Shown in pieces: positions 1-59,294 of a stretch of DNA of 59,294 nucleotides (the first letter of the stretch is position 1; every line of letters starts with the position of its first letter). The position numbers and the translations under genes are program-made. The notes under the pieces are model-generated. The model was not told the origin of the DNA and searched no databases. It saw only the letters and a program-made list of their open reading frames with translations. Source of the stretch: Candidatus Altimarinota bacterium (GTDB taxonomy: Bacteria > Patescibacteriota > Gracilibacteria > JAHISY01); contig JAQVAZ010000003.1 of NCBI GenBank assembly GCA_028690585.1, forward strand, positions 1-59,294. Reading direction: 5' to 3'.

Positions 1-182
1 GAAACCCTAGCAAACTAAAAGATCTTCTCGCGAAAATTCAAAACCCAACTCTAAAAAAAGCTTTGGAGGAATACGCTGCTCTAAGCATAAATTACGCAGC
101 AGAATTGGATTTTGTGAAATCTATCGGAAGATACAGTGAAAACTGGAAAAATCCTAGGTGGGCTTTGGATATTCCAGAATAA
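1..182 (+). CDS. 3' end of a protein of unknown function (partial)
   Basis: An open frame without a stop runs in from the window edge (first full codon at base 3) and ends at TAA 180-182, giving 59 visible residues. The peptide is helical and charged, with an LKDLLAKIQ-like stretch near the start and an aromatic C-terminus (ENWKNPRWALDIPE). The stop directly abuts the stop of asd on the other strand, with no intergenic base. I do not recognise a family from this tail. That it is coding is inferred from the uninterrupted frame and codon use like that of its neighbours. Confidence 0.6.
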   Translation, partial: NPSKLKDLLAKIQNPTLKKALEEYAALSINYAAELDFVKSIGRYSENWKNPRWALDIPE

Positions 183-1190
183 CTACGCGATAATCACCTC
201 CGCAATCTGCACAGCATTCAGCGCTGCGCCTTTGAGGATTTGATCTCCACACACGAAGAAATCCAAACCGTTTTCACCGAAAACTAAACTCTGGCGAATT
301 CTCCCCGCCTCCACATCGTATTGCTTGGTGGCATTGATTGGCATCGGGTATTCTTGTTTCTCTGGATTATCGACTAACTTCACACCAGGAGTTCTGGAGA
401 GAATCTCTTGCGCTTCCGCTGGAGTAATTGGTTTCTCAGTTTCGATGGTAATCGCTTCGGAATGCGCGCGGAAAGTTGGAATCCTCACCGCAGTGCAACT
501 AATCGCGAGATTCGGATTGCCGAAAATCTTGCGCGTTTCCCAAGTAACTTTCATCTCTTCCTTGGTGTAACCATTCTCTTGGAATTTATCAATTTGTGGG
601 ATGAGATTAAAAGGAATCGGATAGGAAAAAATTTTGTTACTGACTTTTTCACCAGCAAGGTAATGCGCAGTTTCTGTTTTCAATTCTTCCATTCCCTCTG
701 CGCCAGCGCCACTCGTCGCTTGGTAAGTAGAAACAATTACACGCTTCAATCCGAATTTTTTATAAAGTGGATACAGCGCCACCGCGAGAATCGCTGTTGT
801 GCAGTTTGGATTCGCAATCAGTTTGGAATCACCAATCGCTTCTGGATTGATTTCTGGCACCACTAGCGGAATCGCATCATCGTAACGGAAAGCAGAAGAG
901 TTATCGATCACAATCGCACCACCCTCTGCTGAAATCTGCGGTGCAAACTCTTTGGCAAAATCTCCACTCACCGCGAGGAAAACAAAATCCATCTCACGCG
1001 CAGACTCCACGGAAAATAACTCCACGGTTTTCCCACCGTAAGGAGTGATGAGAGTTTTACCCGCGCTGCGCTCGGAAGCGAAGAGGTGTAATTCTGCCAC
1101 GGGAAATTTCCTATCATGAAGCACTTGAATCATCGCTGCACCGACTGCGCCAGTCGCGCCGATTATTCCAACTTTGTAAGATTTATCCAT
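183..1190 (-). CDS. asd: Aspartate-semialdehyde dehydrogenase
   Basis: This enzyme reduces aspartyl phosphate to aspartate semialdehyde, the second step of the aspartate pathway to lysine/diaminopimelate, threonine and methionine. The 335 aa length is normal for the family. The N-terminal NADP-binding loop GATGAVG is at residues 11-17, the catalytic cysteine is C130 in NPNCTT, and the substrate-binding RAHSE with its histidine is at 241-245. The gene ends the lysC-tauE-asd run, 5 nt after the TauE-like gene, so the first two pathway steps (kinase and dehydrogenase) are probably co-transcribed. It converges on the partial gene at the window edge. Confidence 0.97.
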   Translation of the reverse strand: MDKSYKVGIIGATGAVGAAMIQVLHDRKFPVAELHLFASERSAGKTLITPYGGKTVELFSVESAREMDFVFLAVSGDFAKEFAPQISAEGGAIVIDNSSAFRYDDAIPLVVPEINPEAIGDSKLIANPNCTTAILAVALYPLYKKFGLKRVIVSTYQATSGAGAEGMEELKTETAHYLAGEKVSNKIFSYPIPFNLIPQIDKFQENGYTKEEMKVTWETRKIFGNPNLAISCTAVRIPTFRAHSEAITIETEKPITPAEAQEILSRTPGVKLVDNPEKQEYPMPINATKQYDVEAGRIRQSLVFGENGLDFFVCGDQILKGAALNAVQIAEVIIA

Positions 1191-1195
1191 AGGAA

Positions 1196-1549
1196 TTATT
1201 TTTTATAAATCACCAGCGCCGCCATGAGAAGCAAAACACCAGCGAAGAAATAGCGGAAGAATTTTTCGTTGATATGCGGCTGAAGAAAAGTCACTGCGAG
1301 ATACACTCCCACGATTGAGCCAACTCCGAGAAGTAAACCCGTTTTCCAATCCACCTGGCCTTTCACTCCGTAGAAGAATAAAGAAGTCGCTACTACGAAA
1401 ACCATATTGAAGAAGCTAGTCGCCACCGCAGCATCTTTGGATAAACCCCACCAGAGGAGAAAAGGCACCACGACGATTCCCCCGCCGACTCCAGCTAACG
1501 CTGTAAATACTCCGATGAGTAAACCGACAGGGATAAGAATTAAATTCAT
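1196..1549 (-). CDS. Half-size TauE/SafE (DUF81) membrane protein
   Basis: The 117 aa protein has three or four hydrophobic segments. It carries the glycine-rich ALAGVGGG motif followed by VVPFLLWWG, typical of the N-terminal repeat of TauE/SafE sulfite/anion exporters. Full-length members have two such repeats (about 250 aa); only one is present here and no second repeat follows, because asd begins 5 nt after the stop. Its ATG overlaps the lysC stop by 4 nt (ATGA), so translation is probably coupled. It may work as a homodimer that rebuilds the two-repeat fold. The substrate is unknown and any link to lysine synthesis rests only on position. Confidence 0.75.
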   Translation of the reverse strand: MNLILIPVGLLIGVFTALAGVGGGIVVVPFLLWWGLSKDAAVATSFFNMVFVVATSLFFYGVKGQVDWKTGLLLGVGSIVGVYLAVTFLQPHINEKFFRYFFAGVLLLMAALVIYKK

Positions 1550-2925
1550 TTAGATTTTGGTAAGTAACCATTTTCAAAAAATTTCGCATGGAGAATCATC
1601 ACTGCTTTATCTGCTTCGGCTTCATCCACTACGAAAGTGATATTGATTTCACTCGCGCCTTGCGAAATCATTTCTACGCTGATGCCAGCCTTGCCGAGGG
1701 TCGAGAAAACTTCTCCTGCGACGCCATGTTGATTTTTCATACCGAGACTGACTAAGCAAACAATCGCTTTCTTTGGAATAATTGTAATCTTGGAAATCGG
1801 CCGCAACTCTTCTTTTACTTCTTCTAAATATTTCGTGTTTGAAACTGTGAGTGAAATAGAAACCTCGGAAGTGGTTACTACATCTACGGGGATTTCGTAT
1901 TTTGCGAAAGTGTTGAAAACTTTTGCCATGAAACCATGCTGCAACAGCATGCGGTAACTCGCGATATTCACGATGGTAACTCCCTTCTGGCAGGTGATGG
2001 AAGTCATCAGCCTCTCTGGATTTTTTACTTCTGGAATAATCTTCGTGCCATACGCTGCTGGCTCGAAAGTATTTTTAATCCACACTGGAATCCGCGCGCG
2101 AGTAGCAGGATGCACCGATTGTGGGTGGAGAACTTTTGCGCCGAAATGCGCTAGCTCGGCAGCTGCTTCATTGGAAATCGTTTTGATTACGAAAGCTTTC
2201 TTCACTTTGCGTGGGTCGGCTGTGTAGATACCAGAAACATCTGTCCAAATTTCTAAGTTAGTGGCTTTGAGTCCAGCTGCGACTAAAGCTGCGCAAAAAT
2301 CGGAATAGCCTCTACCTACCGCTGGCAACATTCCGCCTGGCACTCTGCCGAAATAACCCGTAATGATTGGAACTTTTTTACGCGCAATCACTTTCTTCAC
2401 ACGTTGCGCGAAAATCTTTTCACTCTTGAGATAAAAATCATGATCCGCTTTTTCCGCTAAATTCGCTGGTAGCGCTTTCTCAAAATCGAGTTGCTCGGAA
2501 GGTAAACCTTGATCGGATAGAATCCCCGCCAGCAGATAAGCACTCAACCTCTCGCCTACCGCGAGAATCGTATCTTCACTGCGATGCGATAATTCTCCGA
2601 TTTCCCCCAACGCTTTGAGGAAACCTCCCAGACTTTTCACTACACACTCGGTGTAATGCGCAACTTTCGCTTGAATTGATTCATCCTGGATAGTCACTCC
2701 GATAATCGCAATATGTTTCTCCTGAAGCTTCGCGAGAATATCTTTTACAAGCAGCTGCTTACCTGCCAGAGTTGCCTCAGTAGCAGCAATCAAATCACTC
2801 GTAACTCCACTCATGGCGCTGACTACCACCGCCTGCTTCCCTTTGTAGGCTTTGATAATCTTCGCTACTGCGAAAAGGCTTTCACGAGAGCCCATCGAGG
2901 TGCCGCCGAATTTTCTGACAAGCAT
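1546..2925 (-). CDS. lysC: Aspartate kinase
   Basis: Phosphorylates aspartate, the first committed step of the aspartate pathway. From the ATG at 2925 the protein is 459 aa and begins MLVRKFGGTSMGS, placing the family KFGGTS signature at residues 5-10. A further upstream in-frame start would add 37 residues and overlap the divergent gene, so I prefer 2925. The C-terminal third carries ACT-type regulatory segments, including SLGMKNQHGVAGEVFSTL, which suggests feedback control by an end product. I see no lysine riboswitch in the 37 nt between this start and the divergent O-antigen-ligase-like gene. Confidence 0.96.
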   Translation of the reverse strand: MLVRKFGGTSMGSRESLFAVAKIIKAYKGKQAVVVSAMSGVTSDLIAATEATLAGKQLLVKDILAKLQEKHIAIIGVTIQDESIQAKVAHYTECVVKSLGGFLKALGEIGELSHRSEDTILAVGERLSAYLLAGILSDQGLPSEQLDFEKALPANLAEKADHDFYLKSEKIFAQRVKKVIARKKVPIITGYFGRVPGGMLPAVGRGYSDFCAALVAAGLKATNLEIWTDVSGIYTADPRKVKKAFVIKTISNEAAAELAHFGAKVLHPQSVHPATRARIPVWIKNTFEPAAYGTKIIPEVKNPERLMTSITCQKGVTIVNIASYRMLLQHGFMAKVFNTFAKYEIPVDVVTTSEVSISLTVSNTKYLEEVKEELRPISKITIIPKKAIVCLVSLGMKNQHGVAGEVFSTLGKAGISVEMISQGASEINITFVVDEAEADKAVMILHAKFFENGYLPKSK

Positions 2926-2962
2926 TGGGGAAAAAATTAGAAGCCGTTTTAAGTTACCGCTA

Positions 2963-4312
2963 ATGCAAGCTAAAATCAACCCCGTGTTTGAGAGAGGTAA
3001 GATTCCGTTAAGCTTCCTAGTGTTGGGAATTGCCACCGCTGCAGTGTTTCACCCTGTGGAAGTTTTGCTAATCACTGGAATAGCGACTTTCCTCGCGGTT
3101 TGCTATCAGTATCCACTGTTTGGAATCTTCGCGGCGATTCTCGCGACTCTGCCAGAAGAATTCGGGAGAATCGAGATAATGGGGAATTCTCTCCTACTCC
3201 TCGATGTCATCACGCCAGTAGTGATGTTGGTATGGCTTGCGCGCAAACTGATTCGCAAAGAAACCTTCCACTTTACGAAAGTGAATGCTTCGCTAATCGC
3301 TTTCCTCTCAATCGCGATTTTAAGTTTATTGACTGGCGCAGCAGGCTTGAATGCCGCCGATTTTAAATTCGCTTTGCTTTATCTCGTAAGATTCGTAGCA
3401 GTAGGAAGTTTCTTCTTTATCGCGCAAGACAGCGCGAAGCAAAAATCCAAAGTGATGAATTGGCTACTCCTCGCAGGCGGAATCCTCGCGCTACTTGGTT
3501 TCTATTTATTTAAAGTAATTCCTGATTTTGCCGAAGCAGGGTTAGCAGATTTGGGTTGGGATCCCCATATCGGCAGACTCACTTCCACTTGGTTAGACCC
3601 GAATTTCGCAGCAGGCGGTTTCGCTTTCCTGCTTGCGTTACTCGGTGGGAAGATTCTCAAAACACGAGAATTTCTGAAGCAAGCTTGGTTAGTGTTATTA
3701 GCAGGAGTGATGCTAATAGCTTTACTGCTCACCTATTCGCGAAGCGGATTAGTGTCGCTGGGAGTCAGTGGTTTAGTTTTGGGATTTGTGGGTAATCGCA
3801 AACTGCTGATTGCGATGCTGATTGTGGGGATAATTGGAATGGGAGTTTCTTCACGCCTCAGTGAAAGAATCGGCGAGTTGGCGCAAAGCGCAGCTTCACT
3901 CGGAGGCAATAGTCAGCAGGTTTTGGATCCGACTGCGCAGCTACGAGTCAGCAGTTGGCAGGAAGGTTTGCGCATCTGGAAAGAAAATCCGATTCTCGGA
4001 GTCGGTTACGGTAGCTACAAATTCCACCAAACTTTTTCAAGTGAAACTTCGCATGCTGCGAGTGGTAGCGATGCTTCGCTGCTAAATATCGGAGCCACTA
4101 CTGGAACTTTGGGTTTAGCTGCTTTCTTATTCTTCTTAGGAAATCTCTTACTACTGGCTTGGCAGAAAAGAAAAACTGCTTTGGGTTTAGGTTTCCTCGC
4201 AGCACTATGTGGATTACTGATTCACTCCATCTTTGTGAATTCGCTTTTCTTCCCTGCCATCCTGCTGTATCTCATGGTGAGTGGAGGATTACTCGCGGCG
4301 CAGGAGAAATAG
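2963..4312 (+). CDS. O-antigen ligase/polymerase-like membrane protein
   Basis: A polytopic protein of about 449 aa from the ATG at 2963 (MQAKINPVFERGK), with roughly ten or more hydrophobic helices. A large extracytoplasmic loop near residues 310-365 includes the pattern SSWQEGLRIWKENPILGVGYG. The W-x5-I-x4-P-x2-GVGYG arrangement is typical of the Wzy_C (O-antigen ligase) fold. Such proteins ligate or polymerise surface glycans at the outer face of the membrane. The acceptor here is unknown; CPR cells have related genes for S-layer or surface glycosylation. The 3' end overlaps the convergent gene by 24 bp. Confidence 0.85.
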   Translation: MQAKINPVFERGKIPLSFLVLGIATAAVFHPVEVLLITGIATFLAVCYQYPLFGIFAAILATLPEEFGRIEIMGNSLLLLDVITPVVMLVWLARKLIRKETFHFTKVNASLIAFLSIAILSLLTGAAGLNAADFKFALLYLVRFVAVGSFFFIAQDSAKQKSKVMNWLLLAGGILALLGFYLFKVIPDFAEAGLADLGWDPHIGRLTSTWLDPNFAAGGFAFLLALLGGKILKTREFLKQAWLVLLAGVMLIALLLTYSRSGLVSLGVSGLVLGFVGNRKLLIAMLIVGIIGMGVSSRLSERIGELAQSAASLGGNSQQVLDPTAQLRVSSWQEGLRIWKENPILGVGYGSYKFHQTFSSETSHAASGSDASLLNIGATTGTLGLAAFLFFLGNLLLLAWQKRKTALGLGFLAALCGLLIHSIFVNSLFFPAILLYLMVSGGLLAAQEK

Positions 4313-4888
4313 AAAACTTGGGAGAAACCACCACAGCAGTAAAAAGAAAAAGGGAATATAAAACCAATTTTCCTTAAAAAAATATTTCAAGTTTTTACTT
4401 TTAACTGCTTGTATGAATGAGCTAACTCCAACAAAAGCCATGATTCCTAAAATTGCTAATTTGATAATAATCCAAATCGAATCCCAAACATCTGCGAAAG
4501 AAGCACTAAAGCCAAAGATATGAATTACCACCAATATTATCAAGGATAAAATTGTAAGTATAAGAAAGAATATAAAAAAATAACTAGCAAGACCAATCGC
4601 TAGTGGAGTCGCTATAAAAAGCACTGCCAAACCCCCGATTATCGAACCATCTTTAAATAACATAATCGCCCATCCAAGTGTTGATAAACCCACACAAGCG
4701 ATATATACAAAGCGCAATATAAAAAAGGCAATAGACAGAAAACCACCACCTATCATCAAACCACCAATTCCTATTTTTTTAAGTATTTTCGCAAAACCAC
4801 TCTTGTTTATGTCTTCGTTGTTTAATTTTGAGTAAACCTCATAATTTCTCTCTGTCATAGATTTATGATTAGAAAATTTATTATTCAC
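4289..4888 (-). CDS. Multi-pass membrane protein of unknown function
   Basis: The 199 aa protein has a hydrophilic N-terminus of about 35 residues followed by five or six hydrophobic segments, and ends in a basic LLRRE tail. No family is recognisable. The gene is clearly richer in A+T than lysC or asd, and its end overlaps the convergent ligase-like gene by 24 bp. It stands alone between convergent genes, next to the duplicated tRNA 3' end. That combination would fit acquired DNA or a fast-evolving lineage-specific gene; the sequence does not decide between them. A start at residue 11 (MTERNYEVY) is also possible. Confidence 0.6.
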   Translation of the reverse strand: MNNKFSNHKSMTERNYEVYSKLNNEDINKSGFAKILKKIGIGGLMIGGGFLSIAFFILRFVYIACVGLSTLGWAIMLFKDGSIIGGLAVLFIATPLAIGLASYFFIFFLILTILSLIILVVIHIFGFSASFADVWDSIWIIIKLAILGIMAFVGVSSFIQAVKSKNLKYFFKENWFYIPFFFLLLWWFLPSFLFLLRRE

Positions 4889-5202
4889 TTCTCTAAAGTA
4901 CGCATTTTCATCTTATCACTTTATAAAATATAGCGAAGATATGTTTTTAATCTAAATTAAATGTTTCTATTGAGATTACAAATCATTCACCCCTCCACGC
5001 AAAACCTCCTACCTACGGGAGGAGAACTTGCGATATGCTCGGGAGAGGATTGAAGTTAGCTTTGAATTTGAAGTAATTCAAAATTTCTTCACCAGTCGCC
5101 GGAAGTATTTTACTTTGATTAAAGTTTTTTCTCTACAGGGAAATTCCACCACCTCCAGATCTCCACGCAAAACCTCCCCGCCTTCGGCGGGAAGAACTTG
5201 CG
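4889..5202. other. 314-bp intergenic region beside tRNA-Leu
   Basis: No supported protein gene. Bases 4889-4992 are A+T rich and would hold the promoter of the 199 aa membrane protein, although I see no clear -35/-10 pair. Bases 4993-5054 and 5161-5205 are two copies of a hairpin element that reach into the tRNA 3' end (annotated separately). The 106 bp between them (5055-5160) show nothing recognisable. Confidence 0.6.
4993..5054 (-). repeat. Decayed duplicate of tRNA-Leu 3' end plus downstream hairpin
   Basis: This stretch repeats 5161-5224 with about 80% identity by eye. It covers the hairpin downstream of tRNA-Leu and about 20 nt of the tRNA itself: acceptor strand GCTCGGG, T-stem and part of the T-loop. 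The encoded CCA is lost here (the bases next to the acceptor read ATA instead of TGG on the plus strand). The hairpin stem has changed sequence but still pairs: CCTCC with GGAGG here, against CCGCC with GGCGG in the intact copy. It may be an integration scar or an old tandem duplication with a 168-bp period. Confidence 0.65.
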
Positions 5203-5205
5203 TGG
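5161..5205 (-). repeat. Hairpin immediately downstream of tRNA-Leu, including the CCA
   Basis: On the plus strand, CCACGCAA (5163-5170) pairs with TTGCGTGG (5198-5205), and CCGCC-TTC-GGCGG forms the tip. The base of the stem therefore contains the genomically encoded CCA of the tRNA. The stem could act as a 3' processing signal or a terminator for the tRNA transcript. No long U-run follows it. Confidence 0.6.
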
Positions 5206-5287
5206 TGCTCGGGAGAGGACTTGAACCTCCACCCCTTGCGGGATACGCACCTCAAGCGTACGTGTATACCAATTTCACCACCCGAGC
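5203..5287 (-). tRNA. tRNA-Leu (anticodon GAG), CCA encoded
   Basis: The minus strand folds into a complete class II tRNA. Acceptor GCTCGGG (5281-5287) pairs with CCCGAGC (5207-5213). The D-arm contains the GG of the loop. The anticodon stem is TACGC/GCGTA with loop TTGAGGT, so the anticodon is GAG, which reads CUC leucine codons. A long variable arm is present, as expected for leucine. The T-arm loop is TTCAAGT. Discriminator A and CCA are encoded at 5203-5206. It lies 22 nt after the ctpA stop in the same direction and could be read through from the dnaX-ctpA unit. Confidence 0.95.
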
Positions 5288-5309
5288 ATTTCAAAAGAGC
5301 CGAGGGATT

Positions 5310-6545
5310 TTAGGGGTTTGTAGTAGTTTTTTCAACCTCGCCAGTCAGCAGATACTTAGCCGCTGCATTGAGTTGAGTATCGTTGCCTGCGAAGAAATCT
5401 TTCGCGCTAAGCTCCACTTCGAAATCAGGGTGAATTCCTTCCGCAGTTACATCGGTGCCAGCAGGTGTAAACCACTTAGCGACAGTAACGCGGAGAATTG
5501 AGCCATCAGCGAAATCCTGAATCAACTCTTGGACTGTGCCTTTGCCAAAAGATTTCTTGCCGAAGATTTTGGCCCTACCATTATCACGCAAAGCGCCAGC
5601 CAGAATCTCACTCGAAGAAGCGCTGCCTTCATTTATCAAAACCACCAGCGGAGTTTGCGGAAGAATGGAGTAACCCGTGACTCCGACAATCTTATCCGCT
5701 TTGCCTCTCTCGTGAATTTTTACGACTGGGCCTTCAGTCATCAGGTCACTAGCCATTTCGATAGCAGCATCGAGGAAACCACCACCATTGAAACGCAAAT
5801 CGAGAATCACACCTTTAGGTTTTTCCGCAGCAAGAGTTACCAAAGCTTTTTTAAATTCCGCCGCCGTATCCTCCGCAAAAGTAGAGACTGTCGCTATCGC
5901 AATTCCATCTTCACGCTTGGTGACTACCACACTGTCGATATCGATAAATGCGCGAGTGATGATGACATCGCGTGATTCCACTTCTCCCTGACGGAAAATC
6001 GTCAGCGTAACTTTTGTATTAGCTTCTCCACGAATTTTTTGCACCGCTTCAGTGATGGAAAGATTGGAAGTAATTTCTCCATCGATTTTGAAAATGTTGT
6101 CACCAGGCAGCAACCCTGCTTTTTCCGCTGGGCTACCACGCAGTGGAGAAACAATCACTAGCATCCCATCGCGCATTCCTACTTCCGCGCCGATACCAGT
6201 GAGGCTGCCTTCGAGAGAGTTGAGGAATTCTTTGCTTTCCTCTGGATCCATAAATTCTGAATGTGGATCTCCAAGGCTTTCTACAATTCCCCGCATCGCA
6301 CCATACATCATTTTTTCTGCATCTAATTTCTCCACATCTACATATTTTTCTTTTACTTTTTCCCACACCTGCCAAAACATTTTCAAATCTTCTGGCGAAG
6401 CTGCTTCTGTTACTTCCGCTACCGCAGGAGAAGAGGTGGAGGTAATTAATTCTTTAGAGGCAATTTCAAATCCGAGGAGAAACGCGAGAATCGGCAAAAC
6501 GATGATAAGCGTGATGAAGATTTTCTTTTGGAGATTTTTTTGCAT
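5310..6545 (-). CDS. ctpA: C-terminal processing serine peptidase (S41)
   Basis: A membrane-anchored, tail-specific protease of 411 aa. Residues 8-26 form a signal anchor, so the enzyme acts outside the membrane. A PDZ domain lies around 113-195 (GIGAEV...GSPAEKAGLLPGDNI). The S41 core follows. The likely catalytic serine is S312 in GSASSSEI and the likely general-base lysine is K335 in SFGKGTVQ. The family trims C-termini of envelope proteins, including peptidoglycan enzymes in other bacteria. It is 17 nt downstream of dnaX and the two are probably co-transcribed. Confidence 0.95.
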   Translation of the reverse strand: MQKNLQKKIFITLIIVLPILAFLLGFEIASKELITSTSSPAVAEVTEAASPEDLKMFWQVWEKVKEKYVDVEKLDAEKMMYGAMRGIVESLGDPHSEFMDPEESKEFLNSLEGSLTGIGAEVGMRDGMLVIVSPLRGSPAEKAGLLPGDNIFKIDGEITSNLSITEAVQKIRGEANTKVTLTIFRQGEVESRDVIITRAFIDIDSVVVTKREDGIAIATVSTFAEDTAAEFKKALVTLAAEKPKGVILDLRFNGGGFLDAAIEMASDLMTEGPVVKIHERGKADKIVGVTGYSILPQTPLVVLINEGSASSSEILAGALRDNGRAKIFGKKSFGKGTVQELIQDFADGSILRVTVAKWFTPAGTDVTAEGIHPDFEVELSAKDFFAGNDTQLNAAAKYLLTGEVEKTTTNP

Positions 6546-6562
6546 GGTGAGAAAAATTTGAA

Positions 6563-8083
6563 TTAGTAATCATCTCCATCGAAGAGATTTTCTGCCTCTT
6601 GCGCGAGTGAAGATTTTTTTGGAATGCTGGCTTGTGGTTTGGAAACCTCGGGTGTTGTGGAAGCAATTTCTATTTCTACGCGTTTCACTTTGATACCGAC
6701 AGGCTTACCCAGCGCTTCGGAAAAAAGAATTGCCAACTCTCCGAGAGATTCTGCATTATCTATTTTCGCGAGAAGGAAATCACTCCCGACTCCGATTACC
6801 ACTTCACCATTTGCAGTGAGGATTGAAGATTCACGCAAAGCCATTTTCAGCGCTGGCTTTTTGATTTTTCCCAACACAGTAAGTAAAGCTTGCTTCGCAT
6901 CCTCCGTTGGTTGAGAAGCTTTTGGGATTGCAGGAGTATCAACTTTTTCTACAGGAGTTGGAGCTGGAGCTGGAGAAGCTGCTGGTGAAATTTTCTCAGC
7001 TGGCGCAATGGAAGCAACCATCGCTTTCGGAGTTACTGATGGAGTGGAAGCTTTGGGAATTTCTACATCGCTAGCGCAAACAGCAATCACTGCCATCTCA
7101 AGTGGAAGCTGAGGAATCACCGCGTTTTTCAACCCATCACCCGCGCGCGTGAATTCTTCGATAATCGTGAGAACATTTTTCGCTTCCCCGATTTTATTTT
7201 GCGAAACTTTTTCCAACATGATTTCGCGCAAGCGGCTGAGAATCGCTTTATTGAATTGGAGAAGATTCACACCCTCACCTACTAGATTGATAATTGTTTC
7301 GAGCGCTTCTGGCATCTTGTGAAACAGCAAAGCAAAAACGAAATCCTCTACTGCCGCTGGCCGAGTAAGCCCGAGATTTTCTGCCACGATGGCGCTGGTG
7401 ACTTCTCCACTGCTGCTGAGTTGCTCCAGCATTCCCAGCGCATCACGCATACCACCGAGAGATTGCTTTGCGATGAGTTGCAACGCTGCTGCTTCGAATT
7501 TAATTTCTTCGCGAGTAGCAATATCTTCGAGATGCTTCGCGATTGCTTCAGTGCTAATGCGATGGAAATCAAAACGCTGGCAGCGCGAGAGAATTGTTTC
7601 TGGCACTTTATGCGCCTCGGTTGTGGCGAGGATGAAGTAAGCATGCGCTGGTGGTTCTTCCAGAGTTTTCAGCAAAGCGTTGAATGCTTCCTTCGTAAGC
7701 ATATGCACTTCATCGATCACATAGATTTTGAATTTCGCGCGTGAAGGCGTGAAGTTAATTTTTTCTTTCAGATCGCGCATCTCATCGATACCACGATTAC
7801 TCGCTGCATCAATCTCGATCAGATCTACCAGTCTTCCAGCCAAAGCATCTTTGCAAATCTCACACTCGTTGCAAGGTTCTCCATCTTCCGCAGGATTGAG
7901 ACAGTTGATGGCGCGCGCAATAATTCGCGCTGCAGAAGTTTTGCCAGTGCCGCGTGGCCCAGCGAAAAGATACGCGTGATTCAGCGCGTGTTTGCGTAAA
8001 GCATTGTGAAAAGTCTGAGTAATGTGGTTTTGATCCACAATCTCAGATAACTTTTGCGGGCGGTATTTTCGGTAAAAAGACAA
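6563..8083 (-). CDS. dnaX: DNA polymerase III subunit gamma/tau
   Basis: The clamp-loader ATPase subunit of the replicative polymerase, 506 aa. The start is TTG at 8083, giving the family N-terminus MSFYRKYRPQKLSEIV. Walker A GPRGTGKTS is at residues 42-50. The zinc-module cysteines are C61, C71, C74 and C77. The DEVHML Walker B and the SRC motif (sensor/arginine finger) follow. After residue 350 comes a Pro/Ala-rich linker and then a C-terminal domain ending in an acidic DGDDY tail. I see no obvious slippage site for making gamma. First gene of a likely dnaX-ctpA unit. Confidence 0.97.
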   Translation of the reverse strand: MSFYRKYRPQKLSEIVDQNHITQTFHNALRKHALNHAYLFAGPRGTGKTSAARIIARAINCLNPAEDGEPCNECEICKDALAGRLVDLIEIDAASNRGIDEMRDLKEKINFTPSRAKFKIYVIDEVHMLTKEAFNALLKTLEEPPAHAYFILATTEAHKVPETILSRCQRFDFHRISTEAIAKHLEDIATREEIKFEAAALQLIAKQSLGGMRDALGMLEQLSSSGEVTSAIVAENLGLTRPAAVEDFVFALLFHKMPEALETIINLVGEGVNLLQFNKAILSRLREIMLEKVSQNKIGEAKNVLTIIEEFTRAGDGLKNAVIPQLPLEMAVIAVCASDVEIPKASTPSVTPKAMVASIAPAEKISPAASPAPAPTPVEKVDTPAIPKASQPTEDAKQALLTVLGKIKKPALKMALRESSILTANGEVVIGVGSDFLLAKIDNAESLGELAILFSEALGKPVGIKVKRVEIEIASTTPEVSKPQASIPKKSSLAQEAENLFDGDDY

Positions 8084-8133
8084 AGGCAGCTTTAACGGAA
8101 TTCGATTTTAGCCTTTGCGCGGAGCTGAGTAAA

Positions 8134-8706
8134 CTAAGCAGCTTGCGATACCTCAAGCGGAATACTGGCAGCGATTGCTGCATCTCTAATTTGTCGATGT
8201 AAATCTCTTATCGAATCTGGTTGGATTGCGATCAAATAATCAAATCGCTCTTCCCTTGAAAGTTCTTTGGAATTTATTCTACTTATTCTATAGAGAGAAT
8301 GTATATACAACATACCTAATTCTCTAGGAGTAATTTTTAAATCTGCCAAATTAATATCATTCCAAGATTCCTCGCCAACACCAAGCGCATGCACATCACC
8401 ACTTTCATCATCTTCCATAGAAGGCTTAAACGTGATTTCTAACTCTATTCCTTCTAATTTCGGCGGTAGTGACTCAGCGAATCTTGGCTCAAATGCAATA
8501 ATCTCATCTGGACTAGATTTCAAAGCTTTTCTATCATTACCATCAGCTTCAAGGCGACTCCTTAAATAACCTGGTGGATTCGCCAACAATGCTGCAGCAA
8601 TTCTTCCTCTAAAATCCGATAATTCTTCCCAAGCCACCTCTCCGATATTTTTAATATCATTCTTAGTAAGAATAAAATCACTTTTTGCAACAACTGCTTC
8701 TTTCAT
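8134..8706 (-). CDS. Hypothetical soluble protein
   Basis: A protein of 190 aa from the ATG at 8706 (MKEAVVAKSDFILTKND). An in-frame start at 8790 would add 28 residues reaching almost to the rluB start, so I prefer the shorter form. The sequence is acidic and mostly helical, with no signal peptide or membrane segment. It contains a Glu/Asp-rich centre (SMEDDESGDVHALG) and a tyrosine-rich helix (LGMLYIHSLYRISR). No family is recognisable. It is divergent from rluB and converges on nothing, with dnaX beginning 50 nt after its stop. Confidence 0.6.
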   Translation of the reverse strand: MKEAVVAKSDFILTKNDIKNIGEVAWEELSDFRGRIAAALLANPPGYLRSRLEADGNDRKALKSSPDEIIAFEPRFAESLPPKLEGIELEITFKPSMEDDESGDVHALGVGEESWNDINLADLKITPRELGMLYIHSLYRISRINSKELSREERFDYLIAIQPDSIRDLHRQIRDAAIAASIPLEVSQAA

Positions 8707-8780
8707 AACTAATTTGATAAAAAGTAAGGAGATTAACTTACCATACCAAAATTCTCCTTTGCAACCAACCCACGCTTCTC

Positions 8781-8786
8781 TAGAAT
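8781..8786 (+). promoter_or_regulatory. -10 hexamer TAGAAT, 9 nt before rluB
   Basis: TAGAAT ends 9 nt before the rluB ATG. Transcription starting about 7 nt downstream would leave a leader of 0-3 nt. No Shine-Dalgarno lies between. Confidence 0.55.
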
Positions 8787-8795
8787 ACATTTGTT

Positions 8796-9497
8796 ATGCA
8801 AATCCGGCTGAATAAATATCTCGCAGAAAAAGGCATTGCTTCGCGGCGCAAAGCGGATGAGTTGATTGCTGCGGGTAAAGTAAAAGTGAATGGGAAAGTC
8901 GCGAGTGAATTGGGCGTGAAAGTAGATGAGGAGAAAGATAAAGTGGAAGTAGCCGATGAAGTTATCGAAGCGCAAAAGGATTTGGTATATCTGATGCTAC
9001 ATAAGCCAGCGGGCTACACCACCTCAGTGGTGAAGACGAAAACTGATCCACAAATTGTGATGGATCTCGTGCCAGAGAAGCCGAGGATTTTTCCCGTGGG
9101 CAGATTGGATAAGGAAACTACTGGCTTACTGATACTTACGAATGATGGAGTTTTAGCTTATCGACTCACCCACCCAAAATTCGAATGTGAAAAAGAATAC
9201 GAAGTGGAATTGGATAGTCCTCTCACTGCGGAAAGAATCCGGAAAATCGAAGCAGGTGTGAAACTAGAGAAAGCAGCGACGAAACCTACGCAAGTAAAAC
9301 AGATTGGAAGTTATACTGCGCGGGTAATTATCACGGAAGGCAAAAATCGGCAGGTGAGAAAAATCTTCGGGAAAGTTGGTTGCGAAGTGGTGAAGTTACA
9401 GAGAGTAAGAGTGAAGCAACTCACTCTCGGAGATCTTGCAATCGGAAAGTGGAGGAAACTAACCGAGAGTGAGGTTAAAATGTTGCGCGATGCTTAA
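8796..9497 (+). CDS. rluB: 23S rRNA pseudouridine synthase, RsuA/RluB family
   Basis: Converts a uridine in ribosomal RNA to pseudouridine. The protein is 233 aa. It has an N-terminal S4 RNA-binding domain (IRLNKYLAEKGIASRRKADELI, roughly residues 3-60) and then the catalytic domain with the family motif GRLDKETTGLL, whose aspartate is D105. Members of this family modify either 16S (RsuA) or 23S (RluB/E/F) RNA. RluB is the closer match by N-terminus and length, but the exact target is inferred. The D-Ala-D-Ala carboxypeptidase gene overlaps its 3' end. Confidence 0.9.
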   Translation: MQIRLNKYLAEKGIASRRKADELIAAGKVKVNGKVASELGVKVDEEKDKVEVADEVIEAQKDLVYLMLHKPAGYTTSVVKTKTDPQIVMDLVPEKPRIFPVGRLDKETTGLLILTNDGVLAYRLTHPKFECEKEYEVELDSPLTAERIRKIEAGVKLEKAATKPTQVKQIGSYTARVIITEGKNRQVRKIFGKVGCEVVKLQRVRVKQLTLGDLAIGKWRKLTESEVKMLRDA

Positions 9498-10332
9498 TGC
9501 AGTTTTCTCGCTTCTCGGTTTCTCCCAGCCAATCGCCACTCTCCCACCTGCGAGTGTTTTGGAAATCGTTGCGCCTCCACAATTACGCGGAGAAGAATTA
9601 GCACCAGTGGTAAAAGCCGAAGCAGCATTGGTAATGGATGTGAAAACAGGCAGCATTCTTTTTGAAAAAAATGCGCAAACGCAACTCCCGATTGCTTCCC
9701 TCACGAAGCTAGTAACTGCGCTTGTAGCCAAAGAAAATTATCAGCTGAATGATGTGGTAGTGGTGAGTGAAAACGCAGACAAGCAACCACCGGCGGAAGC
9801 GCATCTCCTCACGGGAGAAGAAATCACGGTGGAGAATTTGCTAAAAGCGCTGCTGATAAATTCTGCAAATGATGCAGCTACCGCGCTAGCGGAGAAAATG
9901 GGAGAAGAAGAATTCGTAGTGAAGATGAATGATAAAGTCAGCAAGCTCGGTTTGCTAAATACGCATTTCTCCAACGCAGTGGGTTACGATGAAGAGGGAA
10001 ATTATTCCACTGCCTATGACCTTGCGCGCCTCGCTGGATATTTCTTGCGTGATGATTTGCTACGCGAAATCGTAGCAACACAAAACGCCACGGTTGCTTC
10101 GGTGAATGGTGGAATCCGCCACCAACTTTCTTCGACTAATAAACTTTACGGCACTTATCTCACGATGCGCGGGCTAAAAACTGGCACCACTGATGAAGCA
10201 GGAGAATGCTTCGCGGGAATCGCGGAAGGAGAAAATGGGCAGCAGGTTTTAGCTATCGTTTTGAATTCTCCCAGCCGCATGCAAGAAGATAAAGCGCTAC
10301 TGACTTGGGCTCTCACAAATTTCCGCTGGTGA
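9469..10332 (+). CDS. dacA: D-alanyl-D-alanine carboxypeptidase (PBP5-like)
   Basis: A penicillin-binding serine peptidase that trims the terminal D-Ala of peptidoglycan stem peptides outside the cell. All three S11 motifs are present: SLTK (S77, K80), SAN (132-134) and KTGTT near residue 237. At 287 aa it has the catalytic domain but lacks the C-terminal beta domain and amphipathic anchor of E. coli PBP5. The start is uncertain. GTG 9469 gives a short N-terminus with RLK before a hydrophobic stretch, as in a signal peptide; ATG 9490 is seven codons later. Both overlap the end of rluB, implying co-translation. Confidence 0.92.
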   Translation: MRLKCCAMLNAVFSLLGFSQPIATLPPASVLEIVAPPQLRGEELAPVVKAEAALVMDVKTGSILFEKNAQTQLPIASLTKLVTALVAKENYQLNDVVVVSENADKQPPAEAHLLTGEEITVENLLKALLINSANDAATALAEKMGEEEFVVKMNDKVSKLGLLNTHFSNAVGYDEEGNYSTAYDLARLAGYFLRDDLLREIVATQNATVASVNGGIRHQLSSTNKLYGTYLTMRGLKTGTTDEAGECFAGIAEGENGQQVLAIVLNSPSRMQEDKALLTWALTNFRW

Positions 10333-10410
10333 AGTGGAGCGCAGCTTATATGTAATGTCTGCTTTTAAGTTTTTGAGAAAAATATTAAAGACACTTAAGC
10401 GAAATCCGCC
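10332..10410. repeat. Dispersed intergenic element, copy A
   Basis: This resembles 33224-33307, roughly 70-75% by eye. Both begin AAGTGGAGC, share TCTGCTTTTAA in the middle and CTTAAGCGA near the end, and finish in CCGCC. Copy A directly follows the dacA stop. Its role is unknown. Confidence 0.5.
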
Positions 10411-10518
10411 GAAGCAATATTTACAGACAAAACAACATTCGCATGATTCTCCTATCTCCATTCACAAATTTATCCCATAGTCTTTGACGAAGGCGGATGG
10501 TAAAATAAATCTACCCCA

Positions 10519-11583
10519 ATGCTGCAAGACTTAGCCTTTATTCTCGGATTCGGAACTTTATCCTTCGCAGTTGCGATGCTTCTGGCTCCGGGTTTCATTC
10601 GTTTTTTGCATAAGAATAAAATCGGGAAACAAATTCGCGATACTGCTGTCGACGGAAAAGATTCTCCCATCTTCCGCGCTTTGCATTTGAAAAAAAGTGG
10701 CACTCCTACGATGGGAGGCATTTTGATTTGGGGCACTGTGATTGCGATGGTTTTGATTTCTCTAATTCCGAAAGAGTTGGGTTTCACGAATTACTCTCTC
10801 TGGAATCGCGCCGAAACTTATATTCCTCTCTTCACTTTGGTAACTGCGGGATTACTCGGAATGCTGGATGATTGGTTTAATATCACGGGAGTCGGTGGAG
10901 GCAAAGGTTTGCGTGTAAAACCAAAACTCATTTGGCTAACAATTTTTGCTTTAGCTGGCGCTTGGTGGTTTTACTCGAAACTCGGTTGTCTCGATGGCTT
11001 GGAAAATGCTTGTCTTATTCACATTCCCCGCCTCGGAGATTTTGATATCGGGTGGGGTTATATTCCACTCTTTGTGCTTGTAATTATCGCGAGTGCGAAT
11101 GCAGTAAATATCACTGATGGTTTGGATGGATTAGCAGCAGGATTACTGATAATCGCTTTCGGCGCTTTCTCTGCCATCGCTTTTGCAAAAGGAATGTTTC
11201 TGCTGGCAACACTTTGCGCCACGATTGGTGGCGCTACCACTGCTTTCCTTTGGTGGAATATTCCTCCCGCAAAATTCTTCATGGGGGATACGGGTAGCTA
11301 TGCGCTGGGTGCCACTCTCGGAGTGATTGCGATGCTGACTGATTCACTCGTGCCTTTTCTTTTTATCGGCTCGATTTTTATTTTGGAAACTCTCTCAGTG
11401 ATTATCCAACTCGTCAGCAAAAAATTCTTCGGTAAAAAAGTTTTCCTGATTGCACCGATTCATCATCACTTCGAGAAACTCGGTTGGCCCGAATACCAAA
11501 TCACGATGCGCTTCTGGTTGATTGGTGGAGTGATGGCTGGCCTCGGATTGGTGCTGGGAATAGTGGGAATGGGAATCAAGTAG
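10519..11583 (+). CDS. mraY: Phospho-N-acetylmuramoyl-pentapeptide transferase
   Basis: Makes lipid I by moving phospho-MurNAc-pentapeptide to undecaprenyl phosphate at the inner membrane face. The protein is 354 aa with about ten membrane helices. The family motifs are all visible: the first aspartate cluster GMLDDW, NAVNITDGLDGLAAG, FMGDTGS, and the C-terminal histidine motif IAPIHHHFEKLGW. It stands alone rather than in a dcw (mur-fts) cluster. A TAAAAT hexamer (10501-10506) lies 12 nt before the ATG, so the leader is probably very short; there is no Shine-Dalgarno. Confidence 0.98.
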   Translation: MLQDLAFILGFGTLSFAVAMLLAPGFIRFLHKNKIGKQIRDTAVDGKDSPIFRALHLKKSGTPTMGGILIWGTVIAMVLISLIPKELGFTNYSLWNRAETYIPLFTLVTAGLLGMLDDWFNITGVGGGKGLRVKPKLIWLTIFALAGAWWFYSKLGCLDGLENACLIHIPRLGDFDIGWGYIPLFVLVIIASANAVNITDGLDGLAAGLLIIAFGAFSAIAFAKGMFLLATLCATIGGATTAFLWWNIPPAKFFMGDTGSYALGATLGVIAMLTDSLVPFLFIGSIFILETLSVIIQLVSKKFFGKKVFLIAPIHHHFEKLGWPEYQITMRFWLIGGVMAGLGLVLGIVGMGIK

Positions 11584-11615
11584 TTGGTAGATTTTTGGAA
11601 TTGGAAATTTAATTT

Positions 11616-11643
11616 TGTCATTCCTGCGAAAGCAGGAATCCAG
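11616..11643. repeat. TTTTGTC-led palindrome (GAAA loop)
   Basis: ATTCCTGC and GCAGGAAT (11620-11639) pair around a GAAA loop, and the element starts GTCATTCC and ends ATCCAG. An element with the same ends and loop but a different, still self-complementary stem lies at 51855-51882. There is a poly-A but no poly-T directly after it, so it may be a repeat rather than a terminator. Confidence 0.7.
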
Positions 11644-11663
11644 AAAAAACACTTTCCTACTTC

Positions 11664-11693
11664 TTGACAAAGTAAGATATGTGCTTGTATAAT
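11664..11693 (+). promoter_or_regulatory. Consensus sigma70 promoter
   Basis: TTGACA (11664-11669) and TATAAT (11688-11693) are separated by 18 bp, a full match at both boxes. The predicted start is near 11700, giving a leader of about 24 nt before the ATG at 11724. This is the only perfect -35/-10 pair I found in the window. Confidence 0.85.
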
Positions 11694-11723
11694 ACTTCCC
11701 TTTATATTTTTAATATAAATTTT

Positions 11724-12098
11724 ATGGAACATGATGATCCGCTAGGGCATGAAAAAATTGCCACAGGCGTAAAAGAAAAACTTGCTAACCTGGAAAAATA
11801 TATGCCAGATCAGCCAGATATTGTTTATGAGTTTGCCAGATTCCTATCTGAACGTGCATCTGATGAGCTTATCTTAGCAGGATTTTATATGACTGTATCA
11901 CTTGCGCTAGGAGATTTGCAGAAAGGAGTTGATGGATTTGATGGAAAGCGAATTAATTCAAGACTTGTTGGCGCTCCTCCAATGGGATATAAGCTGCTAG
12001 GAAGTTGCGCACCTAAGATGGCAGAGGTTTTATTTGGCAAAGAATATATGGATCAAGTTAAGGAAGCTCGGTCGCAAGTTAAAGAAACATATTCTTAA
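11724..12098 (+). CDS. Hypothetical helical protein
   Basis: 124 aa from the ATG at 11724 (MEHDDPLGHEK). An in-frame ATG at 11679 overlaps the promoter, so it is not the start. No signal peptide or membrane segment; one moderately hydrophobic helix (LILAGFYMTVSLALGDL), a PPMGYKLLG turn, and a basic/acidic C-terminal helix. No family is recognised. The consensus promoter predicts high, possibly constitutive expression, which is unusual for an unknown gene. It converges on the VirB4-like gene 11 bp away. Confidence 0.7.
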   Translation: MEHDDPLGHEKIATGVKEKLANLEKYMPDQPDIVYEFARFLSERASDELILAGFYMTVSLALGDLQKGVDGFDGKRINSRLVGAPPMGYKLLGSCAPKMAEVLFGKEYMDQVKEARSQVKETYS

Positions 12099-12109
12099 AT
12101 ATAAAATTC

Positions 12110-15034
12110 CTATAATCCCTTCGCATCCTCCACTCTCTGCGCCAGCACTTCTTCTGGGTTGGTAGTTACAATCTTGTTTTCGTTGTAACTCGCGATGATT
12201 TGAATCGCTACATGCTTGTTGTCTGCGAAGAATAATCCTTGGCCGACTCCGGAATTGAGCAGTAAATATTTTTCACCATCCGTGAGATTGAAAGTCTTTT
12301 GCAAAACTTCCATCGAGGAAGGCGCCTGCTTCATGAGAATCGCCATCGAGGAGTTGGTAACCACTGGCTTACCATACGGACTGCGGAGGAAATCTTCCAC
12401 ATCCTGAGTAATCGTAGTGATGCCGAGATAATATTTTCTAGCGCGCTTCACGAGACCGTATAGGAATTTCGCAGCGTCTTCGTGTTGCATCATAGTCCAC
12501 GCTTCATCCACTACGAGGATTCTCTTTTTCAATTCACTTCTGACTTTATTCCAAATATAATTGAGGATGATATACATCGCGATTGGGCGAAGTTGATCTT
12601 CGAGATCACGAATACAGAAAACTACTAAACCAGAGTTGAGATTCACATTGGTTTCCTGATTGAAAATTCCAGCGTAAGTTCCCGTAGTATATTTTTGTAA
12701 ACGCTGAGAAATTTCTTCTGCGCCTTTCATGGAAGAAAGCACTGAATGGAAATCACCCATCGTTGGAGGAGGAATTCCCGTTGGATCTTCGCGACTCATC
12801 GTGATGCCTTTGATTGCGTAAGTATCGAGAAGTGCTTTATCTATTAAAGCTTCTTCTGAAGCTGTCATCGTGCCAAGCATCAACTTCAGTAAACCTGTGA
12901 TGGTAATAATATTTTCACGTAGTAAATCTCCTGGCTTCACATCATTGCCTTCGAAAGCCGCTGGCAAATCAAATGGATTGATACGTTGCTGAGAGTTGAG
13001 AGAGATACGGAGATAAGTGCCACCGACAGTTTGCGCCAATTCTTCGTATTCGTTTTCTGGATCAATCACAATCACATCCGTGCCAAACATACTCTGGCGA
13101 AGAATTTCCAATTTCACTGCGTAAGATTTACCTGCGCCAGAAGTCGCAAACACTGTAGAGTTGGCATTTGGTAGTTGGAATCTATCGAAGATGATGAGGG
13201 AATTGTTGTGGCGATTTAATCCGTAGAGAATTCCATCATCAGTTGCGAGTGAAGAAGAAACAAATGGGAAAGTAGTAGAAAGCGGCGAAGTATTCATATT
13301 ACGGAAAACTCCCAACTCATCCAAAGCGATTGGAATAGTAGAATTAAACGCATGCTCGTTTTGAATATCTGCGCGCTTAGTCAAAACTAATTTTCCGCCA
13401 AGCAAATTCTCAAGCAGCTTCGTGGAAGCTTCGAGTTTCTTTTCATCTTCCGCGTAAACCGTGAAGTAGAAACCAAACTGGAAAAATTTTTCTTGGCCGC
13501 GCTGAAGATCAGTGCGAAGTTGCTCAGCATCTTCGAGCGCAGTTTCAAGCACTGGATCTCTCACATTCCCCTTCTCGCGTTGCATCGTAATGGAAGATTG
13601 AATCTGCGCAACTTTCTTCTTCAGCGTATGCATGATTTCTGCTGAAGAAATCGGATAGATGAATTGCGCCATATCCACCGTAGCATCGAAATTCACCACT
13701 GGAGTCAGCCAGTTAGTTTCGAGATAACGCGGATAAGCGTAAACGAAAAAGCTGCGAGAAAACACTCCAGAAAGCTGGAGATGATCGTAATGCACTTCAA
13801 GTGAAGAAGGCGCGATGAGATCTCTCACACTCGCGAGACCTTGTTGATAAACCTTTTCAGCTTCCCGCAAAGAAATGGTATTTGCCGAAGCTTCTACTGC
13901 AGCAGGAATCCCACTTGCAGCGACTGGAGAAGCTACAGAAGTAATGGTTGGCGAAATAACTTCTTCTGGATTTTTTCTATCAAAAAAATTCCGGATAAAA
14001 TTTCCTGTCACTTTGTTATTTTGCTGGAGAAATTGCTCACCTGTAGTTGTTGGCTGTGGAGCCTCATTCACAATCGGAGCTTCTGGAATCGCAGCGGCTG
14101 CTTGCGCTTCCGCAACTTGCTGCGCTGCTACCACTTCTTCTGGATTCGGAATCACTGGAGAATCTTCGGTAACCTGAGTTGGTTGAATTTCCACTGGCTG
14201 CTCAGATGAAACTTCAGCAACTTGAGAATTTTCTGGTTGTAAATTTTCCTCTGCTGGAATTTCTGCTACTTGGGAAACTTCTTCTGGAGAAGATTCAAAA
14301 GCTGCGACTTCTGGCTGAGTTTCTGGTTGGGAAATTTCTACTTCAGCAACTTGAGGATCTTCAGTAGTTAATTGAGCAGCAACCTCTTCGGTTGGTGCAA
14401 CTTCTGATTGTGAAGTTTCTTCTGCAACTGGAGGAATAGAATCCTCTGTTGGTTGAGATTCTGCTATCGCTTGCTGTTGAATACTCTCGACTAAACTACC
14501 TGCCTCCACGGGTTTGGATTCTTCTACTACAGAATCTTGAGAATCTTCAGTAGCTACTTCTTCCGCTGGTGTAACTTCAGATTGTGAGATTTCCTCAACT
14601 GGAGGAGTAGTAATTTCCACTGGTTGTGAAACCATATCAGATTCAGCTTCAACAGCTGGATAATTTTCAGCCACTGGCTGAGTGATAATTTCTTCTTCTG
14701 CTGAGGAAGCTTCTGGTTGTGAAATTTCTTCTGCAACTGGAGAAATAGAATCCTCTGTAGGTTGAGTTTCTACCATCGCTTGCTGCTGGATATTTTCTAC
14801 CAAACTACCTGCTTCGATAGGTTTAGGCTCTCCCACTGCAGAATCTTGATTGACTTCTGTCGCAACTGGTTGATTCGCAGCTACTGCCAACTCATCTGGA
14901 ATCGGCTCAAAAGTAAAATCCATATCTGGAGTTTGGGCTTCTGGCTGCGCAACTGAGGTTTCAACTGGCTGCACCAAATTCTGCGCTACGGCAGGATCTT
15001 GAGTATTCGCGGTTGTTGCTTGGTTTTCCGCCAT
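12110..15034 (-). CDS. VirB4/TraC-like ATPase with long acidic N-terminus
   Basis: A 974 aa ATPase of the type IV secretion VirB4/TraC class. The C-terminal half carries Walker A ATSGAGKSY near residue 630, VIDPENEYEEL soon after, and the Walker B-type ILVVDEAWTMMQ near residue 835. The middle region (about 380-600) is the VirB4 N-terminal domain. The first 330 residues are a low-complexity Glu/Gln/Pro/Val segment not found in classical VirB4. It contains an internal duplication (residues 63-113 and 166-216). Such ATPases power pilus biogenesis or DNA transfer; many CPR genomes keep them. A pilin-like candidate is at 37398. Confidence 0.85.
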   Translation of the reverse strand: MAENQATTANTQDPAVAQNLVQPVETSVAQPEAQTPDMDFTFEPIPDELAVAANQPVATEVNQDSAVGEPKPIEAGSLVENIQQQAMVETQPTEDSISPVAEEISQPEASSAEEEIITQPVAENYPAVEAESDMVSQPVEITTPPVEEISQSEVTPAEEVATEDSQDSVVEESKPVEAGSLVESIQQQAIAESQPTEDSIPPVAEETSQSEVAPTEEVAAQLTTEDPQVAEVEISQPETQPEVAAFESSPEEVSQVAEIPAEENLQPENSQVAEVSSEQPVEIQPTQVTEDSPVIPNPEEVVAAQQVAEAQAAAAIPEAPIVNEAPQPTTTGEQFLQQNNKVTGNFIRNFFDRKNPEEVISPTITSVASPVAASGIPAAVEASANTISLREAEKVYQQGLASVRDLIAPSSLEVHYDHLQLSGVFSRSFFVYAYPRYLETNWLTPVVNFDATVDMAQFIYPISSAEIMHTLKKKVAQIQSSITMQREKGNVRDPVLETALEDAEQLRTDLQRGQEKFFQFGFYFTVYAEDEKKLEASTKLLENLLGGKLVLTKRADIQNEHAFNSTIPIALDELGVFRNMNTSPLSTTFPFVSSSLATDDGILYGLNRHNNSLIIFDRFQLPNANSTVFATSGAGKSYAVKLEILRQSMFGTDVIVIDPENEYEELAQTVGGTYLRISLNSQQRINPFDLPAAFEGNDVKPGDLLRENIITITGLLKLMLGTMTASEEALIDKALLDTYAIKGITMSREDPTGIPPPTMGDFHSVLSSMKGAEEISQRLQKYTTGTYAGIFNQETNVNLNSGLVVFCIRDLEDQLRPIAMYIILNYIWNKVRSELKKRILVVDEAWTMMQHEDAAKFLYGLVKRARKYYLGITTITQDVEDFLRSPYGKPVVTNSSMAILMKQAPSSMEVLQKTFNLTDGEKYLLLNSGVGQGLFFADNKHVAIQIIASYNENKIVTTNPEEVLAQRVEDAKGL

Positions 15035-15141
15035 CTATTTTTGTGTATATTTTGAAATAATTTTCCTAGTATTTTAGCAGAAAAAGGCTGCGTTTACAAG
15101 ACTTTTAGCTCAAGGATAAGGTAGAATCCAGCTACTCGATT

Positions 15142-15717
15142 ATGGCTAAAAATATCTCAATTCGTTGGTTTTCCCGCGCTGGCCAAGGTGCCATTACGGC
15201 AGCTACCGCTTTAGCCCAGATTTTGGGGGAAAATGGGAAATTTGTGCAGGTTTTCCCTGATTTTGGCGCGGAAAAACGCGGAGCCGCTGTGGTAGTTTTT
15301 AACCGTATTTCAAGCGAAAAACTCACCAATGTTGCCCATCCTCGCGGGGTGGATATCGTGGTTTTACTCGATACTTCACTGGTTGCCAGTGGTGAGATTT
15401 CGAAGGAAAAACTCCTAGAAGGTTTGAACCCTAATGGAAAATTGCTGGTGAATACCGCGCAGAAAACTCTCAAAATAGCGCAAGATTTGAAGAATGTGTT
15501 TACGGTGAAAGCGAGTGAAATCGCAGTGGAAACCATCGGAAAAGATATTCCAAATGTGCCAATTTTGGGCGCTTTGGTAAAAATCGGAGAATTCCTTGAT
15601 TTGGAAAAATTCCAAGCTGGCTTGAGAAATTTCCTTGGCAATCACCTCCCTCCTGAGATTTTGGAAGGAAATCTAAAAGCTTTCGAGAAAGGTTATAATG
15701 AAATCTCAAAACTATGA
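15142..15717 (+). CDS. porG: Pyruvate:ferredoxin oxidoreductase gamma subunit
   Basis: The gamma subunit of a four-subunit 2-oxoacid:ferredoxin oxidoreductase, which oxidises pyruvate (or a branched-chain 2-oxoacid) to the acyl-CoA with ferredoxin as acceptor. The 191 aa length fits, and the N-terminal ISIRWFSRAGQGAITAATALAQ is the family signature. First of five tightly packed genes; its TGA overlaps the porD ATG (ATGA). A TAGAAT hexamer (15122-15127) ends 14 nt before the ATG and is divergent from the VirB4-like gene. Pyruvate versus another oxoacid cannot be settled from sequence alone. Confidence 0.93.
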   Translation: MAKNISIRWFSRAGQGAITAATALAQILGENGKFVQVFPDFGAEKRGAAVVVFNRISSEKLTNVAHPRGVDIVVLLDTSLVASGEISKEKLLEGLNPNGKLLVNTAQKTLKIAQDLKNVFTVKASEIAVETIGKDIPNVPILGALVKIGEFLDLEKFQAGLRNFLGNHLPPEILEGNLKAFEKGYNEISKL

Positions 15718-16025
15718 GTAAGGAAAAGAAATTACCGGGTTGGAAATCTCTCCCAATCGGAGGTGTTATTTTGAATCCTGGCAGCAGCCGAGAATACAAC
15801 ACTGGCAACTGGGTGAGAGAAACTTGTAAGTGGAATAAGGAAAGTTGTATCAACTGCAATCTCTGTTGGCCAGTTTGCCCAGAAAACGCAATCCTCGTAG
15901 ATAAAGCCGGAAACATGATTGGAATCGATGAAGAGAAATGCACCGCTTGCGGATTGTGTATCACCGCTTGCCCTACCAATCCAAAATCTTTGAAATTGGA
16001 ATCTAAAAAACTTGAAGAAATCTAA
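15714..16025 (+). CDS. porD: Pyruvate:ferredoxin oxidoreductase delta subunit (2x[4Fe-4S])
   Basis: A small ferredoxin-like subunit of 103 aa that passes electrons from the catalytic core to ferredoxin. Two cluster-binding motifs are present: CINCNLCWPVCP near residues 44-55 and CTACGLCITACP near residues 78-89. The N-terminal WKSLPIGG...PGSS arrangement is typical of PorD. The start overlaps porG by 4 nt, and the last base of its TAA is the first base of the porA ATG, so the three genes are probably translated in series. Confidence 0.95.
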   Translation: MSKEKKLPGWKSLPIGGVILNPGSSREYNTGNWVRETCKWNKESCINCNLCWPVCPENAILVDKAGNMIGIDEEKCTACGLCITACPTNPKSLKLESKKLEEI

Positions 16026-17188
16026 TGCAAAAAATCCTCAATGGTAACGAAGCAGTGGCGCTAGCGCTGAAGCAAATCAATCCTGATGTATTTGCTGCTT
16101 ATCCGATTACTCCCTCCACACACATTCCAGAAGTATTTAGTAGTTATGTAGCAAATGGTGAAGTGGATACGGAATTTGTGCCAGTGGAATCCGAGCATTC
16201 TGCGATGAGTGCTTGTATCGGTGCCGCTGCGAGTGGCGTGAGAGCTGTTACCGCTACCGCCAGCCAAGGCCTCGCCTACATGCATGAAGTTTTGTGGAAT
16301 GCGAGTGGTATGCGACTTCCGATTCTGCTTGCGAATGCGAATCGCGCACTCAGCGCGCCACTTTCTATCCATGGAGATCACTCCGACTCTATGAGTCAGC
16401 GCGATACTGGCTGGATTCAACTCTATGCCGATTCTCCACAGGAAGCTTACGATCTCACACTGCAAGCTTATTTGATTGGAGAAAATGCAAAAGTAAGATT
16501 GCCAGTGATGGTTTGCTTCGATGGTTTCGAGACCTCACATCTTTCTACAAATGTGGAAGTGCTGGAAGATAAAGTCGCAAAAGATTTTGTAGGAGAAGTG
16601 AAAACTTTGAATCCGCTGCTTGATTTAGAAAACCCAGTGACTTATGGAAGCTATACCAATCCAGATTGGTTTTTTGAAATGCGTAGAAGCCAACACGAAG
16701 GAATGCAAAACGCGCAGAAAATAATTTCCGAAGTTGGAAAAAGTTTTGGAAAAATCAGCGGCAGAGATTATGCCGAGCCGATTGAAACTTTGGAAATCGA
16801 AGATGCCGAAAGTGTGATTGTGATTGTCGGCGCTAGCAGCGGCAGCGCTACCGAAGCAGTAGTGAAATTACGTAGCAAAGGAAAAAAAGTTGGGATGCTG
16901 CGCGTAAGAAGTTTCCGACCATTTCCATTTGAAGCAGTCGCAAACGCCTTAAAAAAAGCTAAACGCGTAGCAGTCTGTGACAAAACGATGCCAGCGGGTG
17001 GAGTCGGCGGCCCACTCTTTGCAGAAGTTTCTGCTGCACTACTTGCGAATAATCTCAACCCAAAAGTTGTGAACTTCATCTACGGAATCGGCCAGCGGCA
17101 ATTCTCCCCAACTCATGCAGAAGAAATTTTTGCGAAGCTAGAAGAAAAAGATTGCGAGAGAATTAATTTTGTAAATCTCCGCGAATAA
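16025..17188 (+). CDS. porA: Pyruvate:ferredoxin oxidoreductase alpha subunit
   Basis: The 387 aa alpha subunit contributes the pyrimidine-binding half of the thiamine diphosphate site. N-terminal GNEAVALALKQINPDVFAAYPITPSTHIPE and VESEHSAMSACIGAAASG are the family markers, with the conserved glutamate in VESEHS. A transketolase-C-like domain follows after residue 250 (VIVIVGASSGSATEAVVKLR). The start shares one base with the porD stop (TAATG), and its own stop shares one base with the next start. The coupled spacing argues for stoichiometric translation of the complex. Confidence 0.95.
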   Translation: MQKILNGNEAVALALKQINPDVFAAYPITPSTHIPEVFSSYVANGEVDTEFVPVESEHSAMSACIGAAASGVRAVTATASQGLAYMHEVLWNASGMRLPILLANANRALSAPLSIHGDHSDSMSQRDTGWIQLYADSPQEAYDLTLQAYLIGENAKVRLPVMVCFDGFETSHLSTNVEVLEDKVAKDFVGEVKTLNPLLDLENPVTYGSYTNPDWFFEMRRSQHEGMQNAQKIISEVGKSFGKISGRDYAEPIETLEIEDAESVIVIVGASSGSATEAVVKLRSKGKKVGMLRVRSFRPFPFEAVANALKKAKRVAVCDKTMPAGGVGGPLFAEVSAALLANNLNPKVVNFIYGIGQRQFSPTHAEEIFAKLEEKDCERINFVNLRE

Positions 17189-17517
17189 TGAATTTATATT
17201 TTTTAATTTTCGGCAGCGCAGCGAGTTACATCCTCGGAGATTTTTGCGCGAAAAACTGGGGAGTAAAAGGTAACTGGTTTTATCTTGCAATCACTCTCAT
17301 GCTTTATTTTATGGGTGGATTGCTAATGATTTTCGCGATTAAAAAAAGCTCTCTTTCGCTTGCAGTCAGCAGTGTGCCTCTCATCAGCATCATGGCTGGA
17401 ATCACTTTTGGTTATTTTTACTTCGGAGAAAGATTATCCTCTACTCAATATCTCGGAATCGGAATCGGAATTTGCGCTTTGATTCTGATTCTCTTCCCTA
17501 TCAAACTTTTGCAGTAA
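17188..17517 (+). CDS. Small DMT/SMR-like membrane protein inside the por operon
   Basis: A 109 aa protein with four hydrophobic helices, the size and layout of small multidrug resistance or half-EamA transporters. The stretch GYFYFGERLSSTQYLGIGIGICALILI matches the last two helices of DMT proteins (a 'F.E.l...q.lG..li..G' pattern). It sits between porA and porB with a 1-nt overlap on one side and direct abutment on the other. It therefore appears to be translated as part of the oxidoreductase operon. Export of a metabolite linked to the reaction is one reading. The usual SMR active glutamate in helix 1 is absent, so drug export is unlikely. Confidence 0.8.
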   Translation: MNLYFLIFGSAASYILGDFCAKNWGVKGNWFYLAITLMLYFMGGLLMIFAIKKSSLSLAVSSVPLISIMAGITFGYFYFGERLSSTQYLGIGIGICALILILFPIKLLQ

Positions 17518-18447
17518 ATGAATTTCATTCCCAATCTCAAAACCGTTTCTCAGAATCCGCAGCGCCTCGCTGCTGGCCATCGACTGTGCCCAGGCTGTGG
17601 CATAGGAGTGATTGTGAAGCAAATTCTCACCGTAACCGATCAACCAATCATCACGGTGAATGCTACAGGTTGCTTGGAAATTTGCACTTCCGCTTATCCG
17701 CAAACTAGCTGGCAGATTCCTTGGATTCATTCACTCTTTCAAAACTCTGCCGCAGTTGCGAGTGGAATTGATGCAGCGCTGAAAGCGCTGGAGCGAAAAG
17801 GTAAACTCAAGCAAAAGCCTAAGATTGTGGTGTTTGCTGGTGATGGTGGCACTTACGATATTGGCTTGCAGGCGCTGAGTGGATTAGCTGAGAGAAATCA
17901 TGAAGTGGTTTATGTGTGCCTCGATAATGAGGGTTATATGAATACTGGCTACCAGCGCAGCAGCGCTTCCCCACTCGGAGCTGCCACTACTACCACTCCC
18001 GCTGGGAAAAAAATCCCCGGCAAACAAACCAACCGCAAAAATATCACCGCGATTCTGGCTGCGCATAATATTCCGTATGTGGCGCAGGCTTCACCACACA
18101 ACCACGCTGATTTGATGTTGAAAGCGCATAAAGCTTTCAAAGCGAAAGGTGTAGCTTTTTTAAATGTTTTCTCTCCTTGCCCAACCAATTGGAAATCCGC
18201 GCCAGCGCTAGGAATGGAAGTAGCGAAAGCAGCGGTGGAAACAAATTTCTGGCCACTCTTCGAGGTGGAGAATGGAAAATATCGTTTGGATTACGAGCCG
18301 AAAGAAAGAAAACCGATCGATGAATTTCTCAAAGGTCAAAAACGCTTCAAGCATCTTTTCAAACCTGAAAATGCTGAGTTAAAAAACCGCCTGCAAGCTG
18401 AGGTAGATACTCGCTTCGCAGAGATTAAGCAGCTTTCGCAAATGTAG
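17518..18447 (+). CDS. porB: Pyruvate:ferredoxin oxidoreductase beta subunit
   Basis: The 309 aa beta subunit holds thiamine diphosphate and one [4Fe-4S] cluster. CPGCG near residue 25, a later cysteine in GCLEICTSAYP, and a third at SPCPTNW would supply the cluster ligands. The TPP motif is GDGGTYDIGLQALSGLAERN, closed by DNEGYMNTG. Its ATG starts on the base after the preceding stop (TAAATG). The 3' end overlaps the convergent DUF4112 gene by 23 bp. It completes a G-D-A-(transporter)-B order. Confidence 0.95.
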   Translation: MNFIPNLKTVSQNPQRLAAGHRLCPGCGIGVIVKQILTVTDQPIITVNATGCLEICTSAYPQTSWQIPWIHSLFQNSAAVASGIDAALKALERKGKLKQKPKIVVFAGDGGTYDIGLQALSGLAERNHEVVYVCLDNEGYMNTGYQRSSASPLGAATTTTPAGKKIPGKQTNRKNITAILAAHNIPYVAQASPHNHADLMLKAHKAFKAKGVAFLNVFSPCPTNWKSAPALGMEVAKAAVETNFWPLFEVENGKYRLDYEPKERKPIDEFLKGQKRFKHLFKPENAELKNRLQAEVDTRFAEIKQLSQM

Positions 18448-18988
18448 CAGCACCAGCAGCTACTGAAGTAATTTTCTCTAATAGCTGTGGTAAGAGTTTT
18501 CCATCTGCTTCGATTTTGGCGATCTCGGATTCCTCTACTCCCGCTTTGCGCGCTTTCGCGATAACTTCTTTTTTCTTTTCCTCAAACATACTCACCGACC
18601 ACTCATTCGCTTTGAAAAAATAATCCATCACATCACCCACAACTGGCACCGCACCCACGAAAAAATCCGCTACCTGTAATCCGATAATTTTGATATACGC
18701 AGCTGCATCGAGATCAGAGCGTTGCGCTTCGAAGATGAGATAAAGCCCAGAAAACGCGGAGGAAGCTGCATCACCAACTTCAGGGAATAATCCGATAATC
18801 GCATCAACTCCATACTTGTCCATCACTTTCGCAAACGCTTTCACGCGCGCTTCGGAGCCTGCTACTTTCTTCAATTCCTCGATAACCTCTTGCTTGATTT
18901 TGGTTTTCTTATCGAGATATTCCACCTTCGCAGAAGGTTGCTTGGTAGCTTTTTCTGGTGAGATTAGATTCTGTTGTTTCTGATTCAT
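18425..18988 (-). CDS. DUF4112-like membrane-associated protein
   Basis: The 187 aa protein contains GVDAIIGLFPEVGDAASSAFSG and, about 40 residues later, VADFFVGAVPVVGDVMDYFFKANEWS. These are the paired 'D.liGl.P.vGD' and 'D...G.iPv.GD..D..fkan' signatures of DUF4112. Two hydrophobic segments suggest a membrane hairpin. The function of DUF4112 is not known. This is the last gene of a five-gene unit (20218 to 18425) of otherwise unrecognised proteins, 9 nt after its neighbour. The N-terminal 40 residues are basic and probably disordered. Confidence 0.8.
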   Translation of the reverse strand: MNQKQQNLISPEKATKQPSAKVEYLDKKTKIKQEVIEELKKVAGSEARVKAFAKVMDKYGVDAIIGLFPEVGDAASSAFSGLYLIFEAQRSDLDAAAYIKIIGLQVADFFVGAVPVVGDVMDYFFKANEWSVSMFEEKKKEVIAKARKAGVEESEIAKIEADGKLLPQLLEKITSVAAGAATFAKAA

Positions 18989-18997
18989 GAGAAAGAA

Positions 18998-19198
18998 TTA
19001 AGCTGCTAAATTTGCTACCGCTTCCCAAAGTGCAAGTAATTGCTTATCGCGCGCTTCTTGCGTGGTTTGCTCCGAAGCGCTCTCATGTAAATCCGCAATC
19101 TCTTTCCAGTGTTGAATTTTGGTTACATCAGCTACTTCTGTTTTACTCAGAGTTTCTGGTGGGATTTTCGGTAATGGAAATTTTTCTAGATTACTCAT
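18998..19198 (-). CDS. Small hypothetical protein (66 aa)
   Basis: A small, mostly helical, soluble protein with a proline-rich N-terminus (LEKFPLPKIPPETL) and a Gln/Ala-rich C-terminus ending LLALWEAVANLAA. No family is recognised. Its ATG overlaps the preceding stop by 4 nt (ATGA) and the DUF4112 gene starts 9 nt after its stop. That coupling is the main argument that it is real. Confidence 0.6.
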   Translation of the reverse strand: MSNLEKFPLPKIPPETLSKTEVADVTKIQHWKEIADLHESASEQTTQEARDKQLLALWEAVANLAA

Positions 19199-19449
19199 TT
19201 AGCTTTGGTAACTTTTTTATTGAGTTGACGGAGATTTTGGCGAATCAGGGTTTGAATCAAATCCGCGATAATCTCGCTGCTAAAAAATGGAATCACCGCT
19301 GCCATTTTCTTTTTCTCACCTGCGGAAAGAAAAGTAGACTTGCCAAGCAGCAACTCCAACTCACGCATCAGTTTCGCGCGACTGGGATCAGCTGCAGATT
19401 TTTTACTCGCAGCTAGATTCGAAAGCGCAGCTGCAAAAAGATCAGGCAC
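19195..19449 (-). CDS. Small hypothetical protein (84 aa)
   Basis: A small, strongly basic protein: about 15 lysine or arginine residues in 84. The C-terminal half carries an 'EKKKMAAVIPFFSSEIIADLIQ' type helix-turn-helix pattern that resembles EKAMWAMLIPEMEEDKLTRL in the next upstream gene. The two may be distant paralogues. It overlaps both neighbours (8 nt upstream, 4 nt downstream), so the three small genes appear translationally coupled. Function unknown. Confidence 0.6.
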   Translation of the reverse strand: MPDLFAAALSNLAASKKSAADPSRAKLMRELELLLGKSTFLSAGEKKKMAAVIPFFSSEIIADLIQTLIRQNLRQLNKKVTKAK

Positions 19450-19633
19450 TGGTTGCTTCGAGATAAATCTCCGTTAAACCATCTACTTCTTTCTTGAGAG
19501 ATGCATGCAAGCGCGTAAGTTTATCTTCTTCCATCTCTGGAATCAGCATTGCCCACATCGCTTTCTCCTTTGCTTCCATACTGGAAAGTTGGAGATATTG
19601 CAGCGTTTCTTTGATAAGTTGAGAATTATTCAT
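19442..19633 (-). CDS. Small hypothetical protein (63 aa)
   Basis: A 63 aa soluble helical protein. It carries the motif MEAKEKAMWAMLIPEMEEDKLTRL, a pattern (E-K-x-x-W-x-x-L-x-P-x-M-x-x-x-x-L-x-x-L) that I associate with uncharacterised CPR proteins from general knowledge. It starts 18 nt after the 188 aa gene and overlaps the next gene by 8 nt. No enzymatic motif is visible. It could be a protein-protein interaction module. Confidence 0.6.
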   Translation of the reverse strand: MNNSQLIKETLQYLQLSSMEAKEKAMWAMLIPEMEEDKLTRLHASLKKEVDGLTEIYLEATSA

Positions 19634-19651
19634 GGTAAAAAATTTAGGAAA

Positions 19652-20218
19652 TTATTTTGTAAAAAGTGAGCTGAATGCTGATTCGAAAGAAACTTTGCCA
19701 GTAGCAAAAAGATCTTGATGCATCATGCGCAACGCATCAATCACATCATCTGGATCTTTTTTTGCACGAATTTTATCAGCCAACTCTTTTCCTCCCACTG
19801 GCCAATTTTCTAAAATCTTGAGGAAAGTTTCGGATTCCGCAAAAGGATCGGTGATATAGCGCAAGAGAAAATCTGGCACAAACATCGAGAAAGCTGTGAA
19901 AGCTTCAAATTCATTTTGCCAAGGCACTGTTTCTGGATCTTTATCGGTAATTCCAACTGAGGAAGCAACATCAATCAACTTGGAAATCCCAGGGAAATAG
20001 CGCACCAAGATAGATTCCCAAACTTCTCCGAAAATACCGCTTCTTTCTTTTTCTGCATCTCCGCGAATTTTTTCTGCTTTCTCCTTTTGCCCTGGATTAA
20101 GTTTTTCTGCGAGAGAACCAAGCAGTGGAACACGTGAAAGCCAGGATTCTTTTGCTTCTGGCTTATTTTCAGCCAGATAACCAGCACCGAGGCTGATAGC
20201 TGTATCTAAGAAACTCAT
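19652..20218 (-). CDS. Hypothetical protein, first gene of the DUF4112 operon
   Basis: 188 aa, soluble and mostly helical, with an amphipathic N-terminus (MSFLDTAISLGAGYLAE) that may touch the membrane. A highly charged segment (PGQKEKAEKIRGDAEKERSG) is near residue 50, and an aromatic-rich central part (EFEAFTAFSMFVPDFLLRYI) follows. No family is recognised. It leads a unit of five same-strand genes, with a promoter 37 nt upstream. The start codon has no Shine-Dalgarno. Confidence 0.65.
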   Translation of the reverse strand: MSFLDTAISLGAGYLAENKPEAKESWLSRVPLLGSLAEKLNPGQKEKAEKIRGDAEKERSGIFGEVWESILVRYFPGISKLIDVASSVGITDKDPETVPWQNEFEAFTAFSMFVPDFLLRYITDPFAESETFLKILENWPVGGKELADKIRAKKDPDDVIDALRMMHQDLFATGKVSFESAFSSLFTK

Positions 20219-20254
20219 AAGGATTGGTTTTTATTTGGTAAATTTGTTTTCATT

Positions 20255-20283
20255 ATTATACCTAATTTTCAGCTTATTAGCAA
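20255..20283 (-). promoter_or_regulatory. Promoter of the DUF4112 operon
   Basis: On the minus strand, TTGCTA (20278-20283) and TATAAT (20255-20260) are separated by 17 bp. Transcription would start near 20247, leaving a leader of about 29 nt before the ATG at 20218. The -10 box is a perfect match and the -35 matches four of six. Confidence 0.7.
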
Positions 20284-20394
20284 TGATAAGCTGCACTACC
20301 CCGCGAAACTAAAGGAAAACGAAAAATAAGAAAACGGTTGCAGGAGGAGGTGGCTTTCAGTAAACTTGCCCGAGTTTCTAACAACCTTTTAATT

Positions 20395-21048
20395 ATGGCT
20401 GACGATAACAAAACCAACGAAGAACTCACTGAGGAGGATCTCGCGCTTGCGGGGCAATCTCGCTCTAGCAGCGGAGCCAACGATGATGATACCGATGAAG
20501 ATGCTGAGATTGATGGTGAGGAAAGCGCAGAATCCGTAAAAGCAGGAGAAGAGGAAGAAGCAGCCTCCGATGGATCAGAGAGAGAAACTCTCGTAACCAA
20601 AGAAGGTTTAGCTGCGCTAAAAGATGAATTAATGCAGCTGGAGACTACAAAGCGCAAAGAAGTTGCAGCGAGATTGAAGGAAGCGATCAGCTTCGGAGAC
20701 TTGAGTGAAAACAGCGAATACGAAGATGCCAAAAATGAGCAAGCGTTGGTAGAAGGCCGCATCAACGAGTTACAACGCATGATTAAAACCGCGAGAATCA
20801 TCACTGAGAAAAAAGGTAGCGGCAAGATTGTAAAGATTGGCTCCACTGTAAAACTTCAGAATCTCACTGATAAAGATGAGCCTGAAACCTACACCATCGT
20901 AGGCTCTACAGAGACTAATCCTGCTGAAAAAAAGATTTCGAATGAAAGCCCTATCGGTGTTGCTATCGTAGACAAAGAGCAAGGTGATGAAGTAGTGGTA
21001 AAAGCTCCAGTGGGAGAATTACGCTACAAAATCATCAAGGTTAGCTAG
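20395..21048 (+). CDS. greA: Transcription elongation factor GreA with acidic N-terminal extension
   Basis: Rescues backtracked RNA polymerase by stimulating transcript cleavage through the secondary channel. The protein is 217 aa from the ATG at 20395. The GreA core begins near residue 64 (LVTKEGLAALKDELMQLE), with the coiled-coil tip LSENSEYEDAK carrying the acidic residues that hold the catalytic metal. The C-terminal FKBP-like domain includes ESPIGVAI. Ordinary GreA is about 158 aa. The extra 60 residues are an Asp/Glu/Ser-rich, probably disordered tail, unusual for the family. Its end overlaps ruvC by 8 bp on the other strand. Confidence 0.93.
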   Translation: MADDNKTNEELTEEDLALAGQSRSSSGANDDDTDEDAEIDGEESAESVKAGEEEEAASDGSERETLVTKEGLAALKDELMQLETTKRKEVAARLKEAISFGDLSENSEYEDAKNEQALVEGRINELQRMIKTARIITEKKGSGKIVKIGSTVKLQNLTDKDEPETYTIVGSTETNPAEKKISNESPIGVAIVDKEQGDEVVVKAPVGELRYKIIKVS

Positions 21049-21499
21049 CTGCAAAAGCAATCGCTAGCGCATCTGCTGCATCATCTGGCTGAGGAATTTT
21101 TTCTAGCGCGAAGATTTGCTTCACCATTTTTTGCACTTGCTTCTTATCTGCCTGCCCGTAACCAGTGATAGATTGCTTTACCTGCAGTGGAGTTAATTCC
21201 ACGATGGGAATTCTTTCACGCGCGATGGTGTAGATAATCACTCCTCTAGCCTGCGCAACTGGGAAAACAGTTGTTTGGTTTTTGAAAAAGAAAAGTGATT
21301 CCACCGCAGCCAAATCAGGTTGATAAGTCTCGAGAATCTCCTGCAAGTCTGCAGATAACTCGAGTAATCTCTCGGGCAGAGTTAAGCGTGGAGGTGTAGT
21401 AATCACACCGTAATCCAACACAGCTAAGCCTGTGGGGGTTTTTTCAATCACCGCAAAACCCGTAGTAGCAGTGCCGGGATCAATTCCGAGAATTTTCAC
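21041..21499 (-). CDS. ruvC: Holliday junction resolvase RuvC
   Basis: Cuts four-way junctions during recombination. The protein is 152 aa. Catalytic acidic residues are visible: D7 in LGIDPGTATTGFA, E67 in AAVESLFF, and the two aspartates of PDDAADALAIA near residues 139-142. The start overlaps the end of yvcK by 4 nt (ATGA), so the two are coupled. RuvA and RuvB are not in this window. Confidence 0.96.
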   Translation of the reverse strand: MKILGIDPGTATTGFAVIEKTPTGLAVLDYGVITTPPRLTLPERLLELSADLQEILETYQPDLAAVESLFFFKNQTTVFPVAQARGVIIYTIARERIPIVELTPLQVKQSITGYGQADKKQVQKMVKQIFALEKIPQPDDAADALAIAFAAS

Positions 21500-22266
21500 G
21501 CGAGAATTTTTTTAGCTAACACTTTAGGATTCCAGCGTTTTGTTTTAGGAGAAGCTTCAAGAATTGAATCAAACACAACTCCGAAGCGCGCAGCGCGCTT
21601 CTCAGGATTTTCTCCCAGGCAACCAAATTCACTCTGTGGATTCGCGATAAAAATCTTCTGCGCTTGCGCTTGAGTGAAAGCTTTTGAGAATCCAGTAACT
21701 ACGAAATGTGGAAGTAAGCTTCCAAATAAACTGCCTGGCCCAACTACGATTTTATCTGCAGCAAGTAAAACTTTTTTTACCGCAGGATTGAGTTTGGCTT
21801 TGGGTGAAAGTTGAAGCTGCTTAATTCTTTTGCCAGAAAAATTCTTTGGAGGATTATCAAGATGGGATTCTCCGCGTAGTTTCCCACCGCCTTCGAATTC
21901 TACAATCAGAGTAGAAGCAGAAAAAGAAACTGGCAAAATCTGCACTTTGGGTTGAAGCATCTGGGTATAAGCTTCTATTGCTTTTTGAAAACCAAATTTT
22001 GCCGCAAGAGAAACAAGAATCAAGTTTCCAACTGCATGCTGATTTGGTAAACGCGCTTCGAGAAAATCCAAACCCGAAGCTGCGGAAAAACACTTACGCA
22101 AATCACCAACCGCAGGGATTTGGAAAGCTTGGCGCAATCTACCTGTGGATTTTCCATCATCAAAAACCGAAATCACTGCAGCCACTTCTACATTTTTTTT
22201 ACAGAGTAACTCTGGAAGCAATTCGCTTACTCCACTACCGCCGCCGATTAAAACAATTTTCTGCAT
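21496..22266 (-). CDS. yvcK: YvcK/CofD-like nucleotide-sugar binding protein
   Basis: A member of the CofD/YvcK superfamily (gluconeogenesis factor). The 256 aa protein starts with the GGGSGVSELLPELL loop, followed by VFDDGKSTGRLRQ and PAVGDLRKCF. The later VVGPGSLFGSLLPHF is the second family signature. In Gram-positive bacteria YvcK binds UDP-GlcNAc and tunes cell-wall synthesis. It is shorter than the usual 300-320 aa; the missing part appears to be in the insert regions rather than in the motifs. TAGAAT (minus strand, 22283-22288) ends 16 nt before the ATG. Confidence 0.88.
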   Translation of the reverse strand: MQKIVLIGGGSGVSELLPELLCKKNVEVAAVISVFDDGKSTGRLRQAFQIPAVGDLRKCFSAASGLDFLEARLPNQHAVGNLILVSLAAKFGFQKAIEAYTQMLQPKVQILPVSFSASTLIVEFEGGGKLRGESHLDNPPKNFSGKRIKQLQLSPKAKLNPAVKKVLLAADKIVVGPGSLFGSLLPHFVVTGFSKAFTQAQAQKIFIANPQSEFGCLGENPEKRAARFGVVFDSILEASPKTKRWNPKVLAKKILA

Positions 22267-22309
22267 AGCAAAATACTTCTCTATTCTAACTCAGCTGAGG
22301 ATTAAATCC

Positions 22310-24049
22310 TTAAGCGGAAGTATCTACCTTCTTGGTAAGCGCAACATTCTCACGCTTCACCGCAGCATTCAGCGCAGCAATAGTTTTTGGCCCGAAGCTA
22401 CCAGCGCCAAAAGCAGTAGCAGAGTCGATAACTTTTTCGGCAACTTGGAAAGCGATTAGGGCTTTCTCAGTCGCTGCGTCAAAACTACCTGTGGTTTCTC
22501 CTGAAAAATAACCTAACTCTTTGAGAGAAGCTTGTAACTTCGTTACCTCATCCCCACTCTCACCGAGAGTAAGTTGCTTTGCAAAAGTCGGTGTGTAAGA
22601 AACATAAGTTGTCGCGCGTTTCCATTCTGGATTTTCTGGCAAAGCTGGTTGCGCGAGGCTGGCAGTCAAAGCAGTTTTCAAAGCAGTTTTAGTTTTTGGC
22701 CCGAAGAAACCAGCGCCAGAATCTGTTTTGGCGGAAAGCACTTTCGCTGCAATTTGGAAAGCAATCACTGCCTCCTCAGTAGCTGAATCATAACTACCTG
22801 TAACTGAGGAAAGATAACCAAGTTGCTGAAGATTGGTTTGGAGTTGAGAAACTTTATCACCAGTATCTCCTGGCTCAAGCGCATCGGAAGGTAAAGCTGC
22901 AGCTACCTGCGCAGCTTCTTCTGAGGCTTGCGCTACGATTGCAGAATCCAAAGCACTACGAGTTTTTTCTCCAAACACACCTGCGCCAGAATCAGTTTCT
23001 GCCGAAAGAATTCCCTGTGATTTTTGGAAATTGAAAACACAAGCTTTAGTTTGGCTATCGTAAATTCCATTGATTTCACATTCATAACTACCAACTTCTG
23101 TAAGCGCAGTTTGCATATCTCTCACTAAATCACCTTTATCTCCTTCAGAAAGAGTAGTGGAAAAAAGAGAAGCTACTGCAGTAGTTGTAGAAGAAGTTGA
23201 GTTAGAAGTTGTAGTTGTGGAATTACCATTCAGTTTTGCAACCGCAGCAGCTCCGCTACCAGAAGTTGCATTTGTTTTGGCGAGTAAGCTTTGTGGTAAT
23301 TTCCAACTGCGTTGGAAAGCTTCTAGGTTGAAGCTAGCGCGAGTATCTCCACTCAGCACTCCTGCTTCTGCAGCATCAGTTGTAGCAACTAAACTGCGCG
23401 CCAGCTGATAAGCAGTCAGCGCTTGTTTGGTAGCAGCATCGAAACTACCTGTAACTTCTCCAGTGTAATAACCATAAGTTTTCAATTCTGCTTGAAGGGT
23501 TTTTACACTCTCGCCTGTATCACCCATTTTCAAATCCGCCACGAAAACATCGCTGAAGCCAGGAATCGAGAAACTCTCCGCGATTGCATAGGAAGCTGGA
23601 TAAACTTTTACAGCTACAGTCCTGACTCCCCATTGCAAAGCGCGCGCTAAACCTGCTTCACCTTTTCCCATCCAAACATCCAACCTATCGTGTTTAAATC
23701 CATCGCTACTCGCAACCACAATCGCACCACCTCTATCATGAATCGCACCCACACCCATTCCTGGAATCGCAAGTTTAGTGCCGAAAGAATAAGTTTTTGG
23801 CGCAGCAATCATACCTGGATAAACCTGAGTGCCATCCGCGCCATTTGTGCCATTTCCATTGAGAAGCCTATCCGCATCATAACTCCCACGGAAATACACC
23901 CGTTGATTTGGGAGTGGAGAATAGTAAGCAGAGATAATGAAAGTATCATCGTAAGGCTCGAAATCCGTTTCTCCGAAAGTCATCGGAAAAGTCGGAAGTA
24001 AAACTGCGCAGACGAGGAAGCTGGCAAAAATTTGTTTGAGTTTTGGCAT
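22310..24049 (-). CDS. Secreted 3D-domain protein with four peptidoglycan-binding repeats
   Basis: 579 aa with a signal peptide (residues 1-26). A 3D (Asp-Asp-Asp, double-psi barrel) domain follows at about 35-150: YYSPLPNQ, MIAAPKTYSFGTKLAIPG, HDRGGAI and HDRLDVWMG give the aspartates. The rest carries four PG_binding_1 repeats near 175-255, 300-370, 390-460 and 490-565. Each has the pattern G..G..V..LQ..L...GY......G.YD..T..A...FQ. 3D domains are found in cell-wall lytic and resuscitation proteins. The protein probably remodels or binds peptidoglycan. The first repeat is the most divergent. Confidence 0.88.
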   Translation of the reverse strand: MPKLKQIFASFLVCAVLLPTFPMTFGETDFEPYDDTFIISAYYSPLPNQRVYFRGSYDADRLLNGNGTNGADGTQVYPGMIAAPKTYSFGTKLAIPGMGVGAIHDRGGAIVVASSDGFKHDRLDVWMGKGEAGLARALQWGVRTVAVKVYPASYAIAESFSIPGFSDVFVADLKMGDTGESVKTLQAELKTYGYYTGEVTGSFDAATKQALTAYQLARSLVATTDAAEAGVLSGDTRASFNLEAFQRSWKLPQSLLAKTNATSGSGAAAVAKLNGNSTTTTSNSTSSTTTAVASLFSTTLSEGDKGDLVRDMQTALTEVGSYECEINGIYDSQTKACVFNFQKSQGILSAETDSGAGVFGEKTRSALDSAIVAQASEEAAQVAAALPSDALEPGDTGDKVSQLQTNLQQLGYLSSVTGSYDSATEEAVIAFQIAAKVLSAKTDSGAGFFGPKTKTALKTALTASLAQPALPENPEWKRATTYVSYTPTFAKQLTLGESGDEVTKLQASLKELGYFSGETTGSFDAATEKALIAFQVAEKVIDSATAFGAGSFGPKTIAALNAAVKRENVALTKKVDTSA

Positions 24050-24122
24050 TTATGTTTGTTTTTAAATCGGATTATTCTAGCAGAAAAAAGCCTATTTCTC
24101 AAGCAGTCTCACCAGCTTTTCC

Positions 24123-25511
24123 TTATTTTTGCAACCTCTGAATATCCACCTCTGGATACTTAGAAAGTAACTCTGCGAATTCCCCAATCAAATTTTTCAA
24201 TCTTGACTCACTCAACGCTTCAAAGCGCGCAGTAAAGCAAGGTGAAGTATTGCTGGCACGAATCAATCCCCAACTACCATCAGCGAAACTCACTCTCACC
24301 CCATCGAGAGTATTGGAGTCGGGAAACTTCGCCGAGAATTCAGTAACGATTTTTGCTAACACTTCGAATTTCACATCATCTGCAATCGGAAGTTTTATCT
24401 CAGGAGTAGTGAAAGTATTTGGAATATCAGATAATAATTCTGTAATCGTTTTATCGGAATTCGAAACGATGCTAATAATTTTCGCGGCTGCCAGCATCCC
24501 ATCATCTACTCCGTAATAATTTTCTCCGAAGAAAAGGTGACCGGAAACTTCTCCAGCCAGCAGCGCTTTCTCTTCTTTCATTTTGCGCTTGATGAAGCTG
24601 TGGCCAGTTTTCCAGCGCAACGGTTTACCACCTGCTTTGAGAATTTCCGCTGGCAACACATCACTACACTTCACATCAAAAACAATTTGCGCCGCAGGAT
24701 TGCGCGAAAGTAAATCCCGCGCGAGTAAGACAATCAATCTATCGGGAGAAATAATTTCTCCTGCCTCGGAAACAATCCCGACTCTGTCTCCATCTCCATC
24801 GAAAGCGATTCCGAGATGCGCTTTTTCTGCTTTAACTAAATTTTGTAAATCCACAAGTGAAGAAGCTTCCTCTGGATTTGGCATGTGGTTGGGGAAATTT
24901 CCATCTGGCTCGCAATACAACTCGACAACTTCACAACCAAGTTGTGTGAAAAAATCTTTCGCGAAAAAACCTGCTGTGCCATTTCCGCAATCAATCACCA
25001 CCTTCAATTTCCGTGGAGTTGGCGCAAGCGAAATCAGTTTCGTGAAATACGCTGCGCGGAAATCCGCTGCTTCAGATTTACCTTCTAGTAAAGGAAGCTC
25101 TTGTGAAATTTTTTCACTAAGATTTTGGAGTTGCGCGGGAGTGAGAGGCAGCGCCTCTTTCCCCACAATTTTGAAACCGTTGTAAGCCGGCGGATTGTGG
25201 GAAGCAGTAATTTCGATTCCTCCATCGAGATTCTGATTACAGACTACGAAATAAAGATACGGAGAAGTTGCGTGGCCGATGTCAAAAACTTCTGCGCCAG
25301 CCTCTACTAATCCCGCAATCAGGGCTTCACTGAGCTTGCTACCAGTGAGACGATTATCTCTACCGACTGCTAACCGTGGTTTTTTTATTCCTAATTCCGC
25401 AACAAAAGCTTTGCCAAGGCTCCGCGCAAAATCTGGAGTAATCTCGAGAGAATCACCTACCGCGATTCCTCGGATATCGTAAGCGCGAAAAACATGTTTC
25501 GGAAAATTCAT
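24123..25511 (-). CDS. manB: Phosphomannomutase/phosphoglucomutase
   Basis: An alpha-D-phosphohexomutase that moves phosphate between C6 and C1 of mannose or glucose. The protein is 462 aa. The phosphoserine is S104 in ITASHNP. The metal-binding loop is DGDGDRVG near residue 238 and the sugar-binding loop is GEVSGHLFF near 318. The C-terminal phosphate-binding motif RASNTSPCFTARFEA ends the protein. Sequence does not settle glucose versus mannose preference. It starts 3 nt after the trpB stop, so the two are co-transcribed, although their pathways are unrelated. Confidence 0.93.
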   Translation of the reverse strand: MNFPKHVFRAYDIRGIAVGDSLEITPDFARSLGKAFVAELGIKKPRLAVGRDNRLTGSKLSEALIAGLVEAGAEVFDIGHATSPYLYFVVCNQNLDGGIEITASHNPPAYNGFKIVGKEALPLTPAQLQNLSEKISQELPLLEGKSEAADFRAAYFTKLISLAPTPRKLKVVIDCGNGTAGFFAKDFFTQLGCEVVELYCEPDGNFPNHMPNPEEASSLVDLQNLVKAEKAHLGIAFDGDGDRVGIVSEAGEIISPDRLIVLLARDLLSRNPAAQIVFDVKCSDVLPAEILKAGGKPLRWKTGHSFIKRKMKEEKALLAGEVSGHLFFGENYYGVDDGMLAAAKIISIVSNSDKTITELLSDIPNTFTTPEIKLPIADDVKFEVLAKIVTEFSAKFPDSNTLDGVRVSFADGSWGLIRASNTSPCFTARFEALSESRLKNLIGEFAELLSKYPEVDIQRLQK

Positions 25512-25514
25512 TTT

Positions 25515-26741
25515 CTAGAGAGTTTGGATTTCTTGCTGGAGGAATTCTTTCCAAGCTGCATCACCCAGCGCTTTCGCGTAAATAAAAATATCTTTGTCGC
25601 CACGGCCAGAAAGATTTACCACAATGATTTTTGACCTAGGAAGTTTTGGCGCAAGGCGGATTGCTTCAGCGACTGCGTGGGAAGATTCGAGCGCTGGAAT
25701 AATTCCTTCATTCTCCATCAGCATTTTGGCTGCTGCCAAAACCTCGGTATCGCGCGCGAAAGTGTAAGTAGCTCTACCACTCGAAGCGAGGAAAGAATGC
25801 TCCGGCCCAACTCCTGGGTGATCTAAGCCCGCGCAAACAGAATGCGTTGGCGCGAGATTGCCAACACTATCCTGGAGAAACTGCCCGAGGAAGCCTTCGA
25901 AAACTCCTTTGCGCGCTTGCGGCTTACTCGCAATCCGAATCGCGTGAGATCCAAGTGAATCCGATTTACCACCAGCTTCTACTCCGATGAGTTGAACTTT
26001 TTTATCGCGAATAAATGGATGGAATAATCCAATCGCATTACTGCCTCCACCCACACACGCAATCAAATAATCTGGGAGTCTGGCTTCCTCTTTTTTCATC
26101 TGCACTTTTACTTCTTTCCCGATGATAGATTGGAAATCTCTCACGATAGTTGGGAAGGGATCTGGCCCCAAAGCGCTGCCGAGTAAGTAATGCGTGGAAT
26201 CAATATTGCCAGCCCAATCACGCATCGCTTCTGCCACCGCATCTTTGAGTCGCGCAGTGCCAGCAGTCACTGGAATCACTTTCGCACCGAGTCTCTGCAT
26301 CCAAAAAACATTCGGGCGCTGGCGCGCGACATCGACAGCCCCCATATAAATCACACACTCGAATCCGAAGCGCGCTGCAATCGTGGCAGTCGCCACTCCA
26401 TGCTGCCCTGCGCCAGTCTCGGCAATCAAGCGCTTCTTTTTCATTCTCCGCGCAAGCAACGCTTGGCCTAAAACGTTGTTGAATTTATGCGCGCCGGTTT
26501 GATTGAGATCTTCGCGTTTCAAATAAATTTTTGCGCCACCTAATTTCTTGGAAAGATTCTCACAAAAATAAAGCGGGGTTGGCCGGCAAGAATAAGTAGA
26601 AGCAAGATGGTGAAACTCCGCCCAGAATTTTTTATCTTTCTTCGCCTTCGCATAAGTGGAAGCAATCTCATCCAGCGCCGGCTTCAAAACCTCGGAGATG
26701 AAACTCCCACCAAATTCACCGAAATATCCTTTCTTATTCAT
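25515..26741 (-). CDS. trpB: Tryptophan synthase beta subunit
   Basis: A PLP enzyme that joins indole and serine to make tryptophan. The 408 aa protein is of the TrpB1 type. The PLP lysine is K86 in REDLNQTGAHKFNN. The phosphate-binding GGGSNAIG and the ETGAGQHGVATA segment are intact. No trpA or other trp gene is nearby, so the enzyme may use salvaged indole. TAAAAT (26748-26753, minus) ends 6 nt before the ATG, predicting a leaderless transcript with no room for a leader-peptide attenuator. Confidence 0.97.
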   Translation of the reverse strand: MNKKGYFGEFGGSFISEVLKPALDEIASTYAKAKKDKKFWAEFHHLASTYSCRPTPLYFCENLSKKLGGAKIYLKREDLNQTGAHKFNNVLGQALLARRMKKKRLIAETGAGQHGVATATIAARFGFECVIYMGAVDVARQRPNVFWMQRLGAKVIPVTAGTARLKDAVAEAMRDWAGNIDSTHYLLGSALGPDPFPTIVRDFQSIIGKEVKVQMKKEEARLPDYLIACVGGGSNAIGLFHPFIRDKKVQLIGVEAGGKSDSLGSHAIRIASKPQARKGVFEGFLGQFLQDSVGNLAPTHSVCAGLDHPGVGPEHSFLASSGRATYTFARDTEVLAAAKMLMENEGIIPALESSHAVAEAIRLAPKLPRSKIIVVNLSGRGDKDIFIYAKALGDAAWKEFLQQEIQTL

Positions 26742-26747
26742 AAGATA

Positions 26748-26753
26748 ATTTTA
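26748..26753 (-). promoter_or_regulatory. -10 hexamer TAAAAT, 6 nt before trpB
   Basis: TAAAAT preceded by CCGC on the minus strand ends 6 nt before the trpB ATG, so the transcript probably starts at or next to the start codon. Confidence 0.65.
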
Positions 26754-26795
26754 GCGGAAAAATGTTTGGAAATCCTATCCTGAAAACCAAATGCC

Positions 26796-27857
26796 TTAGA
26801 GTTTGCTAATAAACTCATCAAAGAGAAATCCTGTATCTGTCGGCCCTGGGCAAGCTTCTGGATGGAATTGCACAGAGAAGAAAGGTTTGGTTTTGTGACG
26901 CAAACCTTCCACTGATTTATCATTGATATTTTCGTAGGAAACTTCGAAACCGTTTTTCATTTTCCGATCACTCGCGTATCCGTGATTCTGGCTGGTTATA
27001 AAACATTTACCTGTAGAGATTTCTCTCACAGGTTGATTTTGACTGCGATGGCCATACGGTAATTTGTAAGTTTTCATGCCAGCCGCCAACGCAAGGATTT
27101 GATGGCCTAAGCAAATTCCGAAAATCGGTTTGTTGCCAGCAAGCGCCTTGCGTGTGGTTTCGATAGTGCCTTTCGCTTGCGCTGGATCTCCTGGCCCATT
27201 GGAGATAAATAATCCATCGTATTCAATGCCTTCGAGATCGTGGTTGTGAGGCAAATGCCAAACTGAGATTCCTCTATCCAAAAAATTGCGGAGAATATTC
27301 AGCTTCATGCCACAATCGAGAATCGCCACAGTTTTCTTCCCACGCTTATAGAAAGTCGGTTTATCTGGATCGACTTTATCGACAATATTTTCTGCGCTTG
27401 GGTCGTAAAACTTTTTATCCAATCTTTTCTTAGAATCCAGCGCGCCAAGAATCGTGCCAAACTCTCGCAACTTCTGAGTCAGCGCGCGAGTATCTACTCC
27501 TGTAATCGCTGGGATGCCTTCACGCTTCAACCAAGCCGCGAGAGATTCTTTTGCTGCATGGTGAGAATACTTTTCGGAATACTCACTCACAACCAAACTG
27601 GCGATATGCATTTTGCTAGATTCGAAATTTTTTTCTACTCCTGCTTCGGAAATTTTTGGAGGCACTCCGTAGTTGCCAACCAGTGGATAAGTCAGCACGA
27701 GAATCTGCCCAGCAAAACTCGGGTCAGTAAAACTCTCTGGGTAACCCACCATGCCAGTAACGAAAACAACCTCACCTTCCGCAGCTGTATCAGCTCCGAA
27801 ACTTTCTCCAGAAACCACCGTGCCATCCGCGAGAGTAAGGAAGAGTTGTTTTCCCAT
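26796..27857 (-). CDS. carA: Carbamoyl-phosphate synthase small subunit
   Basis: The glutaminase subunit, which supplies ammonia for carbamoyl phosphate (pyrimidine and arginine synthesis). The protein is 353 aa. The N-terminal domain (GYPESFTDPSFAGQILVLTYPLVGN) is typical. The class I amidotransferase triad is C249 in FGICLGHQ with H332 and E334 in FHPEA. The large subunit carB is not adjacent. TAAAAT (27865-27870, minus) ends 7 nt before the ATG and divides a 46-bp divergent region with dnaJ. Confidence 0.97.
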   Translation of the reverse strand: MGKQLFLTLADGTVVSGESFGADTAAEGEVVFVTGMVGYPESFTDPSFAGQILVLTYPLVGNYGVPPKISEAGVEKNFESSKMHIASLVVSEYSEKYSHHAAKESLAAWLKREGIPAITGVDTRALTQKLREFGTILGALDSKKRLDKKFYDPSAENIVDKVDPDKPTFYKRGKKTVAILDCGMKLNILRNFLDRGISVWHLPHNHDLEGIEYDGLFISNGPGDPAQAKGTIETTRKALAGNKPIFGICLGHQILALAAGMKTYKLPYGHRSQNQPVREISTGKCFITSQNHGYASDRKMKNGFEVSYENINDKSVEGLRHKTKPFFSVQFHPEACPGPTDTGFLFDEFISKL

Positions 27858-27864
27858 CTGGAGG

Positions 27865-27870
27865 ATTTTA
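27865..27870 (-). promoter_or_regulatory. -10 hexamer TAAAAT, 7 nt before carA
   Basis: The minus-strand hexamer is followed by 7 nt (CCTCCAG) and then ATG. A leaderless or 1-nt-leader transcript is predicted. Confidence 0.65.
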
Positions 27871-27888
27871 GCAAACTTCGTAGCATGA

Positions 27889-27894
27889 TAAAAT
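27889..27894 (+). promoter_or_regulatory. -10 hexamer TAAAAT, 9 nt before dnaJ
   Basis: The hexamer is followed by 9 nt and then ATG. It faces the carA hexamer with 18 bp between the two. No CIRCE-like inverted repeat is present. Confidence 0.6.
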
Positions 27895-27903
27895 CTCCCG
27901 GCT

Positions 27904-29028
27904 ATGAGTAAAGATTATTACGAAATTCTCGGAGTAAAACGCGATGCTGACAGCGATGAAGTAAAAAAAGCTTTCCGCCGTAAAGCGCGAGAATACCATC
28001 CCGACCAAGCCCGTGGCGATAAAAAAGAAGCTGAGAAAAAATTTAAGGAAATCTCCGAAGCTTACGAAGTTTTGGGCGATAAACAAAAACGCCAGCAGTA
28101 TGACCAATTTGGCGCGAGTGGCCAAAACTTTGGTGGTGGGCAAGGCCCAGGTGGTTTTGATTTCAGTGGTGGTGGTTTCAATTTTGGCGGTGATGCTGGT
28201 GGCTTCGGAGATATTTTCGAAACTTTCTTCGGTGGTGGCGGCGGCAGAAAAACTGCGAAAGGTGGTGCAATGCGTGGCAATGATTTGGAAGCGCAACTCG
28301 GAATTAAGTTTGAAGATTCAATCTTTGGCACTACGGCGGAATTCAATCTCACTCGCGCTTTGAAATGTAGCCACTGTGGAGGCAACGGCGCAGAGCCAGG
28401 CAGTAAAATCGAAACCTGCAAAACCTGCAAAGGCACTGGAGAAGTCACTACCACGCGTCAAACCGTTTTCGGCGCGATGCGCCACACTGCAGTTTGCGGA
28501 GACTGCGAAGGTAGTGGAAAAACTTACGAAAAAAAATGTAGTGTTTGCCACGGCACTGGCAGAGAAAGAAAAGCGGAAAAAGTAAAAGTAAAAATCCCCG
28601 CTGGAGTAAATGATGGTGCAGTAATTAAGCTCGCTGGCCAAGGTGAAGCTGGAACTCATGGTGGACCCAGCGGAGATTTATTTATTCATATCCGTGTGGA
28701 AGCTTCCAGAGAATTTGAGAGGAAAGGTAATGATATTTATTCCACACAAAAAACAAGCTACATCCAAGCAACTCTCGGCGATGAGATTCCAGTGAAAACT
28801 GTTTATGGTGATGTGAAGTTGCGCATCCCAGCTGGCACGCAATCGCATCAAATTTTTAAACTGAAGAATCATGGTGCGCCGAGATTAAACACCAGCGAAA
28901 AGGGTGATCATCTCGTGAAAATCCTCGTAGAGATTCCGAAAAAACTTTCGCGCAAAGAAAAAGATTTATTTGAGAAGCTTGCACAAGAAGCGGGAATCAA
29001 AATTAAGAAGGGTGGATTATTTGAATAA
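27904..29028 (+). CDS. dnaJ: Chaperone DnaJ
   Basis: The J-domain co-chaperone that stimulates DnaK ATPase. The protein is 374 aa. The J domain is at residues 4-70 with HPD at 32-34. A Gly/Phe-rich linker (about 75-120) follows. Four CxxCxGxG zinc repeats follow: CSHCGGNG, CKTCKGTG, CGDCEGSG and CSVCHGTG. The C-terminal substrate-binding domains complete a canonical type I DnaJ. dnaK and grpE are not in the window. Confidence 0.98.
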   Translation: MSKDYYEILGVKRDADSDEVKKAFRRKAREYHPDQARGDKKEAEKKFKEISEAYEVLGDKQKRQQYDQFGASGQNFGGGQGPGGFDFSGGGFNFGGDAGGFGDIFETFFGGGGGRKTAKGGAMRGNDLEAQLGIKFEDSIFGTTAEFNLTRALKCSHCGGNGAEPGSKIETCKTCKGTGEVTTTRQTVFGAMRHTAVCGDCEGSGKTYEKKCSVCHGTGRERKAEKVKVKIPAGVNDGAVIKLAGQGEAGTHGGPSGDLFIHIRVEASREFERKGNDIYSTQKTSYIQATLGDEIPVKTVYGDVKLRIPAGTQSHQIFKLKNHGAPRLNTSEKGDHLVKILVEIPKKLSRKEKDLFEKLAQEAGIKIKKGGLFE

Positions 29029-29152
29029 GGAGAGATTTTTCAATCTAATATATCCGCATAGGGAAGCCAGATTGTAGCATCATAGATTTCTGATTTGCTT
29101 TTAACAGCGAGAATTGGTAAGCTCTTTGCAGTTTTAAAAATTAATTCAAATT

Positions 29153-30994
29153 ATGAACGATAAACTAGATAGTTGGTTAACTAAACATGTTGGTGAAGAA
29201 ATTACTCCCCCAAAACAAAATCCCCATCCACAACAACCACAACAGGCAAAAAAATTCCCACCTAAAAAACATTTCACAAAAAATCCTCCACTAAATCCCA
29301 AGGAGGTGTTTGACGATAAGGTAAGAGTGCTTCCACTCGGTGGCCAAGAAGAAGTCGGGAGAAACATGAGTGCTTTCTTTTATCGCGAGGATATCGTGAT
29401 TATTGATTGCGGCTTACAGTTTCCAGAGATGGATATGTTTGGCGTGGATTATGTGATTCCCGATGTAGCTTTTCTCGAAGACAAAACTGACCGCATCCGC
29501 GGTATCATGATTACACACGGGCATCTCGATCACATCGGTGCGCTTCAGCACATTTTGCCGAAGCTAAAATTCCCACCAGTCTATGGCACTCCCCTCACAA
29601 TCGGTTTGGTAAAAAAACGCTTGGAGGAATTCGGTTTGCTGAATAAAGTGAAACTGATCGAAATCAAAAATCCTACCACTGACAAAATTAAATTTGGGAA
29701 ATATTTCACTGCAGAATTTTTCCGCGTGAATCACTCCATTCCTGATGGTGTAGGAATTTGTCTCAATACTCCAGTTGGCAACATCGTGCATACTGGTGAT
29801 TTCAAATTCGATTTCACTCCTTCCGATGGGCTCGATGCAGATTTTGGCAAGATTGCAGAAATCGGTAAACGCGGAGTGTTACTCGCTTTTGCAGATAGCA
29901 CCAACGCAGAGAAACCTGGTTACACCATTTCAGAAAAAATCGTAAACGAAAATATCGAGAGAACTATTGAAAGAGCTAAGGGAAGAATTATCCTCGCAAC
30001 TTTTTCAAGCTTGATTGGCAGAATCCAACACATTGTGAATGCGGCGAATCGCAGCGGGAGAAAAGTTTTCCTCAGTGGCCGCAGCATGATTGCGAATATG
30101 GAGATGGCAGAGAAGCTTGGCTATCTGAAAGCACCGCAAGGCCTCATCCGCACTCTCGATAAAGGTGTGAAGATCAATGAGATGCCAGCAAATAAAGTAA
30201 TGATTCTTTGCACCGGTAGCCAAGGTGAAGAATTATCCGCGCTGACAAGAATCTCACTCGATGAGCATCCTACAATTAAAATCAAAGATGGTGACACTGT
30301 CATCTTTTCCTCTACTCCGATTATCGGAAACGAGAGAAGTGTGGTGAGTGTGACGAATAATCTTCTGCGCCTCGGTGCGCATGTGATTACAAATAAACAT
30401 CTCGATGTGCATACTTCCGGCCACGCCAGCCAAGAAGATCTGAAACTGATGCATACGATGCTGAAACCGAAATACATGGTGCCAGTGCATGGAGAGCTTC
30501 ACATGCGTTACGCGCATAAAGCAGTGGCAGTCTCCATCGGTATTCCTGAAAATAATGTTTTACTGCTCGATAACGGAGATGTCTTGGAATTGTCTCCAGA
30601 TAAAACTGTGCGGAAATCCAAATCCAAAGTCAGAGTGAATAACATCATGATTGATGGATTGGGTGTCGGTGATATCGGAGCTTCCGTATTACGCGAAAGA
30701 GAAATCATGAGCGAAAACGGAGTTGTGATGATTGTGCTGCGCGCTTATGAAAAAAGCGGAAAACTAGTAAGCGATCCAGATATCATCTCGCGCGGATTCG
30801 TCTACATGAAAGAATCTTCCGCCATCGTAGCTGACACCAAACAAGTTGCGAAAAAAGCTTACGAGGATTTACTCGCAAGTGGAAAGCGCGATTACAAAGA
30901 AGTGCGCAAGGAAGTTTCTCGCGCCGTGGCCAAATTCATAAGACAAAGAATCGACAGAGAGCCACTGATTCTCCCTTATACGATTATGCTTTAG
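29153..30994 (+). CDS. rnj: Ribonuclease J
   Basis: A beta-CASP metallo-beta-lactamase nuclease with endo- and 5'-3' exonuclease activity, central to RNA decay where RNase E is missing. The protein is 613 aa. The zinc motif HGHLDH is at residues 122-127, with the later HTGDFKFD and HTSGHA motifs. The first 50 residues are a Pro/Gln/Lys-rich extension absent from B. subtilis RNase J1; the core begins near residue 57 (VRVLPLGGQEEVGRN). The 3' end overlaps the convergent hypothetical gene by 4 bp. Confidence 0.96.
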   Translation: MNDKLDSWLTKHVGEEITPPKQNPHPQQPQQAKKFPPKKHFTKNPPLNPKEVFDDKVRVLPLGGQEEVGRNMSAFFYREDIVIIDCGLQFPEMDMFGVDYVIPDVAFLEDKTDRIRGIMITHGHLDHIGALQHILPKLKFPPVYGTPLTIGLVKKRLEEFGLLNKVKLIEIKNPTTDKIKFGKYFTAEFFRVNHSIPDGVGICLNTPVGNIVHTGDFKFDFTPSDGLDADFGKIAEIGKRGVLLAFADSTNAEKPGYTISEKIVNENIERTIERAKGRIILATFSSLIGRIQHIVNAANRSGRKVFLSGRSMIANMEMAEKLGYLKAPQGLIRTLDKGVKINEMPANKVMILCTGSQGEELSALTRISLDEHPTIKIKDGDTVIFSSTPIIGNERSVVSVTNNLLRLGAHVITNKHLDVHTSGHASQEDLKLMHTMLKPKYMVPVHGELHMRYAHKAVAVSIGIPENNVLLLDNGDVLELSPDKTVRKSKSKVRVNNIMIDGLGVGDIGASVLREREIMSENGVVMIVLRAYEKSGKLVSDPDIISRGFVYMKESSAIVADTKQVAKKAYEDLLASGKRDYKEVRKEVSRAVAKFIRQRIDREPLILPYTIML

Positions 30995-31434
30995 TGTATT
31001 TCTTTTCTAGAAAGAAAGTCACTAATAGCTTCTTTAAGTTTGCTATCACTAGAAAAATCAATTTCAATTTTATTAATATAAATTTTAAAGATTGGTTTTT
31101 CTTTGGTTTCCTTATTTTTAGATTGAAGTATTTTTCTCAAAAACTTTACTATTTTTACAACTCCATCAACAATAGCAAATATACTAGCAACATAACCTAA
31201 GCCTAATAATATTTCTGGCCCGCATTCATGCCTAAGTAAAATAAATTTTTGTTTTTTGTAGCTTAACTCCATTCTTTTATCGCGATCATAATCTACAACA
31301 AATCCAGCTTTTTTTACCTCCCTCAAGAAATCCTCCAGCTGTTGATTTTTTAAATCTAGATAATGGTCTTTGGTTTTAAACCAAACAACTGCCTCTCCAC
31401 TACCATCACAACCGAAACAAAAATCTTTTTTCAT
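30991..31434 (-). CDS. Hypothetical protein with a CxxC-type N-terminus
   Basis: 147 aa, A+T-rich compared with its neighbours. The N-terminus MKKDFCFGCDGSGEAVVW contains FCFGCDGSG, which resembles a single zinc-finger half-site. The middle holds one hydrophobic segment (EILLGLGYVASIFAIVDGVVKIV) that may be a membrane helix. A lysine-rich linker and a short beta-rich tail follow. No family is recognised. It starts 10 nt after recX on the same strand and is probably transcribed with it, but I infer no functional link. Confidence 0.6.
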   Translation of the reverse strand: MKKDFCFGCDGSGEAVVWFKTKDHYLDLKNQQLEDFLREVKKAGFVVDYDRDKRMELSYKKQKFILLRHECGPEILLGLGYVASIFAIVDGVVKIVKFLRKILQSKNKETKEKPIFKIYINKIEIDFSSDSKLKEAISDFLSRKEIH

Positions 31435-31444
31435 GGGAATGATT

Positions 31445-31909
31445 TTATGATATTAAGATTTTTTGAATCACATCCAAATCAAAACCTCTTCGCGCGAGAA
31501 ACGCGAGGAGTTTTTGTTTTTCTTTCCACTCGCTTGGAATCTCTTTCCCGCGCAGCTTCGTAAGTAAAGCTTCACGGCAGCGCGCAACTTCATCTTCCTC
31601 GGAAGGAATCGCATCCGCGATTAATTCTTTGGTGATGCCCTTTTTCGCTAACTCTAATTCTAGTCGGCGCTTCCCCCAATCTCGATGCATCTCTACGAAA
31701 CCTTGCGCAAAACTTTCATCACTTTGGAATTTTAATTTCTTCAACTTCTGAAGCGTGGCTTCAAAAATTTCTTCATTGGGAATAAAAGTAGTGCGAAATT
31801 TTTTCAGTAGCTCCGCAGTGGAATAAGCTCTGCGTGCCAGCAACCAACACGCATAATCAAAAACCTGCTTACTATCCGCTTCGCGAGGCTGCCGTTTTTT
31901 CTTAAACAT
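31445..31909 (-). CDS. recX: Regulatory protein RecX
   Basis: Binds RecA filaments and limits recombination. The 154 aa helical protein has the repeated three-helix pattern: DYACWLLARRAYSTAELLKKF, then FAQGFVEMHRDWGKRRLELELAKKGI, then LLAFLARRGFDLDVIQKIL. recA is not adjacent, unlike the common recA-recX arrangement. TAGAAT (31916-31921, minus) ends 6 nt before the ATG, again predicting a leaderless message. Confidence 0.9.
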   Translation of the reverse strand: MFKKKRQPREADSKQVFDYACWLLARRAYSTAELLKKFRTTFIPNEEIFEATLQKLKKLKFQSDESFAQGFVEMHRDWGKRRLELELAKKGITKELIADAIPSEEDEVARCREALLTKLRGKEIPSEWKEKQKLLAFLARRGFDLDVIQKILIS

Positions 31910-31915
31910 GAGTTA

Positions 31916-31921
31916 ATTCTA
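31916..31921 (-). promoter_or_regulatory. -10 hexamer TAGAAT, 6 nt before recX
   Basis: The minus-strand hexamer, preceded by GAGT, ends 6 nt before the recX ATG. No LexA-like box is visible nearby. Confidence 0.6.
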
Positions 31922-31935
31922 ACTCACTCCGTTTT

Positions 31936-32028
31936 GTCATTGCGAAGGCGAAGCCTGAAGCAATCCCGAAAATTTAGCGTGAGACTTACGAGACTGCTTC
32001 ATCCCGCTTCAGCGGGATTCGCAGAGAC
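31936..32028. repeat. Imperfect inverted-repeat element between recX and rnc
   Basis: The 93-bp element begins GTCATTGCGAA and ends TTCGCAGAGAC, with GAAGCAATC facing GACTGCTTC inside, so its arms are imperfectly complementary. An inner palindrome ATCCCGCTTCAGCGGGAT lies near the 3' arm. It is preceded by TTTT like the other GTC-led elements of this window. Confidence 0.65.
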
Positions 32029-32051
32029 AGTATTCTTTTCATTCCATATTC

Positions 32052-32105
32052 CAACTTCAACAATTACAACAGCTAGAACAATTTGAACATTTACAACAAT
32101 TTCTT
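32052..32105. repeat. 9-bp-period array at the 3' end of rnc
   Basis: Six 9-mers in a row fit CANNTNNAA or near it on the plus strand (NTGTT[C/G][A/T]A[A/G] on the minus strand). The array runs through the last codons and stop of rnc (stop at 32091). Related arrays are at 42361-42399 and 42503-42547. The bases before it, ATTCCATATTCCAACTT (32041-32057), recur at 51063-51079. Confidence 0.7.
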
Positions 32106-32768
32106 TAGCGCTTCACTCGCAGCAGCTTGCTCAGCAGATTGCTTATTTGCACCTTTACCTTTTCCAAATAAATCTTTACCAACATAAGCTCCCATCTCAA
32201 AAACTTTATCGTGATCTGGCCCACTCTCACTCAGTAATTCATAGCGCGGAGTAATCGCGAGTTTCTCTTGCGCCAATTCTTGGAAATGTGACTTCGCATC
32301 CACCTGGCTACCCTCAGCAATAATTTTTTCTAGGCTTGGAAGTAAAAATGTTTCCACAAATTTTCGCGCTGGCTTGTAGCCGAGATCGAGATAAATCGCA
32401 CCCAGCACCGCTTCGAAAGTATTTGCGAGTAAATAAGGTTTTTCTCTACCACCACTGCGCGCTTCACCTTTGGAGAGTTTGAGATATTCTCCAAACTCTA
32501 AATCTTTTGCCACTTCTGCCAATCTCTCCCCCTTCACTAATGCGCTACGCAGCGCAGTCATTTCTCCTTCTGGCTTCGTAGGAAATTTCGCGTAGAGATA
32601 CTCGGTAACAATTAATTCCAAAACGGCATCACCGAGAAACTCCAATCTTTCATTGTGCTGAATCTCACCCTTCGCTTCATTGAGATAGCTGCGGTGAATG
32701 AAAGCTGTTTCTAGTAACTGTGGATTTTTGAATTCCACTCCGATCTTGGTTTGGATAGCTTTAAGCAT
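32091..32768 (-). CDS. rnc: Ribonuclease III
   Basis: Cleaves double-stranded RNA in rRNA processing. The protein is 225 aa with the catalytic signature ERLEFLGDAVLEL starting at residue 40 and the second acidic site ANTFEAVLGAIYLD. The C-terminal double-stranded RNA binding domain runs from about 155 (DAKSHFQELAQEKL) to the end. It overlaps nusB by 8 bp, so rpmF-nusB-rnc may form one unit. Its last codons fall within a 9-bp-period repeat array. Confidence 0.97.
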   Translation of the reverse strand: MLKAIQTKIGVEFKNPQLLETAFIHRSYLNEAKGEIQHNERLEFLGDAVLELIVTEYLYAKFPTKPEGEMTALRSALVKGERLAEVAKDLEFGEYLKLSKGEARSGGREKPYLLANTFEAVLGAIYLDLGYKPARKFVETFLLPSLEKIIAEGSQVDAKSHFQELAQEKLAITPRYELLSESGPDHDKVFEMGAYVGKDLFGKGKGANKQSAEQAAASEALKKLL

Positions 32769-33201
32769 TGGCAGGAAAATCTAATTCTTTTAGCGCGGAA
32801 GATAAAACTCCGTTTACAAATTTGCGAGAAGGATCATCGCTATACGCTTTGGTAATTTCCACATATTCATTCAGTGTAACTTTGGGTGGAATATCGAGAG
32901 AAACGCAGAGGTATTTTAATTCGGCAAGGCCAGCGCAAATCACTGCGCGATCCAATCTAGCAATTTTGGAATAAGGCCAATCCGGCGCCAGCTTCTCGAT
33001 CCACTCTTTGAATTCGGAATCGTGAGAAAAAACTGCAGTGAGTAAAGCTTTCGCAAAATCCACATCATAAGAAGGCATCTCCATCTCCAGCATATTGCGC
33101 ACGAAAACTTCTTCGTGAAATCTCGCGCAATCGCGAAACTCACATTCAAAAATGCTTCTCACAACTGCTTCACGAATCGCGCGCCGATTAGCTGCAGCCA
33201 T
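32761..33201 (-). CDS. nusB: Transcription antitermination factor NusB
   Basis: Works with S10 (NusE) in rRNA antitermination. The 146 aa all-helical protein starts MAAANRRAIREAVVRSIFECEF and ends in the typical C-terminal helices (LNEYVEITKAYSDDPSRKFVNGVLSSALKEL); this last motif is the clearest NusB marker. It is followed directly by rnc with an 8-bp overlap, pairing two rRNA-maturation functions. The upstream 130 bp contain a dispersed element also seen after dacA. Confidence 0.92.
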   Translation of the reverse strand: MAAANRRAIREAVVRSIFECEFRDCARFHEEVFVRNMLEMEMPSYDVDFAKALLTAVFSHDSEFKEWIEKLAPDWPYSKIARLDRAVICAGLAELKYLCVSLDIPPKVTLNEYVEITKAYSDDPSRKFVNGVLSSALKELDFPANA

Positions 33202-33223
33202 GAGAAATCAAAATGAGAATATA

Positions 33224-33317
33224 AAGTGGAGCCTTCAAACTTACACTACGGTATCTGCTTTTAATTTTTCGTAAGAAGACTTTAATCACGCTTAAGCGAC
33301 ACCCGCCTCTGGCGGGG
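33224..33317. repeat. Dispersed intergenic element, copy B, with adjoining hairpin
   Basis: Bases 33224-33307 resemble 10332-10410 (copy A). The end of the repeat also forms one arm of a hairpin, CCCGCC-TCT-GGCGGG (33302-33316), that copy A lacks. It lies between the rpmF stop and the nusB start and would be in the transcript if they are co-transcribed. Confidence 0.5.
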
Positions 33318-33331
33318 AAACTTAGCGAGTA

Positions 33332-33574
33332 TTACGCTTTGATGGTTTTAACTTTTTTCGCATCTTTCGCTGCAAGATCGATCACCACTCTGCCACGATA
33401 ATAACCACAAGTCGGGCAAGCCGTGTGTGGTCGGCGTGGTTGCTTGCATTTTGGGCAAGGCACTGTGCGAGAGAGTTTAGTCAAACGTTTCAACTCATTC
33501 GTTTTCCAAGTGGAATACCGAGTGCGACTACGAGTCGAGGTTGAGCGTTGTTTTGGAACTGGATGTTTGGCCAT
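33332..33574 (-). CDS. rpmF: Large ribosomal subunit protein bL32
   Basis: An 80 aa ribosomal protein with the bL32 N-terminus MAKHPVPKQRSTSTRSRTRYS and an intact zinc ribbon CPKCKQPRRPHTACPTCGYYRG. All four cysteines are present, so this is the zinc-binding (C+) form. A short lysine-rich tail follows. It precedes nusB by 130 bp on the same strand. Confidence 0.97.
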   Translation of the reverse strand: MAKHPVPKQRSTSTRSRTRYSTWKTNELKRLTKLSRTVPCPKCKQPRRPHTACPTCGYYRGRVVIDLAAKDAKKVKTIKA

Positions 33575-33598
33575 CGGAAAATAAAATCAAAAATTTTG

Positions 33599-34750
33599 TT
33601 AAATGAGTTTAGCTTTTTTTGCAGCTTTGTAAAGCGCAAGCTTCGCCAGCGCTACTACCCCCACGGAATAGATAAAGATAAGGAAGCTAAGCAGCCCTCC
33701 AAATTTTGGGATAAAACTCAACGCAGCAGCAATCACTAAACCAATCAAAAGCACGAGAAGCTTCTTGCCGTAAGTGATGTCGGGAGTTTGTTTCCAGACA
33801 AAAGATCCAACGATAAAACCAGAAAGCACACCTCCCATCAGAAGCAAAGCGATCCAACCCAGCAAAACAAATACTCCTACGATGCTACCGACTCCCGTAG
33901 CGAGAAGCAGTAAACCAAGGAATACTGGCAGCAAGAAAAGCAAAGCACCAGTCAGCGCAGATTGCCAGACTTGGTTGCGCGCAGTTTCTGCAATAGTAGT
34001 GGAAGCTTTGCCGAGTAATCCCAACACAAACATACCAGCAATGAAGAAAATCAAACTACTAAAAGCTTTCGCCCATATACTGAAACCTTTTATAGAAGCA
34101 ACTAAATCACCTTCTTGGGGAGTTGTTTTAGATTCACTTGGCAGGTAAAGCACTTCTTTTGCTACTCCTGCTGGAATATCCAGTTTCTCTTTTGCTGTGT
34201 AGATAAGTTTGCCAGTAACTTTTGCGTTAGGTGAAATAACTAATTGCTCTTTTGCACTTATTTTCAAATCCCCTTCTACTGCTCCAGAGAAATTCACTGT
34301 GCCGCCCATGATATCGAGACTACCGATTGATTTGCCAGAAAAATTCACAACACCAGCTGCAATCTTGGAATCAGCCCCAAAGCTTGCTGTATCAGAAACG
34401 GTTACCGTGGCACCCGCGAGTAAAACGCTACCTGCTACTTTGCTAGTAATCACTAGATTGCTACCAGCTGCGCGTAAATCATCTCCTATCTCAGAGGAAA
34501 GCGTCACGTTACTGCCTGCGGCAGTCAGATCACCACCAACCTTACTAGAAGCATTTACCATCGCTCCGATAAGGAAAGCATCATCTCCAACTTCTTCAGA
34601 TAAATTCACATTTTGCCCAACTGCGTAAAAATCATTTCCGATCAAGCGCGTTTGAATCGTAGGTTTGCTATCAGTTTCACCAACAGCAAAAGTTACCACT
34701 GGCAAAATCAGCAACATTAAGCTGAGGAAGATTTTGAGGAAACGCTGCAT
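33599..34750 (-). CDS. Bactofilin-like repeat domain fused to a multi-pass membrane domain
   Basis: 383 aa with a signal peptide (residues 1-22). About residues 40-200 form a series of short beta turns of the type 'G.di.aaGsnvtlsseigdDlraaGsnl', as in bactofilins and polymer-forming (right-handed beta-helix) proteins. A linker follows, then four or five hydrophobic helices (about 222-370) with glycine-rich stretches (LLLATGVGSIVGVFVLLGWI). The beta-helix would lie outside the membrane, unlike cytoplasmic bactofilins. It may be a scaffold on the cell surface. The function is not known. Confidence 0.75.
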   Translation of the reverse strand: MQRFLKIFLSLMLLILPVVTFAVGETDSKPTIQTRLIGNDFYAVGQNVNLSEEVGDDAFLIGAMVNASSKVGGDLTAAGSNVTLSSEIGDDLRAAGSNLVITSKVAGSVLLAGATVTVSDTASFGADSKIAAGVVNFSGKSIGSLDIMGGTVNFSGAVEGDLKISAKEQLVISPNAKVTGKLIYTAKEKLDIPAGVAKEVLYLPSESKTTPQEGDLVASIKGFSIWAKAFSSLIFFIAGMFVLGLLGKASTTIAETARNQVWQSALTGALLFLLPVFLGLLLLATGVGSIVGVFVLLGWIALLLMGGVLSGFIVGSFVWKQTPDITYGKKLLVLLIGLVIAAALSFIPKFGGLLSFLIFIYSVGVVALAKLALYKAAKKAKLI

Positions 34751-34816
34751 AGGGGGTTTTGTTTAAGTTGCTGAAATTCTAGCAAACTCGAGACTCAAGT
34801 GCTATCTTACTGCCAC

Positions 34817-35722
34817 ATGGAAAAAGCTGAAATCATTTCTCGCATCATGGAATTGAAGCAGCAAAAGAATGCTGTGATTCTCGCGCATAGTTATCAGCCT
34901 GAGGAAATCTATGATGTAGCGGATTTCGTGGGAGATAGTTTGGAGCTTTCGCTGCAAGCGATGGAAACTTCTGCGAAAATAATTGTTTTTTGCGGAGTGC
35001 ATTTCATGGCAGAAAGCGCGAAGATTCTCAATCCTGAGAAAAAAGTTTTGCTGCCAGAAGTTTCTGCTGGTTGCTTCCTCGCGAATTGCGCGACAGCCGA
35101 AGCAGTAAAAGCAAAGAAAAAAGAATTTCCCGCAGCAGCCGCGGTTTGCTATATCAATTCCTCCGCAGCGGTGAAAGCAGAATGTGATGCAGTGATTACA
35201 AGCGCCAATGCTGTGAAAGTCGTGAAGCAACTTCCGCAGCAACAAATCATTTTAATTCCAGATGAGAATCTCGGTAGCTGGATTGCGGAGCAACTTCCTG
35301 AAAAAGAAATCATTCTCTGGAAAGGTAACTGCAACATCCACGCAGCGGTAAATCCTGAGGAAGTGGAAAAAGCGAAGCGCGAAAATCCTGAAGCAAAAGT
35401 AATCGCGCATCCTGAATGCCCGAAAGTAATTCGTGGTTTGGCAGATGAAGTTTGTGGCACCAGCGGAATGCTGCGAAGCGTGAGTGAAAACGAAGCTAAA
35501 GAATTTTTGATAATTACTGAACCTGGGATGCTGACTCAACTAAAAAGAAAAGAGCCAAGTAAAAAATTCACCAGTCTCTGCGGTGAATGCGCAGATATGA
35601 AAAAAATTACACTAGAGAAAGTTTTGCATTCACTCGAAACCGAAACTCCTGAAATCACAGTAGAAAAAAAGATAGCGCAACAAGCTAAGGTTGCGCTTGA
35701 CAAGATGATGGAGTTGAGTTAG
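34817..35722 (+). CDS. nadA: Quinolinate synthase
   Basis: Condenses iminoaspartate with dihydroxyacetone phosphate to make quinolinate, the NAD precursor, using a [4Fe-4S] cluster. The protein is 301 aa from the ATG at 34817. Family motifs include ILAHSYQPEEIYDVADFVGDSLELS, the cysteines of VFCGVHFMAESAK, VCGTSGM and LCGECADMK, and HPECPKVI. Neither nadB nor nadC is in the window. A TATCTT hexamer (34803-34808) ends 8 nt before the ATG, a weaker match to the leaderless pattern. Confidence 0.96.
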   Translation: MEKAEIISRIMELKQQKNAVILAHSYQPEEIYDVADFVGDSLELSLQAMETSAKIIVFCGVHFMAESAKILNPEKKVLLPEVSAGCFLANCATAEAVKAKKKEFPAAAAVCYINSSAAVKAECDAVITSANAVKVVKQLPQQQIILIPDENLGSWIAEQLPEKEIILWKGNCNIHAAVNPEEVEKAKRENPEAKVIAHPECPKVIRGLADEVCGTSGMLRSVSENEAKEFLIITEPGMLTQLKRKEPSKKFTSLCGECADMKKITLEKVLHSLETETPEITVEKKIAQQAKVALDKMMELS

Positions 35723-35746
35723 ATTATGATACTTTAAAAAACATTG

Positions 35747-36397
35747 ATGACTGAAAAATTAACCATTCTCCCAAATCCCCTAGAAGTTGACTCAAGCTGG
35801 GTTCAATCTGCTGGCACGATTCTGAAACCAGAAGATATTTTTCCATCCAACTTCTCAGAAACAGCTCTCACCATACCACCAACTGATATTATTTTTTATT
35901 TAAAAGCAGGTTCACCTATTTTAGGAGAAAAACTAGAAGCATTGATTGAGAAATTTCAGGTAATCACCCAAGAAGTGAGAGAAGCTATTCGAACAAAAGC
36001 CGAGGAAGATACTGATTTTGAAAATTTAAAATCTGTTTTAGCAAAAATTTACCGCTTACAGATTGAGTTTTGTTTGATAGCGCGCAGTTATGTAACAGTT
36101 ATTTCACAATCAGAGAAAAGAACTGAAAACGGAAACTTCCCACAAGTGATTGGCGAAGAGATCAGCAGACTTAAGAAAAACGAAGGTATTCTTGCACTAC
36201 TAAAAAGTCTTTACGAATACATTAACAACATTCTACTAGGTCAAAAAGAAGCAATCCTAAGTCTCCAGGCAAATATCGAAGCAAAGGATAGAGCTGCAAA
36301 AAAACTGCGTGAAATCTATCATGGTCAATTTGAGAATGTTTTAGCTGAAGGCAATTTCTCTTTCGAGGAAGCGCAAGCTGAAACTAAAGAAGCTTAA
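35747..36397 (+). CDS. Hypothetical helical protein
   Basis: 216 aa from the ATG at 35747 (a TTG one codon earlier is possible). Mostly helical, acidic and soluble, with no signal peptide. Helical stretches such as KLEALIEKFQVITQEVREAIRTKAEE and ILSLQANIEAKDRAAKKLREIYHG could form coiled coils. No family is recognised. It lies 24 nt after nadA and just before rpsP, so it may be transcribed with either. A+T content is higher than nadA. Confidence 0.6.
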   Translation: MTEKLTILPNPLEVDSSWVQSAGTILKPEDIFPSNFSETALTIPPTDIIFYLKAGSPILGEKLEALIEKFQVITQEVREAIRTKAEEDTDFENLKSVLAKIYRLQIEFCLIARSYVTVISQSEKRTENGNFPQVIGEEISRLKKNEGILALLKSLYEYINNILLGQKEAILSLQANIEAKDRAAKKLREIYHGQFENVLAEGNFSFEEAQAETKEA

Positions 36398-36455
36398 TTT
36401 GACCTATCGGCAATTCTTCTTTAAACTCCACCAGCATTTTTTAACCTGTTTTGAA

Positions 36456-36860
36456 TTGTTAGTTATCCGACTTTCTCGCGTAGGCCGCAGCAACCTCCAA
36501 CATTTCCGTGTGGTGGTGCAAGAGCATACTTGGTCTCCCAAGGCTGGTAAGTATGTTGCGCTGCTTGGCTCCTACAATCCTTCCGATGAAGGCAACAAAC
36601 TCTCTTTTGATAAAGAGAAAACTGAGCAATTCCTCAAGAATGGTGCAACTCCAAGCGATACTGTTGCAAGACTTTTGAAGAAAGCTGGAGTAAGTGGCTT
36701 GGATAAATTCATCCAGACTTACACTAAGAAAAGATCTAAAAGCGCGCCAGCCGAAGAAAAACCAGCAGCGCCAGTGAAGAAAGAAAAACCAGCTGAAGAG
36801 GCTAAGCCTGCAGAAGAAATGAAAGCTGAAGAAAAGAAAGAAGAAGCGCCAGCTGCTTAA
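36456..36860 (+). CDS. rpsP: Small ribosomal subunit protein bS16 with charged tail
   Basis: A 30S protein. The conserved start (M)LVIRLSRVGRSNLQHFRVVVQ fits only if TTG at 36456 is the start codon; there is no ATG in the right place. This gives 135 aa. The bS16 core ends near residue 88. The last 50 or so residues are an Ala/Glu/Lys/Pro-rich extension not found in most bacteria (EEKPAAPVKKEKPAEE). The next gene is a KH protein, as in many genomes where rpsP and khpA are neighbours. Confidence 0.93.
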   Translation: MLVIRLSRVGRSNLQHFRVVVQEHTWSPKAGKYVALLGSYNPSDEGNKLSFDKEKTEQFLKNGATPSDTVARLLKKAGVSGLDKFIQTYTKKRSKSAPAEEKPAAPVKKEKPAEEAKPAEEMKAEEKKEEAPAA

Positions 36861-36896
36861 TTCTTGCTTGATTACAAACTTTAATTACCCCCTGTT

Positions 36897-37352
36897 ATGA
36901 CTGCAGAAAATACTTACACCAATGAAGATCCAGCGGTTGGCCCAGATAAAGATTTCCTCGAAGTAATGGTGAAAGCCATCGTCGGAAAACCAGAAGATGT
37001 AATCATTGAGAGAAGTGTGGATGATTTGGGAGTGTTGATAAAGCTCCGCGTGAATCCAGAAGATATGAGTAAAATCGTTGGAAAGAGTGGGCAAACAGCG
37101 AAATCACTTCGCACTTTGTTGCGCCTAGTTGCGAGTAAATACAATCTCCGCACAAATCTGAAAATCCTCGAGCCAGACGGAAGTGAGCATCGTAGCGAAA
37201 GAGCAGAAGGAGAAAGAAGCGAAGCGCCTCGCGCTGCCAGAAAACCTTTCACTCCAAGGGTAGCAACTCCAGCTGCAAAGCCAGTAGAAGCTCCTGTGGA
37301 AAACAAAGCTGAAGGTGAAGAAGCTGCTGGTGCTTTTGACAACATCATTTAA
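36897..37352 (+). CDS. khpA: KH-domain RNA-binding protein KhpA
   Basis: A small RNA-binding protein. The KH domain spans about residues 15-95 (DFLEVMVKAIVGKPEDVII...VNPEDMSKIVGKSGQTAKSLRTLLRLVASK), with the GxxG loop GKSG. This is the YlqC/KhpA arrangement, here with a longer Arg/Ala/Pro/Glu-rich C-terminal tail (151 aa in all; typical KhpA is about 80). KhpA acts with KhpB on sRNA and cell-division control in Gram-positive bacteria. It follows rpsP by 36 nt. Confidence 0.88.
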   Translation: MTAENTYTNEDPAVGPDKDFLEVMVKAIVGKPEDVIIERSVDDLGVLIKLRVNPEDMSKIVGKSGQTAKSLRTLLRLVASKYNLRTNLKILEPDGSEHRSERAEGERSEAPRAARKPFTPRVATPAAKPVEAPVENKAEGEEAAGAFDNII

Positions 37353-37397
37353 GCGATTAGAATTCTCTCGAAGTAGATTCTTCTAACTCCCCACCTC

Positions 37398-37865
37398 ATG
37401 GCTTTTGCACTGATTCCTGTAACGCTAGCAGAAACTGCTGCTACCTACACAGATTTAACAAACTTGAATCTCATAGATATCGTTTATCTTTTTGTTGCGC
37501 TAGCAATTCTCGGAGCTGGTGCGCTTTCGATTGTGTTTATCTTTTTCGGCGGTTTCAGCTTCATTCTCTCGGGTGGTGATGAAGGTAAAGTAAAAACTGC
37601 CATTCACACGATTCGCTACGCAATCATCGGTTTGATAATCTCTCTCCTCTCTCTCGTATTCGTGCCTCTGGTTGGAGATTTGTTTAATCTCAATCTCCAT
37701 TTCTTCGATTTCGCTACGCTGAGCAATCGCATCAATATTCTTTTCAGCCAATTCAACAACAACCCAACTACCACTACTCCATCCACAACCTCAACCTCAA
37801 CCACCACTACCACTACTTCCACCTCCACTCGCGCAGTAGCTCCACTCGATCAAGTGATTCGCTAA
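37398..37865 (+). CDS. TrbC/VirB2-like pilin candidate with Thr-rich tail
   Basis: 155 aa with two hydrophobic helices separated by a short charged loop: VYLFVALAILGAGALSIVFIFFGGFSFILSG then GDEGKVKTAIHTIRYAIIGLIISLLSLVFV. This hairpin, with GGDEGKVK in the loop, is the pattern I know from the VirB2/TrbC-like proteins of CPR genomes. The last 35 residues are nearly all Thr, Ser and Pro, a tail that could be glycosylated. It may be the pilin partner of the VirB4-like ATPase at 12110, although the two are 22 kb apart. Confidence 0.6.
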   Translation: MAFALIPVTLAETAATYTDLTNLNLIDIVYLFVALAILGAGALSIVFIFFGGFSFILSGGDEGKVKTAIHTIRYAIIGLIISLLSLVFVPLVGDLFNLNLHFFDFATLSNRINILFSQFNNNPTTTTPSTTSTSTTTTTTSTSTRAVAPLDQVIR

Positions 37866-37891
37866 GAATTTTATTAGAAATAAATTTTGTC

Positions 37892-37923
37892 ACCCCGAGC
37901 CTGTCGAGGGGTTTTATTTTTCT
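37892..37923 (+). terminator. Rho-independent terminator after the pilin-like gene
   Basis: ACCCC (37892-37896) pairs with GGGGT (37908-37912), followed by TTTATTTTT. The hairpin starts with the GTCACCCCGAGC motif also seen at 54801, so it may be a repeat that doubles as a terminator. Confidence 0.6.
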
Positions 37924-37982
37924 TGCGACAAACCCAAACTTAATCCTGTTTTCTTAATCCTTAATCCTCTTTAAGCGCGTGT

Positions 37983-37988
37983 TAAAAT
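37983..37988 (+). promoter_or_regulatory. -10 hexamer TAAAAT, 7 nt before the exonuclease
   Basis: TAAAAT is followed by 7 nt (TCCTCGC) and a GTG start, so the transcript is predicted to be leaderless. Confidence 0.6.
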
Positions 37989-37995
37989 TCCTCGC

Positions 37996-38913
37996 GTGAA
38001 AAAGCTGATTCTTATCGATGGCCACGCGATTATCCATCGCGCTTTCCACGCGATTCAGCCGCTGAATACTAGTAGTGGAGAATTAGTGAATGCAGTATTT
38101 GGCTTTACCTCGATGCTGCTAAATGTTTTGGAAATTGAGAAACCTGATTACATCGCAGTTACTTTTGATAAAAAAGGCGCAACCTTCCGCCACCATGCTG
38201 ATGAAACTTATAAAGCCACACGCAGTAAATGCCCCGATGAATTAGTGATGCAGATTAAGCGGGTTTACGAAATTGTGAGGAGTTTTAATATTCCGATTTT
38301 CGCACAAGCTGGCTTCGAAGCGGATGATATGCTGGGAAGTATTGTGGAGAGAGTGAAATCTGAGGAAGACTTGAAAACCATCATCGTAAGTGGCGACAGA
38401 GATTTATTGCAACTGGTGAATGAAAAAGTTTCTCTACATGATTTGAATGGTGGCTATCGCAAATCCATTCAATTCACACCCACAGAAGTGGAAGCAAAAT
38501 ACGGATTGCCAGCGAAACTGATTCCTGACTTCAAAGGTTTGGTGGGAGATAGCAGTGACAACATCGCGGGAGTAATAGGAATCGGCCCGAAAAATGCCAG
38601 TGAGTTACTCCAAAAATACGGAAATCTCGAAGGAGTTTATGCAAACATCGAGGAGATCAAACCAACTACGAGAGAAAAACTTATCGCTGGTAAAGACTCT
38701 GCTTTTCATTCTCGCATGATGGCTACGATTCGCCGCGATGCGCAATTTGATTGGAGTCTGGAGGCTTGCAAGCTGAGTGATTTCGATAGGGAGAAAGTTA
38801 TCCAACTATTTGATGAGCTGGAATTCTATTCACTCTCAAAGCGTTTAGAGAAACTTTTTCCGAAACTAATGGAAATCATTAAACCCAAACCAACTCAAAC
38901 AAGCTTGTTTTGA
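37996..38913 (+). CDS. Standalone 5'-3' exonuclease (PolA N-terminal domain type)
   Basis: 305 aa starting at GTG 37996. The sequence KLILIDGHAIIHRAFHAI, then FDKKGATFRHHADETYKATR, and the metal-binding acidic cluster AGFEADDMLGSIVE followed by SGDRDLLQLV match the FEN-like 5' nuclease domain of DNA polymerase I. The helix-hairpin-helix region is GLVGDSSDNIAGVIGIGPKNASELLQKYG. No 3'-5' exonuclease or polymerase domain follows, so it acts alone, for example to remove RNA primers. Confidence 0.92.
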   Translation: MKKLILIDGHAIIHRAFHAIQPLNTSSGELVNAVFGFTSMLLNVLEIEKPDYIAVTFDKKGATFRHHADETYKATRSKCPDELVMQIKRVYEIVRSFNIPIFAQAGFEADDMLGSIVERVKSEEDLKTIIVSGDRDLLQLVNEKVSLHDLNGGYRKSIQFTPTEVEAKYGLPAKLIPDFKGLVGDSSDNIAGVIGIGPKNASELLQKYGNLEGVYANIEEIKPTTREKLIAGKDSAFHSRMMATIRRDAQFDWSLEACKLSDFDREKVIQLFDELEFYSLSKRLEKLFPKLMEIIKPKPTQTSLF

Positions 38914-38975
38914 TTTCCCGAAACTAAAAGCATCCTCAATTTTGAATGTTTCTTGGTTATTTGAAAATATAAAAA

Positions 38976-40802
38976 CTAGCGCTGGGTTTTCACCCCGCCA
39001 TTAACATTATTCAACGCTGGCATCTTTGGAGGCAGTGGTGGCTGAGCAATCGGATTTTCAATCTGAACCTGAGCTTTTACCTCTTCTTTGATTTGCTTTA
39101 CCTCCCCCTTCACGGCTGCTTTAGTGTTTTGAATTTCCTGTTTCACTTCTTTTATTCCTTCTTTGATTTCTTTTTTAGTTTCCTGGACTTCAGCCTTGAT
39201 TGCTTCTTTCCCTTCTTCTCCCGCAGCTTGAATTTCTTTTTTGATATCTTTGACCTGATCATGCGCTTCCTGAACTTTGTTCTTCACCTCTTCTCTTTGC
39301 GCTTCAATCTGAGTTTTAGCTTCCTGACGAGTTGCTTGAATTTCCTGTTTCACTGCTTTGATCGTTTCTACATTTCCCTCACGAAGAGCCTCCTGGAGTT
39401 TTTGTGTATCTTGAAGAATATTTCTAACCTGAGTTTTTTGTTTCTCCTGCAGCTGATTCAAATTAGTTTTGATTTCTTCGATCGGTAAACCTTTGAGCTC
39501 TGTAAGTTGCTGGATTTTTTCTTCGCGCAACTGCTTCTCTGCTTCGAAACGATCAGCACGAACCTCTTTCTGTTGTTGGAAAAACTCTTCTTGCTGCGCT
39601 TTGAACTCTTCTGACGAAATATCCCCGGTAGCCTCCTGAAGCTTGAGATCAGCGAATTCCTTGCGTGCAGCTTCTCGCTCCTCCTTGGTTTCTGCGCGGA
39701 TATTTTCTAATTCAGCACGATACTCTGTCTGAACTTCTTGGCGCTGCTGAAGTAACTCTTGGAAATTTTTACCTGCTTCTACCAGCGGAGCTAATTTTTC
39801 TAGTTGCGCTATTGCCACTGGATCACCCGCTTCAGCTGCTGCTTTGACTTCCGCAATTCGAGCCTTTGCATCCTTGGTGCGATTGGCTAAAACCTGGATT
39901 TCCGTGAAGCCCTTCTTGCCATCTTTCGCGAGCTGATGAGCTTGATCGAAATTACCAGCCTCGAAAGCAACTTTGGCTTCCGCGACTAAAGCTTGCTTCT
40001 CCGCTATCACTGCATCTGCTTCCTCTGCCGAAACACCACTCGCAATCAAATTCTCTTTTACTCTTTCCATTTCACGCTCCGCATTGCGCAGCTTTCTCTC
40101 CGCTCTAACTTTTGCACCCAATCTTTCTTTTAAGTTAATACTTGTAGCTCCATCTGCAAGGAAGTCTCCCGCTTCTGTATCGAGCTGCACTTGAATCTCA
40201 AAAGCACCTGAATCAATCGCCTCGGCAACTTCTGCAGTTGCATCATCTACTTCTGCAATACTATCAGAAACATCCGCTGCAGCTGAATCCAATACTGCAG
40301 CAACTTCATCTGTAGCATCAGAGGTAGCAGAGGAAATAATATCTGCTGTATCTACCTGAGCACCCTGAACCACTGCTAGTAAATCTGCGAGTGCTTCAGG
40401 GTCGGTTTCCTCAGCAGCAGCCTCAGCAGCCAGCTCGGTATAGGTTTGGATCTCTGCGAGCAAGTCTTCGATCTCGGCAGCTACATCATCTGTAGCTACA
40501 ACTGCATCTTCTGCTAAAGCAGTTGAAATTATTTGGAATCTGAGAAAGCTGGATTTTTGCGTCGCCTGCTGCTCAAGTAAAATCTGCAGCTTCGCCTGTG
40601 CCTCCTGAGCTTTTTCTGTATAACCCTCTACTCTCTCAGCTGGAGTGCCAGTGAGAGTTTGTATCTCAGTAGCAGATTGAATTGCCGCCTGATTGGTAAT
40701 CTCGATAGGCATTGGATTATCAGAATCAAAACAGCCTGCTAGCAGAACTACTACAACGGCTGTAGCGATCAAAGAGCGAAAAAATCTCGAATTCATCAGC
40801 AA
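38976..40802 (-). CDS. Large coiled-coil lipoprotein
   Basis: 608 aa. The N-terminus has a lipoprotein signal ending in the lipobox LLAGC near residues 20-24. Residues about 50-200 are Ala/Asp/Glu-rich; about 215-575 is a very long Lys/Glu/Gln coiled coil with no prolines for long stretches (KQEIQATRQEAKTQIEAQRE). The last 30 residues are proline-rich (PIAQPPLPPKMPALNN). The architecture suggests a rod that spans or projects from the cell envelope, tethered by its lipid. No enzymatic motif is present. A start at the third codon (MNSRFF) is equally possible. Confidence 0.8.
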   Translation of the reverse strand: MLMNSRFFRSLIATAVVVVLLAGCFDSDNPMPIEITNQAAIQSATEIQTLTGTPAERVEGYTEKAQEAQAKLQILLEQQATQKSSFLRFQIISTALAEDAVVATDDVAAEIEDLLAEIQTYTELAAEAAAEETDPEALADLLAVVQGAQVDTADIISSATSDATDEVAAVLDSAAADVSDSIAEVDDATAEVAEAIDSGAFEIQVQLDTEAGDFLADGATSINLKERLGAKVRAERKLRNAEREMERVKENLIASGVSAEEADAVIAEKQALVAEAKVAFEAGNFDQAHQLAKDGKKGFTEIQVLANRTKDAKARIAEVKAAAEAGDPVAIAQLEKLAPLVEAGKNFQELLQQRQEVQTEYRAELENIRAETKEEREAARKEFADLKLQEATGDISSEEFKAQQEEFFQQQKEVRADRFEAEKQLREEKIQQLTELKGLPIEEIKTNLNQLQEKQKTQVRNILQDTQKLQEALREGNVETIKAVKQEIQATRQEAKTQIEAQREEVKNKVQEAHDQVKDIKKEIQAAGEEGKEAIKAEVQETKKEIKEGIKEVKQEIQNTKAAVKGEVKQIKEEVKAQVQIENPIAQPPLPPKMPALNNVNGGVKTQR

Positions 40803-40871
40803 AAGAGTTAAAAAGTAAATTTAGTTTAATATTCTGACTAAAGATAAACAAATTTTTGACTCAAAGCCAAA

Positions 40872-40900
40872 TTGACTGGGAAGCAAGGTAAAGTTAGAAT
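40872..40900 (+). promoter_or_regulatory. Sigma70 promoter of atpD
   Basis: TTGACT (40872-40877) and TAGAAT (40895-40900) are separated by 17 bp. Transcription from about 40907 leaves a leader of about 23 nt before the ATG at 40930, so atpD has its own promoter. Confidence 0.75.
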
Positions 40901-40920
40901 CTTGCGGCTGAAATTTTTAA

Positions 40921-42348
<1,428 letters not shown>

Positions 42349-42360
42349 TAAAGCTTCGCT

Positions 42361-42399
42361 TTGTTCTAAATGTTCTAGCTGTTGAAGTTGTTCTAAATG
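42361..42399. repeat. 9-bp-period array downstream of atpD
   Basis: Four 9-mers of the NTGTT[C/G][A/T]A[A/G] type, such as TTGTTCTAA and ATGTTCTAG, lie 12 nt after the atpD stop. It is the inverted partner of 42503-42547; the two arms could form an imperfect stem of about 40 bp. Confidence 0.7.
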
Positions 42400-42502
42400 A
42401 GAGAATCTTTTAGGTGTTTAGAAAATTAAGTTTTTGCGATTTTGTGGAAAATAAATTTCTTGAATTGCTAGAGAGTTAAAAAGTAGGGAGAAATCCAAAA
42501 AA

Positions 42503-42547
42503 CAATTCCAACATTTTGAACAGTTAGAACAATTTGAACATCTATAT
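42503..42547. repeat. 9-bp-period array, inverted partner
   Basis: Four full units of the CANNTNNAA type (for example CAATTCCAA, CATTTTGAA) plus a partial fifth, in opposite orientation to 42361-42399 and 104 bp away. Between the arrays there is A+T-rich sequence with no gene. Together they fill most of the 253-bp gap between atpD and the IPT/TIG gene. Confidence 0.7.
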
Positions 42548-42601
42548 GCTTGATATTTCAGGCCTTTTTTGTTAGAATACTCCGAACTTTTCACCAAAAA
42601 A

Positions 42602-43984
42602 ATGCTTGAAAACCAAAACCAAATCTTCGGCAGTAAACTCACTCGCGCAGTCAATCCGCGCCTCAAGGTAATCCTTGGCGGATTCTTGCTAGTAGGAGTT
42701 TTCGCCAGCCTTCTCGCTTTCAGTAGTGGTAAGGAATCTTCTACGGAATTATTGAAATCCTCAGTCACTGGCACAACTCCAGTGATTACCTCTGTTTCCC
42801 CTACCGATGGAGAGATTGGTAGCTCGGTTTATATCACTGGTAAAAACTTTTCCGAAGTAGCTACTCAGAATCTCGTGAAGTTTGGAGATGCTACCGCCAC
42901 GGTAAAAGCAGTAGGTTACGCTGGAGACGATATCATGCGAATTGTAGCGGTAGTGCCAAACCTCACTCCCAATCAAAGTTACGATATCACTGTGAAAAAT
43001 CAAAACGGCACCGCTATCAGCGATGCGCAGTTTGAAGTTAGCGCTAGCGAAGTAGCAATCCCAAGCATCACTCGTTTCACACCAACTAGTGGCTATGCAG
43101 GAGATAAGATTTACATTTATGGAGATAATCTCGCAGCGAATGCAGAAGAGAATAAAATCGAATTAGATACTGAAAATGGAAATGGAATCATCGTAAATCA
43201 CCCAGAGTTTGTGCATATCGAAGGAAACCTCGCTTTGAAGTTTGCGATTCCCGAAGGTGCTATCACTGGCAAAATCCATCTCACAGTAAATGGAGTTGCA
43301 GCCGAAAGCGTAACAAATCTAGAAGTTTTGATTCAAGCGCCAGAAAACCCAGTAGTAGAAACTCCCGCAGCAGAAGTAATTCCATCTGATACCATTTCCG
43401 AAAATCCTACTGATACAACAACTCCTGCAGTAGAAACAACTAGCTTGATAACAGAAACTCCCGCTACTACTCCTGAAGCTCCAATAACAACTTCAGTTGA
43501 CACTGGCAACATTCCACAGAATTTACAAGAAACTTCCGATGCTACTGGCTGGAGGCTGACTTGGGAGAAACCAAGTTTGGAAGCTGCTTACACTTACAAT
43601 GTTTATTACTCTACAAGAAGTGGCAGCTATCTCCACCGTTTCTCTGTGGATTCTGTTACCACTACTCCATTGGGAAATAATTTCTCTGCCAATCAGCACT
43701 ACTATCTTGTAGTAACTGCGGTTGATACAGATGGAAATGAAAGCAATCCAAGCAATGAAGTTTCATTTGTGTTTAATGGAATCCGCAATACTACAGTAGC
43801 TGCTTTCACTCCAATGGAAACTCCTACGGTTGCGGAGATGCATGCAGCCGCTGATACACCAATCGTAACTGTAGAAGCACCGAAACTTTCCGAGGAAGGC
43901 CCAGCGGAAACCTTACTAATCTCTGGAATCCTCGCAGCACTTTTCTCTGGATGGTTTTTCCGCCGAAAGATTTGGGCGAAATAA
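42602..43984 (+). CDS. Membrane-anchored surface protein with IPT/TIG and fibronectin-III domains
   Basis: 460 aa from the ATG at 42602. An N-terminal membrane segment (LKVILGGFLLVGVFASLLAF, about residues 20-40) leads into two IPT/TIG immunoglobulin-like domains (about 57-145: PVITSVSPTDGEIGSSVYITG; about 154-245: PSITRFTPTSGYAGDKIYIYG). A Thr/Pro/Glu-rich stalk (about 250-315) is followed by a fibronectin III-like domain (DATGWRLTWEKPSLEAAYTYNVYYSTR). The C-terminus is GPAETLL, a hydrophobic helix and a basic RRKIWAK, like a sorting or anchoring signal but without LPxTG. Probable adhesion or surface scaffold. Confidence 0.82.
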   Translation: MLENQNQIFGSKLTRAVNPRLKVILGGFLLVGVFASLLAFSSGKESSTELLKSSVTGTTPVITSVSPTDGEIGSSVYITGKNFSEVATQNLVKFGDATATVKAVGYAGDDIMRIVAVVPNLTPNQSYDITVKNQNGTAISDAQFEVSASEVAIPSITRFTPTSGYAGDKIYIYGDNLAANAEENKIELDTENGNGIIVNHPEFVHIEGNLALKFAIPEGAITGKIHLTVNGVAAESVTNLEVLIQAPENPVVETPAAEVIPSDTISENPTDTTTPAVETTSLITETPATTPEAPITTSVDTGNIPQNLQETSDATGWRLTWEKPSLEAAYTYNVYYSTRSGSYLHRFSVDSVTTTPLGNNFSANQHYYLVVTAVDTDGNESNPSNEVSFVFNGIRNTTVAAFTPMETPTVAEMHAAADTPIVTVEAPKLSEEGPAETLLISGILAALFSGWFFRRKIWAK

Positions 43985-44010
43985 AAAAATTAAGCCTTTC
44001 CCAGCTGTAA

Positions 44011-44030
44011 GGAATTGCCATGGCAATTCC
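44011..44030. repeat. Perfect 20-bp palindrome before trigger factor
   Basis: GGAATTGCC-A/T-GGCAATTCC reads the same on both strands. It is flanked by GTAA on the left and CCCTAC on the right and followed by GTTTTTCTT. It could be a terminator for the IPT/TIG gene, a regulator site for tig, or a member of the GTAGGGG...CCCCTAC type of dispersed palindromes. Confidence 0.65.
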
Positions 44031-44098
44031 CCTACGTTTTTCTTAATACTTTATTCTTCGGAATTTCTCAGGTAAAATTCCAACCTCTAATTTTTGCT

Positions 44099-45397
44099 AT
44101 GAAAATATCTCTCAAAACTTTACCGAAATCTGAAGTCGAAATCACTATCGAAGCTGAAGCGAAAGATTTAGCTGTCGCGCGTGAAACTGCCGTGAAACAA
44201 CTCAGCCAAGAAGTAAAAATTCCAGGCTTCCGCGCTGGCAGTATTCCTGAAGATGTTTTGGTAAAAAAAATTGGAGAAGGTGTCATCCATCGAGAGACTC
44301 TTGATATTGCTTTGCAGCTTCTCTACACCCAAGCTGTGAAGGAAAAAGATTTGAAAGTGATTGCGCGACCTGAAGTAAAAATTGAGAGTGAAGAGCCTTT
44401 CCGCTTCACTGCAAAAGTGGCGGTGTTGCCTGAGATAAAAATCGGAGAGTATAAAAAAATTAAACTGAAGAAAGAAGTAGCGAAAGTCGAGAAGAAAGAA
44501 ATTGAAGCAGTGATTGCTGATATCCAGAAAAATAATGCCGTAGCCGTAGAGGTAAAAGATCGCGCGGCGAAAAAAGGCGATAGAGTGGAAATTGATTTCG
44601 CTGGCTTCACTCCCGATGGAGTGCCACTCGACCAAACCGATAGCAAAAATCATCCGTTGATTCTCGGTGAAGGCAATTTCATCCCAGGCTTTGAGGAAGG
44701 AGTCGAAGGCATGAAAATCGGCGAAGAAAAAACTCACCCTGTGAAATTCCCAGCAGATTACCGCGCGAAACATCTCGCTGGCGCTGATGTGAATTTCAAA
44801 ATCAAACTTCACAAAATCGAAGACATGCAACCACCGAAACTCGATGATGCGTTTGCGGAAAAAGTTAGTGGCGGTATGAAAAAAACCTGGGCGGAAGTCG
44901 AAAAAGATATTGAGGAGTATCTGAAAAGTCAGAAGGAAAATGCTGCGATTCAAAAACTCGAGCAGCAACTCATCGATGAGCTGACGAAAATCAGCGAGAT
45001 TGAAATCCCTGCTAGCTTGATTGAAGAAGAGGTGGAATATATGCTGCATGACTTCAAACACCGCCTCGCGGATGGTGGCATGAAGTGGGAAGATTATTTG
45101 AAGAATTCCAAGAAAGAGGAAGTAGCTGTGAGAAAAGAGATGAGTGTAGAGGCAGAGAAGCGTGTGAAGATTCGTTTGATTCTCGATAAGCTAGTGGAAA
45201 TCGAGAAAGTAGAAATCACTGATGCAGAGCTGACTGCGGAAATCGAAAGATACAAAGCGCAAAATGATGCGAATGCTGCCGATGTCGAAAAAACTTTCGG
45301 CGAAAATACTCCAGGCAGAATCCGTTTGCGACACCAACTCAAAGTGATTAAGCTTCTCAGTGAATTACTTAAAACCCTGAGTGATGAAAAAAAATAA
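44099..45397 (+). CDS. tig: Trigger factor
   Basis: Ribosome-bound chaperone and peptidyl-prolyl isomerase, 432 aa from the ATG at 44099. An in-frame upstream start would run through the palindrome and is unlikely. The ribosome-binding loop is VKIPGFRAGSIPEDVL (residues 39-54); the normal signature is GFRxGxxP. The FKBP domain contains GDRVEIDFAGFTPDG and LGEGNFIPGFEEGVEGM. The helical C-terminal arms complete the protein. The next small membrane gene overlaps its 3' end by 14 nt. Confidence 0.95.
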   Translation: MKISLKTLPKSEVEITIEAEAKDLAVARETAVKQLSQEVKIPGFRAGSIPEDVLVKKIGEGVIHRETLDIALQLLYTQAVKEKDLKVIARPEVKIESEEPFRFTAKVAVLPEIKIGEYKKIKLKKEVAKVEKKEIEAVIADIQKNNAVAVEVKDRAAKKGDRVEIDFAGFTPDGVPLDQTDSKNHPLILGEGNFIPGFEEGVEGMKIGEEKTHPVKFPADYRAKHLAGADVNFKIKLHKIEDMQPPKLDDAFAEKVSGGMKKTWAEVEKDIEEYLKSQKENAAIQKLEQQLIDELTKISEIEIPASLIEEEVEYMLHDFKHRLADGGMKWEDYLKNSKKEEVAVRKEMSVEAEKRVKIRLILDKLVEIEKVEITDAELTAEIERYKAQNDANAADVEKTFGENTPGRIRLRHQLKVIKLLSELLKTLSDEKK

Positions 45398-45635
45398 TTA
45401 TCTGATTGCTGCGATAATTCTCACAGTTATTATTATAATTATTCTTTTCCAAAACCTCGGCGCGAGAGCTTCTTACTCGATTCTATTTAATTCGATGAAT
45501 CTCTCCCTTGGTTTCTTGATTTTGGTGGTAACAGTTTTCGCAATGATTGCTGGCGCGCTTTACGCTATCTTCGTAGGCAATGCGATGCGCGAAAAACTCG
45601 AAGCGCAGAAAGAAGAAGATGAAACTGGCTTCTAG
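45384..45635 (+). CDS. Small LapA-like (DUF1049) membrane protein
   Basis: 83 aa from the ATG at 45384 (GTG at 45381 is possible). Two hydrophobic helices (LIAAIILTVIIIIILFQNLG and LSLGFLILVVTVFAMIAGALYAIFV) with an 'FQN' turn and a charged C-terminal tail fit the LapA/DUF1049 pattern. LapA helps lipopolysaccharide assembly in E. coli, which is unlikely to apply here. It overlaps tig by 14 nt, so translation is coupled to it. The 3' end overlaps the convergent prepilin peptidase gene by 4 bp. Confidence 0.65.
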   Translation: MKKNNYLIAAIILTVIIIIILFQNLGARASYSILFNSMNLSLGFLILVVTVFAMIAGALYAIFVGNAMREKLEAQKEEDETGF

Positions 45636-46402
45636 AAAAGGAAATTACTTGCATACCAATTCCAAAGCAGATTGCCGAAAAGCATTGTGAAAAATCCACC
45701 CACTGCAAGATAAGGCCCGAAGGGAATCTTAGAGGTGAGTTGTTTTTTATTTTGCGCTATGAGAAGTAAACCCACGATGCTTCCGCAAGAAGCTGCGAGG
45801 AAAATTGCGATGAGGAGTTGCTGCCACCCAAGCAGAATTCCGAGTAAGCCACCGAGTCGGCTGTCTCCCCCTCCCATCCATTTACCTTGTGAGAAAAAGA
45901 AAATCGCAAAGAAAGGTAAAGCACCAAGCAAAAAGCCTAGTAGTGCAGAAATGAAACTTGGAGTGAAGCTAAAGAAACTTCCAAGTAAAGCGACAGCGAT
46001 AGCAGGCAGCGAAACCTCATCAGGAATTTCTCCGTAGAGTGAATCGTAAGCAGCGAGGAAAATTAAAACACTCGAGAAAAGTAACTGCCAAATCAGCAAC
46101 CAAATATTTCCGACTCCAGTGAAGTAACCCACGGAAAGAAAAACTAAAGCGGTGATGATTTCAATCCAAAGACAGCTGCGTGGGATCGGCTTCCCGCAGT
46201 AACGACATTTTCCACGAAGCAAAAGAAAACTCACCACTGGAATCAAATCAATGGGTTGAAGTGTGTTTTTACAATTCGCGCAGAAACTTCTACCAGTGAG
46301 TAAACCACCTGTTTTGCTGCGTAAACGAAAAATCGCCGCAGCCATAAAGCTGCCCAGAATCAATCCCAGAATTACGAGAAGTAAACCGAGAGTGAAATTC
46401 AA
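45632..46402 (-). CDS. pilD: Type IV prepilin peptidase (A24)
   Basis: A membrane aspartic protease that cuts (and often N-methylates) type IV prepilins. The N-terminal GLILGSFMAAAIFRLR and the zinc-type cysteine pairs CANCKNTL and CRYCGKPI are present. The two aspartates are in YDSLYGEIPD and GGGDSRLG; the second is a variant of the usual GxGD-x-K/R. I choose TTG 46402 (256 aa, GSF at residue 17), but TTG 46438 (268 aa) is possible. It belongs to the same strand as tyrS. No classic prepilin gene is seen in this window. Confidence 0.88.
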   Translation of the reverse strand: MNFTLGLLLVILGLILGSFMAAAIFRLRSKTGGLLTGRSFCANCKNTLQPIDLIPVVSFLLLRGKCRYCGKPIPRSCLWIEIITALVFLSVGYFTGVGNIWLLIWQLLFSSVLIFLAAYDSLYGEIPDEVSLPAIAVALLGSFFSFTPSFISALLGFLLGALPFFAIFFFSQGKWMGGGDSRLGGLLGILLGWQQLLIAIFLAASCGSIVGLLLIAQNKKQLTSKIPFGPYLAVGGFFTMLFGNLLWNWYASNFLF

Positions 46403-46409
46403 AAGAAAA

Positions 46410-46499
46410 CTATTTATTAGTAATAATCGCGCCAGCAATGAAAATCGCTACGATTAGAATCACTGCGATAGCGAGAAGAATCAGCAAGGATAAACTCAA
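46410..46499 (-). CDS. Possible small membrane peptide (29 aa)
   Basis: Between the tyrS stop (46507) and the pilD start (46402) the minus strand has an open frame with a TTG start at 46499 and a TAG at 46410. It encodes an almost purely hydrophobic helix (LLILLAIAVILIVAIFIAGA) ending in TNK. It fits the gap neatly, with 7 nt on each side if pilD starts at 46402. There is no Shine-Dalgarno, and the frame also extends backward into tyrS, so it may be chance. Confidence 0.3.
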   Translation of the reverse strand: MSLSLLILLAIAVILIVAIFIAGAIITNK

Positions 46500-46506
46500 A
46501 ATAAAA

Positions 46507-47880
46507 CTAGCTAACGATTTTGGCCCATTTGCGTTTACCGACTTGGAGAATCAATTCACTCTTCCCCACTTCGAAACTCGTTTCGATGGAATCAACTCGG
46601 TTGTCATTTACTTTGATACCGCCTTGGGAAATGAGTCTTCGCGCTTCGGATTTACTTTCAACTAATTTCGCTTGAGTTAGTAATTCGATAATTCCCCAAT
46701 CACCTTCCTCGATATGAATCTCTTGAATCTCATCTGGTTTGCCACTGCCACCTGCGGAAAATAAACGCGTGAATTCTTCGGTGGCTTGCTTCGCCGCCTC
46801 CACTCCGTGATACATCTTCACTAATTCCGCCGCCAACTCCGCCTTGAGGTTGCGAGGGTTTTCTCCATCTTTCAAACGCTTGGTAAATGTGGAAGCCTCT
46901 AAATCTGTGCAAAGCTCCACCCAACGCGCAATCAACTCATCTGGGATACGCATCGTTTTACCAAACATCTCAGTAGGAGAATCGATAATGCTGACATAGT
47001 TATCGAGTGATTTGCTCATCTTCTCTTTGCCATCAGTGCCTTCGAGGATATCCGCAATCATCACCGCTTGTGGTGGCAGATTATGCATCTCGAGAATCTC
47101 TCGACCCATCATATTATTGAAAAGCTGGTCGGTGCCACCCATCTCCACATCACACGCGCCAAAAGTTTTGTAAATCACAAGAGAATCCAAACCCTGCAAC
47201 ACTGGATACATCATCTCATGCATATACAGCGCATCTCCCGACTTCAATCTGTCTTGAAACATATCTCTCTCAATCAAACGCGAGTGAGTAAGTTTACGCA
47301 AGATGGAAAGAAAATTTACGAGAGTGACACTCTCCACTCTGCCACCTGTAAATTTTGGTTGCATGCGAGTTTGCTCCCACACCGCTGCTTTGGCTGGCAC
47401 GGAGTTTGGTGGGAATTGAATACTGAGTTTTTCTTTACCTTTGGTGAAGTTGTAACTCACCGCTTCTGGCGCAACCACATCAGTAACACTCACAAACCAA
47501 TCCGAGTTACGAATCCACACAAAATGCTCCGCATCCGTGAGTAGGATTTTGCCAAACTGAGTGAGAAAAGTTTGCACATTTTTTTCCATCTCTATCTGAT
47601 CGATTTCTGGGCGGGTTTTACTTTTGCCAGTTGGGTCTCCAATCCTCCCTGTGAAATCTCCGATAATCAAAGCCACTTTTGCACCAAGCTCTTGCATCAT
47701 CCGCATCTTGCGTAGCACCACCGCGTGGCCAAGATGGATATCTGGGCGAGTCGGGTCAATCCCGAGTTTGATGATTACTTTTTCAGGAGTGTTTTCGAGT
47801 TTCTTGCGAAAAAGATCACCGGGGTCGATGAATTCTACAATTCCGCGTGAGAAAATCTCATCTAAAAGCTTTTTATTCAT
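46507..47880 (-). CDS. tyrS: Tyrosyl-tRNA synthetase
   Basis: Charges tRNA-Tyr; 457 aa. The class I signatures are HLGH (residues 49-52) and KMSKS (287-291). The tyrosine-binding region is YPVLQGLDS...VEMGGTDQLFNN. A C-terminal S4-type RNA-binding domain (IIELLTQAKLVESKSEARRLISQGGIKVN) follows. TAAAAT (47887-47892, minus) ends 6 nt before the ATG, predicting a leaderless transcript, so no T-box leader can be present. Confidence 0.96.
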   Translation of the reverse strand: MNKKLLDEIFSRGIVEFIDPGDLFRKKLENTPEKVIIKLGIDPTRPDIHLGHAVVLRKMRMMQELGAKVALIIGDFTGRIGDPTGKSKTRPEIDQIEMEKNVQTFLTQFGKILLTDAEHFVWIRNSDWFVSVTDVVAPEAVSYNFTKGKEKLSIQFPPNSVPAKAAVWEQTRMQPKFTGGRVESVTLVNFLSILRKLTHSRLIERDMFQDRLKSGDALYMHEMMYPVLQGLDSLVIYKTFGACDVEMGGTDQLFNNMMGREILEMHNLPPQAVMIADILEGTDGKEKMSKSLDNYVSIIDSPTEMFGKTMRIPDELIARWVELCTDLEASTFTKRLKDGENPRNLKAELAAELVKMYHGVEAAKQATEEFTRLFSAGGSGKPDEIQEIHIEEGDWGIIELLTQAKLVESKSEARRLISQGGIKVNDNRVDSIETSFEVGKSELILQVGKRKWAKIVS

Positions 47881-47886
47881 GGGGGG

Positions 47887-47892
47887 ATTTTA
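47887..47892 (-). promoter_or_regulatory. -10 hexamer TAAAAT, 6 nt before tyrS
   Basis: The minus strand reads CGGT-TAAAAT-CCCCCC-ATG. The spacing predicts transcription from the A of the ATG. Confidence 0.7.
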
Positions 47893-47899
47893 ACCGAAA

Positions 47900-48445
47900 T
47901 TACGCTTTAACCAAAACCTTAGTAACCCTTTTGTCATGGGGTTGTGTAGGAATTTTTTGTTCAACTTGCGCAGCGAAAGCGAGGGAAACTGTTTCTCCTG
48001 TGAAGCGCGCCAAATCTCTATCGTAGCAACCCCAGCCTCTCCCCAATCTATCACCCGCAAGCGTGAAAGCGACACCTGGCACCACGAGTAAATCAATCTC
48101 ATTCAAATCTAGCTGAGGAGTATTTTCACATGGAGTGCGCAAACCAAACTCCCCATCTTCCAAATCCGCGAGGCTACGAATCTCTCTCCAATCTAATTGC
48201 TTCTCAATCACGCGTGGAATAGCGATGCGCTTACCGAGATGCAAACTTTTTTCGATTAAATTATCCGTATCAATTTCGTTTTCATCACTCGCATAGAAAC
48301 CTACTACTTTGGCTTTTTGAAACTCTGGTAAAGCTAAAAACATTTTCCCCACCGCTACTGATTCTTCCATTTTTTCTAAATCCGAAAGCTGCGCAATCTG
48401 CGCAAAGATTTTTTCGCGTAAATCAGCTTTCGCTTTGGGAATCAT
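47900..48445 (-). CDS. ygfA: 5-formyltetrahydrofolate cyclo-ligase
   Basis: Converts 5-formyl-THF to 5,10-methenyl-THF with ATP (MTHFS). The 181 aa protein has the family motif VPGVAFTLAGDRLGRGWGCYDRDLA (normally G.AFD..G.RLG.GGGYYD). Here the usual GGGYYD reads GWGCYD, a small variation. The N-terminus KADLREKIFAQIAQLS is typical. The start overlaps the preceding lipoprotein gene by 23 bp. It is the only folate gene seen here. Confidence 0.88.
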   Translation of the reverse strand: MIPKAKADLREKIFAQIAQLSDLEKMEESVAVGKMFLALPEFQKAKVVGFYASDENEIDTDNLIEKSLHLGKRIAIPRVIEKQLDWREIRSLADLEDGEFGLRTPCENTPQLDLNEIDLLVVPGVAFTLAGDRLGRGWGCYDRDLARFTGETVSLAFAAQVEQKIPTQPHDKRVTKVLVKA

Positions 48446-48782
48446 CTTTGATGGAATCGTTTATGAGACACCAAGTGAAATGTAACTTCAATATTTTCTC
48501 ATGCTCCTCTGCAGTGAAATACTGCGCTTTCGCTTGCAACATCGCATCGATATCGAAACCAAGTTTTACCATGGCAGCCTGTAAAGAATTTTCCAAGCCT
48601 GCAGATAATTTCTTTTCATCACCAAGCGCGCCCTGCGCATTGAGATCTTTGATAGCGACACAAACTGCTTCTCCCAGTTGAGTTTCATACTGCTGCTTGG
48701 TAAGCGTGGTGGTAGGAGTAACTACCGCGCAACCTCCCATGAGGAGAAAAACGAAAGTGGCAGCAAAAATCTTAAGCTTCAT
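48423..48782 (-). CDS. Small lipoprotein of unknown function
   Basis: 119 aa from the ATG at 48782 (MKLKIFAATFVFLLMGGC). The signal peptide ends in a lipobox LMGGC, so the mature protein is lipid-anchored at its cysteine. The mature part is helical with two further cysteines (AVCVAIKDL and FTWCLINDS) that might pair. No family is recognised. It overlaps dcd by 11 bp and the cyclo-ligase gene by 23 bp on the same strand, so dcd, this gene and ygfA form one unit. Confidence 0.7.
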   Translation of the reverse strand: MKLKIFAATFVFLLMGGCAVVTPTTTLTKQQYETQLGEAVCVAIKDLNAQGALGDEKKLSAGLENSLQAAMVKLGFDIDAMLQAKAQYFTAEEHEKILKLHFTWCLINDSIKDDSQSES

Positions 48783-49383
48783 TGCGCAGTTTTTGGATAG
48801 CAATCATCTCTGGATCTTTGCAGATGCGAGATTCTTCTGGGAAAACTTGGCCTTGATACTTCTGAGTTTTCTTCATGGAGTAATCCACCTCCGCAGGATT
48901 GGTAAGCGTCTCGAAAGCAAGTTGGCAAACACGCATCCCTGGATACAGCGCGACTGGCAACCGATTGATATTTGTGATTTCGAGAGTAATCGTGCCAGAG
49001 AAACCTGGATCGACGAAGCCTGCCGTAGAATGCACGATAATGCCCAGCCTACCCAAACTACTTCTGCCTTCTACGCGCGCAACTAAATCATTTGGGAGAG
49101 TGATGCATTCCATCGTAACCCCGAGGATAAAATCTCCCGGCTGCACGAGAAAAGGTTTGGTTGGGTCGGTAACCTCCAGCATGCGTGAGCAATTTTCAAA
49201 AGTGCGAGGATCAGCCGGATCCAGCATCGCGAATTGAGTATGCTCATAAACTTTGAAGTGGCTACCGCAGCGCAAATCAAGTGAGCTTGGGCCGATGTTG
49301 TTTAGATACTCTTTATCCGTGCAGCCGATTTTGATACTGCCAGCTTCGATGCGTTTGCGGATATCTCCGTCAGAAAGAATCAT
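48772..49383 (-). CDS. dcd: dCTP deaminase, possibly bifunctional with dUTPase
   Basis: Makes dUTP from dCTP for thymidylate synthesis; 203 aa. The motifs IGPSSLDLRCGSHF, GRSSLGRLGIIVHSTAGFVDPGFSG and TLEI (catalytic glutamate) are present. HSTAGFVDPGFSG is closer to the mycobacterial bifunctional dCTP deaminase-dUTPase than to the E. coli monofunctional enzyme, so it may also hydrolyse dUTP; this is inference. TAAAAT (49405-49410, minus) lies 21 nt before the ATG. Confidence 0.93.
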   Translation of the reverse strand: MILSDGDIRKRIEAGSIKIGCTDKEYLNNIGPSSLDLRCGSHFKVYEHTQFAMLDPADPRTFENCSRMLEVTDPTKPFLVQPGDFILGVTMECITLPNDLVARVEGRSSLGRLGIIVHSTAGFVDPGFSGTITLEITNINRLPVALYPGMRVCQLAFETLTNPAEVDYSMKKTQKYQGQVFPEESRICKDPEMIAIQKLRNEA

Positions 49384-49420
49384 AAGAATTTTTTAGGTAA
49401 AGAGATTTTAGCGGATTTTT

Positions 49421-50320
49421 TTAATCCAGTATCTCCTCATTGCGCAGAAACTTTTTATTCACGATGAGATAGCCTCCAGCGAGAATTGGCAGCAATCCAA
49501 AAACCTGAGGCAACTGAGGAATTTCTCCTGAGAGAAGGTAAACATATAGCAAGGTTACGATTGGGGTAATTGCACTAATGGATAAACCTTGCGCAACTGT
49601 AATACGGTGAATCCCCTCCACCCAAAAAATTTTAGAAATTCCCCATAATGCAACTCCATTGAGTAAAAGCAACGGAAGAGCCGCAGAAAAATTTTGGATT
49701 GTAGGAGTGGTTTCAATTAAGGAAGAAAAAATCAGAAGAAAAATACCTCCCAAAATATTACGCACAAAAAGCAAAGTGGTGGTCGAAACAAATTTGCGCG
49801 CGGTTTGTTGGAAATGATTTCCAAGTGGCGGAATCATCGTTGCGAAAAAAATCAGAAAATCTCCCTTAGAAACTTTTGAAAACCCATCAAATAGAACAAA
49901 CATCACTCCCACAAACATAAGCAAAGCACCCAGCAAAGCTGCGCGTGTATATTTCTCTTTGCGTAAAATTAAACCAAAGAAAATAAAGGAAAACCACAAC
50001 TCCATCTGAGAAATAATAGAAGCATTTCCAGCAGTGGTAGTTTGTAGTCCCCAAAAAAAGAAAGCGTAGAAAAGAATCGCGATAATAAATGTAGAAAGCA
50101 AAATCGGTTTCCAAGCTTCCCATTTACTTAATTCTCTCCAGCCTTTGTTGAAGATAAATAAAATTCCAAAAAACACAGCAGCAGCGAGAGTAGCATAAGC
50201 AAGTGTGTGGATTGGTGGTAGAAATTTATAAGTAACCTTGGTTACGATTGGGAAAGCCGCCCACAATAAAGCTTCAGCAACGATAAATAATTCTCCCACG
50301 CGATTTCTAGATAGCTTCAC
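49421..50320 (-). CDS. EamA-family (DMT) transporter
   Basis: 299 aa, about ten hydrophobic helices in two repeats, each with the DMT pattern: AALLWAAFPIVTKVTYKFLPP in the first and VALWGISKIFWVEGIHRITVAQG in the second. The start is GTG at 50320. Substrates of this family range from amino acids to nucleotide sugars and cannot be predicted here. It is divergent from a nitroreductase-like gene with only 43 bp between starts. Confidence 0.88.
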   Translation of the reverse strand: MKLSRNRVGELFIVAEALLWAAFPIVTKVTYKFLPPIHTLAYATLAAAVFFGILFIFNKGWRELSKWEAWKPILLSTFIIAILFYAFFFWGLQTTTAGNASIISQMELWFSFIFFGLILRKEKYTRAALLGALLMFVGVMFVLFDGFSKVSKGDFLIFFATMIPPLGNHFQQTARKFVSTTTLLFVRNILGGIFLLIFSSLIETTPTIQNFSAALPLLLLNGVALWGISKIFWVEGIHRITVAQGLSISAITPIVTLLYVYLLSGEIPQLPQVFGLLPILAGGYLIVNKKFLRNEEILD

Positions 50321-50363
50321 CGCGATTCGTTAGAATGAATGTGGATTGTTTAATTCTATCAAA

Positions 50364-50945
50364 ATGTTTGATATCAAGAATCTCCTCAACCGCAAAACCA
50401 CCCGCAACTTCCTGCCAAATAAAATCGAGGCGGAAATCATCGAGAATGCGCTGCGTGTGGCATGGAAAACTCCTACAAGTCTAAATAGTAAACCTGTAAT
50501 CATATGTGACATCAGCAACCACGCGAAAGATGCTTGGATTGAAAAACAACAAGCGGTGAAAACTGCTTCGCATGTTTTTCTCTTCGCAGTGAATGAGGAA
50601 GTAGCAGAAGCAAACGCGAAGAAAATTCTCGCGCCACGCTTCGGCTGCGATACCAATGATGAAAAAGTTTCTGTGACTTTTGAAAAGATTGTGCCAAATC
50701 GCAGGGAGTGGGCAACACAACAAATTTATCTGGTAGCGAGTTATTTCGCAGCAACACTTGAAGCGAGTGGAATCAGTGGTTGCTTCATCGCGGGTTTCGA
50801 TAAAGCAGCCGCGGAAGCAGCGTTGAAATTACCGAAGGGATATAAAGTTGGTTTGGTTTTCGCTTGCGGCTATGCGGACAAAGCCAATCCCGGTTGGCAG
50901 GAAACTGAATTTGCGCGCAGCTTCGAAGAGTTTTACTATCCTTAA
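50364..50945 (+). CDS. Nitroreductase-family flavoprotein
   Basis: 193 aa from the ATG at 50364. The N-terminus FDIKNLLNRKTTRNFLPNKIEAEIIENALRVAWKTPTSLNSKP is the nitroreductase FMN-binding pattern (R..R.F....v....l..il.aA..aPs..n.qP). The C-terminal GLVFACGYADKA matches the family 'G.p' segment. These enzymes reduce nitro compounds, flavins or quinones with NAD(P)H. A paralogue begins at 58957 with the same N-terminal pattern. The natural substrate is not known. Confidence 0.85.
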   Translation: MFDIKNLLNRKTTRNFLPNKIEAEIIENALRVAWKTPTSLNSKPVIICDISNHAKDAWIEKQQAVKTASHVFLFAVNEEVAEANAKKILAPRFGCDTNDEKVSVTFEKIVPNRREWATQQIYLVASYFAATLEASGISGCFIAGFDKAAAEAALKLPKGYKVGLVFACGYADKANPGWQETEFARSFEEFYYP

Positions 50946-50946
50946 A

Positions 50947-51059
50947 CAGTTGCCAGCTAGCAGTTACAAGTTTGCAGTTAGGTTACGAAAAAAATAAGAG
51001 GGTGATTCTAAAAAACTGCAGACTGAAAACTGCAGACTGAAAACTGCCAACTGAAAACT
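50947..51059. repeat. 14-bp tandem repeat with an inverted partner
   Basis: Three 14-mers (AAAACTGCAGACTG, the same, then AAAACTGCCAACTG) run from 51012 to 51053, with a partial fourth. The segment 50947-50981 (CAGTTGCCAGCTAGCAGTTA and on) is their inverted counterpart. The arms can pair into an imperfect hairpin. The array lies between the nitroreductase and yebC genes. Confidence 0.75.
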
Positions 51060-51112
51060 ATAATTCCATATTCCAACTTAATCCTTAGTTCTTAGTTCTT
51101 AATCCTGTAGAT

Positions 51113-51844
51113 ATGAGTGGCCACAGCAAATGGAGTGTAATCAAACGCTCGAAAGGTTTACTTGATGCGAAGCGCGGAAAGATTTTCACGCGTCACGCGA
51201 AAAATATCGAAGTGGCTGCGCGCCTCGGCGGTGGTGATCCCGCGATGAATGCTACCCTAGCAACTGCAATCGATAATGCGAAAAGCGATAATCTCCCGAA
51301 AGATAATATCGAGCGCGCAATCAAAAAAGGCACAGGCGCACTTGCAGGAGAAGCGATGGAAGAAAGAGTATATGAAGGTTATGCGCCACACGGAGTAGCG
51401 CTGATGATCACCGCACTCACGGATAATAATAATCGCACCGTAGGAAATGTCCGCCACTTACTCAGCAAACATGGTGGCAAGCTGGGAGAAAATGGCAGCG
51501 TGGCTTTTCAGTTTGAGAAAAAAGGAATCATCACGATTGAAGATAGCGGTGAGGAATTGGAAATGAAAGCCATCGAAGCAGGAGTGGAAGATCTCGAAAG
51601 TAGCGAGGGATTCACAATTGCCAAAACCAATCCCAAAGATCTCATGAGTGTGAAAAATAAACTCGTGGCAGCAGGGGTGAAAGTAAAATCCGCCGAGTTA
51701 GCTTTCGAAGCGAAGAGTGAAGTAAAGCTAGAGAGTAAAGAAGAAGTGCAAAAAGTTCTCGATCTTATCGAATTGCTAGAGGAAGATGATGATATCGATA
51801 GCATCGCGAGTAATCTAGATTTTGACGAAGCACTACTTGGTTAA
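51113..51844 (+). CDS. yebC: YebC/PmpR-family regulator (TACO1-like)
   Basis: 243 aa with the classic start MSGHSKWSVIKRSKGLLDAKRGKIFTRHAKNIEVAARLGGGDP and GYAPHGVALMITALTDNNNRTVGNVRHLLSKHGGKLGENGSVAFQFEKKG. All three YebC domains are intact. The family acts as translation helpers at proline stretches or as transcription regulators, depending on the organism. It often sits near ruvC; here ruvC is 30 kb away. Upstream, CTTAATCC/TTAGTTC repeats sit just before the start. Confidence 0.96.
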   Translation: MSGHSKWSVIKRSKGLLDAKRGKIFTRHAKNIEVAARLGGGDPAMNATLATAIDNAKSDNLPKDNIERAIKKGTGALAGEAMEERVYEGYAPHGVALMITALTDNNNRTVGNVRHLLSKHGGKLGENGSVAFQFEKKGIITIEDSGEELEMKAIEAGVEDLESSEGFTIAKTNPKDLMSVKNKLVAAGVKVKSAELAFEAKSEVKLESKEEVQKVLDLIELLEEDDDIDSIASNLDFDEALLG

Positions 51845-51854
51845 ATCTTCCGTT

Positions 51855-51882
51855 GTCATCCCAGCGAAAGCTGGGATCCAGA
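51855..51882. repeat. GTC-led palindrome with GAAA loop, second copy
   Basis: ATCCCAGC and GCTGGGAT (51858-51877) pair around GAAA, flanked by GTC and CCAGAA. It matches the element at 11616-11643 in its ends and loop, while the stem bases differ in matched pairs. It follows the yebC stop and could serve as its terminator. Confidence 0.7.
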
Positions 51883-51924
51883 AATTCCCCTCTTTCATAA
51901 AGAGGTGTTAGGGGAGATTTAGAG

Positions 51925-52046
51925 CGCAGGTTCAAGTTTGTAACTTGAACCACACGTTTCTGAAACCAGGCTGAATTTGAAAATTTTGTAGTGTTTAAAA
52001 ATAAATGGTTCGGATTACAAATCCGAACCTGCGCGCTTCGCGCGCA
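51925..52046. repeat. REPIN-like inverted pair of GGTTC...GAACC hairpins
   Basis: Hairpin 1 (51929-51951) is a 10-bp stem GGTTCAAGTT/AACTTGAACC with loop TGT, preceded by GCGCA. Hairpin 2 (52007-52029) is GGTTCGGATT/AATCCGAACC with loop ACA, followed by TGCGC, so it is the same unit on the other strand. TGCGCGC-TTC-GCGCGCA (52030-52046) adds a third stem. Three stem positions differ between copies, each with a matching change on the other arm. Confidence 0.75.
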
Positions 52047-52068
52047 AAAACTATAAATGGAAAATTCT

Positions 52069-52269
52069 TTACTCTTTGTAAAAAGTCGCCACCAAGAAAG
52101 AGACAAAACTGAAAGCTGCGAAAGCAATTGAAGTGCCAAAAAATTGTGAGACTATCGTATTATCTTTTCCTGGAAAAAACCAAACCATCGTGAGTATCAG
52201 CAAAGCGGTGGTTACTGTAAAAAACATAGTGAGTTTCGCAAGGAAGTGTTGGAGTTGAAATTTTTTCAT
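52069..52269 (-). CDS. Small two-helix membrane protein
   Basis: 66 aa. Two hydrophobic helices (MFFTVTTALLILTMVWFF and SFFGT-type SIAFAAFSFVSFLVATFY) with a short charged loop (PGKDNTI) and a charged tail. No family is recognised. It begins 10 nt after the dnaG stop on the same strand and is probably transcribed with it. The function is not known. Confidence 0.6.
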   Translation of the reverse strand: MKKFQLQHFLAKLTMFFTVTTALLILTMVWFFPGKDNTIVSQFFGTSIAFAAFSFVSFLVATFYKE

Positions 52270-52279
52270 AAAGATAAGA

Positions 52280-53932
52280 TTACTGATTTAAAAGTTGTTG
52301 ATACTCCTCATAAAGCTGCGCCGCTTTTTCTTCATCCCCCGCCTCCTCCGCCTGCTGCATCGCGAGTTTCAATTCTTGTTTGCGATCTTTGGTAGATTTG
52401 AAGTTGAGTTGAGAGATGAGAGCCAGCATCTCTTCGCGAATCTTCGCATCGCTGAAATCTGCATACTTATCACTCGCGAGTAATGCTAGCTTCTCTTCGT
52501 TTTCGGTGACAGTGATTTCCGCCAAACCAACTTGGGATAATTCAGAACTAAGGGTTTCGGAAATTTCTGAGAAAGCCAAAACCATCCCGGTGAGTAAATC
52601 ACGGATGCGGAATTTTTCTGGCGCTGCAAGTTTCTCTTCTTCTTTCGCAATCACAGGTGAAGTAATTTTGAGGCCAGCTAATTCTTCAGCCAAAGCAGCT
52701 TCACTTACACCGATTTTCAAACTCAAGCGGTGAATGAAATCTTCGCGCTCCACAGCGGAAGCAATCTGCGCAGCGTAGCTGAGTAATTCGCGCGCAACTT
52801 TTTTCTTCGTAGCCGCCTCAGAGAAATTCGCCTCAGCGTAAACACGCATGAAGAAAAATTCAAGTGGAGTAACGGCGGAAGCCACCGCATCCGCAAAAAT
52901 CTGCGGATCTTTTTGAATCGCTTCATCTGGATCTTTGAAACCATCAGGCAGTATCACCACCTTCGCATTTATATCCATCGCCGCAGCAAGTTCAAGCGCT
53001 CTGCGAGTAGATTCAATACCCGCTTTATCCGCATCGAAGCAAAACACTACACTCTCGACTAAATTTTTTACCGCGGTGAGGTGGTAGGAAGTCAGCGCAG
53101 TGCCACTACTAGCAACCACATTGCGGAAGCCCGCTTGGTGGCAGCTGATTACATCGAGTTGGCCTTCGACAATCACTGCAAATTTCTTTTCTCGAATCGC
53201 TTCACGCGCTTGTGAGAAACCGAAAAGGATTGCGCCTTTTTGGAAAACTGGCGATTCACTAGAATTAAGATATTTCGGCTCACCATCAGAAAGAATCCGC
53301 GCGGTGAAACCCACGATACTGCCACGATGATCACGAATCGGGAAAGTAATTCGATTGTGAAATTTATCGAAAAGCTCATCACTCGCAAACTCTTTCACCC
53401 CAGCGATGCTGGCTTCGACTAAATCTTTTTTGCTGAAACCTTTTTCTAATAATTTTGGGAAAAGATTTGCGTAGCCGTTTGGCGCGAAACCGATTTTCCA
53501 TTCCTCGATGGTTTCGGCTTTTAAATTCCTGCCAGCTAAATATTTTTGCGCCTCCTTGGATTTCGCTAACTCCGCGATGAAATAATCTGCCGCGGCTTCG
53601 TTGATTTCCACCAACTTATCGCGCTGCTCTTTCTTCGCGCCACCCGAGAAATTGGTAGGCAACTCCACTCCTGCTTTGTCTGCCAGAATTTTGAGAGCTT
53701 CTTTGAAGTCAACTCCTTCGAGCAACTCCACAATTTTGAAAATATCACCACCAGTCTGGCAACCATAACACCACGCAAATTGTCTGTCGGGAGAAACGAT
53801 GAAGCTAGGAGTTTTTTCATTGTGGAAAGGGCAGCAGGCTTTGAAATTCCTCCCCGCTTTTTTCAGCTGAGTATATTGTGAAACCACATCCACAATCGAT
53901 AAACGCGATTTGATTTCTGCTACAGGATCCAT
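52280..53932 (-). CDS. dnaG: DNA primase
   Basis: Makes RNA primers for replication. The protein is 550 aa. The N-terminal zinc ribbon has C34, H37, C55 and C58 in CCPFH and CYGC. The RNA-polymerase basic region and the TOPRIM acidic residues (EGQLDVISCHQAG and FCFDADKAGIES) follow. A shorter helicase-binding domain completes it. TAAAAT (53941-53946, minus) ends 8 nt before the ATG and faces a second hexamer for the channel gene. Confidence 0.97.
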   Translation of the reverse strand: MDPVAEIKSRLSIVDVVSQYTQLKKAGRNFKACCPFHNEKTPSFIVSPDRQFAWCYGCQTGGDIFKIVELLEGVDFKEALKILADKAGVELPTNFSGGAKKEQRDKLVEINEAAADYFIAELAKSKEAQKYLAGRNLKAETIEEWKIGFAPNGYANLFPKLLEKGFSKKDLVEASIAGVKEFASDELFDKFHNRITFPIRDHRGSIVGFTARILSDGEPKYLNSSESPVFQKGAILFGFSQAREAIREKKFAVIVEGQLDVISCHQAGFRNVVASSGTALTSYHLTAVKNLVESVVFCFDADKAGIESTRRALELAAAMDINAKVVILPDGFKDPDEAIQKDPQIFADAVASAVTPLEFFFMRVYAEANFSEAATKKKVARELLSYAAQIASAVEREDFIHRLSLKIGVSEAALAEELAGLKITSPVIAKEEEKLAAPEKFRIRDLLTGMVLAFSEISETLSSELSQVGLAEITVTENEEKLALLASDKYADFSDAKIREEMLALISQLNFKSTKDRKQELKLAMQQAEEAGDEEKAAQLYEEYQQLLNQ

Positions 53933-53940
53933 GGAGAAGT

Positions 53941-53946
53941 ATTTTA
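53941..53946 (-). promoter_or_regulatory. -10 hexamer TAAAAT, 8 nt before dnaG
   Basis: The minus strand reads GCGC-TAAAAT, 8 nt, ATG. The hexamer faces the one at 53957-53962 with 10 bp between them, so both promoters share one short region. Confidence 0.65.
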
Positions 53947-53956
53947 GCGCATCTGT

Positions 53957-53962
53957 TAAAAT
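53957..53962 (+). promoter_or_regulatory. -10 hexamer TAAAAT, 8 nt before the channel gene
   Basis: TAAAAT is followed by 8 nt and the ATG at 53971. Leaderless expression is predicted. Confidence 0.6.
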
Positions 53963-53970
53963 TTTGGTTG

Positions 53971-54753
53971 ATGGCAGGTTATCGCAAACCGCTTCCCGAA
54001 AAATTCTTCAATGGAAATGAAAAAGTCCAGCGCGCTTTTTATCGAGTGCTTTTTGCTGTTGATATTATTTCCATCCTCTTCTTCATCACTCACCCTTTTC
54101 TAGAGTCCAATAGCGCAATCCTTGCTTGGATGGAGGTAGGTTTTGGCGTGGTTTTGTTAGAAGAATATGTAGCGCAAGTTTGGGTAGCTGATAAAAAACT
54201 GGGTTACATTTTTCACCGACGCAGCATCGTCGATATCATCGTGATTCTTGCGCTACTGATTCCGCCTTTCACAGCAGCTTCACCGCTGATGCGAGTAATT
54301 CGGTCTCTGCGCATCTTGCAAGTTTACCGCGCTGCCTCCCATCTCAGTTTTCTGTCTAACTGGGTTTATGAAAGAAAAAATATTATCCAAAGTTTTCTCC
54401 ATCTCTTCACTTATCTTTTCATCGTTTCTACTTTTGTGTTTGTAGTGCAATCTCCTATCAACCCTACAATCAAAAATTATCTTGATGCGCTTTATTACAC
54501 AGTCTCCACCCTGACTACCGTGGGCTATGGAGATGTTGCGCTCGTAGGCAAAAGCGGCCGCGTGCTTTCGATAGGCATGATGATTTTTGGAATCTCACTC
54601 TTCGTCCGCCTCGGTCAATCCATCCTCGCAGAAATGAAAAGAATGCGCGCTTGCCCAAACTGCGGCTATACCAAACATGATCTTGATGCGCTTCACTGCA
54701 AAAAATGCGGAACGCTTTTACCAAAAAGAATTGCGCGCGAGGGCGGAGAGTAG
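53971..54753 (+). CDS. Voltage-gated-like potassium channel with C-terminal zinc ribbon
   Basis: 260 aa from the ATG at 53971. Several hydrophobic helices and an S4-like helix (PLMRVIRSLRILQVYRAA) with repeated arginines precede the pore. The selectivity filter is STLTTVGYGDV, so K+ selectivity is expected. The last 40 residues form a zinc ribbon CPNCGYTKHDLDALHCKKCGTLLP, an unusual soluble domain for this family, which might sense metal or redox state. The sequence ends in a basic, acidic tail. Confidence 0.9.
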   Translation: MAGYRKPLPEKFFNGNEKVQRAFYRVLFAVDIISILFFITHPFLESNSAILAWMEVGFGVVLLEEYVAQVWVADKKLGYIFHRRSIVDIIVILALLIPPFTAASPLMRVIRSLRILQVYRAASHLSFLSNWVYERKNIIQSFLHLFTYLFIVSTFVFVVQSPINPTIKNYLDALYYTVSTLTTVGYGDVALVGKSGRVLSIGMMIFGISLFVRLGQSILAEMKRMRACPNCGYTKHDLDALHCKKCGTLLPKRIAREGGE

Positions 54754-54822
54754 TTTGCGCAGCAGTAGAAGAAGATTATTCGTTTGTAGTTTTTTAATTT
54801 TGTCGCCCCGAGCTAATCGCTG

Positions 54823-54878
54823 GTCGGGGTTTCCCGAAGGGAAGCCTTCGGCTTGTAACCCCGACTTTTTGTTTTTTG
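54823..54878 (+). terminator. Branched terminator after the channel gene
   Basis: GTCGGGGTT (54823-54831) pairs with AACCCCGAC (54857-54865) and is followed by TTTTTGTTTTTTG. Two small palindromes (CCCGAAGGG and AGCCTTCGGCT) sit inside the loop, so the structure may branch. The sequence just upstream, TTTTGTCGCCCCGAGC, matches the GTC-led repeat family. Confidence 0.75.
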
Positions 54879-54931
54879 ATTAGCACCTACTTGAAAGGCT
54901 GTAGTGACAACTGAAAAATTTTGCAAAAACA

Positions 54932-54952
54932 AAACGCCCCGATGGGGCGTTT
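54932..54952 (-). terminator. Rho-independent terminator of serA
   Basis: AAACGCCCC pairs with GGGGCGTTT around GAT. On the minus strand the stem is followed by TGTTTTTG, so it best ends the serA transcript. It may also work on the plus strand. Confidence 0.85.
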
Positions 54953-55016
54953 CTACGCTATTTCTTAATCCCTGCCTACTGGCAGGCAGGCTTTGTTCTT
55001 AATCCTTAATCCTTTT

Positions 55017-56612
55017 TTAGAATTCCAAATCAATCACTTTCTCAAACTCTTTCCAACTGCGCATTTCTTTGAGAATCTTTTCTGGCACTTCTCCGTCGAT
55101 ATCGAGAGTCATGAGAGCCCTGCCTCCGACTTTATTTCTACTCAAATCGAGATTCGCGATGTTTACTTTGTTTTGCCCAAGCAAAGTGCCAACTTTCCCA
55201 ATCATCCCTGGCACATCTTTGTGTAGCGTAAGTAAAACATTGCTGCGTGGCGTGAAGCCCACACGGAAATCTTGAATGAAACGAATGCGTGGTTTTTCGT
55301 TTTCCACCACTCCTCTCACCTCTACATCTTCCTTGGAAGATTTTAGCTTGAGTGTAAGTTGGCTGCGCATGTTGCCAGCATCCTTCTCAGTTTTGATATC
55401 GAGTTGCAAACCTTTTTTCTTTGCGAGATCCGCTGCATTCACAAAATTCACATTCGTAGCATCAGTGAGAGTTTCGAGTAAACCTTTGAGGATTGGCACT
55501 TGAAGAATCTTGGTATCGTAAGCCGAGAGTTCTCCTGAAACAATTAGAGTCGCTTTTTTGATAGAAGCTTTATCGAGAAGTTGCGCAGCGAGTTGCGCAA
55601 GTTTCTCAGCTAATTCACTCCAAGCTTTTTGCTCGGGGAAACTACCACTCACACGGAAAGGTAAATTCACTACATACTCCACGATTTCTCCACGCAGCGC
55701 GCGAATCACTTGATCCATGAGCTGTAATCCCACCTTCACCTGCGCTTCGTAAGTGGAAGCTCCGAGATGCGGAGTGAGGAAACAGTTTGGAAGTTGAGTA
55801 AGTGGATTCTCTGTAGTCACCGGTTCTTTTTCGAAACAATCCAAGCAAGCGGAGGCAGCTGGATTCGCTTTCAGCCACTTGAGCAAAGCCGCTTCATCGA
55901 TAACTCCACCACGCGCGCAGTTGAGAATCAGCGCATCCTTCTTCATGATTTTGAATTGCTTCTCGGAAATCAAATGTTTGGTTTGTGGAATCAGTGGCAC
56001 ATGCAAAGTAATCAGATCAGCTTGTTTGAGAAGAGTATCGAGATCTACTAATTCAGCTCCCACACTTTCAGCAATCTCTTCTGTGGTGACTGGATCGTAA
56101 GCAAACACTTTCAGGTTGAAACCATGCGCGCGTTGCGCCGTGAGTTGCCCGATTTTCCCAAGCCCGACAATTCCCAAAGTTTTGCCATCAATTTCTCTAC
56201 CAACTTTCCCGAGACGACTCTTCTCCCATTTCCCTGCTTTGGTGCTGGCATCCGCTTCGCCGATATGGCGCATCACATTGAGGATGTGACCAAAAACTAA
56301 TTCCGCAACAGAAGTGAGGTTGCCTGTTGGCGCATTCACTACAAGAATCCCAGCCGCGCTTGCCGCCACTTTATCCACATTATCAGTGCCAGCCCCAGCG
56401 CGCCCAATTAATTTTAAATTCTTACCAGCTTGGATAATCTTCGCAGTAACTGTAGTTGCGCTTCTCACGATTAGCGCATCGTAGCTTGGGATTTCTTTAA
56501 TTAACTCAGCTTCGCTCAAACCAGTTTTTACGAAAACTTCGCAATCTTTTTGTTGCTTGAGGAAATCCACCGCTTCGCTAGAGAGATTGTCGGAGATAAG
56601 AATTTTAAACAT
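55017..56612 (-). CDS. serA: D-3-phosphoglycerate dehydrogenase
   Basis: The first enzyme of serine synthesis. From the ATG at 56612 (MFKILISDNLSSEAVDFLK) the protein is 531 aa; in-frame upstream starts exist but add a non-homologous head. The NAD-binding motif is GLGKIGQ, followed by the catalytic region. The segment after about residue 315 contains the intervening ASB domain, and the last 75 residues are an ACT-type domain (VLLTLHKDVPGMIGKVGTLLGQNKVNIANLDLSR), so serine feedback inhibition is likely. This is the long, type-I form. serB and serC are absent from the window. Confidence 0.96.
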   Translation of the reverse strand: MFKILISDNLSSEAVDFLKQQKDCEVFVKTGLSEAELIKEIPSYDALIVRSATTVTAKIIQAGKNLKLIGRAGAGTDNVDKVAASAAGILVVNAPTGNLTSVAELVFGHILNVMRHIGEADASTKAGKWEKSRLGKVGREIDGKTLGIVGLGKIGQLTAQRAHGFNLKVFAYDPVTTEEIAESVGAELVDLDTLLKQADLITLHVPLIPQTKHLISEKQFKIMKKDALILNCARGGVIDEAALLKWLKANPAASACLDCFEKEPVTTENPLTQLPNCFLTPHLGASTYEAQVKVGLQLMDQVIRALRGEIVEYVVNLPFRVSGSFPEQKAWSELAEKLAQLAAQLLDKASIKKATLIVSGELSAYDTKILQVPILKGLLETLTDATNVNFVNAADLAKKKGLQLDIKTEKDAGNMRSQLTLKLKSSKEDVEVRGVVENEKPRIRFIQDFRVGFTPRSNVLLTLHKDVPGMIGKVGTLLGQNKVNIANLDLSRNKVGGRALMTLDIDGEVPEKILKEMRSWKEFEKVIDLEF

Positions 56613-56748
56613 TGGAAGAGAGTTATTTGGAAACGCAGTATAGCGCGTGAAGGAGTGAATCTTCAAATAAGTGAAGATTTGGAATTGATAAGAGGTAGCG
56701 AAAAATGGTAAAAGTAACGAAGTAAAAATCAGAAAAAATTAAAACTTG

Positions 56749-58404
56749 ATGCCAAAAAAACTCCTGCTTCAGCGTTTCTCTTTGGGAATAATCGTTAGCT
56801 TAATTTTCGGTAGTTTTTTCGCAGTAGGAAATGCAACAGCTGTGACTTTTTCGGATATCCCCACTACATATCCTCAATATGCGAGTATTGATTTTCTTTC
56901 GCAATCTAGCCGACAAATTATCGGAGGCTATCCTGACGGAAGCTTCAAGCCGGAAAATTCACTCAACCGCGCGGAATTAGCAAAAATGATTACAATAGCA
57001 GGCGGCAAAACAATACAAGAAAATTATTCTAAAAAGTGTTTCACTGATATGGATAGCAGTGCTTGGTATGCGCAGTATGTTTGCGGAGCTAAGATTTTGG
57101 GCTTTGTGTCTGGTGATGCTGGAGCAGGAAAAACTTATCGACCTAGCGATACTCTCACTTTTGCGGAAAGTCTCGCCGCTCTCAGTAAAGTCTTCAATTG
57201 GGAAATTGATAATACTAAGGTGGCACGCATTTGGTATGCGCCACTATTAACCTATGCGAAAGAAAAAAATCTACTGAAAACTTGGATTTCCCCCACTGCG
57301 CAAATCAATCGCGCTAGCTTCGCAGAGTTACTTGCGCGCAGTATCGCGCTGAAAGAATTAGGCTTAACTGCATTTGAGAATGGAGAAGAGGCAGAGCTCT
57401 ACAGCCGACTAGGAAAATCTTTCTTGATGAATGCCAGTGATTGTTTAGCAAATGAAAAACTTGATAGCGCAAATCAGATTTGTGAGATTGATTGTGGAGA
57501 AGATTGCACAGCAGTAACAGAATCAATTGCTACTCGCGCAAATGAAGTTGGCGCCAATTTTTATTCTGGCAATAAAAAATTCAAAGATAATGCTGAGCAA
57601 ACTGCTGGAATACTGGTTGATTACCCTGTAAGCGCTAGTGAGCTACAAACTAGCGAGGCAATTACCTACTCTACAAACTCTCTCGCACAAGCTACAGACA
57701 AACACACTGCTATTTGGGATTTAGTGAAGCATTTTTTTCCCAAGAGCCACCTCACATATATCACTGATTTCAATATCATCACCGATGGAGAAGGCAATGA
57801 GTTTGGCTCTGGCATCCCTGCTAGTTATGCCTTCCCGAGACCAGTAATGAGTATCGATATGGCTGATATATACCCAAGTGGTGACAATACACTTGATAAA
57901 AATACTCTTATCTACGGAATCCTCCATGGATTAGCGCACCCTACCACGCTGAATATCTATACTGAAACTCAAGATCACGATATGGTTTACACCTCACACG
58001 ATAATTGGTTAGCACTACTCCCTGCAAAACGCGCCGCCTGTTTACCAAATTATTACTCTGGCTGGAGTTGCGCCAAAGATTATTCTTATCTCAATCTTTT
58101 TTACCAGAAATTTTGGAGTGAAATCTCAGCCACCACTCCACATATCTTTCCTGAAAATAATATCAGCGAAACAGAAATCGTAACCGCCACAAATGCGCTT
58201 CATCAAAAATATCCCAACTCTTTTGTGACTGCCTATGCAGCGCGTAATCCAATCGAAGATATCGCAGAAAGCTGGGTGGCTTTTATTTTGAAAAATAAAC
58301 CAACTGGCAGCAGCATCGCTGAGCAAAAAATTCTTTTCTTCTACGATTATCCCAATATGCTTAGTATGCGTAATTTCCTTCGTGGAAGATTATTGGAAGA
58401 ATAA
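56749..58404 (+). CDS. SLH-domain surface protein with degenerate metallopeptidase-like domain
   Basis: 551 aa from the ATG at 56749, with a signal peptide (about residues 1-32). Two or three SLH domains follow (FSDIPTTYPQYASIDFLSQ...IIGGYPDGSFKPENSLNRAELAKMI; CFTDMDSSAWYAQYVCGAKILGFV). These anchor proteins to cell-wall polymers. A cysteine pair region is at about 230-260. The rest resembles a zinc peptidase with the usual HExxH position reading HGLAH, and a downstream YAARNPIEDIAESWVAFI of the 'E-D-x-A-E' type. The missing glutamate suggests a dead or altered enzyme. Confidence 0.8.
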   Translation: MPKKLLLQRFSLGIIVSLIFGSFFAVGNATAVTFSDIPTTYPQYASIDFLSQSSRQIIGGYPDGSFKPENSLNRAELAKMITIAGGKTIQENYSKKCFTDMDSSAWYAQYVCGAKILGFVSGDAGAGKTYRPSDTLTFAESLAALSKVFNWEIDNTKVARIWYAPLLTYAKEKNLLKTWISPTAQINRASFAELLARSIALKELGLTAFENGEEAELYSRLGKSFLMNASDCLANEKLDSANQICEIDCGEDCTAVTESIATRANEVGANFYSGNKKFKDNAEQTAGILVDYPVSASELQTSEAITYSTNSLAQATDKHTAIWDLVKHFFPKSHLTYITDFNIITDGEGNEFGSGIPASYAFPRPVMSIDMADIYPSGDNTLDKNTLIYGILHGLAHPTTLNIYTETQDHDMVYTSHDNWLALLPAKRAACLPNYYSGWSCAKDYSYLNLFYQKFWSEISATTPHIFPENNISETEIVTATNALHQKYPNSFVTAYAARNPIEDIAESWVAFILKNKPTGSSIAEQKILFFYDYPNMLSMRNFLRGRLLEE

Positions 58405-58443
58405 ATTCTGCTTTTCTTTTTAAAAAAGTTTAAAATAATTCTG

Positions 58444-58899
58444 ATGGATTTCCCAAAATACATACTCACTGTTATCGTTGGTAGCCTCCTAGTTGGCAGC
58501 CTAGCTGTAGCAGCTGCTTTATTGCCAATAGGCGGCAGTGAAGAAAATCAAGTAAGTAAAACCACCAACATTTCAACGACTCAAAATAAAACTACAGCCA
58601 TAGGCAAGAAAAATTCTCAAGGAGAAGGCATTGATTTATTATTTTTCACACTCGAACCCAAACACATTATTGAGGATCAAATAAAGACTGATACTACAGC
58701 AACTACAAAAATAGAAATCTCTCCAGAAATTTTCACTGAATCCGAAAATTTTTTCCAACAAGCCATTCTTGAATCCAATCCTGAGATTTGTAAAAAAATC
58801 ACCGATGTAGCCCTAAGCAAGCGCTGTAAAGCAGCTTTTTATTCTAACAAAAGCGGCAGCGGGCTTGAGTCTTTTTTATTAAAGCTAACTACTTGGTAA
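58444..58899 (+). CDS. Membrane-anchored hypothetical protein
   Basis: 151 aa. An N-terminal membrane segment (YILTVIVGSLLVGSLAVAAALLP) leads into a Thr/Ser/Asn/Lys-rich linker and a small C-terminal helical part (NFFQQAILESNPEICKKITDVALSKRCKAAFYS) that contains two cysteines. The exterior part is likely outside the cell. No family is recognised. It follows the SLH protein by 39 nt on the same strand and may be co-expressed with it as a surface partner. Confidence 0.65.
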   Translation: MDFPKYILTVIVGSLLVGSLAVAAALLPIGGSEENQVSKTTNISTTQNKTTAIGKKNSQGEGIDLLFFTLEPKHIIEDQIKTDTTATTKIEISPEIFTESENFFQQAILESNPEICKKITDVALSKRCKAAFYSNKSGSGLESFLLKLTTW

Positions 58900-58956
58900 A
58901 AATCAGGATGTAGAATCTAGCTAACTATTTTAATTTCTCAAATTAAGATTTTGAAA

Positions 58957-59294
58957 ATGCTCGATGTCAAAAACTTACTACAACGTAAAACTGTTAGGAA
59001 TTTTCTGCCCAAAAAAATAAAGCCAAGTATTTTAAAAACCGCGGTACAAATAGCCTGTCGTGCGCCAACAGGTTGCTGCTCTAGGCCAGCAATTTTGGTG
59101 GATATAAGCAATCACGCTAGAGATGAATGGTTGGCGCAACAAAAAGCCCCCCTCACAGCCCCACATCTTTTTCTCTTTGCAGGCAGCAAGGAAATCGGAG
59201 AAAGAAACGCAAAAAAATTTCTTTTCAAGAATTTTGATAAACCAGAAGCTGAGGCAGCTTTCAAACATTTTCTGAATATCAAAGATGAATACAT
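58957..59294 (+). CDS. Nitroreductase-family protein, cut by the window end
   Basis: An open frame from ATG 58957 to the window edge encodes MLDVKNLLQRKTVRNFLPKK and on, for at least 112 residues. It closely matches the gene at 50364: the nitroreductase N-terminus, the APTG/C region at the flavin site, and VDISNHARDEWLAQQKA against CDISNHAKDAWIEKQQA. It is a second copy of the same family, 8 kb away. Identity is roughly 45% by eye over the shared part. The C-terminus is not in this window. Confidence 0.85.
   Translation, partial: MLDVKNLLQRKTVRNFLPKKIKPSILKTAVQIACRAPTGCCSRPAILVDISNHARDEWLAQQKAPLTAPHLFLFAGSKEIGERNAKKFLFKNFDKPEAEAAFKHFLNIKDEY

Follow-up and report, generated by a model that had tools for sequence, protein, structure and literature searches.

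Degenerate 9-bp repeat arrays with a fixed strand polarity at coding ends in a Patescibacteria genome

Downstream of atpD in a 1.05 Mb genome of a Patescibacteria family, two short arrays of a 9-bp unit face each other, and a third array lies at the end of rnc. What kind of element are these arrays, and why do they lie at gene ends? Coordinates refer to the window, the whole stretch of 59,294 nucleotides that was analysed. The atpD gene (40930–42348, + strand; TIGR01039 in NCBIfam) ends with a TAA stop codon at 42346–42348, just 3' of which lies a perfect small hairpin, AAAGC-TTC-GCTTT (42350–42362, + strand). This hairpin lies at the coding-end side of the first array arm, which runs from about 42359/42361 to 42402 on the − strand (TGTT on the + strand), with its AACA end toward the atpD stop. 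A spacer at 42403–42499, which has no good BLAST match elsewhere in the genome, separates it from the second arm, five AACA units on the + strand at 42500–42544. The AACA end of the second arm points to a promoter-like sequence, TTGATA-17-TAGAAT (42550–42578, + strand), of a gene for an IPT/TIG and fn3 domain protein (42602–43984, + strand, start set at ATG), which lies 3' of the pair. The third array is single; its five AACA units (32058–32102, + strand) cover the final codons of rnc (32091–32768, − strand; TIGR02191 in NCBIfam) together with its stop. A preliminary description of the window placed the three arrays at 42361–42399, 42503–42547 and 32052–32105, and all are present, read here as 42361–42402, 42500–42544 and 32058–32102. 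Its inversion of the two atpD arrays, TGTT against AACA on the + strand around about 100 bp between atpD and the TIG-domain gene, was borne out, as was the overlap of the third array with the end of rnc, where the stop codon is covered.

The unit had been described as NTGTT[C/G][A/T]A[A/G]. The 9-bp repeat stands, but SAACANYTN, written on the AACA strand, is the better consensus. Conservation of its core, AACA..T, is about 99%: positions 2–5 and 8 are unchanged in 88–89 of 90 units, and although the pattern search itself requires the core, it tolerates three mismatches, of which the arms use almost none. Positions 1, 6 and 9 are variable, and position 7 is a pyrimidine that also varies. A three-unit pattern with at most three mismatches gave 73 matches in the whole genome against 3 for a reversed control pattern, and these matches represent 22 distinct array arms at 18 loci. 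The idea of a dispersed element, which was to be dropped if the unit were not enriched outside the three sites, is thus upheld genome-wide. Within the window, two-unit matches with at most two mismatches numbered 23, whereas dinucleotide shuffles gave 7.5 (sd 2.8). Zero-mismatch two-unit matches were confined to the three arrays. BLAST with the atpD element found three further short forms at stop codons, in which the hairpin AAAGCTTCGCTTT remains together with one or two units; the AAAGC-TTC-GCTTT hairpin also lies beside other arrays of the genome. None of the 22 arms is inside a coding ORF. The arrays look like dispersed, non-coding elements, unlike genes or ordinary terminators.

Alignment of the 22 arms requires almost no gaps, and their length is near-constant, mostly 4–5 units. 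Most share a common unit order, AAACAATTM CAACAGYTA GAACAATTT GAACATTTA GAAC, followed by AAAGCGAAGCTTT or by other sequence. Mean best-register identity between arms was 7.38 of 9 positions, against 7.18 (sd 0.03) when unit order was shuffled, and none of 300 shuffles reached 7.38. By BLAST within the genome, arms from different loci are alike over 46–62 bp at 83–91%. Because arms match across loci and the atpD spacer does not, it is the arm that is copied and not the whole pair. Given the shared unit order, the arrays look like copies of one cassette of 45–60 bp, often beside the small hairpin. Among 67 arrays from nine genomes, hairpins with a GAA loop were found near 9 arrays upstream and 10 downstream, against backgrounds of 8.6% and 6.0%, an overall weak signal. 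The string AAC-GCGAAGC-AACA recurs in three lineages, with 9 matches against 1 for the control.

The position of the arrays follows a rule. Plotting the 9-mer sites against gene ends, as the preliminary description had proposed, showed that in 15 of the 22 arms the AACA strand has its 3' end no more than 25 bp from a stop, and in 4 no more than 25 bp from a start; the opposite array end was this close to a stop once and to a start once. The repeated placement at gene ends is therefore real across the genome. Because the gene ends used here come from mechanical ORFs, stop distances are firm and start distances rough. The same held for the 67 non-coding arrays of the nine genomes, where 38 AACA ends were no more than 25 bp from a stop and 16 no more than 25 bp from a start, compared with 2 and 3 of the opposite ends (54 of 67 AACA ends against 5 of 67 opposite ends). 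A two-sided sign test of 38 against 2 gave about 1.5e-9 with the arrays treated as independent. Since the rule holds at stops and at starts, the relevant feature is the coding end, not the direction in which a gene is transcribed. The rnc and prmC arrays even provide the stop codon of the gene. The abutted genes of the genome have no common function, and the median intergenic gap in the window is 30 bp. As a separate observation, the edges of 54 gaps of 80–600 bp in the genome are skewed in composition (at left edges, G outnumbers C by 563 to 383; at right edges, C outnumbers G by 531 to 395), and these counts include the arrays.

Single arms in the nine genomes follow the polarity rule as well as paired arms do, and array polarity is independent of arm pairing. 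Inverted pairs occur at 4 of the 18 loci of the genome, and most arms there have no partner. The long stem suggested for the atpD pair stood in one respect: when folded, the pair was more stable than shuffled sequences (z −3.1), and other pairs gave −4.3, −4.5 and, in genome G004, −7.7. As the key feature of the element it did not stand, with so few loci paired and no better fit between cognate arms. The fit of cognate arms had a mean rank fraction of 0.57 (a rough measure, with energies uncorrected for arm length), and in this genome non-cognate arms on average fit better. Together with the predominance of single arrays, this indicates that the hairpin is not the conserved feature. One of the four, an inverted pair with arms about 350 bp apart that encloses an S23-type gene, gave no duplex signal. 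Located between rpoD and dnaB (L034:3572–3925, G000:C6), the enclosed gene encodes a four-helix bundle (PF05635), and an apparent remnant of an S23-type gene lies inside a pair at another place in genome G001 (L077:2159–2402, G001:C14). A link between the arrays and the S23/IVP family PF05635 was rejected, as 29 other S23 loci examined had no arrays.

Comparison with relatives points to recent gain. Arrays are carried by four of the six family genomes. Orthologues in the five sister genomes were located by a joined query of the 18 gene ends. Of the adjacencies, 15 persist in one or more sisters, and none of the gene ends concerned showed an array there, long sister gaps being seen in part. This absence marks the arrays as lineage-specific gains, most clearly at atpD/TIG and gpm/nadE. 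In genomes G002 and G003, the order of atpD and the TIG-domain gene is kept, and a similar promoter sequence lies 14–20 bp after the atpD stop; in the present genome, about 200 bp with both arms lie between stop and promoter. The closeness of the promoter to the stop in both sisters means that arms and spacer are extra here. The gpm/nadE gap is 105 bp long and nearly all element, an inverted SAACANYTN pair, against about 5 bp in G005. In G003, the same gap contains a different 9-bp-period run (L412:344–430; TTATCCACC TTACTCAGC TTTATTCGC CTTACCCAC). The sister genomes have arrays of their own at other genes, with identical polarity. On these comparisons, the arrays are gained and lost quickly and do not represent a conserved signal of particular genes.

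Beyond the family, a four-unit scan of GTDB genomes found many coding repeats among its matches, and non-coding arrays also in Magasanikbacteria, Yanofskybacteria, Aquiflexum and Bacteroidales, among others. Ten matching genomes followed up in full had 2 to 64 matches each against 0–2 control matches; as these genomes were picked because they matched, the counts show dispersal and not frequency. In evenly drawn surveys, a match was found in 6 of 288 genomes of the class and 5 of 380 of the phylum, some of them coding repeats, so the array family is rare and patchy. The Aquiflexum genome (Bacteroidota; G292, e.g. L193, L444 and L454) had 64 three-unit matches, often after CAACGCGAAGCAGA and near other repeats.

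A literature search for a 9-mer of the SAACANYTN type found nothing relevant. Short-period arrays of 7 bp that abut ORFs have been described. In Xanthomonas (GGGAATC) and Nostoc (GGGGA(C/T)T), most are either on the coding strand, 0–50 bp past a stop and in some cases overlapping the stop codon, or on the non-coding strand, 0–50 bp ahead of a start; they are unlinked to gene function or insertion sequences, and the gaps vary between close species (PMC4692102). SAACANYTN arrays resemble these heptamers as dispersed, intergenic short-period arrays with the same polarity rule. They differ in having a 9-bp unit that is degenerate with a strict core and does not form G-quadruplexes, in occurring often as inverted pairs in some genomes, and in being found in Patescibacteria. 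In Beggiatoaceae, sets of 2–6 TAACTGA units are intergenic and tight to coding ends, with the AAC strand toward the coding end; of 170 sets, 147 are directed at a start and 12 at a stop, and the unit also occurs sporadically in some Cyanobacteria and Bacteroidetes (PMC4679880). SAACANYTN arrays are likewise short, intergenic, tight to coding ends and sporadic across phyla. However, TAACTGA is a near-exact 7-bp unit mostly at starts, whereas the present unit is 9 bp long, degenerate, mostly at stops in its own genome and found in inverted pairs. Common to them and to the published 7-bp arrays is the orientation of the G-poor strand toward the coding end. With a period of 9 and variable positions 1, 6, 7 and 9 in place of a near-exact 7-bp unit, SAACANYTN is a variant that belongs to neither named family, and by analogy it can be classed as a 9-bp degenerate relative of the ORF-abutting arrays of Xanthomonas, Nostoc and Beggiatoaceae. 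Separate reports on a few bacteria have described arrays of this kind with fixed polarity without explaining them. The present case adds a degenerate 9-bp family in Patescibacteria, the same rule in several lineages, and orthologous gaps without arrays, so that array origin and the reason for the single strand polarity become testable by comparative genomics.

REP/BIME elements and MITEs are also dispersed and intergenic, with inverted arms possible and small hairpins nearby; the present arrays differ from them in their internal 9-bp iteration and in having no palindrome common to all copies. REP elements combine a 20–40 bp palindrome with a Y1 (RAYT) transposase in the genome; here the arms are not palindromic, and Y1 transposase does not track the arrays: G003 has arrays without a Y1 match and G002 has five Y1 matches without arrays. 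Mobilization by Y1/RAYT was therefore rejected, and no mobilizing enzyme was identified. A CRISPR array was rejected because the units are contiguous and degenerate. The arrays were also rejected as promoters, since, judged from the letters, the start-to-start distances of their TTGAAC/TAGAAC hexamers are multiples of 9 and do not give the usual 17-base spacer.

The reading that we favor, giving it about an even chance, is that the arrays derive from a dispersed non-coding cassette, copies of which enter short gene gaps and survive only there, and that they are to be grouped with the 7-bp ORF-abutting arrays. The cassette would be about 45–60 bp long, with up to five SAACANYTN nonamers and often a hairpin at the coding-end side. 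Recombination, template switching or a transposition-like event would, we infer, spread the copies, and the internal unit number may later be altered by repeat gain or loss. Selection would remove insertions that harm coding sequence and leave arrays against coding ends, and the copies need not serve the abutted gene. A transcript across facing arms could carry an imperfect stem and may secondarily affect the mRNA 3' end. Removal of damaging insertions explains the closeness to coding ends; by itself, it does not explain why a single arm has polarity.

Passive copying alone also does not predict that the core positions are kept far better than the others. For this reason, the main functional rival is a multi-site binding platform, in which a protein would sit on each AACA..T core (UGUU..A in RNA), one every 9 nt next to a stop or start codon, and influence translation, mRNA ends or transcription. 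The free positions 1, 6 and 9 around the kept core, a near-constant site number, and the same core and placement in unrelated lineages are consistent with it. It is nevertheless unlikely on balance, since position is not conserved between sister genera, the abutted genes share no function and most related genomes have no arrays. Moreover, the same polarity at stops and starts places the units on opposite mRNA strands, so one RNA-binding role cannot cover both.

A MITE-like nature of the paired forms, with terminal inverted repeats as iterated transposase binding sites and single arms as remnants, is distinctly unlikely. It would fit the identical outward polarity of all pairs, their insertion between conserved neighbors and the S23-type gene inside one of them. 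However, the arms are repeated and the spacers are not, arms within a pair are no more alike than arms from different loci, many arms are single, and no transposase was found inside a pair; inspection by eye of the two best empty sites recognized no clear target-site duplication.

That the pairs serve as RNA hairpins, whether terminators, 3'-end stabilizers or RNase III targets, is very doubtful. Their folding energies agree with this function, but most arms are unpartnered and cognate arms fit no better than others. A terminator search found no site at the rnc array, and its sole match, 42548–42563, falls beyond the arms, where it shares sequence with the promoter; Rfam returned one tRNA over the window and no match at the arrays.

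The idea that several unrelated array families, the 9-bp SAACANYTN and the 7-bp ones elsewhere, arise from one repeat-laying process at breaks in gene gaps also has a low probability. G/T-rich repeats would be laid outward from both sides of a break, for example by 3'-end extension on a repeat template, giving geneA-(TGTT)n...(AACA)n-geneB. If true, this would explain the closeness to coding ends, the polarity at stops and starts, the occurrence of single as well as paired arms and the lack of matching between arms, and it would represent an undescribed healing or filling of intergenic breaks in bacteria. The low estimate reflects that reverse transcriptase, the sole enzyme class tested for it, is absent; addition templated by this enzyme was rejected, as none of the six family genomes has an RVT_1 match.

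It is highly improbable that the arrays are simple slippage-made repeats or remnants of coding repeats (E/Q-Q/H-L). In favor of this are a unit length divisible by three, a frame that reads Q-L-E, and the coding repeats that account for many exact matches in other genomes; against it, unit order is shared and length near-constant across loci, the third base of GAA never varies, unlike a synonymous site, and polarity to coding ends is fixed. Of the Q-L-Q/E-Q frame without a start noted earlier, the E/Q-Q/H-L frame is seen, but other copies have in-frame TAA stops, and a coding repeat was rejected on these stops, the absent start and the polarity.

The preferred reading, a dispersed cassette, concerns the SAACANYTN arrays; the window also contains other repeats. 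Dispersed-looking palindromic sequences (TCATTGCGAAGGCGAAGCC... and CACCCCGAGCCTGTCGAGGGG) occur in gaps with arrays at 31945–32045, 37890–37915 and 54790–54880. Arrays with a 7-bp period lie at 50946–51112, 37953–37968 and 54998–55014; they include AACTGNN units, forming an inverted pair at 50946–51062, and CTTAATC units at several gaps. The few 7-bp arrays that were counted likewise point at coding ends.
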